Shown here: in pieces, positions 1 through 43,068 of the stretch
Position numbering within the stretch: position 1 is the first letter of the stretch
Layout: the number at the start of each line of letters is the position of its first letter
NCBI GenBank assembly: GCA_017619975.1
Contig: JAFZRH010000019.1
Coordinates: 1-43,068, forward strand
Source of the DNA: Lachnospiraceae bacterium
Lineage (GTDB): Bacteria > Bacillota > Clostridia > Lachnospirales > Lachnospiraceae
Reading direction: 5' to 3'
DNA: 43,068 nucleotides
Made by a program: the position numbers and the translations under genes
The notes under the pieces: model-generated
The model's database searches: none
Told to the model about the DNA's origin: nothing
Seen by the model: the letters and a program-made list of their open reading frames with translations, nothing else

Positions 1-678
1 CACGGAGGAGACTTCGGAGAGGTTGGTCAGGACCCGGATGTCGGAGTTGTTGATGATGCGGATATTGCCGCCGGCGTCCGCGATCTGTGTAGAGACGATC
101 CCGATGGACTTGACCTCGCCGCGGAAGCCGTCCACGCTGATGATGTCGCCTACGTAGAAGCGGCCTTCAAAAAGGATGAACAGCCCGGCGAAGATATCTT
201 CGATGAGCGACTGCGCGCCGAAGCCGATGATCAGGGCCAAGATGCCTAAGCTGGCGATAACCGTCAGGATGTCCGCGCCCAAAAGGTTCAGGCCGAAGAT
301 GATGGCGAAGATCACGATGCCGTAGCGGATGAGGTTGGCGATCAGGCCCTTGATGGTCTCCGCGTGGCGGCTCTTTAACTTGATCTTCGACAGGATCCAC
401 ATGACGACCTTGTACACGGCCCAGCAGGCGGCGATCATGAAGAGCAGGGCGATGATCCGCAGCCAGTCAAAGCCTCCGTCCGCGGTCCGCACCGGAACGT
501 ACTGACTGAAATAGGTCTGGTGGAAGAGCTTGACGGCTTCCTGCTGCTCCGGCTTCAGGAAGAAGAGGAGCGCGGGGACGTTCAGGACCAGCAGGATCAG
601 AAGGATGATGACGATCCCGACGATGCGGGACGCGCTGTTTTTCTGCTGCTTCTTTTCGGCTTGTTTGTTCTTGCTCAT
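1..678 (-). CDS. MscS-family mechanosensitive channel, C-terminal part missing
   Basis: The gene reads leftward off the window edge, so only the first 226 codons are present. The start ATG at 678 has an AAAGGAC ribosome site. The protein opens with a Lys/Gln-rich cytosolic stretch and a hydrophobic segment (about residues 19-38), then a second helix near 70-90 and a third near 110-140. These lead into the MscS beta-domain: a GFGAQSLIEDIFAG stretch, then FYVGDIISVDGFRGEV and a NNSDIRVLTNLS stretch. This matches small-conductance mechanosensitive channels, which release solutes when turgor rises. It lies 30 nt downstream of the Cys-repeat protein gene, so the two are probably co-transcribed. 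The family call is firm; the substrate and the missing end are unknown. Confidence 0.9.
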   Translation of the reverse strand, partial: MSKNKQAEKKQQKNSASRIVGIVIILLILLVLNVPALLFFLKPEQQEAVKLFHQTYFSQYVPVRTADGGFDWLRIIALLFMIAACWAVYKVVMWILSKIKLKSRHAETIKGLIANLIRYGIVIFAIIFGLNLLGADILTVIASLGILALIIGFGAQSLIEDIFAGLFILFEGRFYVGDIISVDGFRGEVKSIGIVSTQIADAGGNIRIINNSDIRVLTNLSEVSSV

Positions 679-708
679 AAGGTTTGTCCTTTCTCTTTCA
701 AGGCAATA

Positions 709-3258
709 TCAAGGTATGGTAATTTTAATTGTTTCGGAAAAGGCGCAGTATTCATGGGAATCATCCCAGTAGCTGAACAGAAGGCGGACGTCCAGCTTCG
801 AACCCGAAGGGAATGATTCGCGATAGCTGCCCCAGGTAAGACCCAGCAGAGAGCCGCTGGCGCTTCCGTCCCACACAACGGCTTCTTCGTCATTGACCCA
901 GGTGCGGCTGTCATCGGCGGTCTCAACATGCATCGTAGCTTCACAGCCGTTGTTTTGCAGCTGGGACAGAAAATCGCTGTTCAGCGTATAGTAGAAAGTC
1001 CCGTTGCCGCTCGGGTATGTGCTGAAACTGATCGTTATGGCCAGAGTGTCGCAGTAGATGCACTTCAGGGTCGATTCGTCGTTATACTCCATGGTAAAGC
1101 TGTGACCGTGGGCAGGTATCTCATAAGACTGTCTGTACATGACTTCCCCGCAGACGGAACAGTAGGTGACATAATCAACGCTGCCGGCTGTCGTGCAGGT
1201 ATTAGCAATGTAGTTTTCTCTTTTGCGATCACCTTCCGTATGCGCAATCTTATCGATCGTCACATTTTTGGTCTGCACCGTAAAGGCGGAATTGCTGAAG
1301 GAGCCTGAGGTATACCTTCTGTTCCCGGTCGCGGAACATGTCGCCTCGCTGGTGACCTGGCTGCTGGTGGAGACCGTTTCGGTTTCTTTATGGGACGAAT
1401 CGTTCTGACAGGTCCGCGTTGCGGTTACCTGGGAGTTATTAGAGGACCAGGTATAGGTTGGCGTGCCCCAGCTGTGTCCCAGCGCGTCTTTATAACTGTC
1501 CGTATAGCTGTCGCCGCAGCGGGAACAGGTATGGGTGGTATAGCCGCGTGCTGTGCAGGTAGGAGCTGTCACGGTATCGGAATAGCTGTGCCCGGTCGCC
1601 GCGATGGTTTTCTTGGTCCGGCTCATCTCGCTGTGGCAGACCGAGCAGTAAACGACTTCATCATAGGAGCCGGCGGCGGTACAGGTTGCATTCTTAGTGT
1701 TTTCCCGGACGGCCGAGGCGGCGGTATGCGGGATCTTGTCCAGTGTGGTGTGCGTCCGGGAAAGCTCCTCGCTGCAGACCGAGCAATACACGACGGTATC
1801 ATAGCCGCCCTCGGCCGTGCAGGTCGCGGCAACGCGGTTTTCTTCCTTCGGTTCGCCTTCGGAATGGCCGAGGGCTTCAAGAACGGTATGCTCGCGCGTG
1901 ACCTCTTCGCCGCAGACCGAGCAGTAGAAGACTTCGTCATAGCCGCCTTCTTCGGCGCAGGTCGCTTCGGTCTCGTTTTCGATTACGGCTTCCTCTTCGG
2001 GAGTGTGGCCGAGCGCTTCCAGCACGACCTCTTCGCGGGAAAGCTCTTTGCCGCAGATGTCGCAGTACACGGCAATCTCCGCGGTGCCGGTCTCCGTGCA
2101 GGTCGGATCCATGCGGTTTTCTTCGATATCCTGCGTTTCGATATGCGCCGTCATCGGCAGCGTAACGGTTTCGCGCGAAAGCTCCCCGCCGCAGACCATG
2201 CAGTAAACGACCGATTCATAGGACCCGGTCTCGGTGCAGCTGGGCTCTTTTTCGTTTTCTTTGACCGCAAAGCCTTCGTGATGGCCGAGCGCGTCCACGG
2301 TGACCGTCTCGCGGGACAGTTCCTCATGACAGACCGAGCAGTAAACGACGGAATCGTAGGATCCGGTCTGCGCGCAGGAAGGAGCCGTTTCGTTTTCCTT
2401 CACCGCTTCCGCGGCGGTATGTCCCATGGCTTCGGTCAGGATCGTCTCACGGGAAAGCTCGCTGTGGCAGTCACTGCAGTAGATCACGGAATCGTAGCTG
2501 CCGCCTGCCGTGCAGAGTGCGCCGACGACGTTTTCGATGACGGGATCGGCCGAATGGTGGCCGGTCGCAGCGTAAACGGTATGCTTTCGTTCGATCACTT
2601 CATGACAGGTGCTGCAGTAGACCACGTCGTCATAGCCGCCGTCTTCGGTGCAGCCGGCAGCCCGTTCATTTTCCCGGACGGCAGGCAGCGGAGCATGTCC
2701 GCCCGGAACCGTTTCCGGCAGAGCGATGCCGCACTCCCGGCAGTAATATTCAATAATCCCGTCTTCCAGGCAGGAGGCTTCCCGCCGGACGTGGGCGTGC
2801 TCAAAATCGTACTGATGCGGTCCTTCGGGATCGCCGTTCCAGAGCAGGAGCAGTTCTTCGGGACCGTAATCTTCCGGCGTGTCAAGGGGCTTGCGCTTCA
2901 GATCCGCGACCATGGCTTTGACCGGGAACCAGGGAGAATCTTCGGAAAGATCCGCCCCTGAGACGACGGTCACCACCAGCGCGCAGACGCCCAGAACGGC
3001 GGCGCCGCCCCGCAGGGCCGAGCCGAGCAGGTTCCGCAGCCAGGAAAAACGGGCGCGTTTTTGCCGTGCTTTTTTTCGAAGCGAGCGAAGATCTTCTTCT
3101 CCGGTCGGTGTTTCACCCTGGAAGATATTTTCCTCCCGTGCCGTCACCGAGGATTCCTGAAAAAAGGACACGTCAGGATACTCCGGTGTGTATTCCGGAG
3201 GAATATCGTGCTCCGGCAGGAGCGAGTATTCATCATATCGGATCTCTTCGTTGTCCAT
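709..3258 (-). CDS. Single-pass surface protein with tandem Cys-X2-Cys repeats
   Basis: This 849-residue protein has an acidic cytosolic start (1-70), a basic stretch, one membrane helix (about 80-103) and a long outer part. The outer part holds about eleven units of about 40 residues. Each has a Cys, a Gly-Ser/Gly-Tyr pair, a YCSVC-type Cys-X2-Cys, an ELSRE-like segment and a closing ALGH. One further unit near the end has lost the Cys pair. The last 110 residues form a separate, mostly beta-like region without Cys pairs. The four-ligand pattern (Cys, Cys-X2-Cys, His) suggests small zinc- or disulfide-stabilised knuckles; which of the two cannot be read from sequence. Similar repeats occur in clostridial surface proteins, but I know no function for them. 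The ATG at 3258 has a strong AAAAGGAGACGC ribosome site. Confidence 0.85.
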   Translation of the reverse strand: MDNEEIRYDEYSLLPEHDIPPEYTPEYPDVSFFQESSVTAREENIFQGETPTGEEDLRSLRKKARQKRARFSWLRNLLGSALRGGAAVLGVCALVVTVVSGADLSEDSPWFPVKAMVADLKRKPLDTPEDYGPEELLLLWNGDPEGPHQYDFEHAHVRREASCLEDGIIEYYCRECGIALPETVPGGHAPLPAVRENERAAGCTEDGGYDDVVYCSTCHEVIERKHTVYAATGHHSADPVIENVVGALCTAGGSYDSVIYCSDCHSELSRETILTEAMGHTAAEAVKENETAPSCAQTGSYDSVVYCSVCHEELSRETVTVDALGHHEGFAVKENEKEPSCTETGSYESVVYCMVCGGELSRETVTLPMTAHIETQDIEENRMDPTCTETGTAEIAVYCDICGKELSREEVVLEALGHTPEEEAVIENETEATCAEEGGYDEVFYCSVCGEEVTREHTVLEALGHSEGEPKEENRVAATCTAEGGYDTVVYCSVCSEELSRTHTTLDKIPHTAASAVRENTKNATCTAAGSYDEVVYCSVCHSEMSRTKKTIAATGHSYSDTVTAPTCTARGYTTHTCSRCGDSYTDSYKDALGHSWGTPTYTWSSNNSQVTATRTCQNDSSHKETETVSTSSQVTSEATCSATGNRRYTSGSFSNSAFTVQTKNVTIDKIAHTEGDRKRENYIANTCTTAGSVDYVTYCSVCGEVMYRQSYEIPAHGHSFTMEYNDESTLKCIYCDTLAITISFSTYPSGNGTFYYTLNSDFLSQLQNNGCEATMHVETADDSRTWVNDEEAVVWDGSASGSLLGLTWGSYRESFPSGSKLDVRLLFSYWDDSHEYCAFSETIKITIP

Positions 3259-3310
3259 GCGTCTCCTTTTCCCGGGACCGCCCGGCAGAGCATAGGTGAA
3301 ACCTTACAAT

Positions 3311-3339
3311 ATTATGAAGGAAATGTCCGCAAAAGTCAA
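3311..3339 (-). promoter_or_regulatory. SigA-type promoter for the Cys-repeat protein
   Basis: On the minus strand TTGACT (3334-3339) and CATAAT (3311-3316) are separated by 17 nt. They lie about 50 nt upstream of the start at 3258. Good match to the housekeeping consensus with ideal spacing. Confidence 0.6.
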
Positions 3340-3369
3340 ACGGAAAATGCCGGTCCGGCGCGGCTTTTC

Positions 3370-3397
3370 TTGCTTTTTGCCCAAAGTATGGTATACT
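3370..3397 (+). promoter_or_regulatory. SigA-type promoter for the lipoprotein at 3437
   Basis: TTGCTT (3370-3375) and TATACT (3392-3397) have a 16 nt spacer, 40 nt before the ATG at 3437. It is divergent from the promoter at 3311-3339 and about 30 nt away from it. Confidence 0.55.
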
Positions 3398-3436
3398 CCT
3401 CTCATATTCCCGAAGTCAGTCCCGAAAGGAGACGGT

Positions 3437-4747
3437 ATGAAAGCAAAGCCGATAACAAAACAAGCCAGCCGGATTCTTTTGATCTTTCTGCTGGGGCTTT
3501 TCCTTTCTTCCTGCGCGATCCCGATGAAGGAGAGCGAATCATCGGCGGAAAAAACAACGCCGGCTGCGGCGGAACAGGAGACGGAAGCGCCTGAAGTTCC
3601 GGCCGAGCCGCGTCTAAAGTACATCGTCAATTCCGACAGCGTCCAGGAACTGATCTACGATTCGCTGGGGCAGGTCTGCAGGAGGATCACGAGGCAGATC
3701 GGGACGTCCGGCGATACAAGCTGGCTGGAGACGGAAACGGTCTTTTTCGATGCAGACGGCAATGTCACGGATTATCGGATCGAGGGCGTTCCCGAGGCCC
3801 AGCGGGATCCGGATCAGCAGATCCGCATGGAGGGGAAGCGGCTGATCAGGACCTCGAAAGACAGCACGGTCACATATGAATATGAAAACGGGCAGTTGGT
3901 CCTTTTCCTGATCAACGCGTCGTATTACAACGTCATCGCTCAGTATGAGAGGGACGGGAACGGACAGTGCGTCCGCAGGACCGTGCAGCAATACGAAACA
4001 GACGCCGCCGATCCGGAGAAGAAGACTTACTTCCCGGCGCAGGTCTATCAGTTCCGCTACGCGTATGACGAAGCCGGTCTGCCTCTGTATTCCTGGCAGG
4101 AGTCGGAGGACGGCGTGCAGACGTCAGCCTTCACCGTGTATTATTACGAGAACCATCCGGCGCGGCAAAAAGAGGCGGCGGGCCGGCTGAAGGCGGTGCT
4201 GAGCAGTGATTCCGTCACGCTTCTGACCTGCGATCCGGACGGAACCGTCCGCCAGTCCGAGCGCCTGTATCTGGATGATCGGTGCGCAGGCAGCAGCACA
4301 GAATACGGTCAGGTCAAAGAAACGATCTCCTTCGACAGAAACGGTGATCTGCTTCTGTACCGCCGGGAGGGCGATCCGAACGGCGAAGACGGGATCTGTG
4401 AGATCTCGGGCAATCAGCTGACGAGAGACGTTTTCCGCCTGACCTACCGTCAGGGACGCGTGAGTGTCTCGAAACTGAGCATAAGCTACGGCAATGACAC
4501 CGTGCTGAACCGGGATATCGTCTATTCGATGGATTCCTTCGGCCTTTATGAAAAAAGGAATCTTTCCTGGTATCTGACGAAACAGGGGGATCCGGACGGA
4601 GAAAAACAGAGCGCGCCCGGATTTACCGATTCGGAAGAAAAGTTCGTCTATCTTTACGAAACACAGCGTTTTCCGCTCTGGTCCTACCGGGTCAACGAAA
4701 AAGGAGAACCGGTCAGGGACAGTTTCGAGCTCTATATCTTTGAATAA
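3437..4747 (+). CDS. Secreted lipoprotein of unknown function
   Basis: I chose the ATG at 3437 over an upstream in-frame ATG at 3296. It has an AAAGGAG ribosome site, and the resulting 436-residue protein begins with a clean lipoprotein signal: basic start, hydrophobic core, and LSSC with Cys26 as the lipidated residue. A short Ser/Glu/Thr/Ala-rich linker follows. The rest is a repetitive beta-type region with pieces such as VFFDADGNVTDYR, YEYENGQLV, SFDRNGDLLLYRR and FRYAYDEAG. These resemble loosely spaced YD-like (Tyr-Asp, Asn-Gly) units seen in wall-associated and RHS-type proteins, but they are too diverged to name a family. It probably sits on the outer face of the membrane. It has its own promoter and no recognised partner. 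Confidence 0.75.
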   Translation: MKAKPITKQASRILLIFLLGLFLSSCAIPMKESESSAEKTTPAAAEQETEAPEVPAEPRLKYIVNSDSVQELIYDSLGQVCRRITRQIGTSGDTSWLETETVFFDADGNVTDYRIEGVPEAQRDPDQQIRMEGKRLIRTSKDSTVTYEYENGQLVLFLINASYYNVIAQYERDGNGQCVRRTVQQYETDAADPEKKTYFPAQVYQFRYAYDEAGLPLYSWQESEDGVQTSAFTVYYYENHPARQKEAAGRLKAVLSSDSVTLLTCDPDGTVRQSERLYLDDRCAGSSTEYGQVKETISFDRNGDLLLYRREGDPNGEDGICEISGNQLTRDVFRLTYRQGRVSVSKLSISYGNDTVLNRDIVYSMDSFGLYEKRNLSWYLTKQGDPDGEKQSAPGFTDSEEKFVYLYETQRFPLWSYRVNEKGEPVRDSFELYIFE

Positions 4748-4786
4748 TACAACAATTACCGGTTCTGCCGGATGAAGGAGAAAAAT

Positions 4787-6259
4787 ATGCCCAAGAGACA
4801 TCTGACCAATCTGACGATCCTGCATTCCAACGACATGCACGGCGATTTCCTGCCCAAGACCGATGCGGACGGAAAGGAGAGCGGCGGCCTGCCCCGGCTG
4901 TCCGGCTATATCAACCGGGAACGCGAAAAGGGCGGGAACGTCCTGTACGTGAACGCGGGCGATATGTTCCGCGGTTCCATCATCGATTCGGAATTCGAGG
5001 GCCTTTCCACCATCGACCTGATGAATGTGCTGCGGCCGGACGCGACGACCGTGGGCAATCACGAGGTCGATTACGGCCTCGCGCATCTGCTCTTTCTGGA
5101 AAAATGCGCCAAGTTCCCGATCATCAACGCGAATTTCTTCATCACCATGAACAACGCCAGGCTGTTCAAGCCGTATCTGAACGTGGAGATCGGCGGGATG
5201 AAGATCCTTTTCATCGGCATCCTGACGGAAGAAGTGCTGGCCTCCACGAGACAGGAGAAGATCATCGGCACCTTCGTGGACGTGAAGGCGGCGGCCAAGG
5301 AGGTCGGGATCATCTGCGACAATTACCGCACGACGCGCACGGATATGACGGTCTTGCTGACGCACATCGGTCTGGAGAACGATAAAAAGCTCGCGGCCGA
5401 GCTGGATCCCGACTGCGGTGTGGATCTGATCATCGGCGGACATTCCCATACCTTCATGGACCGGCCGGAAGTCGTGAACGGCATCCCGATCGTGCAGGCC
5501 GGCACGGGGACGGGCATCATCGGGCGCTGGGATATCGTATATAACACGAGGAAGCGGAAGATCGATTCGGCATCCTGGCAGTGCGTGCCGATCAACGAAG
5601 AGACGGCGCCGCCCGATCCGGTCATGGCCGAGCTTCTGGACAGCTACCGCTCCGAGACCGACAGCAAATACAAGCGCGTGGTGACCCGCTGGGCGCGGAA
5701 GCTGACCCACCCGTCCCGCGAGCAGGAGACCGAGATGGGCAACCTCTACGCGGACGCCCTGCAGTGGGAGAGCAGCTTCGATATCATGATGATGGGCTCC
5801 GGCTCGATCCGCAAGAAGGAGCTCGGTCCGATCATCGAGTATCAGGATATGCTGGAAAATACGCCGTTTGACGACAATCTCTGGATGCTGGAGGTGACCG
5901 GCGAGCAGTTCCGGCGCATCGTAAAGCACCTGATGCGGGATGCGGCCTGGGTCGGCGAGACGGAGTTCTACCAGTTCTCAAAAGGCGTGCACATCCGCTA
6001 CAACAAGACCACCCGGACGCTCGAAGCGCTGGAATTCAAGGGAAAAGAAGTCACGGACGGCATGAAGCTGAAGATCGCGCTGCAGAACTATCACTACAAG
6101 AATTTCGACGAGTTCCTGGGCGTGCCGCTGGAGGAAGTGAAGAAGAACATGAAGCCGCGGGTGGTCGCCACCTCGGTGAACAACATCATTGAAGAATTCT
6201 TTGCTACGAACGACAACCTGGACGCTCACGTCGAAGGCCGCATCGAGCTGGTGGAGTAA
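4787..6259 (+). CDS. 5'-nucleotidase / UshA-type metallophosphoesterase without a signal peptide
   Basis: The ATG at 4787 is preferred over one at 4772 because AAGGAG lies 6 nt before it. The 490-residue protein has the two-domain layout of bifunctional 5'-nucleotidases. The N-terminal metallophosphoesterase domain shows HSNDMHGDF, NAGDMFRG, GNHEVDYG, LLTHIG and GGHSHTFMD, which supply the two-metal site. The C-terminal substrate domain carries EMGNLYADALQWES and MMMGSGSIR. These enzymes remove phosphate from nucleotides or related compounds. Most relatives are exported, but this one begins directly with MPKRHLTNLTILHSND and has no leader, so it probably works in the cytosol. It follows the lipoprotein gene by 39 nt and may share its transcript. 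The substrate cannot be told from sequence. Confidence 0.9.
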   Translation: MPKRHLTNLTILHSNDMHGDFLPKTDADGKESGGLPRLSGYINREREKGGNVLYVNAGDMFRGSIIDSEFEGLSTIDLMNVLRPDATTVGNHEVDYGLAHLLFLEKCAKFPIINANFFITMNNARLFKPYLNVEIGGMKILFIGILTEEVLASTRQEKIIGTFVDVKAAAKEVGIICDNYRTTRTDMTVLLTHIGLENDKKLAAELDPDCGVDLIIGGHSHTFMDRPEVVNGIPIVQAGTGTGIIGRWDIVYNTRKRKIDSASWQCVPINEETAPPDPVMAELLDSYRSETDSKYKRVVTRWARKLTHPSREQETEMGNLYADALQWESSFDIMMMGSGSIRKKELGPIIEYQDMLENTPFDDNLWMLEVTGEQFRRIVKHLMRDAAWVGETEFYQFSKGVHIRYNKTTRTLEALEFKGKEVTDGMKLKIALQNYHYKNFDEFLGVPLEEVKKNMKPRVVATSVNNIIEEFFATNDNLDAHVEGRIELVE

Positions 6260-6285
6260 AAGATGTGCGGCCCAACCGGCGGTTT

Positions 6286-6564
6286 TCAGAACAGATCGCT
6301 GTGAGCGCCGGTGCGGATAAGCCGCAGGATCAGGATATCTTGATAGATCTTGTAAACAAGCAGCCAGTCCGGCTCGATATGACATTCCCGCATGTCTTTA
6401 TAGTTTCGGGAATTGGCAAGTGCGTGGTCTCGGTATTTCTCCGGCAAAGGCTGTTCGTTGACAAGATAATCAAGCACGGTCTCCAGCTTTTTCGGATCAC
6501 AGCCGCGTTTCACAGCGAGTTTATAGTCGCGTTTGAACTGACCGGTAAATTCAATCCTCAGCAT
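6286..6564 (-). CDS. yafQ: YafQ-family mRNA-cleaving toxin
   Basis: This 92-residue basic protein belongs to the RelE/ParE fold. It starts MLRIEFTGQFKRDYK, has the family's DHALANSRNYKDMRECHIEPDW segment with its conserved His and Asp residues, and ends IRTGAHSDLF. The late His corresponds to the catalytic His of YafQ-type ribonucleases. YafQ toxins cut mRNA on the ribosome and slow growth when free of their antitoxin. The gene overlaps the end of the antitoxin gene by 14 nt, so translation of the pair is coupled and antitoxin is made first. Length and key residues look intact, so I expect it to be active. Confidence 0.9.
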   Translation of the reverse strand: MLRIEFTGQFKRDYKLAVKRGCDPKKLETVLDYLVNEQPLPEKYRDHALANSRNYKDMRECHIEPDWLLVYKIYQDILILRLIRTGAHSDLF

Positions 6565-6820
6565 TCAATGCCTCCATGGCTTCCGAGACGGAAGCAAAAG
6601 GTCCGTGCGTGACTCCGCTCTCGGCATCATCCATGGCAGCCAGAGTGGTCTGATAGGAAATATCTTCCCGGATCATAAAAGGAATTGCTTTTTCGCGAAG
6701 CATCTGACGCAGAAAGATGTTGACAGCTGTGGACAGATCCAGTCCCATATTCGCCAGCATTTCTTGGGATCTTGCTTTTACCTCGGCATCAAGGCTGATA
6801 TTGGTAGGTACTTTAGTCAT
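6551..6820 (-). CDS. dinJ: RelB/DinJ-family antitoxin
   Basis: This 89-residue protein has the RelB/DinJ ribbon-helix-helix start (TNISLDAEVKARSQEMLANMGLDLSTAVNIFL) and the usual IPF motif before an acidic tail. It should bind and neutralise the overlapping YafQ toxin and, with it, repress their own promoter. I chose the ATG at 6820 because an AGAGGTG ribosome site lies a few bases upstream; an in-frame GTG at 6829 falls inside that site and is less likely. The promoter at 6842-6870 sits directly before it. Confidence 0.9.
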   Translation of the reverse strand: MTKVPTNISLDAEVKARSQEMLANMGLDLSTAVNIFLRQMLREKAIPFMIREDISYQTTLAAMDDAESGVTHGPFASVSEAMEALNAED

Positions 6821-6841
6821 GGAAATCACCTCTTGATGAAA

Positions 6842-6870
6842 ATCATATCATAAAACGGAACAAAACACAA
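6842..6870 (-). promoter_or_regulatory. Promoter of the toxin-antitoxin operon
   Basis: On the minus strand TTGTGT (6865-6870) and TATGAT (6842-6847) are 17 nt apart and 22 nt from the antitoxin ATG. The upstream DNA is a run of GTTTT/GTGTT repeats, unlike the GC-rich surroundings. Confidence 0.6.
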
Positions 6871-6931
6871 CACAAAACAAACACAATATGCGCTTGATAT
6901 GCGCAGAATAAGCGGGAAAAGGACTGACAAG

Positions 6932-8530
6932 ATGAAGCAATACCCGATCTTAAAGAACAAATGGTTCCTTTACCTGACTGAATTTTTCGCGGGCGTCTCC
7001 GTGATGGCCGTCGAACTCGGCGCGAGCAGGCTGCTCGCGCCGTATTTCAGTTCCTCTCAGATCGTCTGGACGATCATCATCGGCGTGATCATGATCGCGA
7101 TGGCGCTCGGCAACCTCTACGGCGGCCGCGCGGCGGACAAGGATCCGGATCCGGCCAGACTGTACCGGCGCATCCTGATCGCGGCGGTCTGGATCGCGGC
7201 GATCCCGGTGGCGGGCAAATACGTGATCTTAGGCGTTTCCGCGCTGCTGGTCCTGGCGGTGGACGTAGGCTTTCTGATCTGGGCGGCTTTTGCAAGCTGC
7301 CTGATCGTCTTCGTGTTTCCGCTCTTTCTGCTCGGCACGGTCACGCCCTGCCTGGTCAAGGCGACCGTGGAAAGTCTGGATGAAGGCGGCCGCACGGTGG
7401 GACGGCTCGGCGCCTGCAACACCGTCGGCAGCATCCTCGGCACCTTCCTGCCGACCTTTGTAACGATCCCGACGGTCGGCACGTCCGCGACCTTCCTGAT
7501 CTTTGCCGGCATCCTGCTGGCAATCGCGCTCCTCTTTTTCATCAGCTCGAAAATCAGAAAGCCCGCGCCTTACGTGGCGGCGGGGCTTTTCGTGCTCTGC
7601 GCTGTTTTCGGCCGCAGCGATTCCTTCGCTTTCTGGGAAAAAGACCTGGTCTATGAAGGCGAATCCGTTTACAACTATCTGCAGGTGAAGGAGGATTCAC
7701 GCAGCGTGATCCTCGCCACGAACGTGCTCTTCGGCGTGCAGTCCGTTGCCATGAAAGATGGCGGCCTCACCGGGATGTACTACGACTTTGCACTGGCAGC
7801 CCCGGTGATGGCGCAGAAGGAAACGCCTTCCGTGCTGGTGCTCGGCAACGGCAGCGGGACCTTCGCGTCCCAGTGTGTGCGCTATTTCCCGGGCTGCGCG
7901 GTGGAAGGCGTGGAGATCGACGGAAAGATCACGCAGCTGGCGGAAAAGTATTTCTCCCTGCCGGCCGAGGTAAAAGTGACGGAATATGACGGCCGCGCCT
8001 ACATTCAGACCGTGCAGGAAAAATACGATGTGATTATGGTGGATGCGTATCAGGACATCACGATCCCCTTTCAGATGTCCTCCGTCGAGTTCTTCACGCT
8101 GGTGAAGGAGCACCTGACGGAGGACGGCGTGATGGTCGTGAATATGTCCATGGCATCCGACGGGGAGGGGAGCATCAACCAGTATTTAAGCGATACCATT
8201 GCTTCGGTCTTCCCGTATGTGGCGACGGCGGAGGTGCCGTTTTCCACGAACCGGGAGCTTTTTGCCTGCGTCAAGGCGGAGCCGGCGGGGCTGCTGGCTG
8301 AGGGCCTGGGCCGCGTGGAAGAGCCGGAGCTGAGCAACATGATGCAGCGGGTGGCTGCCGGGATCAAAAGCTACGCGGGCGGGACGCACATCCTAACGGA
8401 CGACAAAGCGCCGGTGGAAGTCCTCGGCATGCGGATGATCGATTCGCTGATCTACGAAGAACTGAGCTACTTTAAGCAGATTTTTCAGGAACAGGGACTG
8501 TCCGGCCTGCTGAAGAGCCTGGGGATATAA
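6932..8530 (+). CDS. Membrane-fused spermidine-synthase-like protein
   Basis: I start this at ATG 6932, which has an AAAAGGA site; an in-frame ATG at 6899 has none. The 532-residue protein has two parts. The first 210 residues hold about six hydrophobic helices, starting with FLYLTEFFAGVSVMAVELGASR, a stretch typical of the membrane half of fused MFS/spermidine synthases. The second part is a Rossmann methyltransferase-like aminopropyltransferase domain: VLVLGNGSGTFA (nucleotide loop), VEGVEIDGKI (acidic residue on strand 2), YDGRAYI and VIMVDAYQD. Proteins of this layout are common, but their reaction is mostly unproven. No speD, speB or other polyamine gene is near, so a polyamine role is only a family-level inference. 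Confidence 0.85.
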   Translation: MKQYPILKNKWFLYLTEFFAGVSVMAVELGASRLLAPYFSSSQIVWTIIIGVIMIAMALGNLYGGRAADKDPDPARLYRRILIAAVWIAAIPVAGKYVILGVSALLVLAVDVGFLIWAAFASCLIVFVFPLFLLGTVTPCLVKATVESLDEGGRTVGRLGACNTVGSILGTFLPTFVTIPTVGTSATFLIFAGILLAIALLFFISSKIRKPAPYVAAGLFVLCAVFGRSDSFAFWEKDLVYEGESVYNYLQVKEDSRSVILATNVLFGVQSVAMKDGGLTGMYYDFALAAPVMAQKETPSVLVLGNGSGTFASQCVRYFPGCAVEGVEIDGKITQLAEKYFSLPAEVKVTEYDGRAYIQTVQEKYDVIMVDAYQDITIPFQMSSVEFFTLVKEHLTEDGVMVVNMSMASDGEGSINQYLSDTIASVFPYVATAEVPFSTNRELFACVKAEPAGLLAEGLGRVEEPELSNMMQRVAAGIKSYAGGTHILTDDKAPVEVLGMRMIDSLIYEELSYFKQIFQEQGLSGLLKSLGI

Positions 8531-8681
8531 AAGATCCCTCGCTGACGCTCGGGATGACACAGGAGGAATGCCCGGAATGACATGGGCCGTGTCATCCTGA
8601 ACGCAGGCCGAGACGGTAAAAGATTCGTACCGTGTCATCCTGAGCGAAGCTGCGAAGCAGCGAAGTCGAAGGATCTTTCAT
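8531..8681. repeat. Interspersed palindromic repeat cluster (GTCATCCTGAGC type)
   Basis: Non-coding DNA after the spermidine-synthase-like gene. It holds three related units: GATCCCTCGCTGACGCTCGG then GATGACAC (8534-8560); GTGTCATCCTGAACGCAGG (8589-8607); and GTGTCATCCTGAGCGAAGC, running into GTCGAAGGATCTTT (8632-8678). The same motif occurs inverted at 15019-15091. Such units are scattered between genes in many bacteria. They can fold into hairpins and may end or stabilise transcripts. Confidence 0.75.
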
Positions 8682-8734
8682 CCGAAAGGCATATGACATC
8701 AGGGGCGGTATCAAAACCGCCCGTTCAGTTTTTT

Positions 8735-8781
8735 TGTTACATTTTTCTTTGGATTACGACGGTATAAATAAAAGTACTTTT
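8735..8781 (+). promoter_or_regulatory. ECF-type promoter P1 with downstream palindrome
   Basis: TGTTACA (8735-8741), 13 nt, TACGAC (8755-8760), 10 nt, then the palindrome AAAGTACTTT (8771-8780). The same parts at the same spacing precede the serpin gene at 9826 and the sigma gene at 11500. The GTTACA/CGAC pair resembles promoters read by ECF sigma factors rather than SigA. Confidence 0.7.
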
Positions 8782-8808
8782 TTTGAGAGCAAAGGGGGAA
8801 AACAAATA

Positions 8809-9639
8809 ATGAAAAAACCGCTTGTCATGGCATTGATTATGGGAATCATTATAGGTACGTCCCTGTCCGCCTCTGCACAGACGGAAACAGCAAGGATCCC
8901 GCAGGAAGTACAGGAATATGCAGAAGGGAAGGCTTTCGAACAATTCCTGAATGCCGCTCCGGTTCTGGGCTTTCCGGAGACAGTAAAGTTTTCTGAACTT
9001 GTTTTAGGGGAAGGCTTTCCGGTCTATCGCATCAAGGGAGATCTGTCTTCCGACAAGCTGGAAGAACTCCTGATTGAACCGGAAAAGTGGACGTATTTTA
9101 TTGTGCTGCCGAATGGGGATACTCTCGCACAAATTGAAGTGTTCAGATCGATACAGGGGGACCTCACTTCATCCGGAGGCGGTATTACAGCAAAATACGG
9201 CGAATGTGTCAATAAAATGCGGGAACTGATACGGAAATCCAACGGAGAGGGAGATCTGAAGCTTATTTCATATGGCGGCGGTTCTCAGCAGTTGCTGTAC
9301 TATTCTTTTAACGGAGATGAAAGGGTTCTGGATTTCAGCATGGTAATTTATTCTGATATCAAGTTGGATGACATTACCGATTACCGTCAGCTTCCGACCG
9401 GCCGGGAAGCCATACAGGGACTGAAAAATGCACAGGAATATATCCGCCAGGAGAAGGAGAAGAACGGCGGGCAGGAGCTGTACGGCGGTACGGATCTGCA
9501 GCTTTCTCTCCATGAATACACGCCGGCTCCGAATAACAGTTGGATCATTGTCGCTGTGGCGGCTCCGCTGCTGGTTGTTGGGGCACTTTTCCTTTGGGGA
9601 AGAAAGAAAAAAGCAGGTACTGCATCCGTGAAGGCATAA
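8809..9639 (+). CDS. Exported, C-terminally anchored protein of unknown function in the ECF regulon
   Basis: The ATG at 8809 has an AAAGGGGG site; a longer reading from 8734 would run through the promoter and is rejected. The 276-residue product has a signal peptide (1-23, cleavage after ASA likely), an outer domain of about 215 residues, and a C-terminal helix (about 244-262) followed by GRKKKAG, so it should be anchored in the membrane facing out. There is no LPXTG motif. I recognise no domain. The outer part contains WTYFIVLPNGDTLAQIEVF and a Gly-Gly rich turn, suggesting a beta-rich fold. It has the same promoter module as the two serpin units, which suggests a part in the same envelope response. 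It ends just before a terminator. Confidence 0.75.
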   Translation: MKKPLVMALIMGIIIGTSLSASAQTETARIPQEVQEYAEGKAFEQFLNAAPVLGFPETVKFSELVLGEGFPVYRIKGDLSSDKLEELLIEPEKWTYFIVLPNGDTLAQIEVFRSIQGDLTSSGGGITAKYGECVNKMRELIRKSNGEGDLKLISYGGGSQQLLYYSFNGDERVLDFSMVIYSDIKLDDITDYRQLPTGREAIQGLKNAQEYIRQEKEKNGGQELYGGTDLQLSLHEYTPAPNNSWIIVAVAAPLLVVGALFLWGRKKKAGTASVKA

Positions 9640-9668
9640 GCGATTTCTCGTGTGGGCCGGAATGTTGC

Positions 9669-9703
9669 CGGGTCGGAAATGGATACTTTCCGGCCCGCTT
9701 TTT
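9669..9703 (+). terminator. Intrinsic terminator after the exported protein
   Basis: An 11-bp stem (9669-9679 with 9687-9697, one G-U pair) with a 7-nt loop is followed by CTTTTT. It ends the first unit only 9 nt before promoter P2 begins. Confidence 0.8.
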
Positions 9704-9711
9704 CAACTTTC

Positions 9712-9757
9712 TGTTACATTCCCTTCCGGTTTACGACTGCATAGGTGAAAGCGCTTT
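9712..9757 (+). promoter_or_regulatory. ECF-type promoter P2 with downstream palindrome
   Basis: TGTTACA (9712-9718), 13 nt, TACGAC (9732-9737), 10 nt, palindrome AAAGCGCTTT (9748-9757). The leader that follows shares the 19-nt block GCCGCGTGAACGTGACGGG (9771-9789) with the leader of the sigma operon. Confidence 0.75.
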
Positions 9758-9825
9758 TATACCGGACCATGCCGCGTGAACGTGACGGGACATGATTCGG
9801 AGAAAGAACGGGGAGAAAACTTGAG

Positions 9826-11313
9826 ATGAAAAACGATAAATCAATAAATCCATGGATCCGCCGAATCTGCGCGGGCCTGGCGCTGGTGCTGCTGGTAGGC
9901 GGCTCCGTCTGGATGATCAGCCGGCAGAACCGTATAAAGCCGAAAAACGAGGAATCGATTGGCATGACAGAAAAAACTGATAATATCACGGCAAGGGAAC
10001 AGACAGGAACGACAGCAGAAATGCAGCCGGAAAGTCTGGAAGACCCGATCCCGGCGGATCCGGCAGTCAAGGCCGTTCTGCTGGCGGAGCCGGAGTATCC
10101 GGAAGAGTGGGCCTGGAATAAAACATCCGGGCGTAAGGGAGAACTGCCTCCGGGATTTGTCCGCCGCCAGGCGGGCGTGGAGACGGCGGATCTTTTCCGC
10201 AGCTATTTTGCCGACATGATGCTGCTGCTTTTATCGGAGGAGGATCAGCAAAACGCCGTCATGTCTCCGGTTAATATCTTTATGGCGACGGCTATGCTGG
10301 CCGAGGTCACGGGGGGACAGACGCGGCAGGAGATCTTAAATGCGATGGGCGTCGGCAGCCTTTCCGAACTGCGAAAGCAAGCGGCTGCGCTTTGGGGGAT
10401 GTGCTATCGGGACGATGGACAGGAAAAGCTTGTGCTGGGCAATTCCCTCTGGTTATCCAACGGTCTTTCGTACCGGGAGAGCGCGGTCAAAAGTCTGGCG
10501 GAACATTACTATGCCTCCTCCTTCCGGGGACAGATGGGCTCGGAAGAATACGATCAGCTGCTGCGGGAATGGTTGAGTGCCATGACCGGGGACCTGCTGA
10601 AAGAGCAAGCGGCGTCGGAACATCTGGATCCAAACTGCGTACTGGCTTTAGCCGGCACGATTTGGCTGCAGACGAAATGGGCAGATATGAACTGCTTTGA
10701 TCCGGAGCAGACTGCCGATGCCGTTTTCCACGGCGCCAGGGGGGATGAGACGGTTCCTTTCATGCATCAGGAAAGTGCTGCCTGGGAATGCTGGTGCGGA
10801 GAAAATTACAGGATGGTCCGTCTGTCGACAGGACAGGGAGCCGCGATCTTCTTTCTGCCGGATGAAAGTGTCAGCGTGACGGAAATGATGGCTTCCCCCT
10901 CCTTCCGGGAGTATCTGGCCAACAGCAATCAGGGGACGGTGGAAGGAATGTCGGTGATCGAGGCAAAGGTCAACCTGAGCGTTCCGAAGCTGGACATCAA
11001 CGCTACCCAGGATCTGATCGGCAGCATGAAGAAACTGGGTATGGAGAGCTGTTTTGATCCGAAAACAGCAGATTTTTCGCCTTTGCTGGATCTGCCCGGT
11101 ACGCACGTGGATGCGGCAACGCAGAGCTCCCGTCTGATGATGGATGAAGAGGGGATTTCGGCGGCTTCCTATGTACTGATTACGGCGGCCGGATACCCGC
11201 CGGAAGAGGAGATCGAGATCAATATGGTGATCGATCGGCCTTTCTTCCTGCTGGTCACCGGTTACGCTGCCATCCCGCTCTTTGCTGCCGTCGTGAATAC
11301 TATAGAACCGTAA
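9826..11313 (+). CDS. Membrane-anchored serpin, paralog lacking the putative sigma-binding tail
   Basis: The 495-residue product begins with 13 basic residues, then one helix (14-31) and a Glu/Thr-rich linker to about residue 105. The rest is a serpin, a suicide inhibitor of proteases. It shows the serpin core NAVMSPVNIFMATAMLAE followed by GGQTRQEI, the hinge DEEGISAASYV, and the closing block DRPFFLLVTG with LFAAVVNTIEP. Counting from the hinge Gly as in alpha-1-antitrypsin puts the reactive bond near Tyr457-Pro458. Pro after the scissile residue would be unusual, so true inhibition is uncertain. The helix GLALVLLVGGSVWMISRQ is identical to that of the serpin at 12057, but the 35-residue cytosolic tail of that protein is missing. 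ATG follows a GGGGAGA site. It has its own ECF-type promoter and terminator. Confidence 0.9.
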   Translation: MKNDKSINPWIRRICAGLALVLLVGGSVWMISRQNRIKPKNEESIGMTEKTDNITAREQTGTTAEMQPESLEDPIPADPAVKAVLLAEPEYPEEWAWNKTSGRKGELPPGFVRRQAGVETADLFRSYFADMMLLLLSEEDQQNAVMSPVNIFMATAMLAEVTGGQTRQEILNAMGVGSLSELRKQAAALWGMCYRDDGQEKLVLGNSLWLSNGLSYRESAVKSLAEHYYASSFRGQMGSEEYDQLLREWLSAMTGDLLKEQAASEHLDPNCVLALAGTIWLQTKWADMNCFDPEQTADAVFHGARGDETVPFMHQESAAWECWCGENYRMVRLSTGQGAAIFFLPDESVSVTEMMASPSFREYLANSNQGTVEGMSVIEAKVNLSVPKLDINATQDLIGSMKKLGMESCFDPKTADFSPLLDLPGTHVDAATQSSRLMMDEEGISAASYVLITAAGYPPEEEIEINMVIDRPFFLLVTGYAAIPLFAAVVNTIEP

Positions 11314-11339
11314 AACGTTCAGAAGATAAGGAATATCAG

Positions 11340-11377
11340 ATCAGACCGGAAAAATTTCCCGGTCTGATTTGTATTTT
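11340..11377 (+). terminator. Intrinsic terminator after the first serpin gene
   Basis: A perfect 10-bp stem, ATCAGACCGG (11340-11349) with CCGGTCTGAT (11359-11368), has a 9-nt loop and is followed by a T-rich tract. It separates the serpin unit from promoter P3. Confidence 0.8.
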
Positions 11378-11387
11378 CAAAAAAATC

Positions 11388-11433
11388 TGTTACAATTTTC
11401 TGCAGAATACGACTTTGTTATTGAAAGCGCTTT
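11388..11433 (+). promoter_or_regulatory. ECF-type promoter P3 of the sigma-serpin operon
   Basis: TGTTACA (11388-11394), 13 nt, TACGAC (11408-11413), 10 nt, palindrome AAAGCGCTTT (11424-11433). The conserved leader block lies at 11446-11464. Its place before a sigma gene suggests the sigma factor drives its own synthesis. Confidence 0.75.
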
Positions 11434-11499
11434 TCTCCGGAGCGCGCCGCGTGAACGTGACGGGGTACGATCCGGGATAAGAACGGGAAGGGGACTTCC

Positions 11500-12060
11500 G
11501 TGGAAGACAGACAGATTACAGAACTGTTCCTGAAAAGGGATGAGGAGGCGATCCGTGCGGCTCAGACCGCTTACGGAGCGTACTGTCTGTCCATTGCCCG
11601 GCGGGTTCTCCGCAATGAAGAAGATGCCGAGGAATGCGTGAACGACATGCTGCTGGCAGCCTGGAACAGCATCCCGCCGAACGAGCCGGAAAATCTGGCA
11701 CATTATCTGGGTCGGATCGTAAGGCGCATCGCGATCGACCGTCTGCGGAAGGAAACCGCTTTAAAACGGGGCGGCAGCGAGGCTCGGGTCGCCCTGGACG
11801 AGCTGGAGGAAATGCTCGCGGCAGCCGGCACGCCGGAAGAACTGCTCGAAAAGAAGGAACTGGCCGCTGCGGTGAGCGGGATACTGAGGAACTTCAAAGA
11901 GGCGGAACGGAACATTTTTATCCGCCGCTACTGGTTCCTGGACACGGAAGCCGAGATCGCGGAGCGCTACGGCATCAGCCGGGGGCAGACCGCCATGATC
12001 CTGTCCCGCGGCCGGAAAAAGCTGGCAGCCGCCCTGAAAAAGAAAGAGTGGATCGAATGA
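11500..12060 (+). CDS. ECF-type RNA polymerase sigma factor
   Basis: The 186-residue protein has the two-domain layout of group IV sigma factors. Region 2 spans about residues 5-90: LFLKRDEEAIRAAQTAYG, then the NEEDAEECVNDMLLAAWN helix and HYLGRIVRRIAIDRLRKE. Region 4 spans about 125-180, with FKEAERNIFIRRYW and a helix-turn-helix EAEIAERYGISRGQTAMIL. It should direct RNA polymerase to a small promoter set; the three TGTTACA/TACGAC modules nearby are the obvious candidates. The start is GTG at 11500, supported by an AAGGGGA site about 6 nt before it. Its stop overlaps the ATG of the membrane serpin gene by 4 nt (ATGA), the usual layout of a sigma and its anti-sigma factor. Confidence 0.92.
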   Translation: MEDRQITELFLKRDEEAIRAAQTAYGAYCLSIARRVLRNEEDAEECVNDMLLAAWNSIPPNEPENLAHYLGRIVRRIAIDRLRKETALKRGGSEARVALDELEEMLAAAGTPEELLEKKELAAAVSGILRNFKEAERNIFIRRYWFLDTEAEIAERYGISRGQTAMILSRGRKKLAAALKKKEWIE

Positions 12061-13709
12061 AAAGCGATAAATTGATGGATGCTATCACGGAAATCGATGA
12101 GGACCTGTTGACGCAGGCCGAAAAAGAACCGACAAAAAAAGAGCGGGCGGCGGCGGGAAGGGTGATCCCGTTTTCTCCCGCCTGGATCCGCCGGGTGTGC
12201 GCGGGGCTGGCTCTCGTGCTGCTGGTAGGCGGTTCGGTCTGGATGATCAGCCGGCAGAGTACTGTGCGGCAGGGGAGCGAAGAAACAACGGCCCCGTGGA
12301 CGGAAACGGTCGGCGTGATCACCGGAGGAGAGACCCAAACAAAGACGGAGATTGATCCGTCCGGAGTCATCGCCTTCGGAGGCAATGATCTGGCAGGATC
12401 CGAAACATCGGAATCAGCGGAGACTTCTGCTCTCGGAGCAACGGAGGGAGGTACGTCGGCAGGTTCGGAGGATCCGGCATGGAAGGAGGCTGCACTGGTC
12501 CGGTTCGAATACCCGGAGGAATGGCCTTTTGATGAAAGGTATGGCGGGATCATGCCGAGGCTCATCCGGACGACAGCCGGCAAAGAGACGGCAGACCTGT
12601 ACCGCAGCTTTTTTGCGGATATCATCCTGAAGCTTCTGTCCGACAATGAGCAGGATAATTCCGTTATGTCACCGGTCAATGTTTTTATGGCTGCCGCCAT
12701 GCTGGCGGAGATCAGTGGCGGAGAAACGCAACAGGAGGTCTTAGACACGCTGGGGGTCGGCAGCCTTTCCGACCTCAGGGACCAGGCAAAAAAGCTCTGG
12801 GGGCTCTGCTACCGGGATGACGGACAGGAAAAGCTCGTTCTGGGCAACTCCGTCTGGCTTTCCGATGCGCTGACTTACCGGGAAGATTCCGTAAAACAGC
12901 TGGCGGAATCGTACTATGCATCTGCTTTCCGGGGCGAAATGGGCTCGGAGGCCTACAATACGCTGTTCCGCAGCTGGCTCAACGAGATGACAGGAGGCCT
13001 TCTGAAAGAACAGGTGGAATCGATGTGCCTTCAGCCCTTTGTAACGTTTGCCCTGATCAGTTCGATCTGTCTGGAAACACACTGGACCGCGCCGTTTGAC
13101 ACGAAGGAAACAAAATATGAGGTATTCCACGCTGCGCAGGGTGAGCAGACCGCCCTCTTTATGAACCAGAAAGAGGCGGCGCGGTATTATGTCTGCGGCG
13201 AGAACTATCGGATGATACGACTGCAGACGTATCAGGGCTATGTCTGGCTCTTCCTGCCGGACGAGGGCGTAAGCGTGGCCGACATGATGCAGACGGAAAG
13301 CTTTCGGGACTGGCTCGCCCACACGAATCGGGATGATTTCGAAGGGCTTGAGACCGTGTCGGGGTCCATCAACGTCAGTGTTCCGAAGCTGGATATCGAT
13401 GCGTCGCTGGATCTGATCGACAGTCTGACGGCGCTGGAGATCCGGAATGCTTTTGATCCGGGGAAAGCGGATCTTTCGCCGCTTCTGGGCGGATCCGGCG
13501 GGTGCATCGATTCTGCTGAGCAGAAATCCCGCCTGGTGATGGATGAAAACGGGGTGGAAGCGGCTTCGGTCGTTGCGATGTCGATGGCAGCCGCAGCGCC
13601 GCAGGCCCCGGAGTTCGACTTCGTTCTGGACCGGCCGTTCTTCCTGCTGGTCACCGGCCCCGAGTCCGTTCCGCTCTTTGCCGCGGTGGTCAACAGCATA
13701 GAACCGTGA
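12057..13709 (+). CDS. Putative anti-sigma factor with an extracellular serpin domain
   Basis: The ATG at 12057 overlaps the sigma stop by 4 nt. The 550-residue protein opens with a 46-residue cytosolic tail (MKSDKLMDAITEIDEDLL, then a charged segment). Tails of this look often accompany ECF sigma genes in Clostridia, though I know no structure for them. One helix (about 47-65) leads to an Ser/Thr/Glu/Gly-rich linker (66-140) and a full serpin domain: NSVMSPVNVFMAAAMLAE, GGETQQEV, LDIDASLDLIDSL, the hinge DENGVEAASVV, and DRPFFLLVTG with LFAAVVNSIEP. Counting from the hinge places the reactive bond near Ala513-Ala514, a choice that would suit elastase-like proteases. I infer that the tail holds the sigma factor and the serpin senses outside proteases. 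The serpin call is firm; the anti-sigma role is inferred from order, overlap and topology. Confidence 0.88.
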   Translation: MKSDKLMDAITEIDEDLLTQAEKEPTKKERAAAGRVIPFSPAWIRRVCAGLALVLLVGGSVWMISRQSTVRQGSEETTAPWTETVGVITGGETQTKTEIDPSGVIAFGGNDLAGSETSESAETSALGATEGGTSAGSEDPAWKEAALVRFEYPEEWPFDERYGGIMPRLIRTTAGKETADLYRSFFADIILKLLSDNEQDNSVMSPVNVFMAAAMLAEISGGETQQEVLDTLGVGSLSDLRDQAKKLWGLCYRDDGQEKLVLGNSVWLSDALTYREDSVKQLAESYYASAFRGEMGSEAYNTLFRSWLNEMTGGLLKEQVESMCLQPFVTFALISSICLETHWTAPFDTKETKYEVFHAAQGEQTALFMNQKEAARYYVCGENYRMIRLQTYQGYVWLFLPDEGVSVADMMQTESFRDWLAHTNRDDFEGLETVSGSINVSVPKLDIDASLDLIDSLTALEIRNAFDPGKADLSPLLGGSGGCIDSAEQKSRLVMDENGVEAASVVAMSMAAAAPQAPEFDFVLDRPFFLLVTGPESVPLFAAVVNSIEP

Positions 13710-13727
13710 AAAGCCTAGGAGAAAATC

Positions 13728-14987
13728 ATGCGTAAAATATTCAGTATATTGCTTATCCTTACCCTCCTGATCTGCCTGTCTGCGGGCTGCGGCGCGTCTG
13801 AAAACGGGACGGATCCGGCGTCGAAGACGCCTGTGACGACCCAGCAGGATCAGCCGGGGGAGACCGTGCCCGGCACCTCGGAAACCGAGCCAAAGCAGAT
13901 CGCCGAGATCCTGGATAAAGACGGCAAGCTTCTCGCCCGGATCGACGGACGGGCGAACGCCAGCGCGGCGGATGCCGGCATCTTTTACAGCATCTTCGTG
14001 CAGGGAGAATACGAATTTACCGCCACGGCGCAGTACCGCTTCTTCCGCCTGTCAGACGGGAAGGATTTCCTTTTAGGCACGCTGGAGGATCAGGGCTACG
14101 AGGCCGTCTATGCCCGCACAGAACTGGACGGGATCGTCTATGCGCTGGCGCTGACCGGCAATCCTTTTGATTCCGCGCCGGATGCGCTCTGGCTGCTGGC
14201 CTTCGATCCGGTGCGCGGGACCATGAACAAGATCCGCGTTTCCGAAAACCCCTCCCCCTACGCGGCCATGACGGCGGCAGACGGCAAGGTGCTGGTCATG
14301 GTCCACGAGCTGGGTGCGCCGAAGCGCGACTTGGTCTTCGAATTCGATGCCGCCTCCGGCGCGCTGAAGGAGGTCCTGTCCTTTTCTTCCGAAGGCAGCC
14401 GCTGCGAATCCCTGCGCGGGGTATATGCGGACGGAGAGAAGCTGTACCTGCTGAGGCTTTTAGTGGAAGGCGGCAATCCGGAGGAACTGGTTCTTGACGT
14501 CTATGACGGCGCGTACGGGAAGCTCTCCGAGCGTCCTTTAAGCGAACTTATCTTTTCGGAAGACTATGCCGGGATCACCTCGCCGGGCGATGAAAAAGCG
14601 GAGCTCGGCATGATCGTGAGCGGCTTCGCCGTCCGGGAAGGCCGGTATCTGTACTATGAAAACTTCGGCGTCACGCGGGCACTGCTGGATCTTGAGACCG
14701 GCCGGAACCTGTTTGCGAAAGACGATAACTACGCCCTCTCGGTCGGCGGGGGGAAGAAGCTGTTTTACTTCTTCGATCTGGGCCAGGCAGAACCGGGACA
14801 GGCCGTGCAGGGGCTTTATGATCTGAAAGACGGGGCTGTCGAAAGGATCGCCATAGCGCCGCCGGACGGACGCGCGATGATCCGCAGCCTCTCGGTCTCT
14901 CCGAACGGGACCCGGCTGATCCGCTTTTCGGACAGGGAGCTGCGCGATCCCGGCACGAACGCGCTCGTGATTTGGACGGAGCCGTAA
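13728..14987 (+). CDS. Lipoprotein of the sigma-serpin operon, beta-propeller-like
   Basis: The gene starts 18 nt after the serpin gene, with an AGGAGA site, so it is the third gene of the operon. The 419-residue product has a lipoprotein signal ending LSAGC (Cys21 lipidated), a Thr/Pro/Glu-rich linker to about residue 60, and then a repetitive beta-rich domain. Units such as YFFDLGQAEPG, GVYADGEKLYLLRLL, MTAADGKVLVMV and SVSPNGTRLIRF recall the blades of a WD40-like propeller. No catalytic motif is visible. It should sit on the outer face of the membrane near the serpin. It might present targets, shield the serpin or receive signals, but sequence does not decide among these. Confidence 0.78.
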   Translation: MRKIFSILLILTLLICLSAGCGASENGTDPASKTPVTTQQDQPGETVPGTSETEPKQIAEILDKDGKLLARIDGRANASAADAGIFYSIFVQGEYEFTATAQYRFFRLSDGKDFLLGTLEDQGYEAVYARTELDGIVYALALTGNPFDSAPDALWLLAFDPVRGTMNKIRVSENPSPYAAMTAADGKVLVMVHELGAPKRDLVFEFDAASGALKEVLSFSSEGSRCESLRGVYADGEKLYLLRLLVEGGNPEELVLDVYDGAYGKLSERPLSELIFSEDYAGITSPGDEKAELGMIVSGFAVREGRYLYYENFGVTRALLDLETGRNLFAKDDNYALSVGGGKKLFYFFDLGQAEPGQAVQGLYDLKDGAVERIAIAPPDGRAMIRSLSVSPNGTRLIRFSDRELRDPGTNALVIWTEP

Positions 14988-15014
14988 AAACCAGGTCGGC
15001 TGCAGCAAAAGAGA

Positions 15015-15092
15015 GAAAAGATCCTTCGACTCGCTTCGCTCGCTCAGGATGACACGTTTTTGCAAGGCGCTTCGCTCGCTCAGGATGACACG
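15015..15092. repeat. Interspersed palindromic repeat, two inverted units
   Basis: Two copies of GCTTCGCTCGCTCAGGATGA, at about 15033-15052 and 15069-15088. The first is preceded by GATCCTTCGACTC. They are the reverse complement of the cluster at 8531-8681, so the family occurs at least twice, in opposite orientation, on the two sides of the sigma-serpin block. Confidence 0.75.
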
Positions 15093-15114
15093 GCCCGTAG
15101 TTTTTAAGAGCTTC

Positions 15115-15143
15115 TTGTTTCTTTCCGCTAAAAGCGGTATAAT
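15115..15143 (+). promoter_or_regulatory. SigA-type promoter of the M18 aminopeptidase gene
   Basis: TTGTTT (15115-15120), 17 nt, TATAAT (15138-15143). Perfect -10 and ideal spacing, 57 nt before the ATG. A small GC inverted repeat (CCGCTaaaAGCGG) lies in the spacer. Confidence 0.75.
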
Positions 15144-15146
15144 CTT

Positions 15147-15174
15147 ACCCGGAGGCGAAAGCTCCGGGTTTTTT
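15147..15174 (+). terminator. Terminator-like hairpin at the 5' end of the M18 mRNA
   Basis: ACCCGGAG (15147-15154) pairs with CTCCGGGT (15162-15169) across a 7-nt loop and is followed by six T. It lies between the promoter and the gene, with the expected transcription start inside or at its left arm. It could shield the mRNA end or act as an attenuator. Confidence 0.5.
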
Positions 15175-15199
15175 AGTTTACTTAAACGAGGAGAAGCAT

Positions 15200-16600
15200 A
15201 TGGAACGGAAAAATGCATGGCTGTCTTATGACAAGAAGCAGAAGAAGGAACTGACGGCACTCTGCGAGAACTACCGGAAGTTCATCAGCAAAGGCAAAAC
15301 GGAGCGCGAATGCGTGGAGCTGGCCGTCGCGGAAGCAAGACAGGCCGGTTATATCAGCCTGGCGGAAGCGAAGGCCCTGGGCCGGAAACTCGTCCCGGGC
15401 GATAAAGTTTACGACGACATCATGGGCAAGAGCCTGGCTCTCTTTACCGTCGGCACCGAGCCCTGGGAGAAGGGCATGAACATCCTGGGTGCCCACATCG
15501 ATTCCCCGCGCCTGGACATCAAGCAGAATCCTTTATATGAAGACACCGATCTGGTGCTGATGGATACGCACTATTACGGCGGCATCAAGAAATATCAGTG
15601 GGTCACCCTGCCGCTGGCCCTGCACGGCGTGGTCGCCAAGAAAGACGGGAGCGTGGTAAAGGTCGCCATCGGTGAGAACCCGAAGGATCCGGTCCTGTGC
15701 ATCACGGATCTGCTGCCGCATCTGGGCGCGAATCAGATGACCAAGCCGGCTGCCAAGGTCGTGGAAGGCGAGGATTTAAACCTCCTGATCGGCGGAGAAA
15801 AGGTCGCGGAAGAGAAGGCCGAAAAGGGCAAGGATCCGAAAGCCAGCGTGATGAAGAACATTAAAGATATTTTACAGAAGACCTACGGCATCGAGGAGGA
15901 AGATTTCCTCTCCGCCGAGCTGGAAGTCGTGCCGGCCGGTGAAGCCCGCGATCTGGGCCTGGACCGCAGCATGATCCTCGGCTACGGCCAGGATGACCGC
16001 ATCTGCGCCTATACCTCCCTCGAAGCGATGCTGAAGGTGGAAGCGCCGAAGCGCACGAGCTGCTGCCTGCTGGTCGATAAGGAGGAGATCGGCTCCGTCG
16101 GCGCGACGGGCATGCACAGCCGCTTCTTCGAGAACACCGTCGCGGAGATGATCGCCCTGACGGAAGACTACTGCGACTTAAAGCTGCGCCGGGCTTTGAC
16201 GAATTCCCGCATGCTTTCCTCCGACGTGAGCGCAGGCCACGATCCGCTTTACCCGAGCGTGGATGAGAAGAAGAACACCGCTTATCTGGGCCGCGGCCTG
16301 GTTTTCAACAAATATACGGGTTCCCGCGGCAAGGACGGCAGCAACGACGCTTCTGCGGAATATCTGGCTTACGTGCGCCGCGTGATGGACGACGCGGGCA
16401 TCTTCTGGCAGACGGCCGAGCTCGGCAAGGTGGATGAAGGCGGCGGCGGGACCATCGCTTACATTGCCGGCAACTACGGCATGAACGTGGTGGACGCGGG
16501 CATTGCGATCCTGAGCATGCACGCGCCGTGGGAGGTCTCCAGCAAGGCCGACATCTTCGAGGCCACGAAGGGCTACGAAGCCTTCCTGAAAGCGGAATAA
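15200..16600 (+). CDS. M18-family metallo-aminopeptidase
   Basis: The 466-residue protein matches M18 aminopeptidases, which form large cytosolic shells and remove acidic or neutral residues from peptide ends. Visible metal-site blocks are GAHIDSPRLDIK (His-X-Asp), DKEEIGSVGATGM (catalytic Glu and metal ligand), SSDVSAGHDPLYP, and KVDEGGGGTIAYIAG near the end. Length is usual for the family. ATG 15200 has a GAGGAG site. The gene has its own promoter and ends facing the M42 gene, with a terminator between. Both enzymes probably work in peptide turnover. Confidence 0.93.
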   Translation: MERKNAWLSYDKKQKKELTALCENYRKFISKGKTERECVELAVAEARQAGYISLAEAKALGRKLVPGDKVYDDIMGKSLALFTVGTEPWEKGMNILGAHIDSPRLDIKQNPLYEDTDLVLMDTHYYGGIKKYQWVTLPLALHGVVAKKDGSVVKVAIGENPKDPVLCITDLLPHLGANQMTKPAAKVVEGEDLNLLIGGEKVAEEKAEKGKDPKASVMKNIKDILQKTYGIEEEDFLSAELEVVPAGEARDLGLDRSMILGYGQDDRICAYTSLEAMLKVEAPKRTSCCLLVDKEEIGSVGATGMHSRFFENTVAEMIALTEDYCDLKLRRALTNSRMLSSDVSAGHDPLYPSVDEKKNTAYLGRGLVFNKYTGSRGKDGSNDASAEYLAYVRRVMDDAGIFWQTAELGKVDEGGGGTIAYIAGNYGMNVVDAGIAILSMHAPWEVSSKADIFEATKGYEAFLKAE

Positions 16601-16617
16601 AGACGTATGTACAAGAC

Positions 16618-16648
16618 AGCGGGCGGCAGAAGGTGCCGCCCGCTTTTT
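16618..16648 (+). terminator. Terminator after the M18 gene
   Basis: A perfect 11-bp GC-rich stem (16618-16628 with 16634-16644), 5-nt loop and five T. It lies between two convergent genes; the A-run needed for the other direction is weak, so it is mainly a plus-strand terminator. Confidence 0.85.
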
Positions 16649-16668
16649 GCGTTCTGTTTCTTTCGTCT

Positions 16669-17706
16669 TCAGAACGGCTTTAAATCCATGTCCTCCGTGC
16701 AGCTGACGAAGAATTCCGCCAGCAGATCGATGCAGTCCCGGATATCTTTCAGGGAGCCCACCTCGTTCGGGTTGTGCATGTAGCGCAGCGGGATCGAGAC
16801 CAGGGCAAACGGGACGCCGATCCCGGTCCGGTGCATGGTGTCGCCGTCGGTGCCGGTATGGCCGCCGGCCGCTTCGATCTGAACTGCCATGTTCAGCTTC
16901 TGCGCGCAGGCTTTCAGCAGCTCGTTCAGTTTTTTGTGGATCGACGGATTGTTGCAGAGCACCGGGCCTTTGCCGACGGAGACGTCGCCGTTTTCCGCTT
17001 CGCTGATGCCGCAGTTGTCGGAGGTGTAGGTCACGTCTACCGCGATCGCGATATTCGGCTTCACGCGGGACGCGGAAAAATACGCGCCGTTGCCGGTCGT
17101 TTCTTCGCCGGTCGTCGTAACGGCGTAGCAGCCGACGGCCGCGCCTCTTGCTTTCGCCTTCGCAAGGGCTTCCATCACGATATAGGCGCCGATCCGGTCG
17201 TCCAGTGCGCGGCCGCTGATGCATTCGTTCAAAAGTTCCCTCACGTCGGTGTCGAAGGTTATCGTATTGCCGAGCTCCACATGCTTTAAGGCATCTTCGC
17301 GGTCCTTTGCGCCGATGTCGATCCTGAGATCGGAGACCTTCAGCTCGCTGTTTTTGGCGATTTCTTTGGAACTGGCGACCGCGCCGTACAGGATCCCGTT
17401 CTTTGTATAGACGCGTACCTTGTGGCCGGGATAGGTCGAAGGATAGACGCCGCCGATCCGCTTTACCATCAGCGTTCCGTCGCTGCCGACAGCGCTCACC
17501 ATGAGTCCGATCTCGTCCGCGTGGCCCGCGATCAGCACCTTGAAAGGCGAATCCGGGTTGACGACGGCTGTCACATTGCCCAGTTCATCGACCGTCACGC
17601 GGTCGGCCTTGTCCTGCATATAGTCGAAAAACTTCTTTTCCACTTCCGTTTCACTGCCGGAAACGGAACCGGTCGACAGGACATCAAACAAAAATTCTTT
17701 ATTCAT
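16669..17706 (-). CDS. M42-family aminopeptidase
   Basis: The 345-residue protein has the M42 set of two-metal motifs: AGHADEIG (first His-X-Asp), GRALDDRIGAY (bridging Asp), TTTGEETTGNGA (catalytic Glu and ligand), IAVDVTYT, and AAGGHTGTDGD with the last His. M42 enzymes form tetrahedral 12-mers in the cytosol that trim short peptides; some act as glutamyl aminopeptidases or endoglucanase-like proteins. The ATG at 17706 has a GAAAGGAG site. The flavoprotein gene ends 36 nt upstream on the same strand, so the two may share a transcript. Confidence 0.92.
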   Translation of the reverse strand: MNKEFLFDVLSTGSVSGSETEVEKKFFDYMQDKADRVTVDELGNVTAVVNPDSPFKVLIAGHADEIGLMVSAVGSDGTLMVKRIGGVYPSTYPGHKVRVYTKNGILYGAVASSKEIAKNSELKVSDLRIDIGAKDREDALKHVELGNTITFDTDVRELLNECISGRALDDRIGAYIVMEALAKAKARGAAVGCYAVTTTGEETTGNGAYFSASRVKPNIAIAVDVTYTSDNCGISEAENGDVSVGKGPVLCNNPSIHKKLNELLKACAQKLNMAVQIEAAGGHTGTDGDTMHRTGIGVPFALVSIPLRYMHNPNEVGSLKDIRDCIDLLAEFFVSCTEDMDLKPF

Positions 17707-17742
17707 CGAATACTCCTTTCTTCAGTCGGCAGACCGCGGTCC

Positions 17743-18423
17743 TCAGATCCCGTTTACGATCCGGATATAGGCTTCCTTCGGGATCATCGGGGTCTCCAGC
17801 CGTGCGATGGTCTCCGGGGAGAGGGAGAGACTGCGGCCGTATTCTTCCCCGGCTTCTTCAAAGGCCGCCAGCAGCGGGTCGGCGACGACGGCAGCGGCCG
17901 GAACGTTCAGCATCGGCGTCTCCGGCACGCAGACCATCGTCAGGTTGCCGAAGCATTGCCGGCACTGCATCCGCAGAGCGTCAAAATTGCCTTCCCAGTC
18001 CGGAAAACCGCAGCCGCAGAGGACCAGCGTATGCTTCTTTGAAAAATCCACCAGCGCTTCATGCCGGACGGTCCCGTCTTCCTCCTGAATCATTTTCATC
18101 TTGAGCAGCGGGATGGTCCGATCCAGCAGGGCCTTTAAGTGTGAGGGCATGCCGTAGCAATAGAGCGGGAAACTCCACAGAATGAGATCCGCCTCCCGGT
18201 ACAGATCCAGAATCCCGTTCTGATCATCCCCGATTACGCAGCGGCCGTCCATGTTCTGCCAGCAGCCGAAGCAACCGCTGCAGGGCGCGATCTTTTTTTC
18301 GATCACGTTGATGATGCGGACTTCGTGCTCCTGTGTCTGATTCAGTCCTTTGAGAAAACGGTCCGTCATCCGGAAGGTATCGCTTTTCTTTTTCGGACTG
18401 CCGTTCAATACCAGAATCTTCAT
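17743..18423 (-). CDS. Flavodoxin-fold oxidoreductase with an iron-sulfur-type Cys motif
   Basis: This protein of about 226 residues starts MKILVLNGSPKKKSDTFRM, the FMN phosphate loop of NADPH-dependent FMN reductases. It continues with a Cys-X2-Cys-X2-Cys-X7-Cys cluster (CSGCFGCW, then C after seven residues), the pattern of iron-sulfur flavoproteins of anaerobes. Further flavin-contact pieces are ILWSFPLYCYGMPSHLKALLDR and LVLCGCGFPDWEGN. It probably passes electrons between reduced carriers and a small acceptor. I start at 18423, 9 nt after a GGGGAG site; an ATG at 18429 is closer to the site (3 nt) and less likely. Confidence 0.88.
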   Translation of the reverse strand: MKILVLNGSPKKKSDTFRMTDRFLKGLNQTQEHEVRIINVIEKKIAPCSGCFGCWQNMDGRCVIGDDQNGILDLYREADLILWSFPLYCYGMPSHLKALLDRTIPLLKMKMIQEEDGTVRHEALVDFSKKHTLVLCGCGFPDWEGNFDALRMQCRQCFGNLTMVCVPETPMLNVPAAAVVADPLLAAFEEAGEEYGRSLSLSPETIARLETPMIPKEAYIRIVNGI

Positions 18424-18524
18424 AAACATAATCTCCCCAAATAACGTTCCTGTGTCTTTCTCATATATACCAGATCACGGTTCGAAATACAAGGCCGGGG
18501 ACTTCGCAGGCTCCTCGTTTTTTC

Positions 18525-18553
18525 TTGCAATTCCGGCTTTTCTTCGTTACAAT
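18525..18553 (+). promoter_or_regulatory. SigA-type promoter of the hydrolase-membrane fusion gene
   Basis: TTGCAA (18525-18530), 17 nt, TACAAT (18548-18553), about 108 nt before the ATG at 18662. The leader has no other clear element. Confidence 0.6.
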
Positions 18554-18661
18554 AGATCCACAGAAAGGCGGAACCTCCCGCCGGAAACGAAAACGAATCA
18601 GCCGCCTTAAAAACTGCGGCACTTTTTCCGTATCGGAACCATCGGAAAGGAAAAGAAGATC

Positions 18662-20689
18662 ATGAAGAAGGAAATGAAGAAGAATCTCTGCTGGCTGCTT
18701 TGCCTGCTGCTGGCCGCCGTCGGCGCGCTGGCCGGGGCGAACGCCATCCGCCATGCGAACGGAAGCGTTGAGATCACGAGCGGCGTGATCGAGGCGAATA
18801 CGAATGAAAAGACGATCGGCAGCATCTATTATGAGCTTTACGTGCCGGCCGGCGCGAGCGAGACGAACAAAGCGCCCGGCGTGCTGCTTCTGCACGGCTA
18901 TCAGAACGATCACGAGACCAACGCGGCCTACGCGATCGAGCTGGCGCGGCGCGGCGTGGTGGTCATGTCGATCGACGAATACGGCCACGGCTGGACCGAG
19001 CCGGGCTTAAAGGAGCGCGGCTACGTCAATCACAGCGTCAAGGTCAATTTCGGCGAGGAGAGCGTGGAGGCAGGGACCTTTAAGAAGGCCGGCGGCCCCG
19101 TCCGCTACCGGATCATGATGAACTTCTCCAACTTAAGCTTCTTCAACGATTATTACTCGAAGGATGAAGCCGGGGGCGCGATCACGGATTCCTCCTGCGG
19201 CGGCATTGCGGCTTATGCGGTCCTGGCGACTTTGCCGATGGTAGACGATACGAAGCTGGGCGTCTCCGGCCACTCCATGGGCACCTGGTCCAGCTGGAGC
19301 GTGGCGGCGGCATACGCGGGCAGCGGCATCGAGCCGAAGGCGGTGGTCCTGCAGTGCGGCGAGCTTTTCCGCGAGTCTGTCTACAGTGAATCGCAGAGCC
19401 TTTTCAGCGCGCCGATCCATTTCAACAACGTCCTGCTTCTGCAGGCCAAATGGGACGAATTCAGCTATTTCCGCGATTATAAAAAGATCGTGGACGATAA
19501 CGTCCTGCACAGCGAGCTGCGGGCGGAATTTTTGGGCACGGACGCGGAAAAGACGGCCTGGAACACGACCTTCGGCAGCTTTGCGGACGGCTCGGCCCGC
19601 CGCATGGAGCTGCTTTATACCAACCACCGCCTGACCACGCACAACGAAAAAGGTTTAGCCACCGCGCTGGACTGGTTCGCCACCGCGTTAGGCTATGAGA
19701 ACAAGATCCCCGTGACGGATCAGGTCGCGATGGGCAAGGAATGGCTGGTGCTGCTGGCCATGCTGCTGACGATCGGCGCGATCCTGCCGTTAGCGGCGCT
19801 TCTTTTGGAGACGCCTTTCTTCGGAAAGATCCGCCAGCCGCTGCCTTCGAAGGCCGGCATCAAATCCGGCAAAGCCTGGTGGAAAGGCGCGGTCATCACC
19901 ATGCTGATCGCGGGCTTTACCTATCCCTTCATGACGCAGCTCGGCCACGGCCTGCTGCCGCTGCCGGAAGGCATCTTCCGCATGACGGTCGGCAACGGCT
20001 TCATCGGCTGGTACAGCCTGCTGATCCTGATCATGCTCGGGACCACCGTTTTCGGCTGGAAAAAGGCCAAAACAAAAGAAGGCTTTGAAGCCTTCTACGG
20101 GATCGGCCTGGGCACGGCGGACAGAAAAGAGAAGATGGGCTGGGGCCTGCTCGGCCGCTGCGCCGTGCTGGTTCTGTGCCTGGTCGGCATGGTGTATCTG
20201 ATGACAGTACTCGCCCGCGCGCTCTTCGGACTGGATCTGCGCTTCATCTGGCCGTTCTTCAAGACCTTCAACTGGACGAGACTGGGACAGTTCTGCGTAT
20301 ACTTCCCCTTCTTCGCGCTGTTCTTTATCCTGAACAATTCGAAGATCATGGCTTCGCAGCGCACGGAGGCGGCGTACCTGCCCGGCGCGAAAGGCTTCTT
20401 TAACAGCTGGTGGCGCAGCGCCCTGCAGATGGTCGGAGGCGTGCTGATCATCGTGCTGATCGAGTACATTCCGTTCTTTCTGAATATCGGACCCGGCGCG
20501 GACGTGCTTTTCGGCTCCACCTTCGGCGGCCCGTTCATGTCGCTGCTGATCCTGTTCGTGCCGCAGGTGCTGGTCTTCAGCGTCATCTGCACCTACTGCT
20601 ACCGGAAGACCGGCAGCGTCTATACCGGCGCGCTCACGGTTGCGGCGCTGGCGGCCTGGATCGTGACGGGCGGCTCGTCGATGCTGTAA
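18662..20689 (+). CDS. Alpha/beta hydrolase fused to a multi-pass membrane domain
   Basis: The 675-residue protein starts with a helix (8-26) that is a signal anchor. An outer alpha/beta hydrolase domain follows (about 50-345) with the oxyanion block VLLLHGYQNDHET, the nucleophile elbow GHSMG (Ser205), a candidate acid around WDEF and a late His in TNHRLTTH. From about residue 365 to the end lie roughly eight membrane helices. The combination of a dienelactone-hydrolase-like domain with a long membrane domain is uncommon. It could act on a lipid, a lipid-linked sugar or an acylated wall part; sequence gives no substrate. The start at 18662 is supported by AGGAAAAG; ATG 18674 is an alternative. 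No partner gene adjoins it. Confidence 0.85.
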   Translation: MKKEMKKNLCWLLCLLLAAVGALAGANAIRHANGSVEITSGVIEANTNEKTIGSIYYELYVPAGASETNKAPGVLLLHGYQNDHETNAAYAIELARRGVVVMSIDEYGHGWTEPGLKERGYVNHSVKVNFGEESVEAGTFKKAGGPVRYRIMMNFSNLSFFNDYYSKDEAGGAITDSSCGGIAAYAVLATLPMVDDTKLGVSGHSMGTWSSWSVAAAYAGSGIEPKAVVLQCGELFRESVYSESQSLFSAPIHFNNVLLLQAKWDEFSYFRDYKKIVDDNVLHSELRAEFLGTDAEKTAWNTTFGSFADGSARRMELLYTNHRLTTHNEKGLATALDWFATALGYENKIPVTDQVAMGKEWLVLLAMLLTIGAILPLAALLLETPFFGKIRQPLPSKAGIKSGKAWWKGAVITMLIAGFTYPFMTQLGHGLLPLPEGIFRMTVGNGFIGWYSLLILIMLGTTVFGWKKAKTKEGFEAFYGIGLGTADRKEKMGWGLLGRCAVLVLCLVGMVYLMTVLARALFGLDLRFIWPFFKTFNWTRLGQFCVYFPFFALFFILNNSKIMASQRTEAAYLPGAKGFFNSWWRSALQMVGGVLIIVLIEYIPFFLNIGPGADVLFGSTFGGPFMSLLILFVPQVLVFSVICTYCYRKTGSVYTGALTVAALAAWIVTGGSSML

Positions 20690-20742
20690 GGCGTATGAAA
20701 CAGCCTTTTGGGCGTCCGCCTCTAAGAAAAGAGGATATAAGC

Positions 20743-20774
20743 AAAACAGGAGCCGCGGCTCCTGTTTTATTATT
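20743..20774. terminator. Bidirectional terminator between convergent genes
   Basis: A perfect 26-bp palindrome (20743-20768) begins with AAAACAGGAG and ends CTCCTGTTTT, so it has a T-run in both directions. It serves the hydrolase gene (plus) and the isochorismatase-like gene (minus). Confidence 0.9.
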
Positions 20775-20784
20775 CCGCTTTGCC

Positions 20785-21315
20785 TCAAGCGTTGTTTTTC
20801 AGCAGATCTTCCGCTTCCTCCAAAGGAATGCAGTCCGCGAACAGATCCGGCCACACCTCGTTGAAGTAGTAGGCGCAGGTGGTCTCCCCGCTCATATAGG
20901 GATTGTCAAAGGTGGAATTGGTCCCCTCGGGCAGGATCACGTGATAGCCCCGCTCAAAAGCGGATTTCACAGTCGCGTCGATGCAGAAATTTGTCTGCAG
21001 GCCTGCGATCATCAGGTCCTTGTCCCCGGATTCCTCCAGATACGCGGTAAAATCGCGGTTTCCGAAACAGCTGTTGATCTTCTTGACAAAGACCTTTTCC
21101 CCCTCGCGGGGCGCCACTTCATCCGCGATCTCAAAGGCTTCGTCCCCGACGGAAAAGCCGGTGCCGGGGCCGGCGTCATGCTGGACATAGAGGACCTCGG
21201 TACGATTCTCCCGGGCGATTGCGATCAGCTTCACAAGGTTTTCGATCAGACCGTGAAAGTTGTACAGTTCGTCGTCCATCAAGGCTTTCTGCATGTCGAT
21301 CACTATCAGTTTCAT
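20785..21315 (-). CDS. Isochorismatase-like cysteine hydrolase
   Basis: The 176-residue protein has the Asp-Lys-Cys triad layout of the isochorismatase superfamily: VIDMQKALM (Asp), KVFVKKINSCF (Lys) and the nucleophile in GLQTNFCIDATVKSAFERGY. Family members hydrolyse isochorismate, nicotinamide or other amides; this one is of the short, general type with no substrate-specific marker. The ATG at 21315 has a GGGAGG site. Its promoter lies at the end of the LysR gene, and it is a single-gene unit. Confidence 0.9.
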   Translation of the reverse strand: MKLIVIDMQKALMDDELYNFHGLIENLVKLIAIARENRTEVLYVQHDAGPGTGFSVGDEAFEIADEVAPREGEKVFVKKINSCFGNRDFTAYLEESGDKDLMIAGLQTNFCIDATVKSAFERGYHVILPEGTNSTFDNPYMSGETTCAYYFNEVWPDLFADCIPLEEAEDLLKNNA

Positions 21316-21382
21316 GGTTTCCTCCCGTTGGTTTTTTCTTTCTCTCCGACGTCATAGCTGACAGACGCATCCGCTCCGGGTC

Positions 21383-21410
21383 AGTATAGCACAATCCGCC
21401 GTTTTTACAA
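21383..21410 (-). promoter_or_regulatory. SigA-type promoter of the isochorismatase-like gene
   Basis: On the minus strand TTGTAA (21405-21410) and TATACT (21383-21388) are 16 nt apart. It overlaps the stop of the LysR gene and lies 68 nt before the start. Confidence 0.6.
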
Positions 21411-22370
21411 GCTTTCTCGGGCGATCCGTCCCACGTTCTGCTGCGCGACTTCGCTGAAATACGCTGTCAGCAGTTCGATAAAATACTGGGAAAAAGCGGA
21501 CAGATAGCGGTCGCTGCGCCAGATCAGCTGGACGGGATGCGTGACAGGCTTCCCATGATGATATAAGGGGAAAATGTTGATATCCGGCGGGATCTCTTTC
21601 AGACCGGCCAGATTCAGCTGGGTGGCGACGCAGGCGACGACCCCGCGCATGCACAGATCGAAGCCGATCTGTGTGTAGGTGCTGCTGATAGTGGCTTTCG
21701 GGATGATATTGGCTTCCTCGAAGAGTCCCCGGATCAGATCACCAAGACGGTTGTTGTAGAGGCAGAAAGGCAGTTCTCCGAAATCCCGGATCGAAGCCCG
21801 GCGGCTGCTTTTGGCCTTTATCCTGTCGGATTCGCTTCCGAAGTATTTTTGCAGCAGGCCGTCGGAAACACAAAGATACAGATTGTCCTCCATCAGAGGC
21901 GCGGCTGTCAGGACCGGGATCTCCTCCCCGGTAAGTGTAATTGCCATGTCGAGCTCCCCTCGGATCACGCGGGGGACCAGCTGCCGGGAGATGGAGTCCG
22001 TGATCCGGATCTCAACGTCCGGATAGCGTTCGTGGAACTGCGGCAGGATCGCGGGCAGGCAGCTGCTTAAGCGCAGGGTGCTCGCGCCGAAGCGGATCAC
22101 GCCCCGGTCCTGTTTTTCAATATCCGAGATCCGGTTTTTCAGGTTTTCAAATTCGCGTGCCGCCGTTCGGGAATAGTTCAGAAACTGCTCGCCGGCGGCG
22201 GTCAGTTTCAGACTGGGCTTGCGTTCGAAAAGCCTGGCGCCGAGCTCCTCCTCCAGACGCAGAAGATGGTAGCTTAAGCTCTGCTGGGACAGAAACAGAC
22301 GCTCCGCGGTCCGCGTCATGTTCAGATCCTTGGCCAGCTCAGAAAAATAAATCAGACTGTTCAGTTCCAT
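21405..22370 (-). CDS. LysR-family transcription regulator
   Basis: The 321-residue protein has the LysR winged helix at its start (LIYFSELAKDLNMTRTAERLFLSQQSLSYHL... region, residues 6-60), then the LTAAGEQFLNYSRTA linker helix and a periplasmic-binding-like sensor domain (about 90-300) with GVIRFGAS and ELDMAITL. It is transcribed away from the SLC13 permease gene, separated by 170 nt, the classic layout of a LysR regulator with its target. It probably senses the acid taken up by that permease or a product of it. ATG 22370 has a GGGGTGA site. Confidence 0.92.
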   Translation of the reverse strand: MELNSLIYFSELAKDLNMTRTAERLFLSQQSLSYHLLRLEEELGARLFERKPSLKLTAAGEQFLNYSRTAAREFENLKNRISDIEKQDRGVIRFGASTLRLSSCLPAILPQFHERYPDVEIRITDSISRQLVPRVIRGELDMAITLTGEEIPVLTAAPLMEDNLYLCVSDGLLQKYFGSESDRIKAKSSRRASIRDFGELPFCLYNNRLGDLIRGLFEEANIIPKATISSTYTQIGFDLCMRGVVACVATQLNLAGLKEIPPDINIFPLYHHGKPVTHPVQLIWRSDRYLSAFSQYFIELLTAYFSEVAQQNVGRIARESL

Positions 22371-22423
22371 AATTCACCCCACCGCAACAAAAAAAATTAG
22401 TAAAAAACACAAGAAGACTCTGT

Positions 22424-22452
22424 TTGAATTTTGTTATAAAGGATAGTATCAT
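22424..22452 (+). promoter_or_regulatory. Promoter of the SLC13 permease operon
   Basis: TTGAAT (22424-22429), 17 nt, TATCAT (22447-22452), 89 nt before the permease ATG. It lies in the AT-rich gap between the LysR gene and its likely target. Confidence 0.65.
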
Positions 22453-22500
22453 ACAATCGGTAGAAAAACAAGACAGCATTTTCGAACTTAAAAGGCATCC

Positions 22501-22518
22501 TATGATCTCGTGATCATA
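22501..22518. promoter_or_regulatory. Inverted repeat in the permease leader
   Basis: TATGATC and GATCATA with a 4-nt spacer form an 18-bp inverted repeat about 50 nt downstream of the -10. It could be an operator or a small mRNA hairpin. LysR proteins usually bind upstream, so its link to the regulator is uncertain. Confidence 0.4.
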
Positions 22519-22540
22519 AAATAAAAAAGGAGAAAACACC

Positions 22541-23800
22541 ATGTCACCTGCATTAATTGCTCTGATCATCATCGCCGTGATGATCGCCCTCTTCATCTGG
22601 GAACCCTGGCCGATCGTTGCCACGGGCGTCGCCGCCTCCATCGCGTTCTGCTGGACCGGTCTGATCAAGCTCACAGACGTCCTCGCGGGCTACAACAGCA
22701 CCACGATCGCCCTGCTCTGCGGCATGATGGTCGTCGGTGCCTCCCTGTTCCATGCCGGCCTCACGGAAAAGATCGGTGAGAAGATGGTCAAGCTGACCGG
22801 CAAGAATGAAAAGAACATCATCCTTGTGACCATGATCGTATCCTGCCTTTTAAGTGCTGTCTGCAGCAACATCGGCGTTATGACCGCCATGGCCCCGCTG
22901 GTAACGGCCATGTGCCTGGCTGCCGGCTTCGGTCCGTCCCGCGCTTTGATGGCGCTGCTCTTCGGTGCCCAGTTCGGCGGCTTCGTCACGCTCGTCGGCG
23001 TCGGCTCCAATGCCACCGCCAATGAAGTCATGACCCAGAACGGTCTGGAAGGCTTCGGCTTCTTCAGCATTACGCCTTTCGGTATCGGCGTCTGCATCCT
23101 CGGCACCCTGTATATCGTCCTGGTCGGCCGTAAGCTCCTTCCGGATACCGGCTATGTTCCGGAATTCGCCCAGACCGACAGAAAGCCTCTGGACAAGAGA
23201 AAAGCCATCATCTCCGTCTGCACCCTGCTGGCCGTCCTGGTCGTTATCGCCTGGAACCCGCTGCCTTCCTACATCCCGATGTGGGTCGCCGCCATCATCG
23301 GCGCGCTGATCATCGTGGCCACCAAGGTCATGACCTTAAAGGATGCCATCAAGGCCATCGACTGGAACTGCATGCTGCTGGTCGGCTCTCTGTCCGCCAT
23401 CTCGCTGGGCGTTAAGAACAGCGGCCTCGGCGACATCGTTGCGCAGAAGATCCTGAACATTCTGGGCGAGAACCCCAGCCCGTTCCTGGTAACGACCGTT
23501 ATCTTCTTCGCGGCTTCCCTGCTGACTCAGGTCATGTCCAACATCCCGACGATCATGCTGTTCATGCCCATCGCGATCTCGATCGCGAACCAGATCGGCG
23601 TCAACCCTTACCCGATCGCCATGACCATCACCCTGGCCGGCGCTGCCTCCTACGGCACCCCGTTCGCGGCTCCTCAGAACATGATCACCGTCGGCTGGAC
23701 CCGTTACAAATTCATCGACTTTATCAAGATCGGTATTCCGATGATCTTCATCACCTATATCGCCGTCGTCGGCCTGATCCCGATCTTCCTGCCGTACTAA
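22541..23800 (+). CDS. SLC13/DASS-type anion permease
   Basis: The 419-residue protein has about ten or eleven membrane helices. It shows the two inverted halves of the divalent anion:sodium symporter fold, each with an Ser-Asn helix break: CSNIGVMTAMAPL near residue 110 and MSNIPTIMLFMPI near 330. A Gly-rich segment LVGVGSNATANEV and GTPFAAPQNM near the end fit the substrate and sodium sites. Members carry di- and tricarboxylates or sulfate. Context (hydroxyacid dehydrogenase, RraA-like protein, DUF6282-type hydrolase) points to an organic acid. RBS AAGGAG; first gene of a three-gene operon. Confidence 0.9.
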   Translation: MSPALIALIIIAVMIALFIWEPWPIVATGVAASIAFCWTGLIKLTDVLAGYNSTTIALLCGMMVVGASLFHAGLTEKIGEKMVKLTGKNEKNIILVTMIVSCLLSAVCSNIGVMTAMAPLVTAMCLAAGFGPSRALMALLFGAQFGGFVTLVGVGSNATANEVMTQNGLEGFGFFSITPFGIGVCILGTLYIVLVGRKLLPDTGYVPEFAQTDRKPLDKRKAIISVCTLLAVLVVIAWNPLPSYIPMWVAAIIGALIIVATKVMTLKDAIKAIDWNCMLLVGSLSAISLGVKNSGLGDIVAQKILNILGENPSPFLVTTVIFFAASLLTQVMSNIPTIMLFMPIAISIANQIGVNPYPIAMTITLAGAASYGTPFAAPQNMITVGWTRYKFIDFIKIGIPMIFITYIAVVGLIPIFLPY

Positions 23801-23813
23801 GCAAGGAGTTTGT

Positions 23814-24656
23814 ATGAGCGAACTGTTAAAGGGAGCTTATGACCTGCACGTCCATACCGGCCCCGACGTGGTGGCGCGGAAATGCTCCGATCTGGAGCTC
23901 GCGAACCGCATGCGGGCCGCCGGTATGGCGGGCGGCGTCCTCAAAAGCCATTATCTGGATACGGCCGGCCGCGCCGGTCTGCTGAATGAACTGTATCCGG
24001 ACCTCAATATCGTGGGCGGCATTGTTCTGAACCGTTCCGTCGGCGGCAACAATCCCTGGGCCGTCGAGCGCAGCGCGCAGGCCGGCGGCCGCATGCTGTG
24101 GTTCGCCACGCTGGAAGCCCGCGCCTATCCGGAATATCACCAGCGCAACAACCCGGTCAAACAGGATCTGAGCAGCTATATCACGGTCCTCGACGAGAAC
24201 GGCCGCCTGCTGCCGGAAGTACTGGACGTGCTGGACGTGGCGGCCAAGTATCATCTGGTGACCGGGACCGGCCATCTGAGTGCGGAAGAAGGCATGCTCC
24301 TGGTCCGCGAAGGCCAGCGCCGGGGCGTCCAGATGGTCGTGACCCACAGCGAATTGCCTTCCAATCTGTATTCGAACGAGCAGCTGGCTGAGGCCGTGCG
24401 CCTTGGCGCTGTGATCGAGCACAGCTATATCACGCCTTACACCGACCGTGTCACATGGGAAGCGCTGGCGGAGATGATCCGCATCACCGGCTGTGAGAAC
24501 GTGTTCCTGTCCACCGACCTCGGACAGCCCAAGAACCCGTATTTCGACGAAGGCCTCGAAGCCTTTGCACTGGAACTGATGAAGCAGGGGTTCTCGGAAG
24601 ACGACATCAACATGATGATCAAGACCGTCCCGGCGAGACTGATTGCCGGCAACTAA
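23814..24656 (+). CDS. DUF6282-type amidohydrolase-like protein
   Basis: The gene starts 13 nt after the permease with an AAGGAG site. The 280-residue protein opens with AYDLHVHTGPDVVARK, a His-X-His metal motif as in amidohydrolase and PHP-type enzymes. It has later candidate ligands in VTGTGHLS, MVVTHSEL, VIEHSYI and FLSTDLGQ. The barrel-like order of these residues fits a metal-dependent hydrolase. I recall such proteins as DUF6282, whose reaction is unknown. Its place between a permease and a 2-hydroxyacid dehydrogenase suggests it acts on the imported compound, perhaps opening a lactone or amide. Confidence 0.75.
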   Translation: MSELLKGAYDLHVHTGPDVVARKCSDLELANRMRAAGMAGGVLKSHYLDTAGRAGLLNELYPDLNIVGGIVLNRSVGGNNPWAVERSAQAGGRMLWFATLEARAYPEYHQRNNPVKQDLSSYITVLDENGRLLPEVLDVLDVAAKYHLVTGTGHLSAEEGMLLVREGQRRGVQMVVTHSELPSNLYSNEQLAEAVRLGAVIEHSYITPYTDRVTWEALAEMIRITGCENVFLSTDLGQPKNPYFDEGLEAFALELMKQGFSEDDINMMIKTVPARLIAGN

Positions 24657-24679
24657 ATCACAGGTAAGGAGTATCAAAT

Positions 24680-25708
24680 ATGCCCTGGAAAATCTTATTA
24701 CCGCAGGAAATCATGTCGGAAGGCCGCAAGCTGCTTGAGGATGCGGGCCACACCATCATCGACGGACGCGGCTTCGAGACCGAAGACGTGCTCGCGGATA
24801 TGATCGAGCACAAGCCGGACGCGATGATCGTCCGCATCACCCCCATCACCCGTGAGGTGATCGAGGCGAACCCGAATCTGAAGGTGGTCGTACGCCACGG
24901 CGCCGGCTTTGACGCCCTGGACGTGAAGGCCTGCCATGACAACGGCGTGCAGACGCTCTATACCCCCGTCGCCAACTCCACTTCCGTCGCGGAGACCGCG
25001 TTCCTGCTGATGCTGGAGATGAGCCGCAACGTGCTCGTGCTGCGCAAGACCTGGGTCGACGAATTCTACAAGGCCAAGCTGAAGGTCCGCAAGAACACCT
25101 TAAGCGGCAAGACCCTCGGCATTATCGGCTGCGGCAACATCGGCTCCCGTGTTGCGAAGCGCGCGCTGGCTTTCGAGATGAACGTCATGTGCTACGATCC
25201 GTACAAGCCCGCGAAGGATTTCCCGGACGGCGTGGAAGTGGTTCGCGACCTGGACCGCATCTTTAAGGAGAGCGACTACGTTTCCCTGCATGCGCCGAAC
25301 ACCCCCGTCACCCGCAACATGGTGAACAAGGAGCGTCTGGCCATGATGAAGCCGACGGCCTTCCTGATCAACACCGCGCGCGGCGGTCTGGTAGTGGAAC
25401 AGGATCTGTACGAAGCCTGCCGCGACGGCGTGATCTGCGGCGCCGGCCTGGATGCGATCCGTCAGGAACCGGTGGATCCGAAGAATCCGCTGCTGACCCT
25501 GGACAACGTGATCATCTACCCGCACATCGGCGGCAACACGAGCGAAGCCGCGCACCGCGCTTCCTACTTCTCCGCCATGGGCGTGCAGGAAGTTTACGAA
25601 GGGAAGAAGCCGACCTGGCCGATCAACGACATCGACTATGCGACGGCGAAGACCTACGACGACGTGAAGAAGCCGGACAGGAAGCCGGCCGGGATGTTCG
25701 AGTATTGA
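24680..25708 (+). CDS. NAD-dependent D-2-hydroxyacid dehydrogenase
   Basis: The 342-residue protein follows by 23 nt with an AAGGAG site. It is a full D-isomer-specific 2-hydroxyacid dehydrogenase: NAD loop LGIIGCGNIGSR (about 150), acidic residue after strand 2 in CYDPYKPA, catalytic Arg in INTARGGLV, Glu in DAIRQEPVDP and His in YPHIGGNTSEA. It should interconvert a 2-keto acid and its D-hydroxy acid. The close linkage makes it the oxidation or reduction step of the pathway fed by the SLC13 permease. It resembles phosphoglycerate dehydrogenase but lacks the C-terminal ACT domain, so serine synthesis is not expected. Confidence 0.92.
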   Translation: MPWKILLPQEIMSEGRKLLEDAGHTIIDGRGFETEDVLADMIEHKPDAMIVRITPITREVIEANPNLKVVVRHGAGFDALDVKACHDNGVQTLYTPVANSTSVAETAFLLMLEMSRNVLVLRKTWVDEFYKAKLKVRKNTLSGKTLGIIGCGNIGSRVAKRALAFEMNVMCYDPYKPAKDFPDGVEVVRDLDRIFKESDYVSLHAPNTPVTRNMVNKERLAMMKPTAFLINTARGGLVVEQDLYEACRDGVICGAGLDAIRQEPVDPKNPLLTLDNVIIYPHIGGNTSEAAHRASYFSAMGVQEVYEGKKPTWPINDIDYATAKTYDDVKKPDRKPAGMFEY

Positions 25709-25734
25709 TCTGATTCAGATCCAGGCAAAAGAAG

Positions 25735-25774
25735 AGGCCTGTGAAAACGATCGTTCGTTTTCACAGGCCTTTTT
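25735..25774 (+). terminator. Strong terminator of the permease operon
   Basis: A perfect 16-bp stem (25735-25750 with 25755-25770) with a TCGT loop is followed by five T. It ends the SLC13 operon; the A-run on its left is mixed, so use in the other direction is possible but weaker. Confidence 0.9.
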
Positions 25775-25804
25775 CCGGGGTTTATCCCGGCATGGCCGCA
25801 GCGT

Positions 25805-26041
25805 TTATTTCCACTCGATCTTTTTGCCGCAGTTCGGGCAGATCTTGGAACTGGAGCGGCGGATAAACTTGTGGCATTCCGGACAGCGTCCGAAGATCAC
25901 CCAGAAGATCAGGTCCGCGGCGGCAATGCCGATCCCGATATAGGCGAAGAGATCCAGCTTCGTCGCTGCACTTAGGATGATGCAGATGAAGATCAGCGCA
26001 AAGCCTGAGAGCACGATGATTTTTGCGGTTTTCAGTTTCAT
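25805..26041 (-). CDS. Small membrane protein with a zinc ribbon
   Basis: This 78-residue protein has two helices (about 7-26 and 31-49), then a short loop and a C-terminal zinc ribbon made of CPEC and CPNC 17 residues apart, ending GKKIEWK. The ATG at 26041 has an AGGAGG site. The ribbon should face the cytosol. Proteins like this are common in Clostridia with no known function. It is read in the same direction as the RraA-like gene and begins 51 nt past that gene's end, so it may be the second gene of its transcript. Confidence 0.8.
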   Translation of the reverse strand: MKLKTAKIIVLSGFALIFICIILSAATKLDLFAYIGIGIAAADLIFWVIFGRCPECHKFIRRSSSKICPNCGKKIEWK

Positions 26042-26092
26042 GTCATTCCTCCTGTAAAAACTCCGCGCTGATCGGATCTGCCGGGGTTTGTT

Positions 26093-26806
26093 TTATTTCC
26101 ACGCTTCTTCGTAGATGAGGCCGGTGGCGTTGATGGCGTTCTGTCTCCAGGCGGCCTCGTGCTTGGCACGGTCGGGATAGATGCCCTTGGCGTAATTGTT
26201 CAGCGTGCGGGTCTCGGCGGCAAATTTGTCCGCGACGGCTTCCAGAACTTCTTCGGCCATTTCGGGACGAATGACGACGACGCCGTCCGGGTCACCGACA
26301 ATAATATCGCCGGGGAACACGACCTGGCCGCAGCAGGCGATGGGAACGTTGATCTCGCCGGGACCGAACTTCCAGGGACCCTGCGGAGTAACGCCCTTGG
26401 CATAGACAGGGAAACCGATGCTGTCGATCGCGTCTGCATCACGGATGCAGCCGTCGAGCACGAAGCCGGCAATGCCCTTGCTCTTGCAGTAGTTGAACAT
26501 GATCTCGCCGCAAAGCGCGCGGCTCATGCTGCCGCCGCCGTCCAGAACGATCACGTCGCCGGGCTGAGCCAGATCCATGGCGTACTGAAGGAGCAGGTTG
26601 TCTCCCTCGGGAGCGTGGATGGTGAAGGCGGTGCCGACCATCGAGCAGTTCTTCAGGTAGCAGCGAAGATCACCGTACATGTTGAACATGCGGTTCATCA
26701 TATCGTTGATGTTGCTGCTGGGGATGCCGCGGAATTTCTCAACAAGTTCGCGGTCGGGACGGTTGATCTCGGTGAAGATCCTTCTGCCGTACTTGGTAAT
26801 GGCCAT
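26093..26806 (-). CDS. RraA-like / 4-hydroxy-4-methyl-2-oxoglutarate aldolase family protein
   Basis: I chose the ATG at 26806, which has a GCAGGAGGAA site; a longer reading from 26860 has none. The 237-residue protein shows the RraA/HMG aldolase core: VIVLDGGGSMSRALCGEI (Gly-rich, residues near 85-103), GFVLDGCIRDAD with the Arg-Asp pair that binds substrate and metal, then VYAKGVTPQGP and PGDIIVGDPDGVVVI. Bacterial relatives are retro-aldolases or oxaloacetate decarboxylases; others bind RNase E. No RNase E-linked context is present here. With the nearby hydroxyacid dehydrogenase and anion permease, a lyase acting on a keto acid is more likely. Confidence 0.88.
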   Translation of the reverse strand: MAITKYGRRIFTEINRPDRELVEKFRGIPSSNINDMMNRMFNMYGDLRCYLKNCSMVGTAFTIHAPEGDNLLLQYAMDLAQPGDVIVLDGGGSMSRALCGEIMFNYCKSKGIAGFVLDGCIRDADAIDSIGFPVYAKGVTPQGPWKFGPGEINVPIACCGQVVFPGDIIVGDPDGVVVIRPEMAEEVLEAVADKFAAETRTLNNYAKGIYPDRAKHEAAWRQNAINATGLIYEEAWK

Positions 26807-26881
26807 TGTGAATTCCTCCTGCGTATCGGTGAATGATTTTGAAAGATTGTGTTGTTTCACTGCATGCTTCTGCTGTCTTAT

Positions 26882-26910
26882 AAAATATAATATTTGAGCG
26901 GTCTTGTCAA
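26882..26910 (-). promoter_or_regulatory. SigA-type promoter of the RraA-like gene
   Basis: On the minus strand a perfect TTGACA (26905-26910), 17 nt and TATTTT (26882-26887); an overlapping TATATT gives a 15-nt spacer. It lies about 76 nt before the start. Confidence 0.65.
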
Positions 26911-26970
26911 GCGCGGCCGTATGCTTTCAGGTTTTATTTATTCCTCCGGGCCGGCTCGCACAGCCGGCTG

Positions 26971-26992
26971 CTTTATGCTATAATAGGCGCCA
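26971..26992 (+). promoter_or_regulatory. Extended -10 promoter placed directly at the GTPase start codon
   Basis: TGCTATAAT, an extended -10, ends at 26984, only 7 nt before the ATG at 26992. Transcription would begin at or next to the ATG, so the mRNA would have no leader. No Shine-Dalgarno sequence is seen. A 7-bp hairpin (GCCGGCT/AGCCGGC, 26950-26968) covers the -35 area. Confidence 0.5.
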
Positions 26993-29709
26993 TGAAGAAG
27001 ATCACCATAGCCTTAACAGCCCACGTGGACGCCGGCAAGACGACGCTTGCCGAGGCGATCCTGCATGCCTGCGGAGCGCTCCGGCAGCCGGGCCGGGTAG
27101 ACCAGGGTTCGGCAGCGCTGGACAGCGCCGCACAGGAACGCGAGCGCGGGATCACCGTGTTCGCGGGCGAAGCCTGCCTGTCTTATGAGGGCACGGAACT
27201 GAACCTGCTGGATACCCCCGGCCACGTGGATTTCTCGCCGGAAACCGAGCGGGTGCTGGCGGCCGCCGACGCGGCGGTTCTGGTGATCAGCGGGCTGGAC
27301 GGCGTGCAGGCGCATACGCTTTCCCTGTGGAAGCTGCTGGAAAAGCGCGGTCTGCCGGTCCTGCTTTTCGTCTCGAAAATGGATATGGGACGCCGGTCGG
27401 AAGAAGAGCTTTCAGGCGATCTGCAAAGGCAGCTTTCGCCGGCCTGTCTGCCGGCGGAAGAGCTGTTAAAGCCCGGCGAGGAGGCGGCCCTTTTGGAGGA
27501 AAGCCTTCTGGATCGTTTTCTGGCCGGCGGGGAATTGACGCCGGCAGACGGTCTGCGCCTGATCCGGGAAAGAAAAGCCTTTCCCGTTCTTTTCGGCAGC
27601 GGTCTCAAAGAACAGGGGATCCGGGAACTGCTGGATCTTTTAAAGCGCCTGGCGCGTGACTGGAGCAGCGAAGAAGAGCAGCCTTTTGCGGCCCGGGTCT
27701 ATAAGATCAGCTATGATGAGAAAGGCACACGTTTGACGCACGTCAAATGTCTGGCGGGGCGTACCGGACCGCGCGGGGAGATCGTTTACCCGGACGGGCG
27801 GCCGGCGGAGAAGATCAGCCAGATCCGCCGCTATACCGGCTCCCGCTTTTCGCAGGAGGAGAGTCTGTCCGCCGGCAGTACGGCCGTGCTGACGGGGCTT
27901 TCCTTCACCCGGGCCGGAGAAGGGCTCGGGGCGGCGGAAGCGGCGGGGGAAACCTTCTTCGAGCCGGTGATGCGCTACTGCCTCATCCTGCCGGAGGGGC
28001 TGGCGCCGGAGCTGGCCATGCCGTCCTTAAAGCGGCTGGGCGAGGAAGATCCCAGCCTGCATTTACAGTATGTTCCCTCGCTGGGCCGAATCTTCGCGGA
28101 TCTGATGGGCCCGGTCCAGGGGGAGATCTTAACGGATCTGATCCGGGAGCGCTTCGGCTGGCAGGCCAGCCTGGAGCAGGGCCGGATCCTGTATAAAGAA
28201 ACGCTGACCGCGTCGGTGGAAGGCGTGGGGCATTATGAGCCGCTCAGGCACTATGCGGAAGTGCACCTGGCGCTGCTGCCGCTGGGGCGGGGCAGCGGGA
28301 TCGTTTACGCGGATGCCGACGGCGGCGAGACGCTCGAGGGCGATATGCGCCGTCTGATCCTGGGGCAGCTCATGCAGAAGCGCCACCGCGGCGTCTTGAC
28401 GGGCAGCCCGCTGACGGATGTTCAGATCATCCTGCTGGGCGGACGCTACCATGTCAAGCATACCGAAGGCGGAGATTTCCGCGAGGCGGCCTGGCGGGCC
28501 GTGCGGCAGGGCTTAATGGAAGCCCGCCGGCGCGGGAAGACGGTCCTTCTGGAGCCGTATATGGCTTTTGAACTTGTGGTCCCGGCGGACAAGACCGGCC
28601 GGGCTTTCAGCGATATCCGCGCGCGCTTCGGCGAGGCGGAGCAGACTCAGGACGGAGCGGGAAAAGGCGGTCCTGAGTCGCCGATGAGCTGCCTGAAAGG
28701 CCGGGCGCCGCTTTCCGCCATGCAGGATTACGCCGCCGTCGTGGCGGCTTATACCGGCGGGAAAGGGCGCCTCAAGACCTGGGCGGACGGCTATGACGTC
28801 TGTCATAACGCGGAGGAAGTGATCCGGGCGGCGGCGTACGTGCCCGAAGCGGACCGGGAGAATCCTCCGGATTCGATCTTCTGCAAAAACGGCGGCGGCT
28901 TCTCCGTGCCCTGGGATGAGGTGCCGGACTACATGCATCTGCCGTACCGGATGAAGGGGGGAATCTCATCCACCGCCTTCGGCGGTCCCCCTTCCCCAGA
29001 GGGGAAGGCTGTTTCACCCTCCCCCGGACGCGGGGGAGGGTGTCCGCCGCAGGCGGACGAGAGGGGGCGAACTGCCGGAAACGCTGCGCTCGACAAGGAG
29101 CTGGAAGCCATCATGCAGCGGGAATTCGGTCCGATCCGGCGGCCCGTCATCAGCAGCCGGAGCCAAAGCTTCGACGCGGCACCCTGGCGGGACCCGGTGG
29201 AGCTTTCCGGTCCCGGCGAGTATGTAGTGGACGGCTACAACCTGATTTTTGCCTGGGACGAGATGAAAAAGCTGACCGAAAAAGGCCTGGACTACGCGCG
29301 GGAACAGCTGGAGCGCCGCCTGCAGAATTTCGCGGCCTTCACCGGCCGGCAGATCCTGCTGGTCTTCGACGGCTACCGGGTCGCCGGCAGCAGCGGCTCC
29401 GAGGAGGCCAGAGAACCGCTGCAGATCGTTTATACCGGGGAAAATGAAACCGCGGACATGCATATCGAGCGGTATCTGACCGAACGGCGGGCAAAGAATA
29501 AAAACGACAGTCCGGCGGTGGTCAGCAACGATAACCTGATCCGCCTCTGCGTGATCCGCCAAGGCGGCCTGCGACAGCCCTGCGAAGCGTTCATTGCCGA
29601 ATATGAGGAGGCAATGGCGCGCCTGGAAGAAATGACAGAAGGCGGAAAAAAGCCGCTCGGTGCACCTGCCTTGCCCTCTCCCGCGCAAGGCGGGGGAGGG
29701 GGTAAATAA
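26992..29709 (+). CDS. TetM-like translational GTPase fused to a YacP/Rae1-like NYN nuclease
   Basis: The 905-residue protein has two parts. Residues 1 to about 640 form an EF-G/TetM-type GTPase: AHVDAGKTTL (G1), RGITVF (G2), DTPGHVDF (G3) and SKMD in place of NKXD (G4), followed by the later EF-G-like domains (SPLTDVQIILLGG, LLEPYMAFELVVP). Residues about 740-885 form an NYN domain: VVDGYNLIFAWDEMKK, ILLVFDGYR, VYTGENETADMHIERY and VVSNDNLIR carry the acidic residues of PIN-like nucleases. This domain matches YacP/Rae1, which in Bacillus cuts mRNA on the ribosome. Between them lies a low-complexity stretch made from a palindromic repeat, and the last 15 residues also look repeat-derived. I expect a ribosome-bound factor, not necessarily tetracycline resistance. 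Confidence 0.88.
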   Translation: MKKITIALTAHVDAGKTTLAEAILHACGALRQPGRVDQGSAALDSAAQERERGITVFAGEACLSYEGTELNLLDTPGHVDFSPETERVLAAADAAVLVISGLDGVQAHTLSLWKLLEKRGLPVLLFVSKMDMGRRSEEELSGDLQRQLSPACLPAEELLKPGEEAALLEESLLDRFLAGGELTPADGLRLIRERKAFPVLFGSGLKEQGIRELLDLLKRLARDWSSEEEQPFAARVYKISYDEKGTRLTHVKCLAGRTGPRGEIVYPDGRPAEKISQIRRYTGSRFSQEESLSAGSTAVLTGLSFTRAGEGLGAAEAAGETFFEPVMRYCLILPEGLAPELAMPSLKRLGEEDPSLHLQYVPSLGRIFADLMGPVQGEILTDLIRERFGWQASLEQGRILYKETLTASVEGVGHYEPLRHYAEVHLALLPLGRGSGIVYADADGGETLEGDMRRLILGQLMQKRHRGVLTGSPLTDVQIILLGGRYHVKHTEGGDFREAAWRAVRQGLMEARRRGKTVLLEPYMAFELVVPADKTGRAFSDIRARFGEAEQTQDGAGKGGPESPMSCLKGRAPLSAMQDYAAVVAAYTGGKGRLKTWADGYDVCHNAEEVIRAAAYVPEADRENPPDSIFCKNGGGFSVPWDEVPDYMHLPYRMKGGISSTAFGGPPSPEGKAVSPSPGRGGGCPPQADERGRTAGNAALDKELEAIMQREFGPIRRPVISSRSQSFDAAPWRDPVELSGPGEYVVDGYNLIFAWDEMKKLTEKGLDYAREQLERRLQNFAAFTGRQILLVFDGYRVAGSSGSEEAREPLQIVYTGENETADMHIERYLTERRAKNKNDSPAVVSNDNLIRLCVIRQGGLRQPCEAFIAEYEEAMARLEEMTEGGKKPLGAPALPSPAQGGGGGK
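28956..29068. repeat. Multi-hairpin palindromic repeat translated in frame
   Basis: Four hairpins in a row lie inside the GTPase-nuclease gene: ACCGCC/GGCGGT (28972-28986), CCTTCCCC/GGGGAAGG (28990-29008), ACCCTCCCCC/GGGGGAGGGT (29016-29041) and GTCCGCC/GGCGGAC (29042-29058). The DNA has no stop in frame and adds about 38 Gly/Pro/Ser-rich residues between the two domains. Related pieces recur at 29672-29784. Confidence 0.8.
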
Positions 29710-29784
29710 TCGGGCCGTCCTCTTTTCGCCCCCCACCGCCTCACTTCGTTCAGCACCTCCCCCCGCGTTCCCGGGGGGAGGCTT
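29672..29784. repeat. Related GC-rich palindromic repeat at the gene end and in the gap
   Basis: CCCTCTCCCGCGC and GGCGGGGGAGGGGG (29672-29701) form the last codons of the fusion gene. A second piece, CACCTCCCCCCGCG with CCCGGGGGGAGGCTTGAGAG (29754-29789), fills the 87-nt gap to the next gene and appears to supply its AGAGGA ribosome site. The sequence style matches the in-frame repeat at 28956-29068. Confidence 0.65.
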
Positions 29785-29796
29785 GAGAGGAAAAAT

Positions 29797-30258
29797 ATGA
29801 TCATCCATCCCATCCCGCCGCTTTTTGATGCGGACAGCCGCGTCCTGATCCTCGGAAGCTTTCCTTCGGTCAAAAGCCGCGAAGCCGGCTTCTTTTACGG
29901 ACATCCGCAGAACCGCTTCTGGAAGGTGACGGCCGCCCTTTTCGGCGAGCCGGTCCCGCAAAGTATCCCGAAAAAACGCGCCTTCCTTAAGCGGAACCAT
30001 CTGGCCGTCTGGGACGTGATCCGATCCTGCGAGATCACGGGTTCTTCGGACGCGAGCATCAAAAACGTGACGCCGAACGATCTGAGCGTGATCTTAAACG
30101 CGGCAGATATCCGGCAGATCTTTGTTAACGGCAGGACAGCGGAAAAATACTACCGCCGTTATACGGAGCCGCTCATCGGGCGGCCCTGTGTCTGTCTTCC
30201 TTCCACAAGTCCGGCGAATGCCGCCTGTAGCATAGAGAAACTGACCGCCGCCTGGTAG
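29797..30258 (+). CDS. DNA-deoxyinosine glycosylase (UDG family 6 type)
   Basis: The 153-residue protein fits the small hypoxanthine-DNA glycosylases of the uracil-DNA glycosylase superfamily. Motif 1 is RVLILGSFPSVKSREAGFFY, followed by GHPQNRFWKV that lines the base pocket. AVWDVIRSCEI and, near the end, LPSTSPANA (motif 2, DNA intercalation) complete the set. Such enzymes remove deaminated adenine from DNA. The length is usual for the family. It lies in a run of same-strand genes after the GTPase fusion, separated by repeat DNA. Confidence 0.88.
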   Translation: MIIHPIPPLFDADSRVLILGSFPSVKSREAGFFYGHPQNRFWKVTAALFGEPVPQSIPKKRAFLKRNHLAVWDVIRSCEITGSSDASIKNVTPNDLSVILNAADIRQIFVNGRTAEKYYRRYTEPLIGRPCVCLPSTSPANAACSIEKLTAAW

Positions 30259-30280
30259 GCGGTCAAGGAAGAGGTGAACC

Positions 30281-30847
30281 ATGGAATTTGAAGCCAAAAC
30301 GATACGCCTGAAAGACGGGCGGGAAGCGATCCTGCGCTGCCCCGGAGAAGAGGATATCCCGGGCATGCTCGAATATCTGTACGTGACGTCCGGCGAGACG
30401 GAGTTCCTTTTGCGCTATCCCGAAGAATGCGGCAAATATACTTACGAGGGCGAAAAAGCCCTCTTCGAAAGGATGAAGGCCTCACCGACGGATCTGATGC
30501 TGGCCTGCCTGGTGGAAGGCAAAGTGGCCGGAAACTGTCAGCTGACGATGAACACCAAGCTCAAGACCCGCCACCGCGGCAGCGTCGCCATCGCCCAACG
30601 GAAGGAATTCTGGAACCTGGGCATCGGCAGCGCCATGTTTGAAGAAATGATCCGCATCGCGAAGCAGCGGCCCTATCTGCGGCAGCTGGAGCTGGAATTC
30701 ATAGAAGGCAACAGCCGGGCGCGGGCGCTGTACGAAAAGTTCGGCTTTCGCATCGCGGGCATGCATCCGGACGCCATCCTTCTGAAGGACGGGAGGCTCT
30801 TGACCGAATATCTGATGATCAAGCCTCTGGAACGGAACGAAGCCTGA
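30281..30847 (+). CDS. GNAT acetyltransferase, first of a tandem pair
   Basis: The 188-residue protein has the GNAT fold. The acetyl-CoA loop is in RKEFWNLGIGSAMFEEM (about 106-122), the preceding beta-4 strand in HRGSVAIAQ, and the late ELEFIEGNSRARALYEKFGF is typical of N-acetyltransferases close to the RimJ/L and spermidine acetyltransferase groups. The acceptor is unknown. RBS GAGGTGA. About 85 percent of residues are shared with the next gene, so they arose by recent duplication. Confidence 0.9.
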   Translation: MEFEAKTIRLKDGREAILRCPGEEDIPGMLEYLYVTSGETEFLLRYPEECGKYTYEGEKALFERMKASPTDLMLACLVEGKVAGNCQLTMNTKLKTRHRGSVAIAQRKEFWNLGIGSAMFEEMIRIAKQRPYLRQLELEFIEGNSRARALYEKFGFRIAGMHPDAILLKDGRLLTEYLMIKPLERNEA

Positions 30848-30881
30848 ACTCAAAACAGGAGGAGCAAAGAAGAGGTCGATC

Positions 30882-31448
30882 ATGGAGTTTGAAGCCAAAA
30901 CGATACGTCTGAAAGACGGAAGAGAAGCGATCCTGCGCTGTCCGCAGGAAGAGGATATCCCCGGCATACTGGAGTATCTCCGCGTGACGGCTGCCGAGAC
31001 GGAGTTTCTTCTTCAGTATCCCGAAGAATGCGGAAAATATACTTACGAGGGCGCAAAAGCCCTCTACGAAAAGATAAAGGCCTCCCCGACGGACCTGATG
31101 CTGGCCTGCTTCGTGGACGGCAAAGTGGCCGGAAACTGTCAGCTGACCCTGAATAACAGGCTGAAGATGCGCCACCGCGGCAGCGTCGCCATTGCCCTGC
31201 GGAAAGAATTCTGGAACCTGGGCATCGGCAGCGCCATGTTTGAAGAGCTGATCCGCGCCGCGAAAACGCATCCCGAAGTGCGGCAGCTGGAGCTCGAATT
31301 CATAGAAGGCAACAGCCGGGCGCGGGCACTGTACGAAAAGTTCGGCTTCCGCATCGCGGGCATGCATCCGGATGCGATCCGCTTAAAGGACGGCACGATG
31401 CTGGCCGAATATCTGATGATCAAATCCCTGGAACGGGACGAAGCATAA
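30882..31448 (+). CDS. GNAT acetyltransferase, second of a tandem pair
   Basis: This paralog is also 188 residues and keeps the acetyl-CoA loop (NLGIGSAM) and the C-terminal NSRARALYEKFGF block unchanged. Differences from its neighbour number about 29 and cluster in residues 22-65 and 122-135, the parts that usually shape the acceptor site, so the two copies may differ in substrate. The upstream GAAGAGGT ribosome site is duplicated as well. No other gene lies between the copies. Confidence 0.9.
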   Translation: MEFEAKTIRLKDGREAILRCPQEEDIPGILEYLRVTAAETEFLLQYPEECGKYTYEGAKALYEKIKASPTDLMLACFVDGKVAGNCQLTLNNRLKMRHRGSVAIALRKEFWNLGIGSAMFEELIRAAKTHPEVRQLELEFIEGNSRARALYEKFGFRIAGMHPDAIRLKDGTMLAEYLMIKSLERDEA

Positions 31449-31467
31449 AAGCAAAGAGGAGCGAGCG

Positions 31468-32166
31468 ATGGCAACCTGGATCATGCATCTGCGGATCGCG
31501 GACCGGCTGCTGGACGAGCTGTCCGAAAGCCTGGCTGGCCGTTTGGATACGGAGGCTTTTCTCATCGGCAGCATGGCGCCGGACAGCGGCGTGCCGAACG
31601 CCGACTGGTCAGCCTATTTTCCGCCGAAATCCGTGTCCCATTTCAAAACGAAAAAGAACGACGAGAGCTTTTTCGATATCGACCGCTTTGTCCGGGAATA
31701 TTTCCGGCCGGAGAGCCGCAGAGAGATGACGCCGCGGGCGTATTCCTTCTTTCTGGGCTACTATATCCATCTGCTGACGGACGAGATCTGGACAGAGCAG
31801 ATCTTCGGGGAAGCGAGGATCCGCTATCCGGAGGCGTTCGCGAACGACCGTCCGGCTCTGATCAACCGCTTCAAGGAAGACTGGTACGACCTGGATTTCC
31901 TGTACCTGGAGGAACATCCGGACTTCCGCGCTTTCCGTCTGTATGAGGCGGCCGAGGGCTTCGTCAACGACCTGATGCCGATCTTTTCCGCGGACGCGTT
32001 TGAAGACCGGCGGCGCTATATCTGCGGCTTTTATCACAGCGACGAACACGGCGAGCTGCACCGGACGTATCCGTATCTGACGAAGGCGGAGGCGGATGCT
32101 TTCGTCGAAAATACAGGCCGTCGGCTGACCGGCGCATTAATAGATATGGAAAAGGAGAACCGATGA
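31468..32166 (+). CDS. Zinc-dependent phospholipase C-like protein
   Basis: The 232-residue protein has the His/Asp pattern of the zinc-dependent phospholipase C/S1-P1-like fold: WIMHLRIADRLLDEL (His near residue 6), FLIGSMAPDSG (Asp), VSHFKT and FFLGYYIHLLTDEIW (His and Asp), then a helical C-terminal half. Cytosolic relatives without a signal peptide are frequent in Clostridia, and their substrates are not known. There is no export signal here. RBS AGAGGAG. Its stop overlaps the start of the next gene by 4 nt. Confidence 0.82.
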   Translation: MATWIMHLRIADRLLDELSESLAGRLDTEAFLIGSMAPDSGVPNADWSAYFPPKSVSHFKTKKNDESFFDIDRFVREYFRPESRREMTPRAYSFFLGYYIHLLTDEIWTEQIFGEARIRYPEAFANDRPALINRFKEDWYDLDFLYLEEHPDFRAFRLYEAAEGFVNDLMPIFSADAFEDRRRYICGFYHSDEHGELHRTYPYLTKAEADAFVENTGRRLTGALIDMEKENR

Positions 32167-33545
32167 AGATCCTTGTTCTGAACGGATCCCCGGCGGGGGA
32201 TAACAGCATCACACTGCAGACAGTAGAATACTGGAAGGTCCTGTTTCCGGAACACAGCTGGGAGACGCTGCCCGTGGGGCAGAAGATCAAAAGTTTTGAG
32301 CACGATTTTTCGGGCGCGAAGGCTGCGCTTAAGGCGGCGGACCTGATCGTATTCTGCTATCCGGTCTATACCTTCCTGGTGCCGGCGCAGCTGCACCGCT
32401 TTATCGAACTGATTAAGGAAACCCAAGTGGATCTCACCGGGAAAACTGCCACGCAGATCACGACCTCCAAGCATTTCTACGACATCACCGCGCACCGCTT
32501 TATAGAAGATATCTGCGGCGATCTGGGCCTGAAAACCCTGCACGGCCTCTCCGCGGACATGGAAGACATTTTGACGGAGCAGGGACAGCGGGAGGCGCGG
32601 GATTTCTTCCAATTCATCTGCTGGAACGTCGAAAACGGCTTCTGCGAGAACGCAGGGCGCGGGACAGATAACACGCCGCATCAGCCGGTGATCGCTTCGG
32701 AAGGCAGCCCGGCCGAAAAGAAGACGGGATATCGGATCGCGCTGGTCACGGATTATGATCCGGCCGCCACGGATCCTTCGCTTTTGGCCATGATCCGCCG
32801 CTTTGAAAACTGTCTGCCGGCCGCCTGCGAGGAGGTCAACCTGCACGATTTCCCCTTCGCCGGCGGGTGCCTGGGCTGCTTTCACTGCGCCTCGGACGGC
32901 ATGTGTATTTATAAAGACGGCTTTGACAGCTTCCTGCGGGAGCATATCAACGGCGCGGACGCCGTAGTCTATGCGTATACGGTCAAGGATCATTCCATGG
33001 GCTCGCGCTTTAAGACCTACGACGACCGCCAGTTCTGCAACGGTCACCGCACCGTGACCATGGGCAAGCCGGTGGGGTATCTCGTGAGCGGCGATCTTTC
33101 GGCGGAAGAGAATCTGCGCACGCTGATGGAGGCCCGCGCACAGGCGGGCGGCAATTTCCTGGCCGGCATCGCGAACGACGCGGTAGATCCGGACCGGGAG
33201 ATCGACCAGCTGATCAGCACGCTGGACTACGCGCTGACGCACGACTATCAGGAACCGAAAAATTTCTACGGCGTCGGCGGCCTCAAGATCTTCCGCGACC
33301 TCATTTACCAGATGCAGGGCCTCATGCGCGAGGATCACCGCTTCTACAAGAAGCACGGCTTCTACGATTTCCCCCAGAAAAAGAAGGGACGGATCGCCGG
33401 GATGTATCTGGTCGGCGGCCTCATGAAGAATCAGAAGCTGCAGAAAAAGATGAAATTCAGCATGACGGACGGCATGATGATGGCCTACCGCAAGGTCATC
33501 GAAAAAGCGAAAAAAGACGCGGCGGCCCGGCAGAGCAGCGAATAA
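32163..33545 (+). CDS. Double flavodoxin-fold oxidoreductase
   Basis: This 460-residue protein carries two flavodoxin-like domains in one chain. The first (1-150) starts MKILVLNGSPAGDNS, an FMN phosphate loop, with FCYPVYTFLVPAQLHRFIEL as the second flavin contact. The second (about 188-345) restarts with YRIALVTDYDPAATD. It has GGCLGCFHCASDGMC, a Cys-X2-Cys-X2-Cys pattern plus a fourth Cys six residues on, and DAVVYAYTVKDHSMGSRFKTYDDR. Family members of the second type are about 250 residues alone. The fusion may hold two flavins or one flavin and an iron-sulfur cluster and move electrons within one chain. ATG overlaps the previous stop (ATGA). Confidence 0.85.
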   Translation: MKILVLNGSPAGDNSITLQTVEYWKVLFPEHSWETLPVGQKIKSFEHDFSGAKAALKAADLIVFCYPVYTFLVPAQLHRFIELIKETQVDLTGKTATQITTSKHFYDITAHRFIEDICGDLGLKTLHGLSADMEDILTEQGQREARDFFQFICWNVENGFCENAGRGTDNTPHQPVIASEGSPAEKKTGYRIALVTDYDPAATDPSLLAMIRRFENCLPAACEEVNLHDFPFAGGCLGCFHCASDGMCIYKDGFDSFLREHINGADAVVYAYTVKDHSMGSRFKTYDDRQFCNGHRTVTMGKPVGYLVSGDLSAEENLRTLMEARAQAGGNFLAGIANDAVDPDREIDQLISTLDYALTHDYQEPKNFYGVGGLKIFRDLIYQMQGLMREDHRFYKKHGFYDFPQKKKGRIAGMYLVGGLMKNQKLQKKMKFSMTDGMMMAYRKVIEKAKKDAAARQSSE

Positions 33546-33573
33546 AAACATCATATCGGGAGGGGCCGGCAGG

Positions 33574-34218
33574 ATGAGCCCTGCCCGGAAAGAGAGCAGA
33601 CAAATGGGACTGGAATCTTTTATCCCCAGCGGCAATAAGCGGCTGGATAAACAACTGATCTTTACGGCCGAGATCGACAAGATGACGCAGGTGCTCCGCC
33701 GGACGGTCCTGATCGATAAGAGCCGACGCGAGAACGACGCGGAGCATTCCTGGCATATCGCGGTGATGGCGCTGCTTTTTTCGGAATATGCGCTGCGGCC
33801 GCCGGATATCGGTCGTGCGGTGCAGATGTGCGTGGTGCACGACCTGATCGAGATCTACGCGGGCGATACCTTCGCCTACGATGCGGCGGGCAATCGGGAC
33901 AAAGCGGCGCGTGAAGCGGCGGCCGCCGATAAACTCTACGCGCTGCTGCCCGAAGAGCAGGGAGCCCTTCTGCGCTCCCTTTGGGAAGAGTTTGACGCGA
34001 TGGAGACGGACGATGCGAAATATGCGGCCTGCCTGGACCGCCTGCAGCCCTTCCTGCACAATTCGCTGACGGACGGCCATACCTGGGTGGCAGGAAACGT
34101 CGACCGCGCCGACGTAGAAAAGCGCATGGCGCCGATCCAAGAGTTCATGCCGCAGGTTTATGAATGGATCCGGACGGTGCTGGACGGAGCGGTGGAGCGC
34201 GGCTGGGTCAGACCGTAA
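33574..34218 (+). CDS. HD-domain phosphohydrolase (YfbR-like)
   Basis: The product (214 residues from ATG 33574, or 204 from ATG 33604) shows the HD metal site in order: NDAEHSWHIAVMA (His), VVHDLIEIYAGDTFAYD (His-Asp, then Glu and Asp) and AACLDRLQP (last Asp). This is the pattern of YfbR-type 5'-deoxynucleotidases and the eukaryotic HDDC2 group. It probably removes phosphate from deoxynucleoside monophosphates. The start at 33574 has a GGGAGGGG site 8 nt before it; the second start gives an N-terminus closer to relatives, so either is possible. The gene follows the flavoprotein by 28 nt. Confidence 0.88.
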   Translation: MSPARKESRQMGLESFIPSGNKRLDKQLIFTAEIDKMTQVLRRTVLIDKSRRENDAEHSWHIAVMALLFSEYALRPPDIGRAVQMCVVHDLIEIYAGDTFAYDAAGNRDKAAREAAAADKLYALLPEEQGALLRSLWEEFDAMETDDAKYAACLDRLQPFLHNSLTDGHTWVAGNVDRADVEKRMAPIQEFMPQVYEWIRTVLDGAVERGWVRP

Positions 34219-34287
34219 GAAACGTGTATTAACTATAAGTCAAAGGGTATAAAGAAAAAGTAAAAAAACCTGCGGGAAGGAGAGCCT

Positions 34288-34980
34288 ATGAATTCGGAGC
34301 AGAAGCCTCAGGAAGAATATATCCGCAGCCTGTTTGTCGCCCGGGCCGAAAAGGAAAAGAAAACCAAGCTGGAGCGGTATCGGCACTTAAATCCGCTGGT
34401 CCGCCCGGGCCAGATCCTCCTTGCCGGCAGCAGTCTCATGGAATATTTCCCCGTCCACGAGCTGCTGGAAGACAGAAAGATCCGTCTGCCGCTGGCAGTC
34501 TACAACCGCGGGATCGCCGGCTTCACGACCGCGGAACTGCTGGAGAGCATGGATGAGTGCGTCTATGCGCTGGAGCCGTCGAAGATCTTCCTCAATATCG
34601 GAACGAACGATATGAACGGCCCGGCTTATACGGAAGAGGGCATGATCGGCAATTACCGGAAGATCCTCACGGGGATCCGGGAGCGGCTGCCGGAAGTCAG
34701 GCTGTATCTGATGGCTTATTATCCGGTCTGTCCGCAGGCGGCGAAGGGGCATCCGACCATCGAAGCGGTGCTGCAGTGGCGCACGAAGGAACGGATCGCG
34801 GCGGCGAATGAAGCCGTCCGGCGGCTGGCGGCAGAATTTGGCGCGGCTTATATCGACTGCAACGCCGGGATCACGGATGAGAACGGTTTTCTGAAAGCCG
34901 AATACGCCGTCGAAGGCCTTCACATGTACGGCGACGGATACGCGAAGGTGCTGGACGCGTTGCTGCCGTATCTGGAATAA
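34288..34980 (+). CDS. SGNH/GDSL hydrolase
   Basis: The 230-residue protein has the SGNH blocks: block I ILLAGSSLMEYFPV (nucleophile Ser in GSS), block II YNRGIAGFTTAELL (Gly of the oxyanion hole), block III IFLNIGTNDMN (Asn) and block V VEGLHMYGDGY (His). In block V the residue three before His is Glu rather than the usual Asp. It has no signal peptide, so it should be cytosolic. Relatives act as esterases or deacetylases, often on carbohydrate esters or platelet-activating-factor-like lipids. RBS AAGGAG. It is spaced 69 nt from the HD gene. Confidence 0.9.
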   Translation: MNSEQKPQEEYIRSLFVARAEKEKKTKLERYRHLNPLVRPGQILLAGSSLMEYFPVHELLEDRKIRLPLAVYNRGIAGFTTAELLESMDECVYALEPSKIFLNIGTNDMNGPAYTEEGMIGNYRKILTGIRERLPEVRLYLMAYYPVCPQAAKGHPTIEAVLQWRTKERIAAANEAVRRLAAEFGAAYIDCNAGITDENGFLKAEYAVEGLHMYGDGYAKVLDALLPYLE

Positions 34981-35030
34981 ATCTTTCCGGAACAACAGGC
35001 GGAAGAGTCAGGAAATTGTCGGATTGACAC

Positions 35031-35060
35031 TTGAGATAAAAAATGATTTTGTGATACTAT
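35031..35060 (+). promoter_or_regulatory. Promoter of the DUF6273 lipoprotein gene
   Basis: TTGAGA (35031-35036), 18 nt, TACTAT (35055-35060); GATACT at 35053 gives a 16-nt spacer. A second TTGACA lies just upstream at 35024 but is too far from either -10. The start codon is 80 nt further on. Confidence 0.55.
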
Positions 35061-35139
35061 ACGAGGCGGATGCCGGCATCCGGATCTGCGGAGGCATGAA
35101 GCAGAGGGTTCCGGATGTGAAAGGAGCGTATCGTTTGTC

Positions 35140-36318
35140 ATGAAAAAGCTGTTGTGTTTCTTGGTTTTTGCAGCGCTGCTGCTGAGTCTGACGGCCTGCT
35201 CGCTTGAGCTTCCGACCAAAGGGGCGGAAGAGGAATCGACGAGAGACCGCGCAAAGAACCGGACGACGGAAGCAACGACCGGATCCGGGCAGACTTCGAT
35301 GCCGGAACAGGTGAACGCGGCAGAATCAACCAAAAACAGTCCGGCTCTCCCGACCAAGACGTCCGCACCTGCGGAAGCGGCGGCGGAGACTCTGCCGGAA
35401 GCGAGCGAGACTGCCGCAGTACCCGAGACACCGGCTGCGATCGAAACGACGGCGGCGGAAGAAACACCGGCGCCGATCGAGACCAGTGCAGTGCCCGAGA
35501 CGCCGGCTGCGATCGAAACGACGATAGCAGAAGAAACGACCGAGGTGATTCCGACGACGGAAAAACCGGATATTACCGTACCGCCGGTGACGGCGGAAAG
35601 TACGGTACAGCCGCCCGAAACGCCGGCGGAAACGGAAGCTCCGACGGAACCCGCGACGACGGAGCCGGAAACGACAGTACCGGAACCGACGGAGCCGGTC
35701 GTTATCCTGAACCCGGGCGATAGGATCACATTCGGACGTTATGAGCAGGACGGCATCCCCTCAAACGGCAGGGAGGAGGTTACATGGATCGTCCTGCATA
35801 TCGAGGGAAATAAAGCGCTTCTGCTCAGCCGTTTCTGCCTGGATTGCAAAAAGGCTCATGAAAAGGATATGAATATCACCTGGGAAGGATCCGACCTGCG
35901 AAAGTGGCTGAACAGCAGTTTTCTGAACGAGACGTTCACCACGTCGGAAAGAGCGCATATCCTGTCTGTTCCGTTGGAAAACAAGGCCAACCCGAAGAGC
36001 GGATTCGGCGCGGCGCCGGAAACGACGGATACGGTTTTCCTGCTTTCCGTTGAGGAAGTGGAACGGTATCTGTCCGGAGATATGTATGAATTCCGCGGCA
36101 CGACGCCGACCCGCTACGCGATGGATCACGGCAGTATGCTGGCTGACAACGGCAATACCTGGTGGTGGCTTCGGACGAACGGCAAGGATCTGAGATACTT
36201 TGCCGAGATCTATTCTTACCGTGAATTTGACTATATGGGCGATCTGGCAACCGATCCGGAGCAGGCCGTCCGCCCGGCGATCTGGGTCGATATCACGGGA
36301 CTGGAGATCTCTGTTTGA
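35140..36318 (+). CDS. DUF6273 lipoprotein with a long Thr/Glu/Pro linker
   Basis: The 392-residue protein has a lipoprotein signal ending LTAC (Cys20 lipidated). A very long low-complexity stretch follows (about 25-185) built from repeats such as ETPAAIETT and EETPAPIETS. The C-terminal domain (about 190-390) carries the features I associate with DUF6273: ITFGRYEQDG, VTWIVLHIEGNKALLLSRF, a WEGSDLRKWLNSSF stretch, VFLLSVEEVERYL and AVRPAIWVDI. The linker should hold the domain away from the membrane, through the wall. The domain's function is unknown. RBS AAAGGAG. Strong terminator follows. Confidence 0.85.
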   Translation: MKKLLCFLVFAALLLSLTACSLELPTKGAEEESTRDRAKNRTTEATTGSGQTSMPEQVNAAESTKNSPALPTKTSAPAEAAAETLPEASETAAVPETPAAIETTAAEETPAPIETSAVPETPAAIETTIAEETTEVIPTTEKPDITVPPVTAESTVQPPETPAETEAPTEPATTEPETTVPEPTEPVVILNPGDRITFGRYEQDGIPSNGREEVTWIVLHIEGNKALLLSRFCLDCKKAHEKDMNITWEGSDLRKWLNSSFLNETFTTSERAHILSVPLENKANPKSGFGAAPETTDTVFLLSVEEVERYLSGDMYEFRGTTPTRYAMDHGSMLADNGNTWWWLRTNGKDLRYFAEIYSYREFDYMGDLATDPEQAVRPAIWVDITGLEISV

Positions 36319-36339
36319 GATCGGAGGTATTTCCTTACG

Positions 36340-36367
36340 AGGGCTGACTGATAAGCAGCCCTTTTTT
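36340..36367 (+). terminator. Terminator of the DUF6273 lipoprotein gene
   Basis: AGGGCTG (36340-36346) pairs with CAGCCCT (36356-36362), 9-nt loop, then a run of six T. It lies 22 nt after the stop. Confidence 0.8.
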
Positions 36368-36447
36368 AATCCGGGAAGAGCAGTTGGATGCTTCGCTCCG
36401 CTTACACTGTAAATTCAACCTCTTCATCGAAGGGAAAGTTGTTCAGA

Positions 36448-36789
36448 TTAATAAAAGAGAGCATTGGTTTCCCGGGGCATCTGGTTGTCGGCAGCTTCGT
36501 AGCATAGCCGAATCCGGACTCCAATTTTTTCACAGATTTCGCAGAGCCGTTTTATCGTTATATTGTTCGTCCCGGATTCATACTGAGAGATCATTGGCTG
36601 CGTTACGCCAATTTCCCGCGCCAGCTCCGATTGATTCAGCTGATGTTTCTTTCGGTAATTCACCAGCTGTAGTGAAAACTCATCCAGTGCCTTGGCGGAC
36701 ATATACCCGGCATAGTTTTCAAGCGGCTTTTCCAACTGGCCAGTAAAGTAATCAACAATAGCATGTGCATCTGAAAAAATGGGATTCAT
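36448..36789 (-). CDS. XRE-family DNA-binding regulator
   Basis: The ATG at 36789 has an AAGGAGG site and gives a 113-residue protein. Residues about 45-100 form the XRE helix-turn-helix: YRKKHQLNQSELAREIGVTQ, then PMISQYESGTNNITIKRL. The first 40 residues form a helical lead similar to solitary HigA/antitoxin-like regulators. The base composition of this gene (about 45 percent GC) is clearly lower than its neighbours, which suggests transfer. No toxin gene is next to it, but a broken methyltransferase gene lies upstream, so the two may be leftovers of one lost island. Confidence 0.85.
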   Translation of the reverse strand: MNPIFSDAHAIVDYFTGQLEKPLENYAGYMSAKALDEFSLQLVNYRKKHQLNQSELAREIGVTQPMISQYESGTNNITIKRLCEICEKIGVRIRLCYEAADNQMPRETNALFY

Positions 36790-36830
36790 AAAAAGCTTTT
36801 CCTCCTTCAAACGTGCAGTTACAGCATGAT

Positions 36831-36857
36831 TTTATAACTTATAGCTTATATTATCAA
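36831..36857 (-). promoter_or_regulatory. Possible promoter and operator of the XRE gene
   Basis: On the minus strand TTGATA (36852-36857) and TATAAA (36831-36836) are 15 nt apart. The AT-rich block repeats CTTATA twice (36838-36849), which could be an XRE operator. Weak because of the short spacer. Confidence 0.35.
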
Positions 36858-36944
36858 GCCTTTCCGGCAGCTATGGAGTTGCCCAAAGTGCAAAATCGCT
36901 TGTAAAGCATATAAAAACGCTTTACAGAGATATCTGATTGCCTT

Positions 36945-37196
36945 AACTCCGACGCTTGGCGCGGTGAAGATGTCATGGGTATCTTCTTCAATGAATTCAA
37001 CCGTTACAAGAAGAAATCTGAGGCAGGACAGGTGTTTACACCGGAACATATTACGGACTTCATGTATAAGCTCCTTGAAGTGAATAAGGATGACCGTATT
37101 CTGGATGGTTGCTGCGGCTCTGGTGGATTTCTTGTGAAGTCCATGGCGAACATGATACAGGAAGCAGGTGGCGTACAGACAGAAAGAACCTTGTGA
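36945..37196 (+). pseudogene. hsdM: Remnant of a type I restriction methyltransferase (HsdM-like)
   Basis: The reading frame encodes about 83 residues: NSDAWRGEDVMGIFFNEF, then KKKSEAGQVFTPEHITDFMY and the SAM motif I region ILDGCCGSGGFLVKSMANM. This is the start of the N-6 adenine methylase core of type I systems, where FTPEHI and a DPACGSGGFL-like loop are typical. A TAA lies upstream in frame (about 36903), and the sequence stops at 37196, before the catalytic NPPF/DPPY motif. The whole family N-terminus and most of the core are missing. It ends 7 nt from the stop of the convergent cotH gene. GC is lower than the surroundings. Not functional. Confidence 0.75.
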
Positions 37197-37203
37197 GTGC
37201 TAC

Positions 37204-39192
37204 TTAATTTCCTTTGGAGCCGCCGGGGAAGCTGCCGTCCGGCCGGTTGCCGGATTGTCCGCCGGGCCGGGGCTTTCCGTCCTCGGATCCGCTGCCGTCA
37301 CGTCCCGGCCTGCTGCCGGACTGGCCGCCGGGGAAGCTGCCTTCGTTAAAGTTGAAGCCGCCGCCTCCGAAGCCGCCGGGTTGATTTCCTCCGGGCTGAT
37401 TGCCGCCGCCGCCCTGCGTGCCCATGTCGCGAACCGAGAGGCCGGACGCATCGACTCGGGCGGAAGCGTCTTGCTCGTTGGTTTTGGCGGACAGGGTTCC
37501 GCTGATCTGCCGGCGGATGCTCTCTGCGCGGAGCAGGCAGAATTCCTTCAGCGTCTCATACGCCTTCGTAAATTCTTCGGCGGTATAGAACGAGGAAGGG
37601 TCTTTTTCGACATAGGGCAGCAGCATCTCGTACAGTGCATCGATCTCCTCCGCAAAGCGGCCGGATTCAAAATAGCCGCTGATCAGCTCGTCGTAGACCT
37701 GGTGATACTGCTCAAGATAGCTTTCGTCCGAGACGATCCAGCTCCACATGGGGCGGGCGCTTTCCTGTGAGCCGGAGAGCGGCGTATCGATGCCGGTATT
37801 GACCAGGGAAGTCGCATCGTCTCCGCCGGAGAAGCCGCCGAAGGCCAGGTTGTAGTCCCAGGGCAGCATGGAGAGCTTGCCGTCGTTCTCGTACAGATAG
37901 TAGTTGTGCAGCAGGCTGCCGGTGTAGCTGTCATAGTTCAGGACGAAATTGTGCGCGGCAAAATAACGAATGACTTCGTCGGTATCGATGCCGGACACGT
38001 CGCCCTCGGAGAGCGCTTTTAAGGCCGCGATCACGCGCTGTTCGTCTTCTTCCTCTGCGTCGGTCTCCGCGTTGTCGAAAATGTCGGAATAACTGGAGAT
38101 TTCATCGTCTTTATAGACAAGATCCGCACCGTTTGAGCCGGTGCCGAAGCCGCCGGGCATATTGCCGGGGAAGTCACCGCCCGGGAAGTTCCCTGAGAAG
38201 TCGCCGCCCTGCGGCATAGAGGGCATCTCACCGCCCGGGAAGTTCCCGCCGGGGAAGGTCCCTGAGAAGTCGCCGCCCTGCGGTGTATCAGAAAAACCAC
38301 CACCCTGCGGGAAAGCTGACTGACCGTTCCCCTGCGGTAAAGAAGGCATTTCCCCGCCAGGGAAATTGCCTCCCGGGAACTCTCCACCCGGGAACTCTCC
38401 GCCGGGCTGATCGCCGTCCTTTCCGCCGACCTTGTCCATGTTGCCGAGCATCTCGGTCTCCGGCTTGTAAAGCTCGCCTTCGCCGTCAGCGACCCGGTTC
38501 AGATAGGACTCGCTGATATCCTCAATGGCAAGATACAGGCCGTGATCTTCCCCGTTGACGGTCAGCCAGACGTAGCTGGTAAGCGGCGCGTTCACACCCG
38601 TCTCGCGGGAGATCTCATAGCTCAGGTAGTCCTTCATGTAGGTCGCATCCGAGTAGAGGTTGTTCAGATTCAGCTTCTTTAAGCCGTAATAAGTCTGGCC
38701 CTTGTTGTATTTGCCGAAGTTCAGCTTGAAGCTGTAACGGTCGCTGTCGGGGTTGCTGGCCACGGAGGAGAGAGAAGTGTTTCCCTTGGTTGCGAAGGAA
38801 ACTTCCGTAAAGCTTTCGCCGTCGACGGTGACCGTCGTTTTATACTTTGTCTTATCCGTCGGATTGGTCTTCAGATCGCTCCAGTCCTCTTCGGAGATGG
38901 TGATCTCGATCGTATGGACGTAGGAAGCATCGAAAAGACGGGACTCGTAATCCGTTTCGGTCGATACGGTTTCCTTGTTCTTTTTGCTGTCGCCGCTCTT
39001 TCCGGTCCCCGTAACGCTGCTGTCCTGTCCTTTGTCGGCTGTGTCAGCAGCTGCGCCAGACACATCGGCAGAAGAGGAGGTGCCGTCCGCGGTTTCGGCC
39101 GTCTTTCCGCTGCAGCCTGAAAGCGCCGTGCCGATCAGGCTTATCGTGAGCAGGACGGCAGCCAGACGCTTATATAAATTTGCTTTTTTCAT
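37204..39192 (-). CDS. cotH: CotH-family lipoprotein with Pro-Gly-Gly repeats
   Basis: The 662-residue protein has a lipoprotein signal ending LSGC (Cys27). A Ser/Thr/Asp-rich linker leads to the CotH kinase-like domain (about 85-560): VHTIEITISEEDW, FATKGNTSLSS, YYGLKKLNLNNLYSDATYM, YLAIEDISESYLNR and the catalytic region MLPWDYNLAFGG. CotH of spore formers phosphorylates coat proteins; others act outside the cell. Inside the domain (about 265-360) is an insert of PGGEFPGGNF- and MPQGGDFSG-type repeats, and the last 65 residues are also PGG/GGG-rich. These parts should be flexible and lie on the surface. RBS GGAAAGGAA. A large terminator-like hairpin precedes the gene. Confidence 0.88.
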   Translation of the reverse strand: MKKANLYKRLAAVLLTISLIGTALSGCSGKTAETADGTSSSADVSGAAADTADKGQDSSVTGTGKSGDSKKNKETVSTETDYESRLFDASYVHTIEITISEEDWSDLKTNPTDKTKYKTTVTVDGESFTEVSFATKGNTSLSSVASNPDSDRYSFKLNFGKYNKGQTYYGLKKLNLNNLYSDATYMKDYLSYEISRETGVNAPLTSYVWLTVNGEDHGLYLAIEDISESYLNRVADGEGELYKPETEMLGNMDKVGGKDGDQPGGEFPGGEFPGGNFPGGEMPSLPQGNGQSAFPQGGGFSDTPQGGDFSGTFPGGNFPGGEMPSMPQGGDFSGNFPGGDFPGNMPGGFGTGSNGADLVYKDDEISSYSDIFDNAETDAEEEDEQRVIAALKALSEGDVSGIDTDEVIRYFAAHNFVLNYDSYTGSLLHNYYLYENDGKLSMLPWDYNLAFGGFSGGDDATSLVNTGIDTPLSGSQESARPMWSWIVSDESYLEQYHQVYDELISGYFESGRFAEEIDALYEMLLPYVEKDPSSFYTAEEFTKAYETLKEFCLLRAESIRRQISGTLSAKTNEQDASARVDASGLSVRDMGTQGGGGNQPGGNQPGGFGGGGFNFNEGSFPGGQSGSRPGRDGSGSEDGKPRPGGQSGNRPDGSFPGGSKGN
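38140..38405. repeat. Coding tandem repeats in cotH
   Basis: The DNA encoding the Pro-Gly-Gly insert repeats itself. TCCCTGAGAAGTCGCCGCCC, followed by TGCGG, occurs at about 38190 and 38258. Copies of CCGCCCGGGAAGTTCCC occur in between. Units differ at a few bases. Such tracts may change length by slippage or recombination without breaking the frame when changes are multiples of three. Confidence 0.7.
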
Positions 39193-39213
39193 ACTGTCAT
39201 TCCTTTCCGGATC

Positions 39214-39288
39214 AAAAAAATGATCACCGGGCCCGGTTCCTTCTGCATCCGCCTTTTTGACGGATGCCGGTTCCGGACGCCGTGATCA
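39214..39288 (-). terminator. Large hairpin with T-run in the cotH leader
   Basis: On the minus strand TGATCAC (39282-39288) pairs with GTGATCA (39221-39227). The inner part has a 7-bp hairpin GCATCCG/CGGATGC (39245-39251, 39261-39267). Seven T follow at once (39214-39220). It lies after tcdA and only 21 nt before the cotH start, so it ends the tcdA transcript or controls read-through into cotH. The rest of the 181-nt gap holds nothing I can name. Confidence 0.65.
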
Positions 39289-39373
39289 TAGGATAAAGCA
39301 AATCAATGACCGTATCGTGCCCAAAGCGTGAACTCTTTGTGAACAAACAGCCGGATCGGGGCTTCGGGCTTTT

Positions 39374-40099
39374 TCATTCTTCCGGAGCAATTAACGCCAT
39401 CACGACCTCCCGTGCCAGCAGCAGGCCGGCGGCGGCAGGGACGAAGGCGGTAGAGCCGGGGATATCGCGCGTACGGGGCTGGCCCGGAGCCGGAGCTTCC
39501 CGCCAGGGCCTCACCGGGTCTTCCGTCGAATACACGACTTTGAGAGAGGCGATGCCTCTTTTTCTGCATTCTTTTCGCATCACGCGGGCGAGCGGGTCCA
39601 CGGAAGTTTCGAAAAGATCCGAGACCGTGAGCTTCGTGGGATCGGTCTTGTTGCCGGTGCCGAGACAGGAGATGACGGGGACGCCCGCTTCCTGAGCGGC
39701 CCGGATCAGGCAGAGCTTGCCGGTCACGGTATCGATCGCATCGATCACGGAATCGATGCCGGTAAAATCGAACTGATCCTTCGTGTCGGGGAGGAAAAAG
39801 AGAGGATGGATGCGGACGTCGCAGGCCGGATTGATGGCAAGCGCCCGTTCCCGGGCAACCTCGGCTTTTAAGCGGCCGAGGGTCTCCCGCGTGGCGAGGA
39901 GCTGGCGGTTTAAGTTGCTTTCGGAAATCACATCATGATCGATCAGATCCAGATGCCCGACACCCGAGCGTACCAGCGCTTCCAGGGCATAACCGCCCAC
40001 GCCGCCGAGGCCGAAGAGCGCCACGCGGCTGCGCTGCAGTTTTTCTATGGCTTCGTCTCCGAAGAGGAGACGGGTGCGGGATAAGAAACCGTCGCTCAT
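39374..40099 (-). CDS. tcdA: tRNA threonylcarbamoyladenosine dehydratase
   Basis: The 241-residue protein is a ThiF/E1-like adenylating enzyme of the TcdA (CsdL/YgdL) type. It opens with RTRLLFGDEAIEKLQRSRVA, then the ATP loop LFGLGGVGGYALEALVRSG, LIDHDVISESNLNRQL (Asp and Arg that bind ATP), DAIDTVTGK and a C-terminal VYSTEDPV. TcdA makes the cyclic form of t6A at position 37 of tRNAs that read ANN codons. ATG 40099 overlaps the stop of the preceding membrane protein gene by 4 nt (ATGA). Confidence 0.93.
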   Translation of the reverse strand: MSDGFLSRTRLLFGDEAIEKLQRSRVALFGLGGVGGYALEALVRSGVGHLDLIDHDVISESNLNRQLLATRETLGRLKAEVARERALAINPACDVRIHPLFFLPDTKDQFDFTGIDSVIDAIDTVTGKLCLIRAAQEAGVPVISCLGTGNKTDPTKLTVSDLFETSVDPLARVMRKECRKRGIASLKVVYSTEDPVRPWREAPAPGQPRTRDIPGSTAFVPAAAGLLLAREVVMALIAPEE

Positions 40100-41367
40100 T
40101 CTTCTTCCTCTTCCGGGGCGACGGTGATCTCCACCTCGTCCACGAGCGGGCCGTCCACGGACTTGACCGTGCCCGAGAGCCGCTCATAGGAGAAGGTGTC
40201 GCCTGCCTCCGGGAATTTGTCCAAAAGCTCCGTGATCCAGCCGCTTAAGGTCGTATATTCGCTCTCGAAATCCTTCGGTTCGTAGCCGATCTCATCGAAG
40301 GCGTCGTAGATATTCATGCTGCCGTCCAGAAGATATGTGCCGGCCGAGACTTCCTGCACCTCTTCCTCTTCGGGTTCGTCGGTCTCGTCGTAGATCTCGC
40401 CGACGATCTCTTCCAGGATGTCTTCGATGGTCAGGATGCCCATGGTGCCGCCGTATTCATCCAGCACGACGGCCATATTGGTTTTGGTGCGGCGGAAATC
40501 CTTCAGGATCTCGTTGATGTTTTTGGTCATGTGGACGAAGAGCGGCTCTACGAGCATGCTTTCAACGTCCACGTTTTCGATCCCTTGCGTCAGCACCGCT
40601 TTGGTCAGCTGCTTCATTGGCAGGATGCCGACGATATGGTCAATGCTCTCCCGGTAGGCCGGCAGGCGCGAATACGTCATGATCTCCGGGTCCGCCAGAA
40701 GATCCGCCAGCGGGGAATCCAGGTCGTAGGCGGCCACGTCCACGCGCGGAATCAGGATCTCGTGCGCGGTCACGCCGCCGAATTCGATGGCGGATTTGAT
40801 CAGTTCGCCCTCGGCCTCCGTGAAAACGCCTTCCTCCTGAATGGTATCCACGACCATGGCGAGTTCTTCATCGGTCATGGTCTGCTCGCCTTCTTCCCGC
40901 GCCCAGAGCACGGAAAGCTTCTCCACGAATTTCGACACCAGGAAAGTGATCGGCTGGAAAAAGCGCATGGCGCCCTGCAGCGGGCCGCTGAAGGTAAGAG
41001 CCAGGCGGTTGGCGTGCTCCTGGCAGTAGATCTTGGGCAGGATCTCCCCGAAGATCAGAAGGACCAGCGTCGCGATGATCTCCGCGATCAGCGTATTGTT
41101 TGCGTTCTGCGGGATGTAATATTCCACGCAGAGCAGCGTGATCACGGACGTTGCCGCGATGTTGACCAGGTTGTTGCCGACCAGGATGGTCGCGATGGCG
41201 CGAACGTAATCGTCCACGATCTTCACGGCTTTTTTCGCGCGCTTATCGCCGCCTTCGGCCTCGCTGATGAGGCGCGGTTTGCTGGCGGAAGCATAGGCGA
41301 TCTCCGAGCCGGAGAAGAAAGCGGAGATGAGGATCAGCAAAACGACAAGAAGGATCAGGCTGTTCAT
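40096..41367 (-). CDS. CNNM/CorC-type membrane protein with CBS pair and CorC_HlyC domain
   Basis: The 423-residue protein has a DUF21 membrane domain (about 1-180, with AFFSGSEIAYASASK and ILVGNNLVNIAATS), a CBS pair (about 200-330, with ILIPRVDVAAYDLD and VVLDEYGGTMGILTIEDILEEIVGEI), and a C-terminal CorC_HlyC domain (about 340-420). Proteins of this layout, often named hemolysin-like, are tied to magnesium or cobalt export. ATG 41367 overlaps the stop of the upstream paralog by 4 nt. Confidence 0.92.
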   Translation of the reverse strand: MNSLILLVVLLILISAFFSGSEIAYASASKPRLISEAEGGDKRAKKAVKIVDDYVRAIATILVGNNLVNIAATSVITLLCVEYYIPQNANNTLIAEIIATLVLLIFGEILPKIYCQEHANRLALTFSGPLQGAMRFFQPITFLVSKFVEKLSVLWAREEGEQTMTDEELAMVVDTIQEEGVFTEAEGELIKSAIEFGGVTAHEILIPRVDVAAYDLDSPLADLLADPEIMTYSRLPAYRESIDHIVGILPMKQLTKAVLTQGIENVDVESMLVEPLFVHMTKNINEILKDFRRTKTNMAVVLDEYGGTMGILTIEDILEEIVGEIYDETDEPEEEEVQEVSAGTYLLDGSMNIYDAFDEIGYEPKDFESEYTTLSGWITELLDKFPEAGDTFSYERLSGTVKSVDGPLVDEVEITVAPEEEEE

Positions 41368-42383
41368 GCTTCGGCCTCCTTCTCTTCGTCTTCATCCCAG
41401 ATGTCGCCGACCAGCTCCTCCAGAAGGTCCTCCATTGTGACCATGCCTTCGGTGCCGCCCCATTCGTCCTGCACGATGGCGATGTGCATCTTGCGGCGGC
41501 GCATTTCCTCCACGAGCGCGTGCAGGCTCATGTCCGGCTTGATATAGTACGGTTCCGCCATCAGCCCGCGGATGTCGGGGAACTGCTCCGGCGCCGCCAG
41601 CTTCAACTGCAGATAGACTTTCGTATTTAAGATCCCGAGGATGTGGTCCAGGTCGCCTTCGTAGACCGGCAGGCGGCTGTATTTCTCGTTCAGGATCTGG
41701 ACGTAGCAGGCGGCTTCGCCGTCCTCCAAGTCCAGCCCGATCATGTGCACGCGGGGCGTTAAGACTTCCCGCACCGTGCGCTCGGTAAATTCGACGGTCT
41801 TCTGGATAAGCTCGCTTTCTTCGGCCTCCAGCCCGCCTTCATCCTCGATGGTTTCAATCATCGTATGGAATTCGTCTTCTGTCATGGACGGGCCGTCTTC
41901 GCTGTTTTTGAATAGTTTGCGCATGACGAAGGAAAAGCCCATGAAGAGCCAGGCGACGGGGGTCAGGATCCAGATGATGAGCTGCAGCGGCGCACTCATC
42001 ATGCAGGCCCATTCGTCCGGCCAGACCTTGGCGATGTTCTTCGGGATCGTTTCGCTGAAGATGAAGATCAGCAGCGTGATGACGACCGTCGCCAAAACGG
42101 GGCCGGATACGGTGCCCACCCAAAAGATGGCCACGAGGGTAGCCAAAGCCGAGGCAATGACGGTCGTGACGTTATTGCCGATCAAAAGGGTGATCAGTGT
42201 CTTGTCAAATTTGTCCAGGATCTTAAGGGCCCGGCGTGCGCTTTTCTTCCCGTCATCGGCCCAGGAGAGCAGCCGTACGCGGCTTAAGTTCGTGTACGCG
42301 GTCTCCGTGCCGGAGAAGAAGGCACAGAACAGAACAAGAAGGATGATAAAGAGTATAGATCGTGGAATACTGTCTGCGTCCAT
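41364..42383 (-). CDS. CNNM/CorC-type membrane protein without the CorC_HlyC domain
   Basis: I start at ATG 42383; a TTG at 42392 is too near the AGGAGG site. The 339-residue protein has the DUF21 domain (CAFFSGTETAYTNLSR, LLIGNNVTTVIASA, IFSETIPKNIAK) and a CBS pair (VLTPRVHMIGLDLE, AIVQDEWGGTEGMVTMEDLLEELVG). It ends right after the CBS pair in an acidic tail, so it lacks the C-terminal domain of its neighbour. The two overlapping paralogs may form a mixed dimer, as these transporters work as dimers. This is the first gene of the operon that ends with tcdA. Confidence 0.92.
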   Translation of the reverse strand: MDADSIPRSILFIILLVLFCAFFSGTETAYTNLSRVRLLSWADDGKKSARRALKILDKFDKTLITLLIGNNVTTVIASALATLVAIFWVGTVSGPVLATVVITLLIFIFSETIPKNIAKVWPDEWACMMSAPLQLIIWILTPVAWLFMGFSFVMRKLFKNSEDGPSMTEDEFHTMIETIEDEGGLEAEESELIQKTVEFTERTVREVLTPRVHMIGLDLEDGEAACYVQILNEKYSRLPVYEGDLDHILGILNTKVYLQLKLAAPEQFPDIRGLMAEPYYIKPDMSLHALVEEMRRRKMHIAIVQDEWGGTEGMVTMEDLLEELVGDIWDEDEEKEAEA

Positions 42384-42431
42384 TACGGACAAAACCTCCT
42401 GATGCTCCCTTGGGAGCTATGATAATACGCA

Positions 42432-42460
42432 ATCATAGCAGGCCCGCAGAGGTTTGTCAA
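42432..42460 (-). promoter_or_regulatory. SigA-type promoter of the CNNM-tcdA operon
   Basis: On the minus strand a perfect TTGACA (42455-42460), 17 nt, TATGAT (42432-42437), 48 nt before the ATG at 42383. Confidence 0.8.
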
Positions 42461-42473
42461 GGATTTTCCTGCC

Positions 42474-42502
42474 TTGACACTTAGGGAACATCCTGTTATA
42501 AT
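42474..42502 (+). promoter_or_regulatory. Consensus promoter of the Fic-family gene
   Basis: A perfect TTGACA (42474-42479), 17 nt and perfect TATAAT (42497-42502). The -35 lies only 13 nt from that of the divergent operon. So strong a promoter implies tight repression, and an inverted repeat surrounds its -10. Confidence 0.85.
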
Positions 42503-42523
42503 AAGCGCCGGAATGTTCCCTAA
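42481..42523. promoter_or_regulatory. Inverted repeat operator around the Fic promoter
   Basis: TTAGGGAACAT (42481-42491) and ATGTTCCCTAA (42513-42523) are exact inverted copies 21 nt apart, one in the promoter spacer and one just after the likely start of transcription. Two operator half-sites, or a dimer site, would block RNA polymerase. Confidence 0.7.
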
Positions 42524-42540
42524 AACGGAGGATGCTTTCA

Positions 42541-43068
42541 TGTCTGTGTTTGATGAAATCCAGGATGCTCTTCGGGAAAGAGCAGATCTGAATGCACGGC
42601 TTTCACTGATCCCTTATGAGGGTACACCTGAAATCAAGGAAGTGAATGGCCAGAAATATCTTTATACGAGAAAAAGGATAGGCAGCAAAGTCAGATCGAC
42701 CTATGTAGGTGCGTATTCCGATGAGATGTATCAATTGCTGCTCAAGACCACCCGGGAAGCGCGGGAACTTCGGAAGCAGCTTCGAAAACTGGATAAATCG
42801 CTTGCAGAACTGGGGTATCAGGAAAGCGAGTTATCTCCCCGTGTGATACAGAATCTGGATTTTGCCAGAGCCAATATGAAAGCGAATATCTATGACCAGG
42901 CTGTTCTGGAGGGCGTCGCTACATCGTTCCCGCAGACAGAAGAGATCATAGAAAACGGAAAAGTGAATGGCATGACAGCTTCTGACGTCCAGAAGATCCT
43001 GAACCTGAAGCATGCCTGGGAATTTATACTGGACCCGGATGTAATACAGGCAAAAAGTGATTACTATG
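42541..43068 (+). CDS. Fic-family protein, N-terminal part only
   Basis: The gene runs off the window after 176 codons. ATG 42541 follows an AAACGGAGG site. The visible part has an N-terminal region with NGQKYLYTRKRIGSKVRSTYVG, a charged helix (REARELRKQLRKLDKSLAEL), then ANIYDQAVLEGVATSFPQTE followed by IIENGKVNGMTASDVQKIL and LKHAWEFILD. The last stretch matches the helices that precede the catalytic core in Fic/Doc enzymes, which transfer AMP or other groups to proteins. The HPFXXGNGR loop would lie beyond the edge, so activity cannot be judged. The VLEG segment sits where class II Fic proteins keep their inhibitory Glu. Confidence 0.75.

What the first reader, a model, noticed from the sequence alone, without database searches (positions are those of the whole stretch)
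11388..14987. ECF sigma factor paired with a membrane serpin in the place of an anti-sigma factor
The sigma gene (11500-12060) overlaps by 4 nt a gene for a single-pass protein with a 46-residue cytosolic tail, one helix, a long linker and an outer serpin domain; a lipoprotein gene follows. Order, overlap and topology are those of a sigma/anti-sigma pair. Serpins change shape once and for good when a protease cuts their reactive loop. Such a fold outside the cell, joined to a sigma-holding tail inside, would be a one-shot protease sensor. I know bacterial serpins as secreted inhibitors, not as anti-sigma sensors. The signalling role is inferred.
Basis: partly seen in the sequence, partly recalled or inferred. 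Interest (0 to 1): 0.92.

Follow-up and report, generated by a model that had tools for sequence, protein, structure and literature searches.

The report
Serpin-headed anti-sigma factor, likely protease sensor
A bacterium carries a gene switch (an ECF sigma factor) whose likely membrane-bound keeper ends, outside the cell, in a serpin, a one-shot protease trap, so the cell may sense attacking proteases by having the trap sprung; the pairing recurs in many related bacteria but has not been tested in the laboratory.

Summary
An ECF sigma gene (11500-12060) overlaps by 4 nt a gene (12057-13709) for a single-pass protein with a 46-residue tail, one helix, a linker and a complete outer serpin domain. 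It recurs: three such pairs in this genome, 61 distinct pairs collected. In 56 of the 61 the tail has one conserved core (consensus LYDAIGMIDDDLIERAE). The same core begins 13 of 29 examined non-serpin ECF neighbours in two genomes, and the 69 partner sigmas form one clade; five serpins with other tails pair with sigmas outside it. Across 54 pairs, tail distance follows the sigma (r 0.67) far more than the serpin fused to it (r 0.16). So the tail is very probably the sigma-binding part and the serpin an exchangeable outer sensor. The only three exact TGTTAC-N14-TACGAC sites in the genome precede this sigma, the neighbouring serpin and one more gene; that second serpin is a paralogue lacking 14 of the 17 core residues. 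Best reading: a protease counterpart of RsiV/lysozyme. That protease attack frees the sigma is inferred. My searches found no paper on a serpin anti-sigma.

The parts
8735..8760 (+). promoter-like site TGTTAC-N14-TACGAC before gene 8812
   Evidence: one of 3 exact matches in the genome
8812..9639 (+). putative regulon member: secreted protein with a C-terminal hydrophobic segment, 275 aa
   Evidence: ORF; no Pfam family over its cut-off; no match in same-genus genome G238, a search without positive control
9669..9697 (+). terminator-like hairpin between gene 8812 and the next promoter
9712..9737 (+). promoter-like site TGTTAC-N14-TACGAC before the orphan membrane serpin
9826..11313 (+). orphan membrane serpin (495 aa): paralogue of the sensor, 55% identical, near-identical helix, lacking the 33 residues (9-41 of the sensor) that hold 14 of the 17 tail-core positions; likely effector
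   Evidence: Pfam serpin 152.9 bits; alignment
11388..11413 (+). promoter-like site TGTTAC-N14-TACGAC before the sigma gene
11500..12060 (+). ECF sigma factor, 186 aa, GTG start
   Evidence: sigma tree
12057..13709 (+). serpin-headed anti-sigma factor (proposed), 550 aa, overlapping the sigma gene by 4 nt
12072..12122 (+). conserved cytosolic tail core, residues 6-22 (LMDAITEIDEDLLTQAE), proposed sigma-binding domain
12195..12251 (+). single membrane helix, about residues 47-65
   Evidence: hydrophobicity; near-identical helix in the orphan
12612..13694 (+). serpin domain, residues 186-546
13551..13631 (+). reactive loop, hinge GVEAASVV, deduced scissile bond Ala513-Ala514 (hinge Gly499 counted as P15)
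   Evidence: P numbering by convention, not tested
13728..14987 (+). lipoprotein-like third gene of the operon; no relative found in the other loci held

Best explanation
The pair is a sigma/anti-sigma switch with a serpin as outer receptor. In the resting cell the tail core holds the ECF sigma at the membrane. When a serine protease (small residues around the deduced scissile bond suggest an elastase-like one) attacks the reactive loop, the serpin is consumed by cleavage and/or covalent trapping. The altered outer part exposes the anti-sigma to site-1 cleavage near the membrane, then to the RseP-type site-2 protease, and the sigma is freed. It transcribes its own operon (resetting the single-use sensor), the neighbouring core-less membrane serpin (more inhibitor) and gene 8812. 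Use of inhibitor thus drives its resupply. Shown in silico: gene pair, topology, conserved tail, modularity, promoter set, one M50 protease. Inferred: tail binds sigma, protease is the signal, loop cutting or complex formation is the trigger, proteolytic release. My odds: tail is a sigma-binding domain 0.9; outer serpin is the receptor for a protease 0.6; the serpin's shape change or trapping is itself the trigger 0.45.
For: Three pairs in the own genome. 24 of 131 serpin domains in the family sample are sigma-linked, 42 of 88 serpins in 41 of 80 GTDB loci (query built from linked serpins); 61 distinct pairs. Tail core in 56 of 61 by my reading; its profile scores above 8 for 13 of 29 non-serpin ECF neighbours, shuffle p 0.0035 or less; among 46 free GTDB serpins only L188 (contig cut 5') and L197's tandem copy carry it, next best 5.5. 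Sigma tree: 56 main-tail serpin sigmas + 13 other tail-bearing sigmas form one clade (98*), all 5 odd-tail serpin sigmas lie outside. Tail-sigma r 0.67 against tail-serpin 0.16; partial 0.66 (0 of 2000 permutations as high) against -0.12; n 54. Three private promoter sites. Orphan paralogue lacks 14 of 17 core positions. One Peptidase_M50. Strict inhibitory-type hinge in 46 of 59 distinct linked loops. Precedent: RsiV is lysozyme receptor, lysozyme inhibitor and anti-sigma in one (PMC5014341, abstract).
Against: No binding, protease or promoter data. The window's hinge (Val at P8) fails the strict inhibitory pattern, as do the other same-genus pairs L004, L006, L056 and L059. The loop is conserved also in unlinked serpins of the clade. 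No AxA site within 24 residues after the window's helix, though 40 of 61 pairs have one against 22.4 in shuffled linkers. The window's exact promoter, matched to 60 other upstream regions, gave no mean excess over shuffles; a broader pattern shaped after that is found before 9 of 61 sigma genes. The permutations ignore shared ancestry. The linked label is only weakly clustered in the serpin tree (19 changes, shuffled mean 22.3).
Confidence: 0.6

Rival explanations
1. The serpin is an effector only: the protein is an anti-sigma whose trigger is something else (envelope stress, level of displayed protein), and the serpin is a surface-tethered inhibitor under the same switch.
For: Many unlinked serpins of the same clade are lipoproteins and share the conserved loop, so tethering alone is common; an orphan membrane serpin sits in the same locus.
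Against: Proteins of this tail class carry different outer parts next to their own sigmas, as expected of sensors; serpins occur on several tail types that look unrelated.
Confidence: 0.22
2. The outer serpin fold has lost protease trapping and binds another ligand or partner protein; the sigma responds to that ligand.
For: Same-genus hinges depart at P8 (window Val, L004 Leu, L056 Ile, L059 Val).
Against: 46 of 59 distinct linked loops keep the strict hinge, 54 a looser one that the window also passes.
Confidence: 0.12
3. The tail is no anti-sigma domain; sigma and serpin are merely co-transcribed.
For: No Pfam or NCBIfam anti-sigma model matches the protein; the tail class has no tested member known to me.
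Against: Tail core shared with non-serpin ECF neighbours and tail-sigma distance correlation, tail type matching sigma clade, loss of the core in the sigma-less paralogue.
Confidence: 0.06

Closest known systems
sigma-V / RsiV (Bacillus subtilis): anti-sigma as lysozyme receptor
   Same: ECF sigma with a membrane anti-sigma whose outer domain binds and inhibits an attacking enzyme, the enzyme being the signal (PMC5014341 and PMC6066255, abstracts).
   Different: Outer domain is a serpin; the expected ligand is a protease; serpins act once and irreversibly (recalled); the tail here has no Pfam match.
SigI / RsgI of Clostridium thermocellum and Acetivibrio cellulolyticus
   Same: Membrane anti-sigma factors with interchangeable outer sensing domains, several per genome (PMC3413522, passages).
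   Different: RsgI outer domains are carbohydrate-related (CBM, GH); here a serpin, and the partner is an ECF sigma.
Bacterial secreted or lipoprotein serpins (siropins, miropin, Bifidobacterium serpin, C. thermocellum serpins)
   Same: Complete serpin domain with reactive loop; several sister sequences in the same clade are lipoproteins.
   Different: Those are discussed as inhibitors in the passages seen (PMC8233489; PMC12484212); none there is joined to a sigma-binding tail.
Class I-III anti-sigma domains (RseA/RsiW, CnrY/NepR, RsbN; classes from PMC8103513, passages)
   Same: A cytosolic part holds the sigma; the tail's small size is nearest to class II (size comparison recalled).
   Different: No His or Cys in the window's tail, so not the zinc form of class I (motif recalled); no Pfam or NCBIfam match to any class.

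Membership tests
ECF sigma factors | sigma-70 regions 2 and 4, over model cut-offs | tested here: met
   Sigma70_r2 43 bits (cut-off 24), Sigma70_r4 27.9 (24.1), TIGR02937 85 (42.9)
Serpins (PF00079) | full-length serpin domain over the gathering score | tested here: met
   170.9 bits against 27, profile 7-368 of 370
Inhibitory serpins | hinge with Gly P15, small P12-P10, Thr P8 (pattern recalled) | tested here: inconclusive
   Window GVEAASVV fails the strict pattern at P8, passes the loose one; 46 of 59 distinct linked loops pass the strict one
Inhibitory serpins | covalent complex with a target protease | not testable with these tools
   needs protein
Membrane anti-sigma factors of ECF sigmas | gene directly downstream of the sigma gene; N-in single helix with cytosolic tail | tested here: met
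Membrane anti-sigma factors of ECF sigmas | tail alike to tails of other ECF-neighbour proteins and tracking the sigma | tested here: met
   those neighbours are themselves untested
Membrane anti-sigma factors of ECF sigmas | tail binds and silences the sigma | not testable with these tools
   structure prediction switched off; bench test needed
Class I zinc anti-sigma domain | His/Cys zinc motif in the tail (recalled) | tested here: not met
   no His or Cys in residues 1-46 (sequence)
RsgI / RsiV anti-sigma families | a Pfam domain other than Serpin in the protein | tested here: not met
   the only Pfam hit of the protein at E up to 1 is Serpin

The most novel reading that the evidence does not exclude
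A spring-loaded transmembrane receptor: the irreversible stressed-to-relaxed change or trapping reaction of a serpin is used as a one-shot signal across a membrane, with the sigma regulon replacing spent sensor and inhibitor. The serpin domain sits on several tail types with their own sigma clades in Clostridia, so the solution arose more than once.
Probability: 0.42. Interest if true: 0.92.

Novelty: new variant of a known kind. Interest (0 to 1): 0.8.

Why it matters
If true, these Clostridia read host or microbial proteases directly through a consumable inhibitor, the protease counterpart of lysozyme sensing by RsiV, and serpins gain a receptor role in bacteria. It also outlines an unannotated class of short anti-sigma tails with exchangeable outer domains, so that further sensors could be read off as new outer domains next to the same tail. 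Records not titled as metagenome bins carry the pair (Flavonifractor sp. AGMB03687, L182; Cuneatibacter sp. NSJ-177, L184), which may make it testable in culture.

Tried and rejected
A first reading of own-genome serpin loci showed only the + strand and was redone. A first script on ECF neighbours assumed oriented loci and crashed; redone with strands and longer stretches. Matching the window's exact promoter to 60 upstream regions gave no mean excess over shuffles (8.17 against 8.10 of 12); a broader pattern, shaped after seeing those hits, gave 9 of 61 against a shuffle mean of 0.3, most 2, and 0 on the other strand: weaker evidence for that reason. The reactive loop as a special sign of sensing was rejected: unlinked serpins of the clade share it. 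Lipoprotein 13728 and gene 8812 as conserved partners were not borne out: no relatives among the ORFs of the loci held up to L253 (many of those loci end about 200 nt after the serpin); gene 8812 has no match in G238 (no positive control). Zinc-type class I tail rejected: no His or Cys. A single origin of the sigma link in the serpin tree was rejected: at least 11 changes forced by starred branches (quick method). L086 and L106 were dropped before the 61 pairs; L007's part of the sensor, L174, L180 and L216 were dropped as duplicates of L005, L050, L068 and L044. The loop counts still include L106; L014 and L229 gave no loop. In some searches I placed the core of L187, L207 and L246 (and that of L229) one residue off; one search repeats both tests with this mended (r 0.63 and 0.06 became 0.67 and 0.16; partial 0.65 and -0.24 became 0.66 and -0.12; still 13 of 29). 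L178, L226 and the five odd-tail pairs are not in that distance test. Of the matches, two near contig starts (G009:C98, G034:C37) and most fragments were not fetched.
Full report
What is there. The window (contig C27 of a 2,124,915-base, 82-contig genome) holds an ECF sigma gene at 11500-12060 and, overlapping it by 4 nt (ATGA), a 550-residue protein at 12057-13709. The protein has 46 residues before its hydrophobic helix, a linker of about 120 residues and a complete serpin domain at residues 186-546 (170.9 bits); by sequence it matches conserpin, tengpin and alpha-1-antitrypsin.

A second membrane serpin, at 9826-11313, lies directly upstream. It is 55% identical (271 of 489 aligned positions) with a near-identical helix, but its tail reads MKNDKSIN followed at once by PWIRR and the helix: residues 9-41 of the sensor are missing, and with them 14 of the 17 positions of the conserved tail core. 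Gene 8812-9639 codes a secreted protein with a C-terminal hydrophobic segment; 13728-14987 is lipoprotein-like. Neither has a Pfam family over its cut-off or a relative among the ORFs of the loci held up to L253.

Promoters. TGTTAC-N14-TACGAC stands before gene 8812 (8735), the orphan serpin (9712) and the sigma gene (11388). These are the only three exact matches in the genome. With one mismatch allowed there are 5 matches, and 8 for the reversed control, so it is the exact sites that stand out. In window shuffles 0 of 100 reach the 4 matches seen at up to 2 mismatches. The pattern was read off the three sites. The stretches before 9826 and 11500 resemble each other beyond the motif, as expected from duplication; the one at 8735 does not. 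A terminator-like hairpin lies at 9669-9697. The likely regulon is three transcripts of one locus.

Recurrence. The own genome has 8 serpin matches; three (C27, C40, C14) are sigma-linked with tail and helix and one (C74) is cut by the contig end. In the family, 91 of 250 genomes have a serpin. I held 118 loci from these (two whole matches near contig starts and most fragments left out). They gave 131 distinct domains of 300 aa or more, 24 with a sigma-type gene directly upstream. L086 has no tail, and L106's partner is an XRE-type helix-turn-helix joined to sigma region 4 without region 2; the other 22 lie in 16 genomes. A GTDB scan with a profile of six linked serpins found 254 relatives and returned the best 80 loci: 88 serpins, 42 sigma-linked in 41 loci; of the 46 free ones 31 look like lipoproteins. 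The query was made from linked serpins, so 42 of 88 is no population rate. Titles of linked loci name Lachnospiraceae, Oscillospiraceae, Flavonifractor, Cuneatibacter, Butyricicoccus, Evtepia and others. Class-wide, 67 of 291 genomes match the profile; of the 29 other-genome loci returned, 3 are sigma-linked (L259 with the main tail; L262 and L263 with another tail), and 15 of the 26 others are flagged as lipoproteins.

The tail. Of 61 distinct pairs, 56 have the same core, mostly from residue 6, by my reading of that listing. A 17-position profile from 48 non-redundant cores has the consensus LYDAIGMIDDDLIERAE. Of the 46 sigma-type matches in the own genome and same-genus G238, 5 are the serpin pairs and I examined the neighbours of 30 more; 29 gave a downstream candidate (L153's is doubtful). 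Of these 29 non-serpin proteins, 13 score above 8 with shuffle p of 0.0035 or less; the gap (8.8 against 7.1) was seen when the line was set. Ten of the 13 were scanned against Pfam and NCBIfam and gave no family. Of the 46 free GTDB serpins only L188, whose contig is cut 5', and the tandem copy in L197 have the core; the next best scores 5.5. Four loci hold a main-tail linked serpin beside an unlinked membrane copy: the window, L044/L216 and L225, whose unlinked copy lacks the core, and L197, whose copy keeps it.

Tail goes with sigma, serpin much less. In a sigma tree of 89 rows the 56 main-tail serpin partners and the 13 other tail-bearing partners form one clade (98*); 14 of 15 no-tail sigmas and all 5 odd-tail serpin partners (L014, L049, L076, L114, L194) lie on the other side of the drawn root (quick method, root at the midpoint). 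L014, L076 and L114 group with the non-serpin L164 and L133; L194 groups with L163, L166, L131, L167 and L135, and by eye its tail resembles those of L131 and L166; L049 is a long branch. In the serpin tree the linked label changes 19 times, at least 11 forced by starred branches; shuffled labels need 22.3 on average and 8 of 500 are as low. For 54 main-tail pairs the tail-tail distance correlates with sigma distance (0.67) and little with the distance of the serpin in the same polypeptide (0.16); partial values 0.66 (0 of 2000 permutations as high) and -0.12 (which mends a placement slip). Permutations do not remove shared ancestry, but the contrast within one protein is hard to explain unless the tail is fitted to the sigma.

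Reactive loop. 46 of 59 distinct linked loops have the strict inhibitory-type hinge and 54 a looser one; the window (GVEAASVV) passes only the looser one. In 38 of 56 linked loops P2, P1 and P1' are all small, against 61 of 130 free ones; the window has Ala-Ala at the deduced scissile bond. Unlinked serpins of the same clade share the motif. Elastase-like specificity is an inference from small residues.

Mechanism. The best-supported explanation is an anti-sigma with a serpin receptor, on the logic of RsiV, which binds lysozyme, inhibits it and becomes sensitive to signal peptidase (PMC5014341 and PMC6066255, abstracts). The genome has one M50 site-2 protease. AxA sites within 24 residues after the helix occur in 40 of 61 pairs against 22.4 in shuffled linkers, but not in the window. 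All dynamic steps are inferred.

Known or new. Library searches for serpin with anti-sigma, ECF, ECF sigma, or sigma factor + membrane-anchored list no paper whose title or shown abstract concerns a serpin joined to a sigma-binding tail. Of their hits I read passages of four: PMC10059941, PMC3413522, PMC12484212 and PMC3990059, where the two words belong to different topics; the others I saw only in the listing. Subscription papers are mostly, and bioRxiv preprints wholly, outside the library. PMC8233489 (passages) classes some prokaryotic serpins as membrane anchored; the word sigma does not occur in it. Hence: a new variant of a known kind, a membrane anti-sigma with a sensor not described before as far as I could search.

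Noticed in passing
L106 (G039:C153:23211-26451): A tail-bearing membrane serpin is paired with an XRE-type helix-turn-helix protein joined to sigma region 4, without region 2; this hints that the tail acts on region 4.
   Followed up: partly
L156-L162, L128, L141, L151, L170, L172, L173: An unannotated class of ECF-neighbour proteins with the same tail core and other outer parts; ten of the 13 were scanned and have no Pfam or NCBIfam family.
   Followed up: partly
L014 (G096:C6:60658-64737): Odd-tail sigma-linked serpin followed in the same protein by what look like leucine-rich repeats (by eye).
   Followed up: no
L062 (G089:C51:1-7864): Five serpin genes in tandem within 8 kb, forming a divergent clade with L060.
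   Followed up: no
L262, L263 (G422:C16, G484:C22): Sigma-linked serpins in another family of the class with a further cytosolic tail; start codon and sigma clade not worked out.
   Followed up: partly
G238:C4:19013-22588 (L172, L105): A serpin gene lies downstream of a non-serpin tail-bearing protein and its sigma on the same strand, perhaps as a target.
   Followed up: no
window 8630-8680 and 15015-15095: Similar CATCCTGAGCGAAG-type sequence on both sides of the locus, by eye.
   Followed up: no
window 15200-16600 (+) and 16669-17706 (-): Two aminopeptidase-like genes (M18-like and M42-like by recall, not searched) beside the locus.
   Followed up: no
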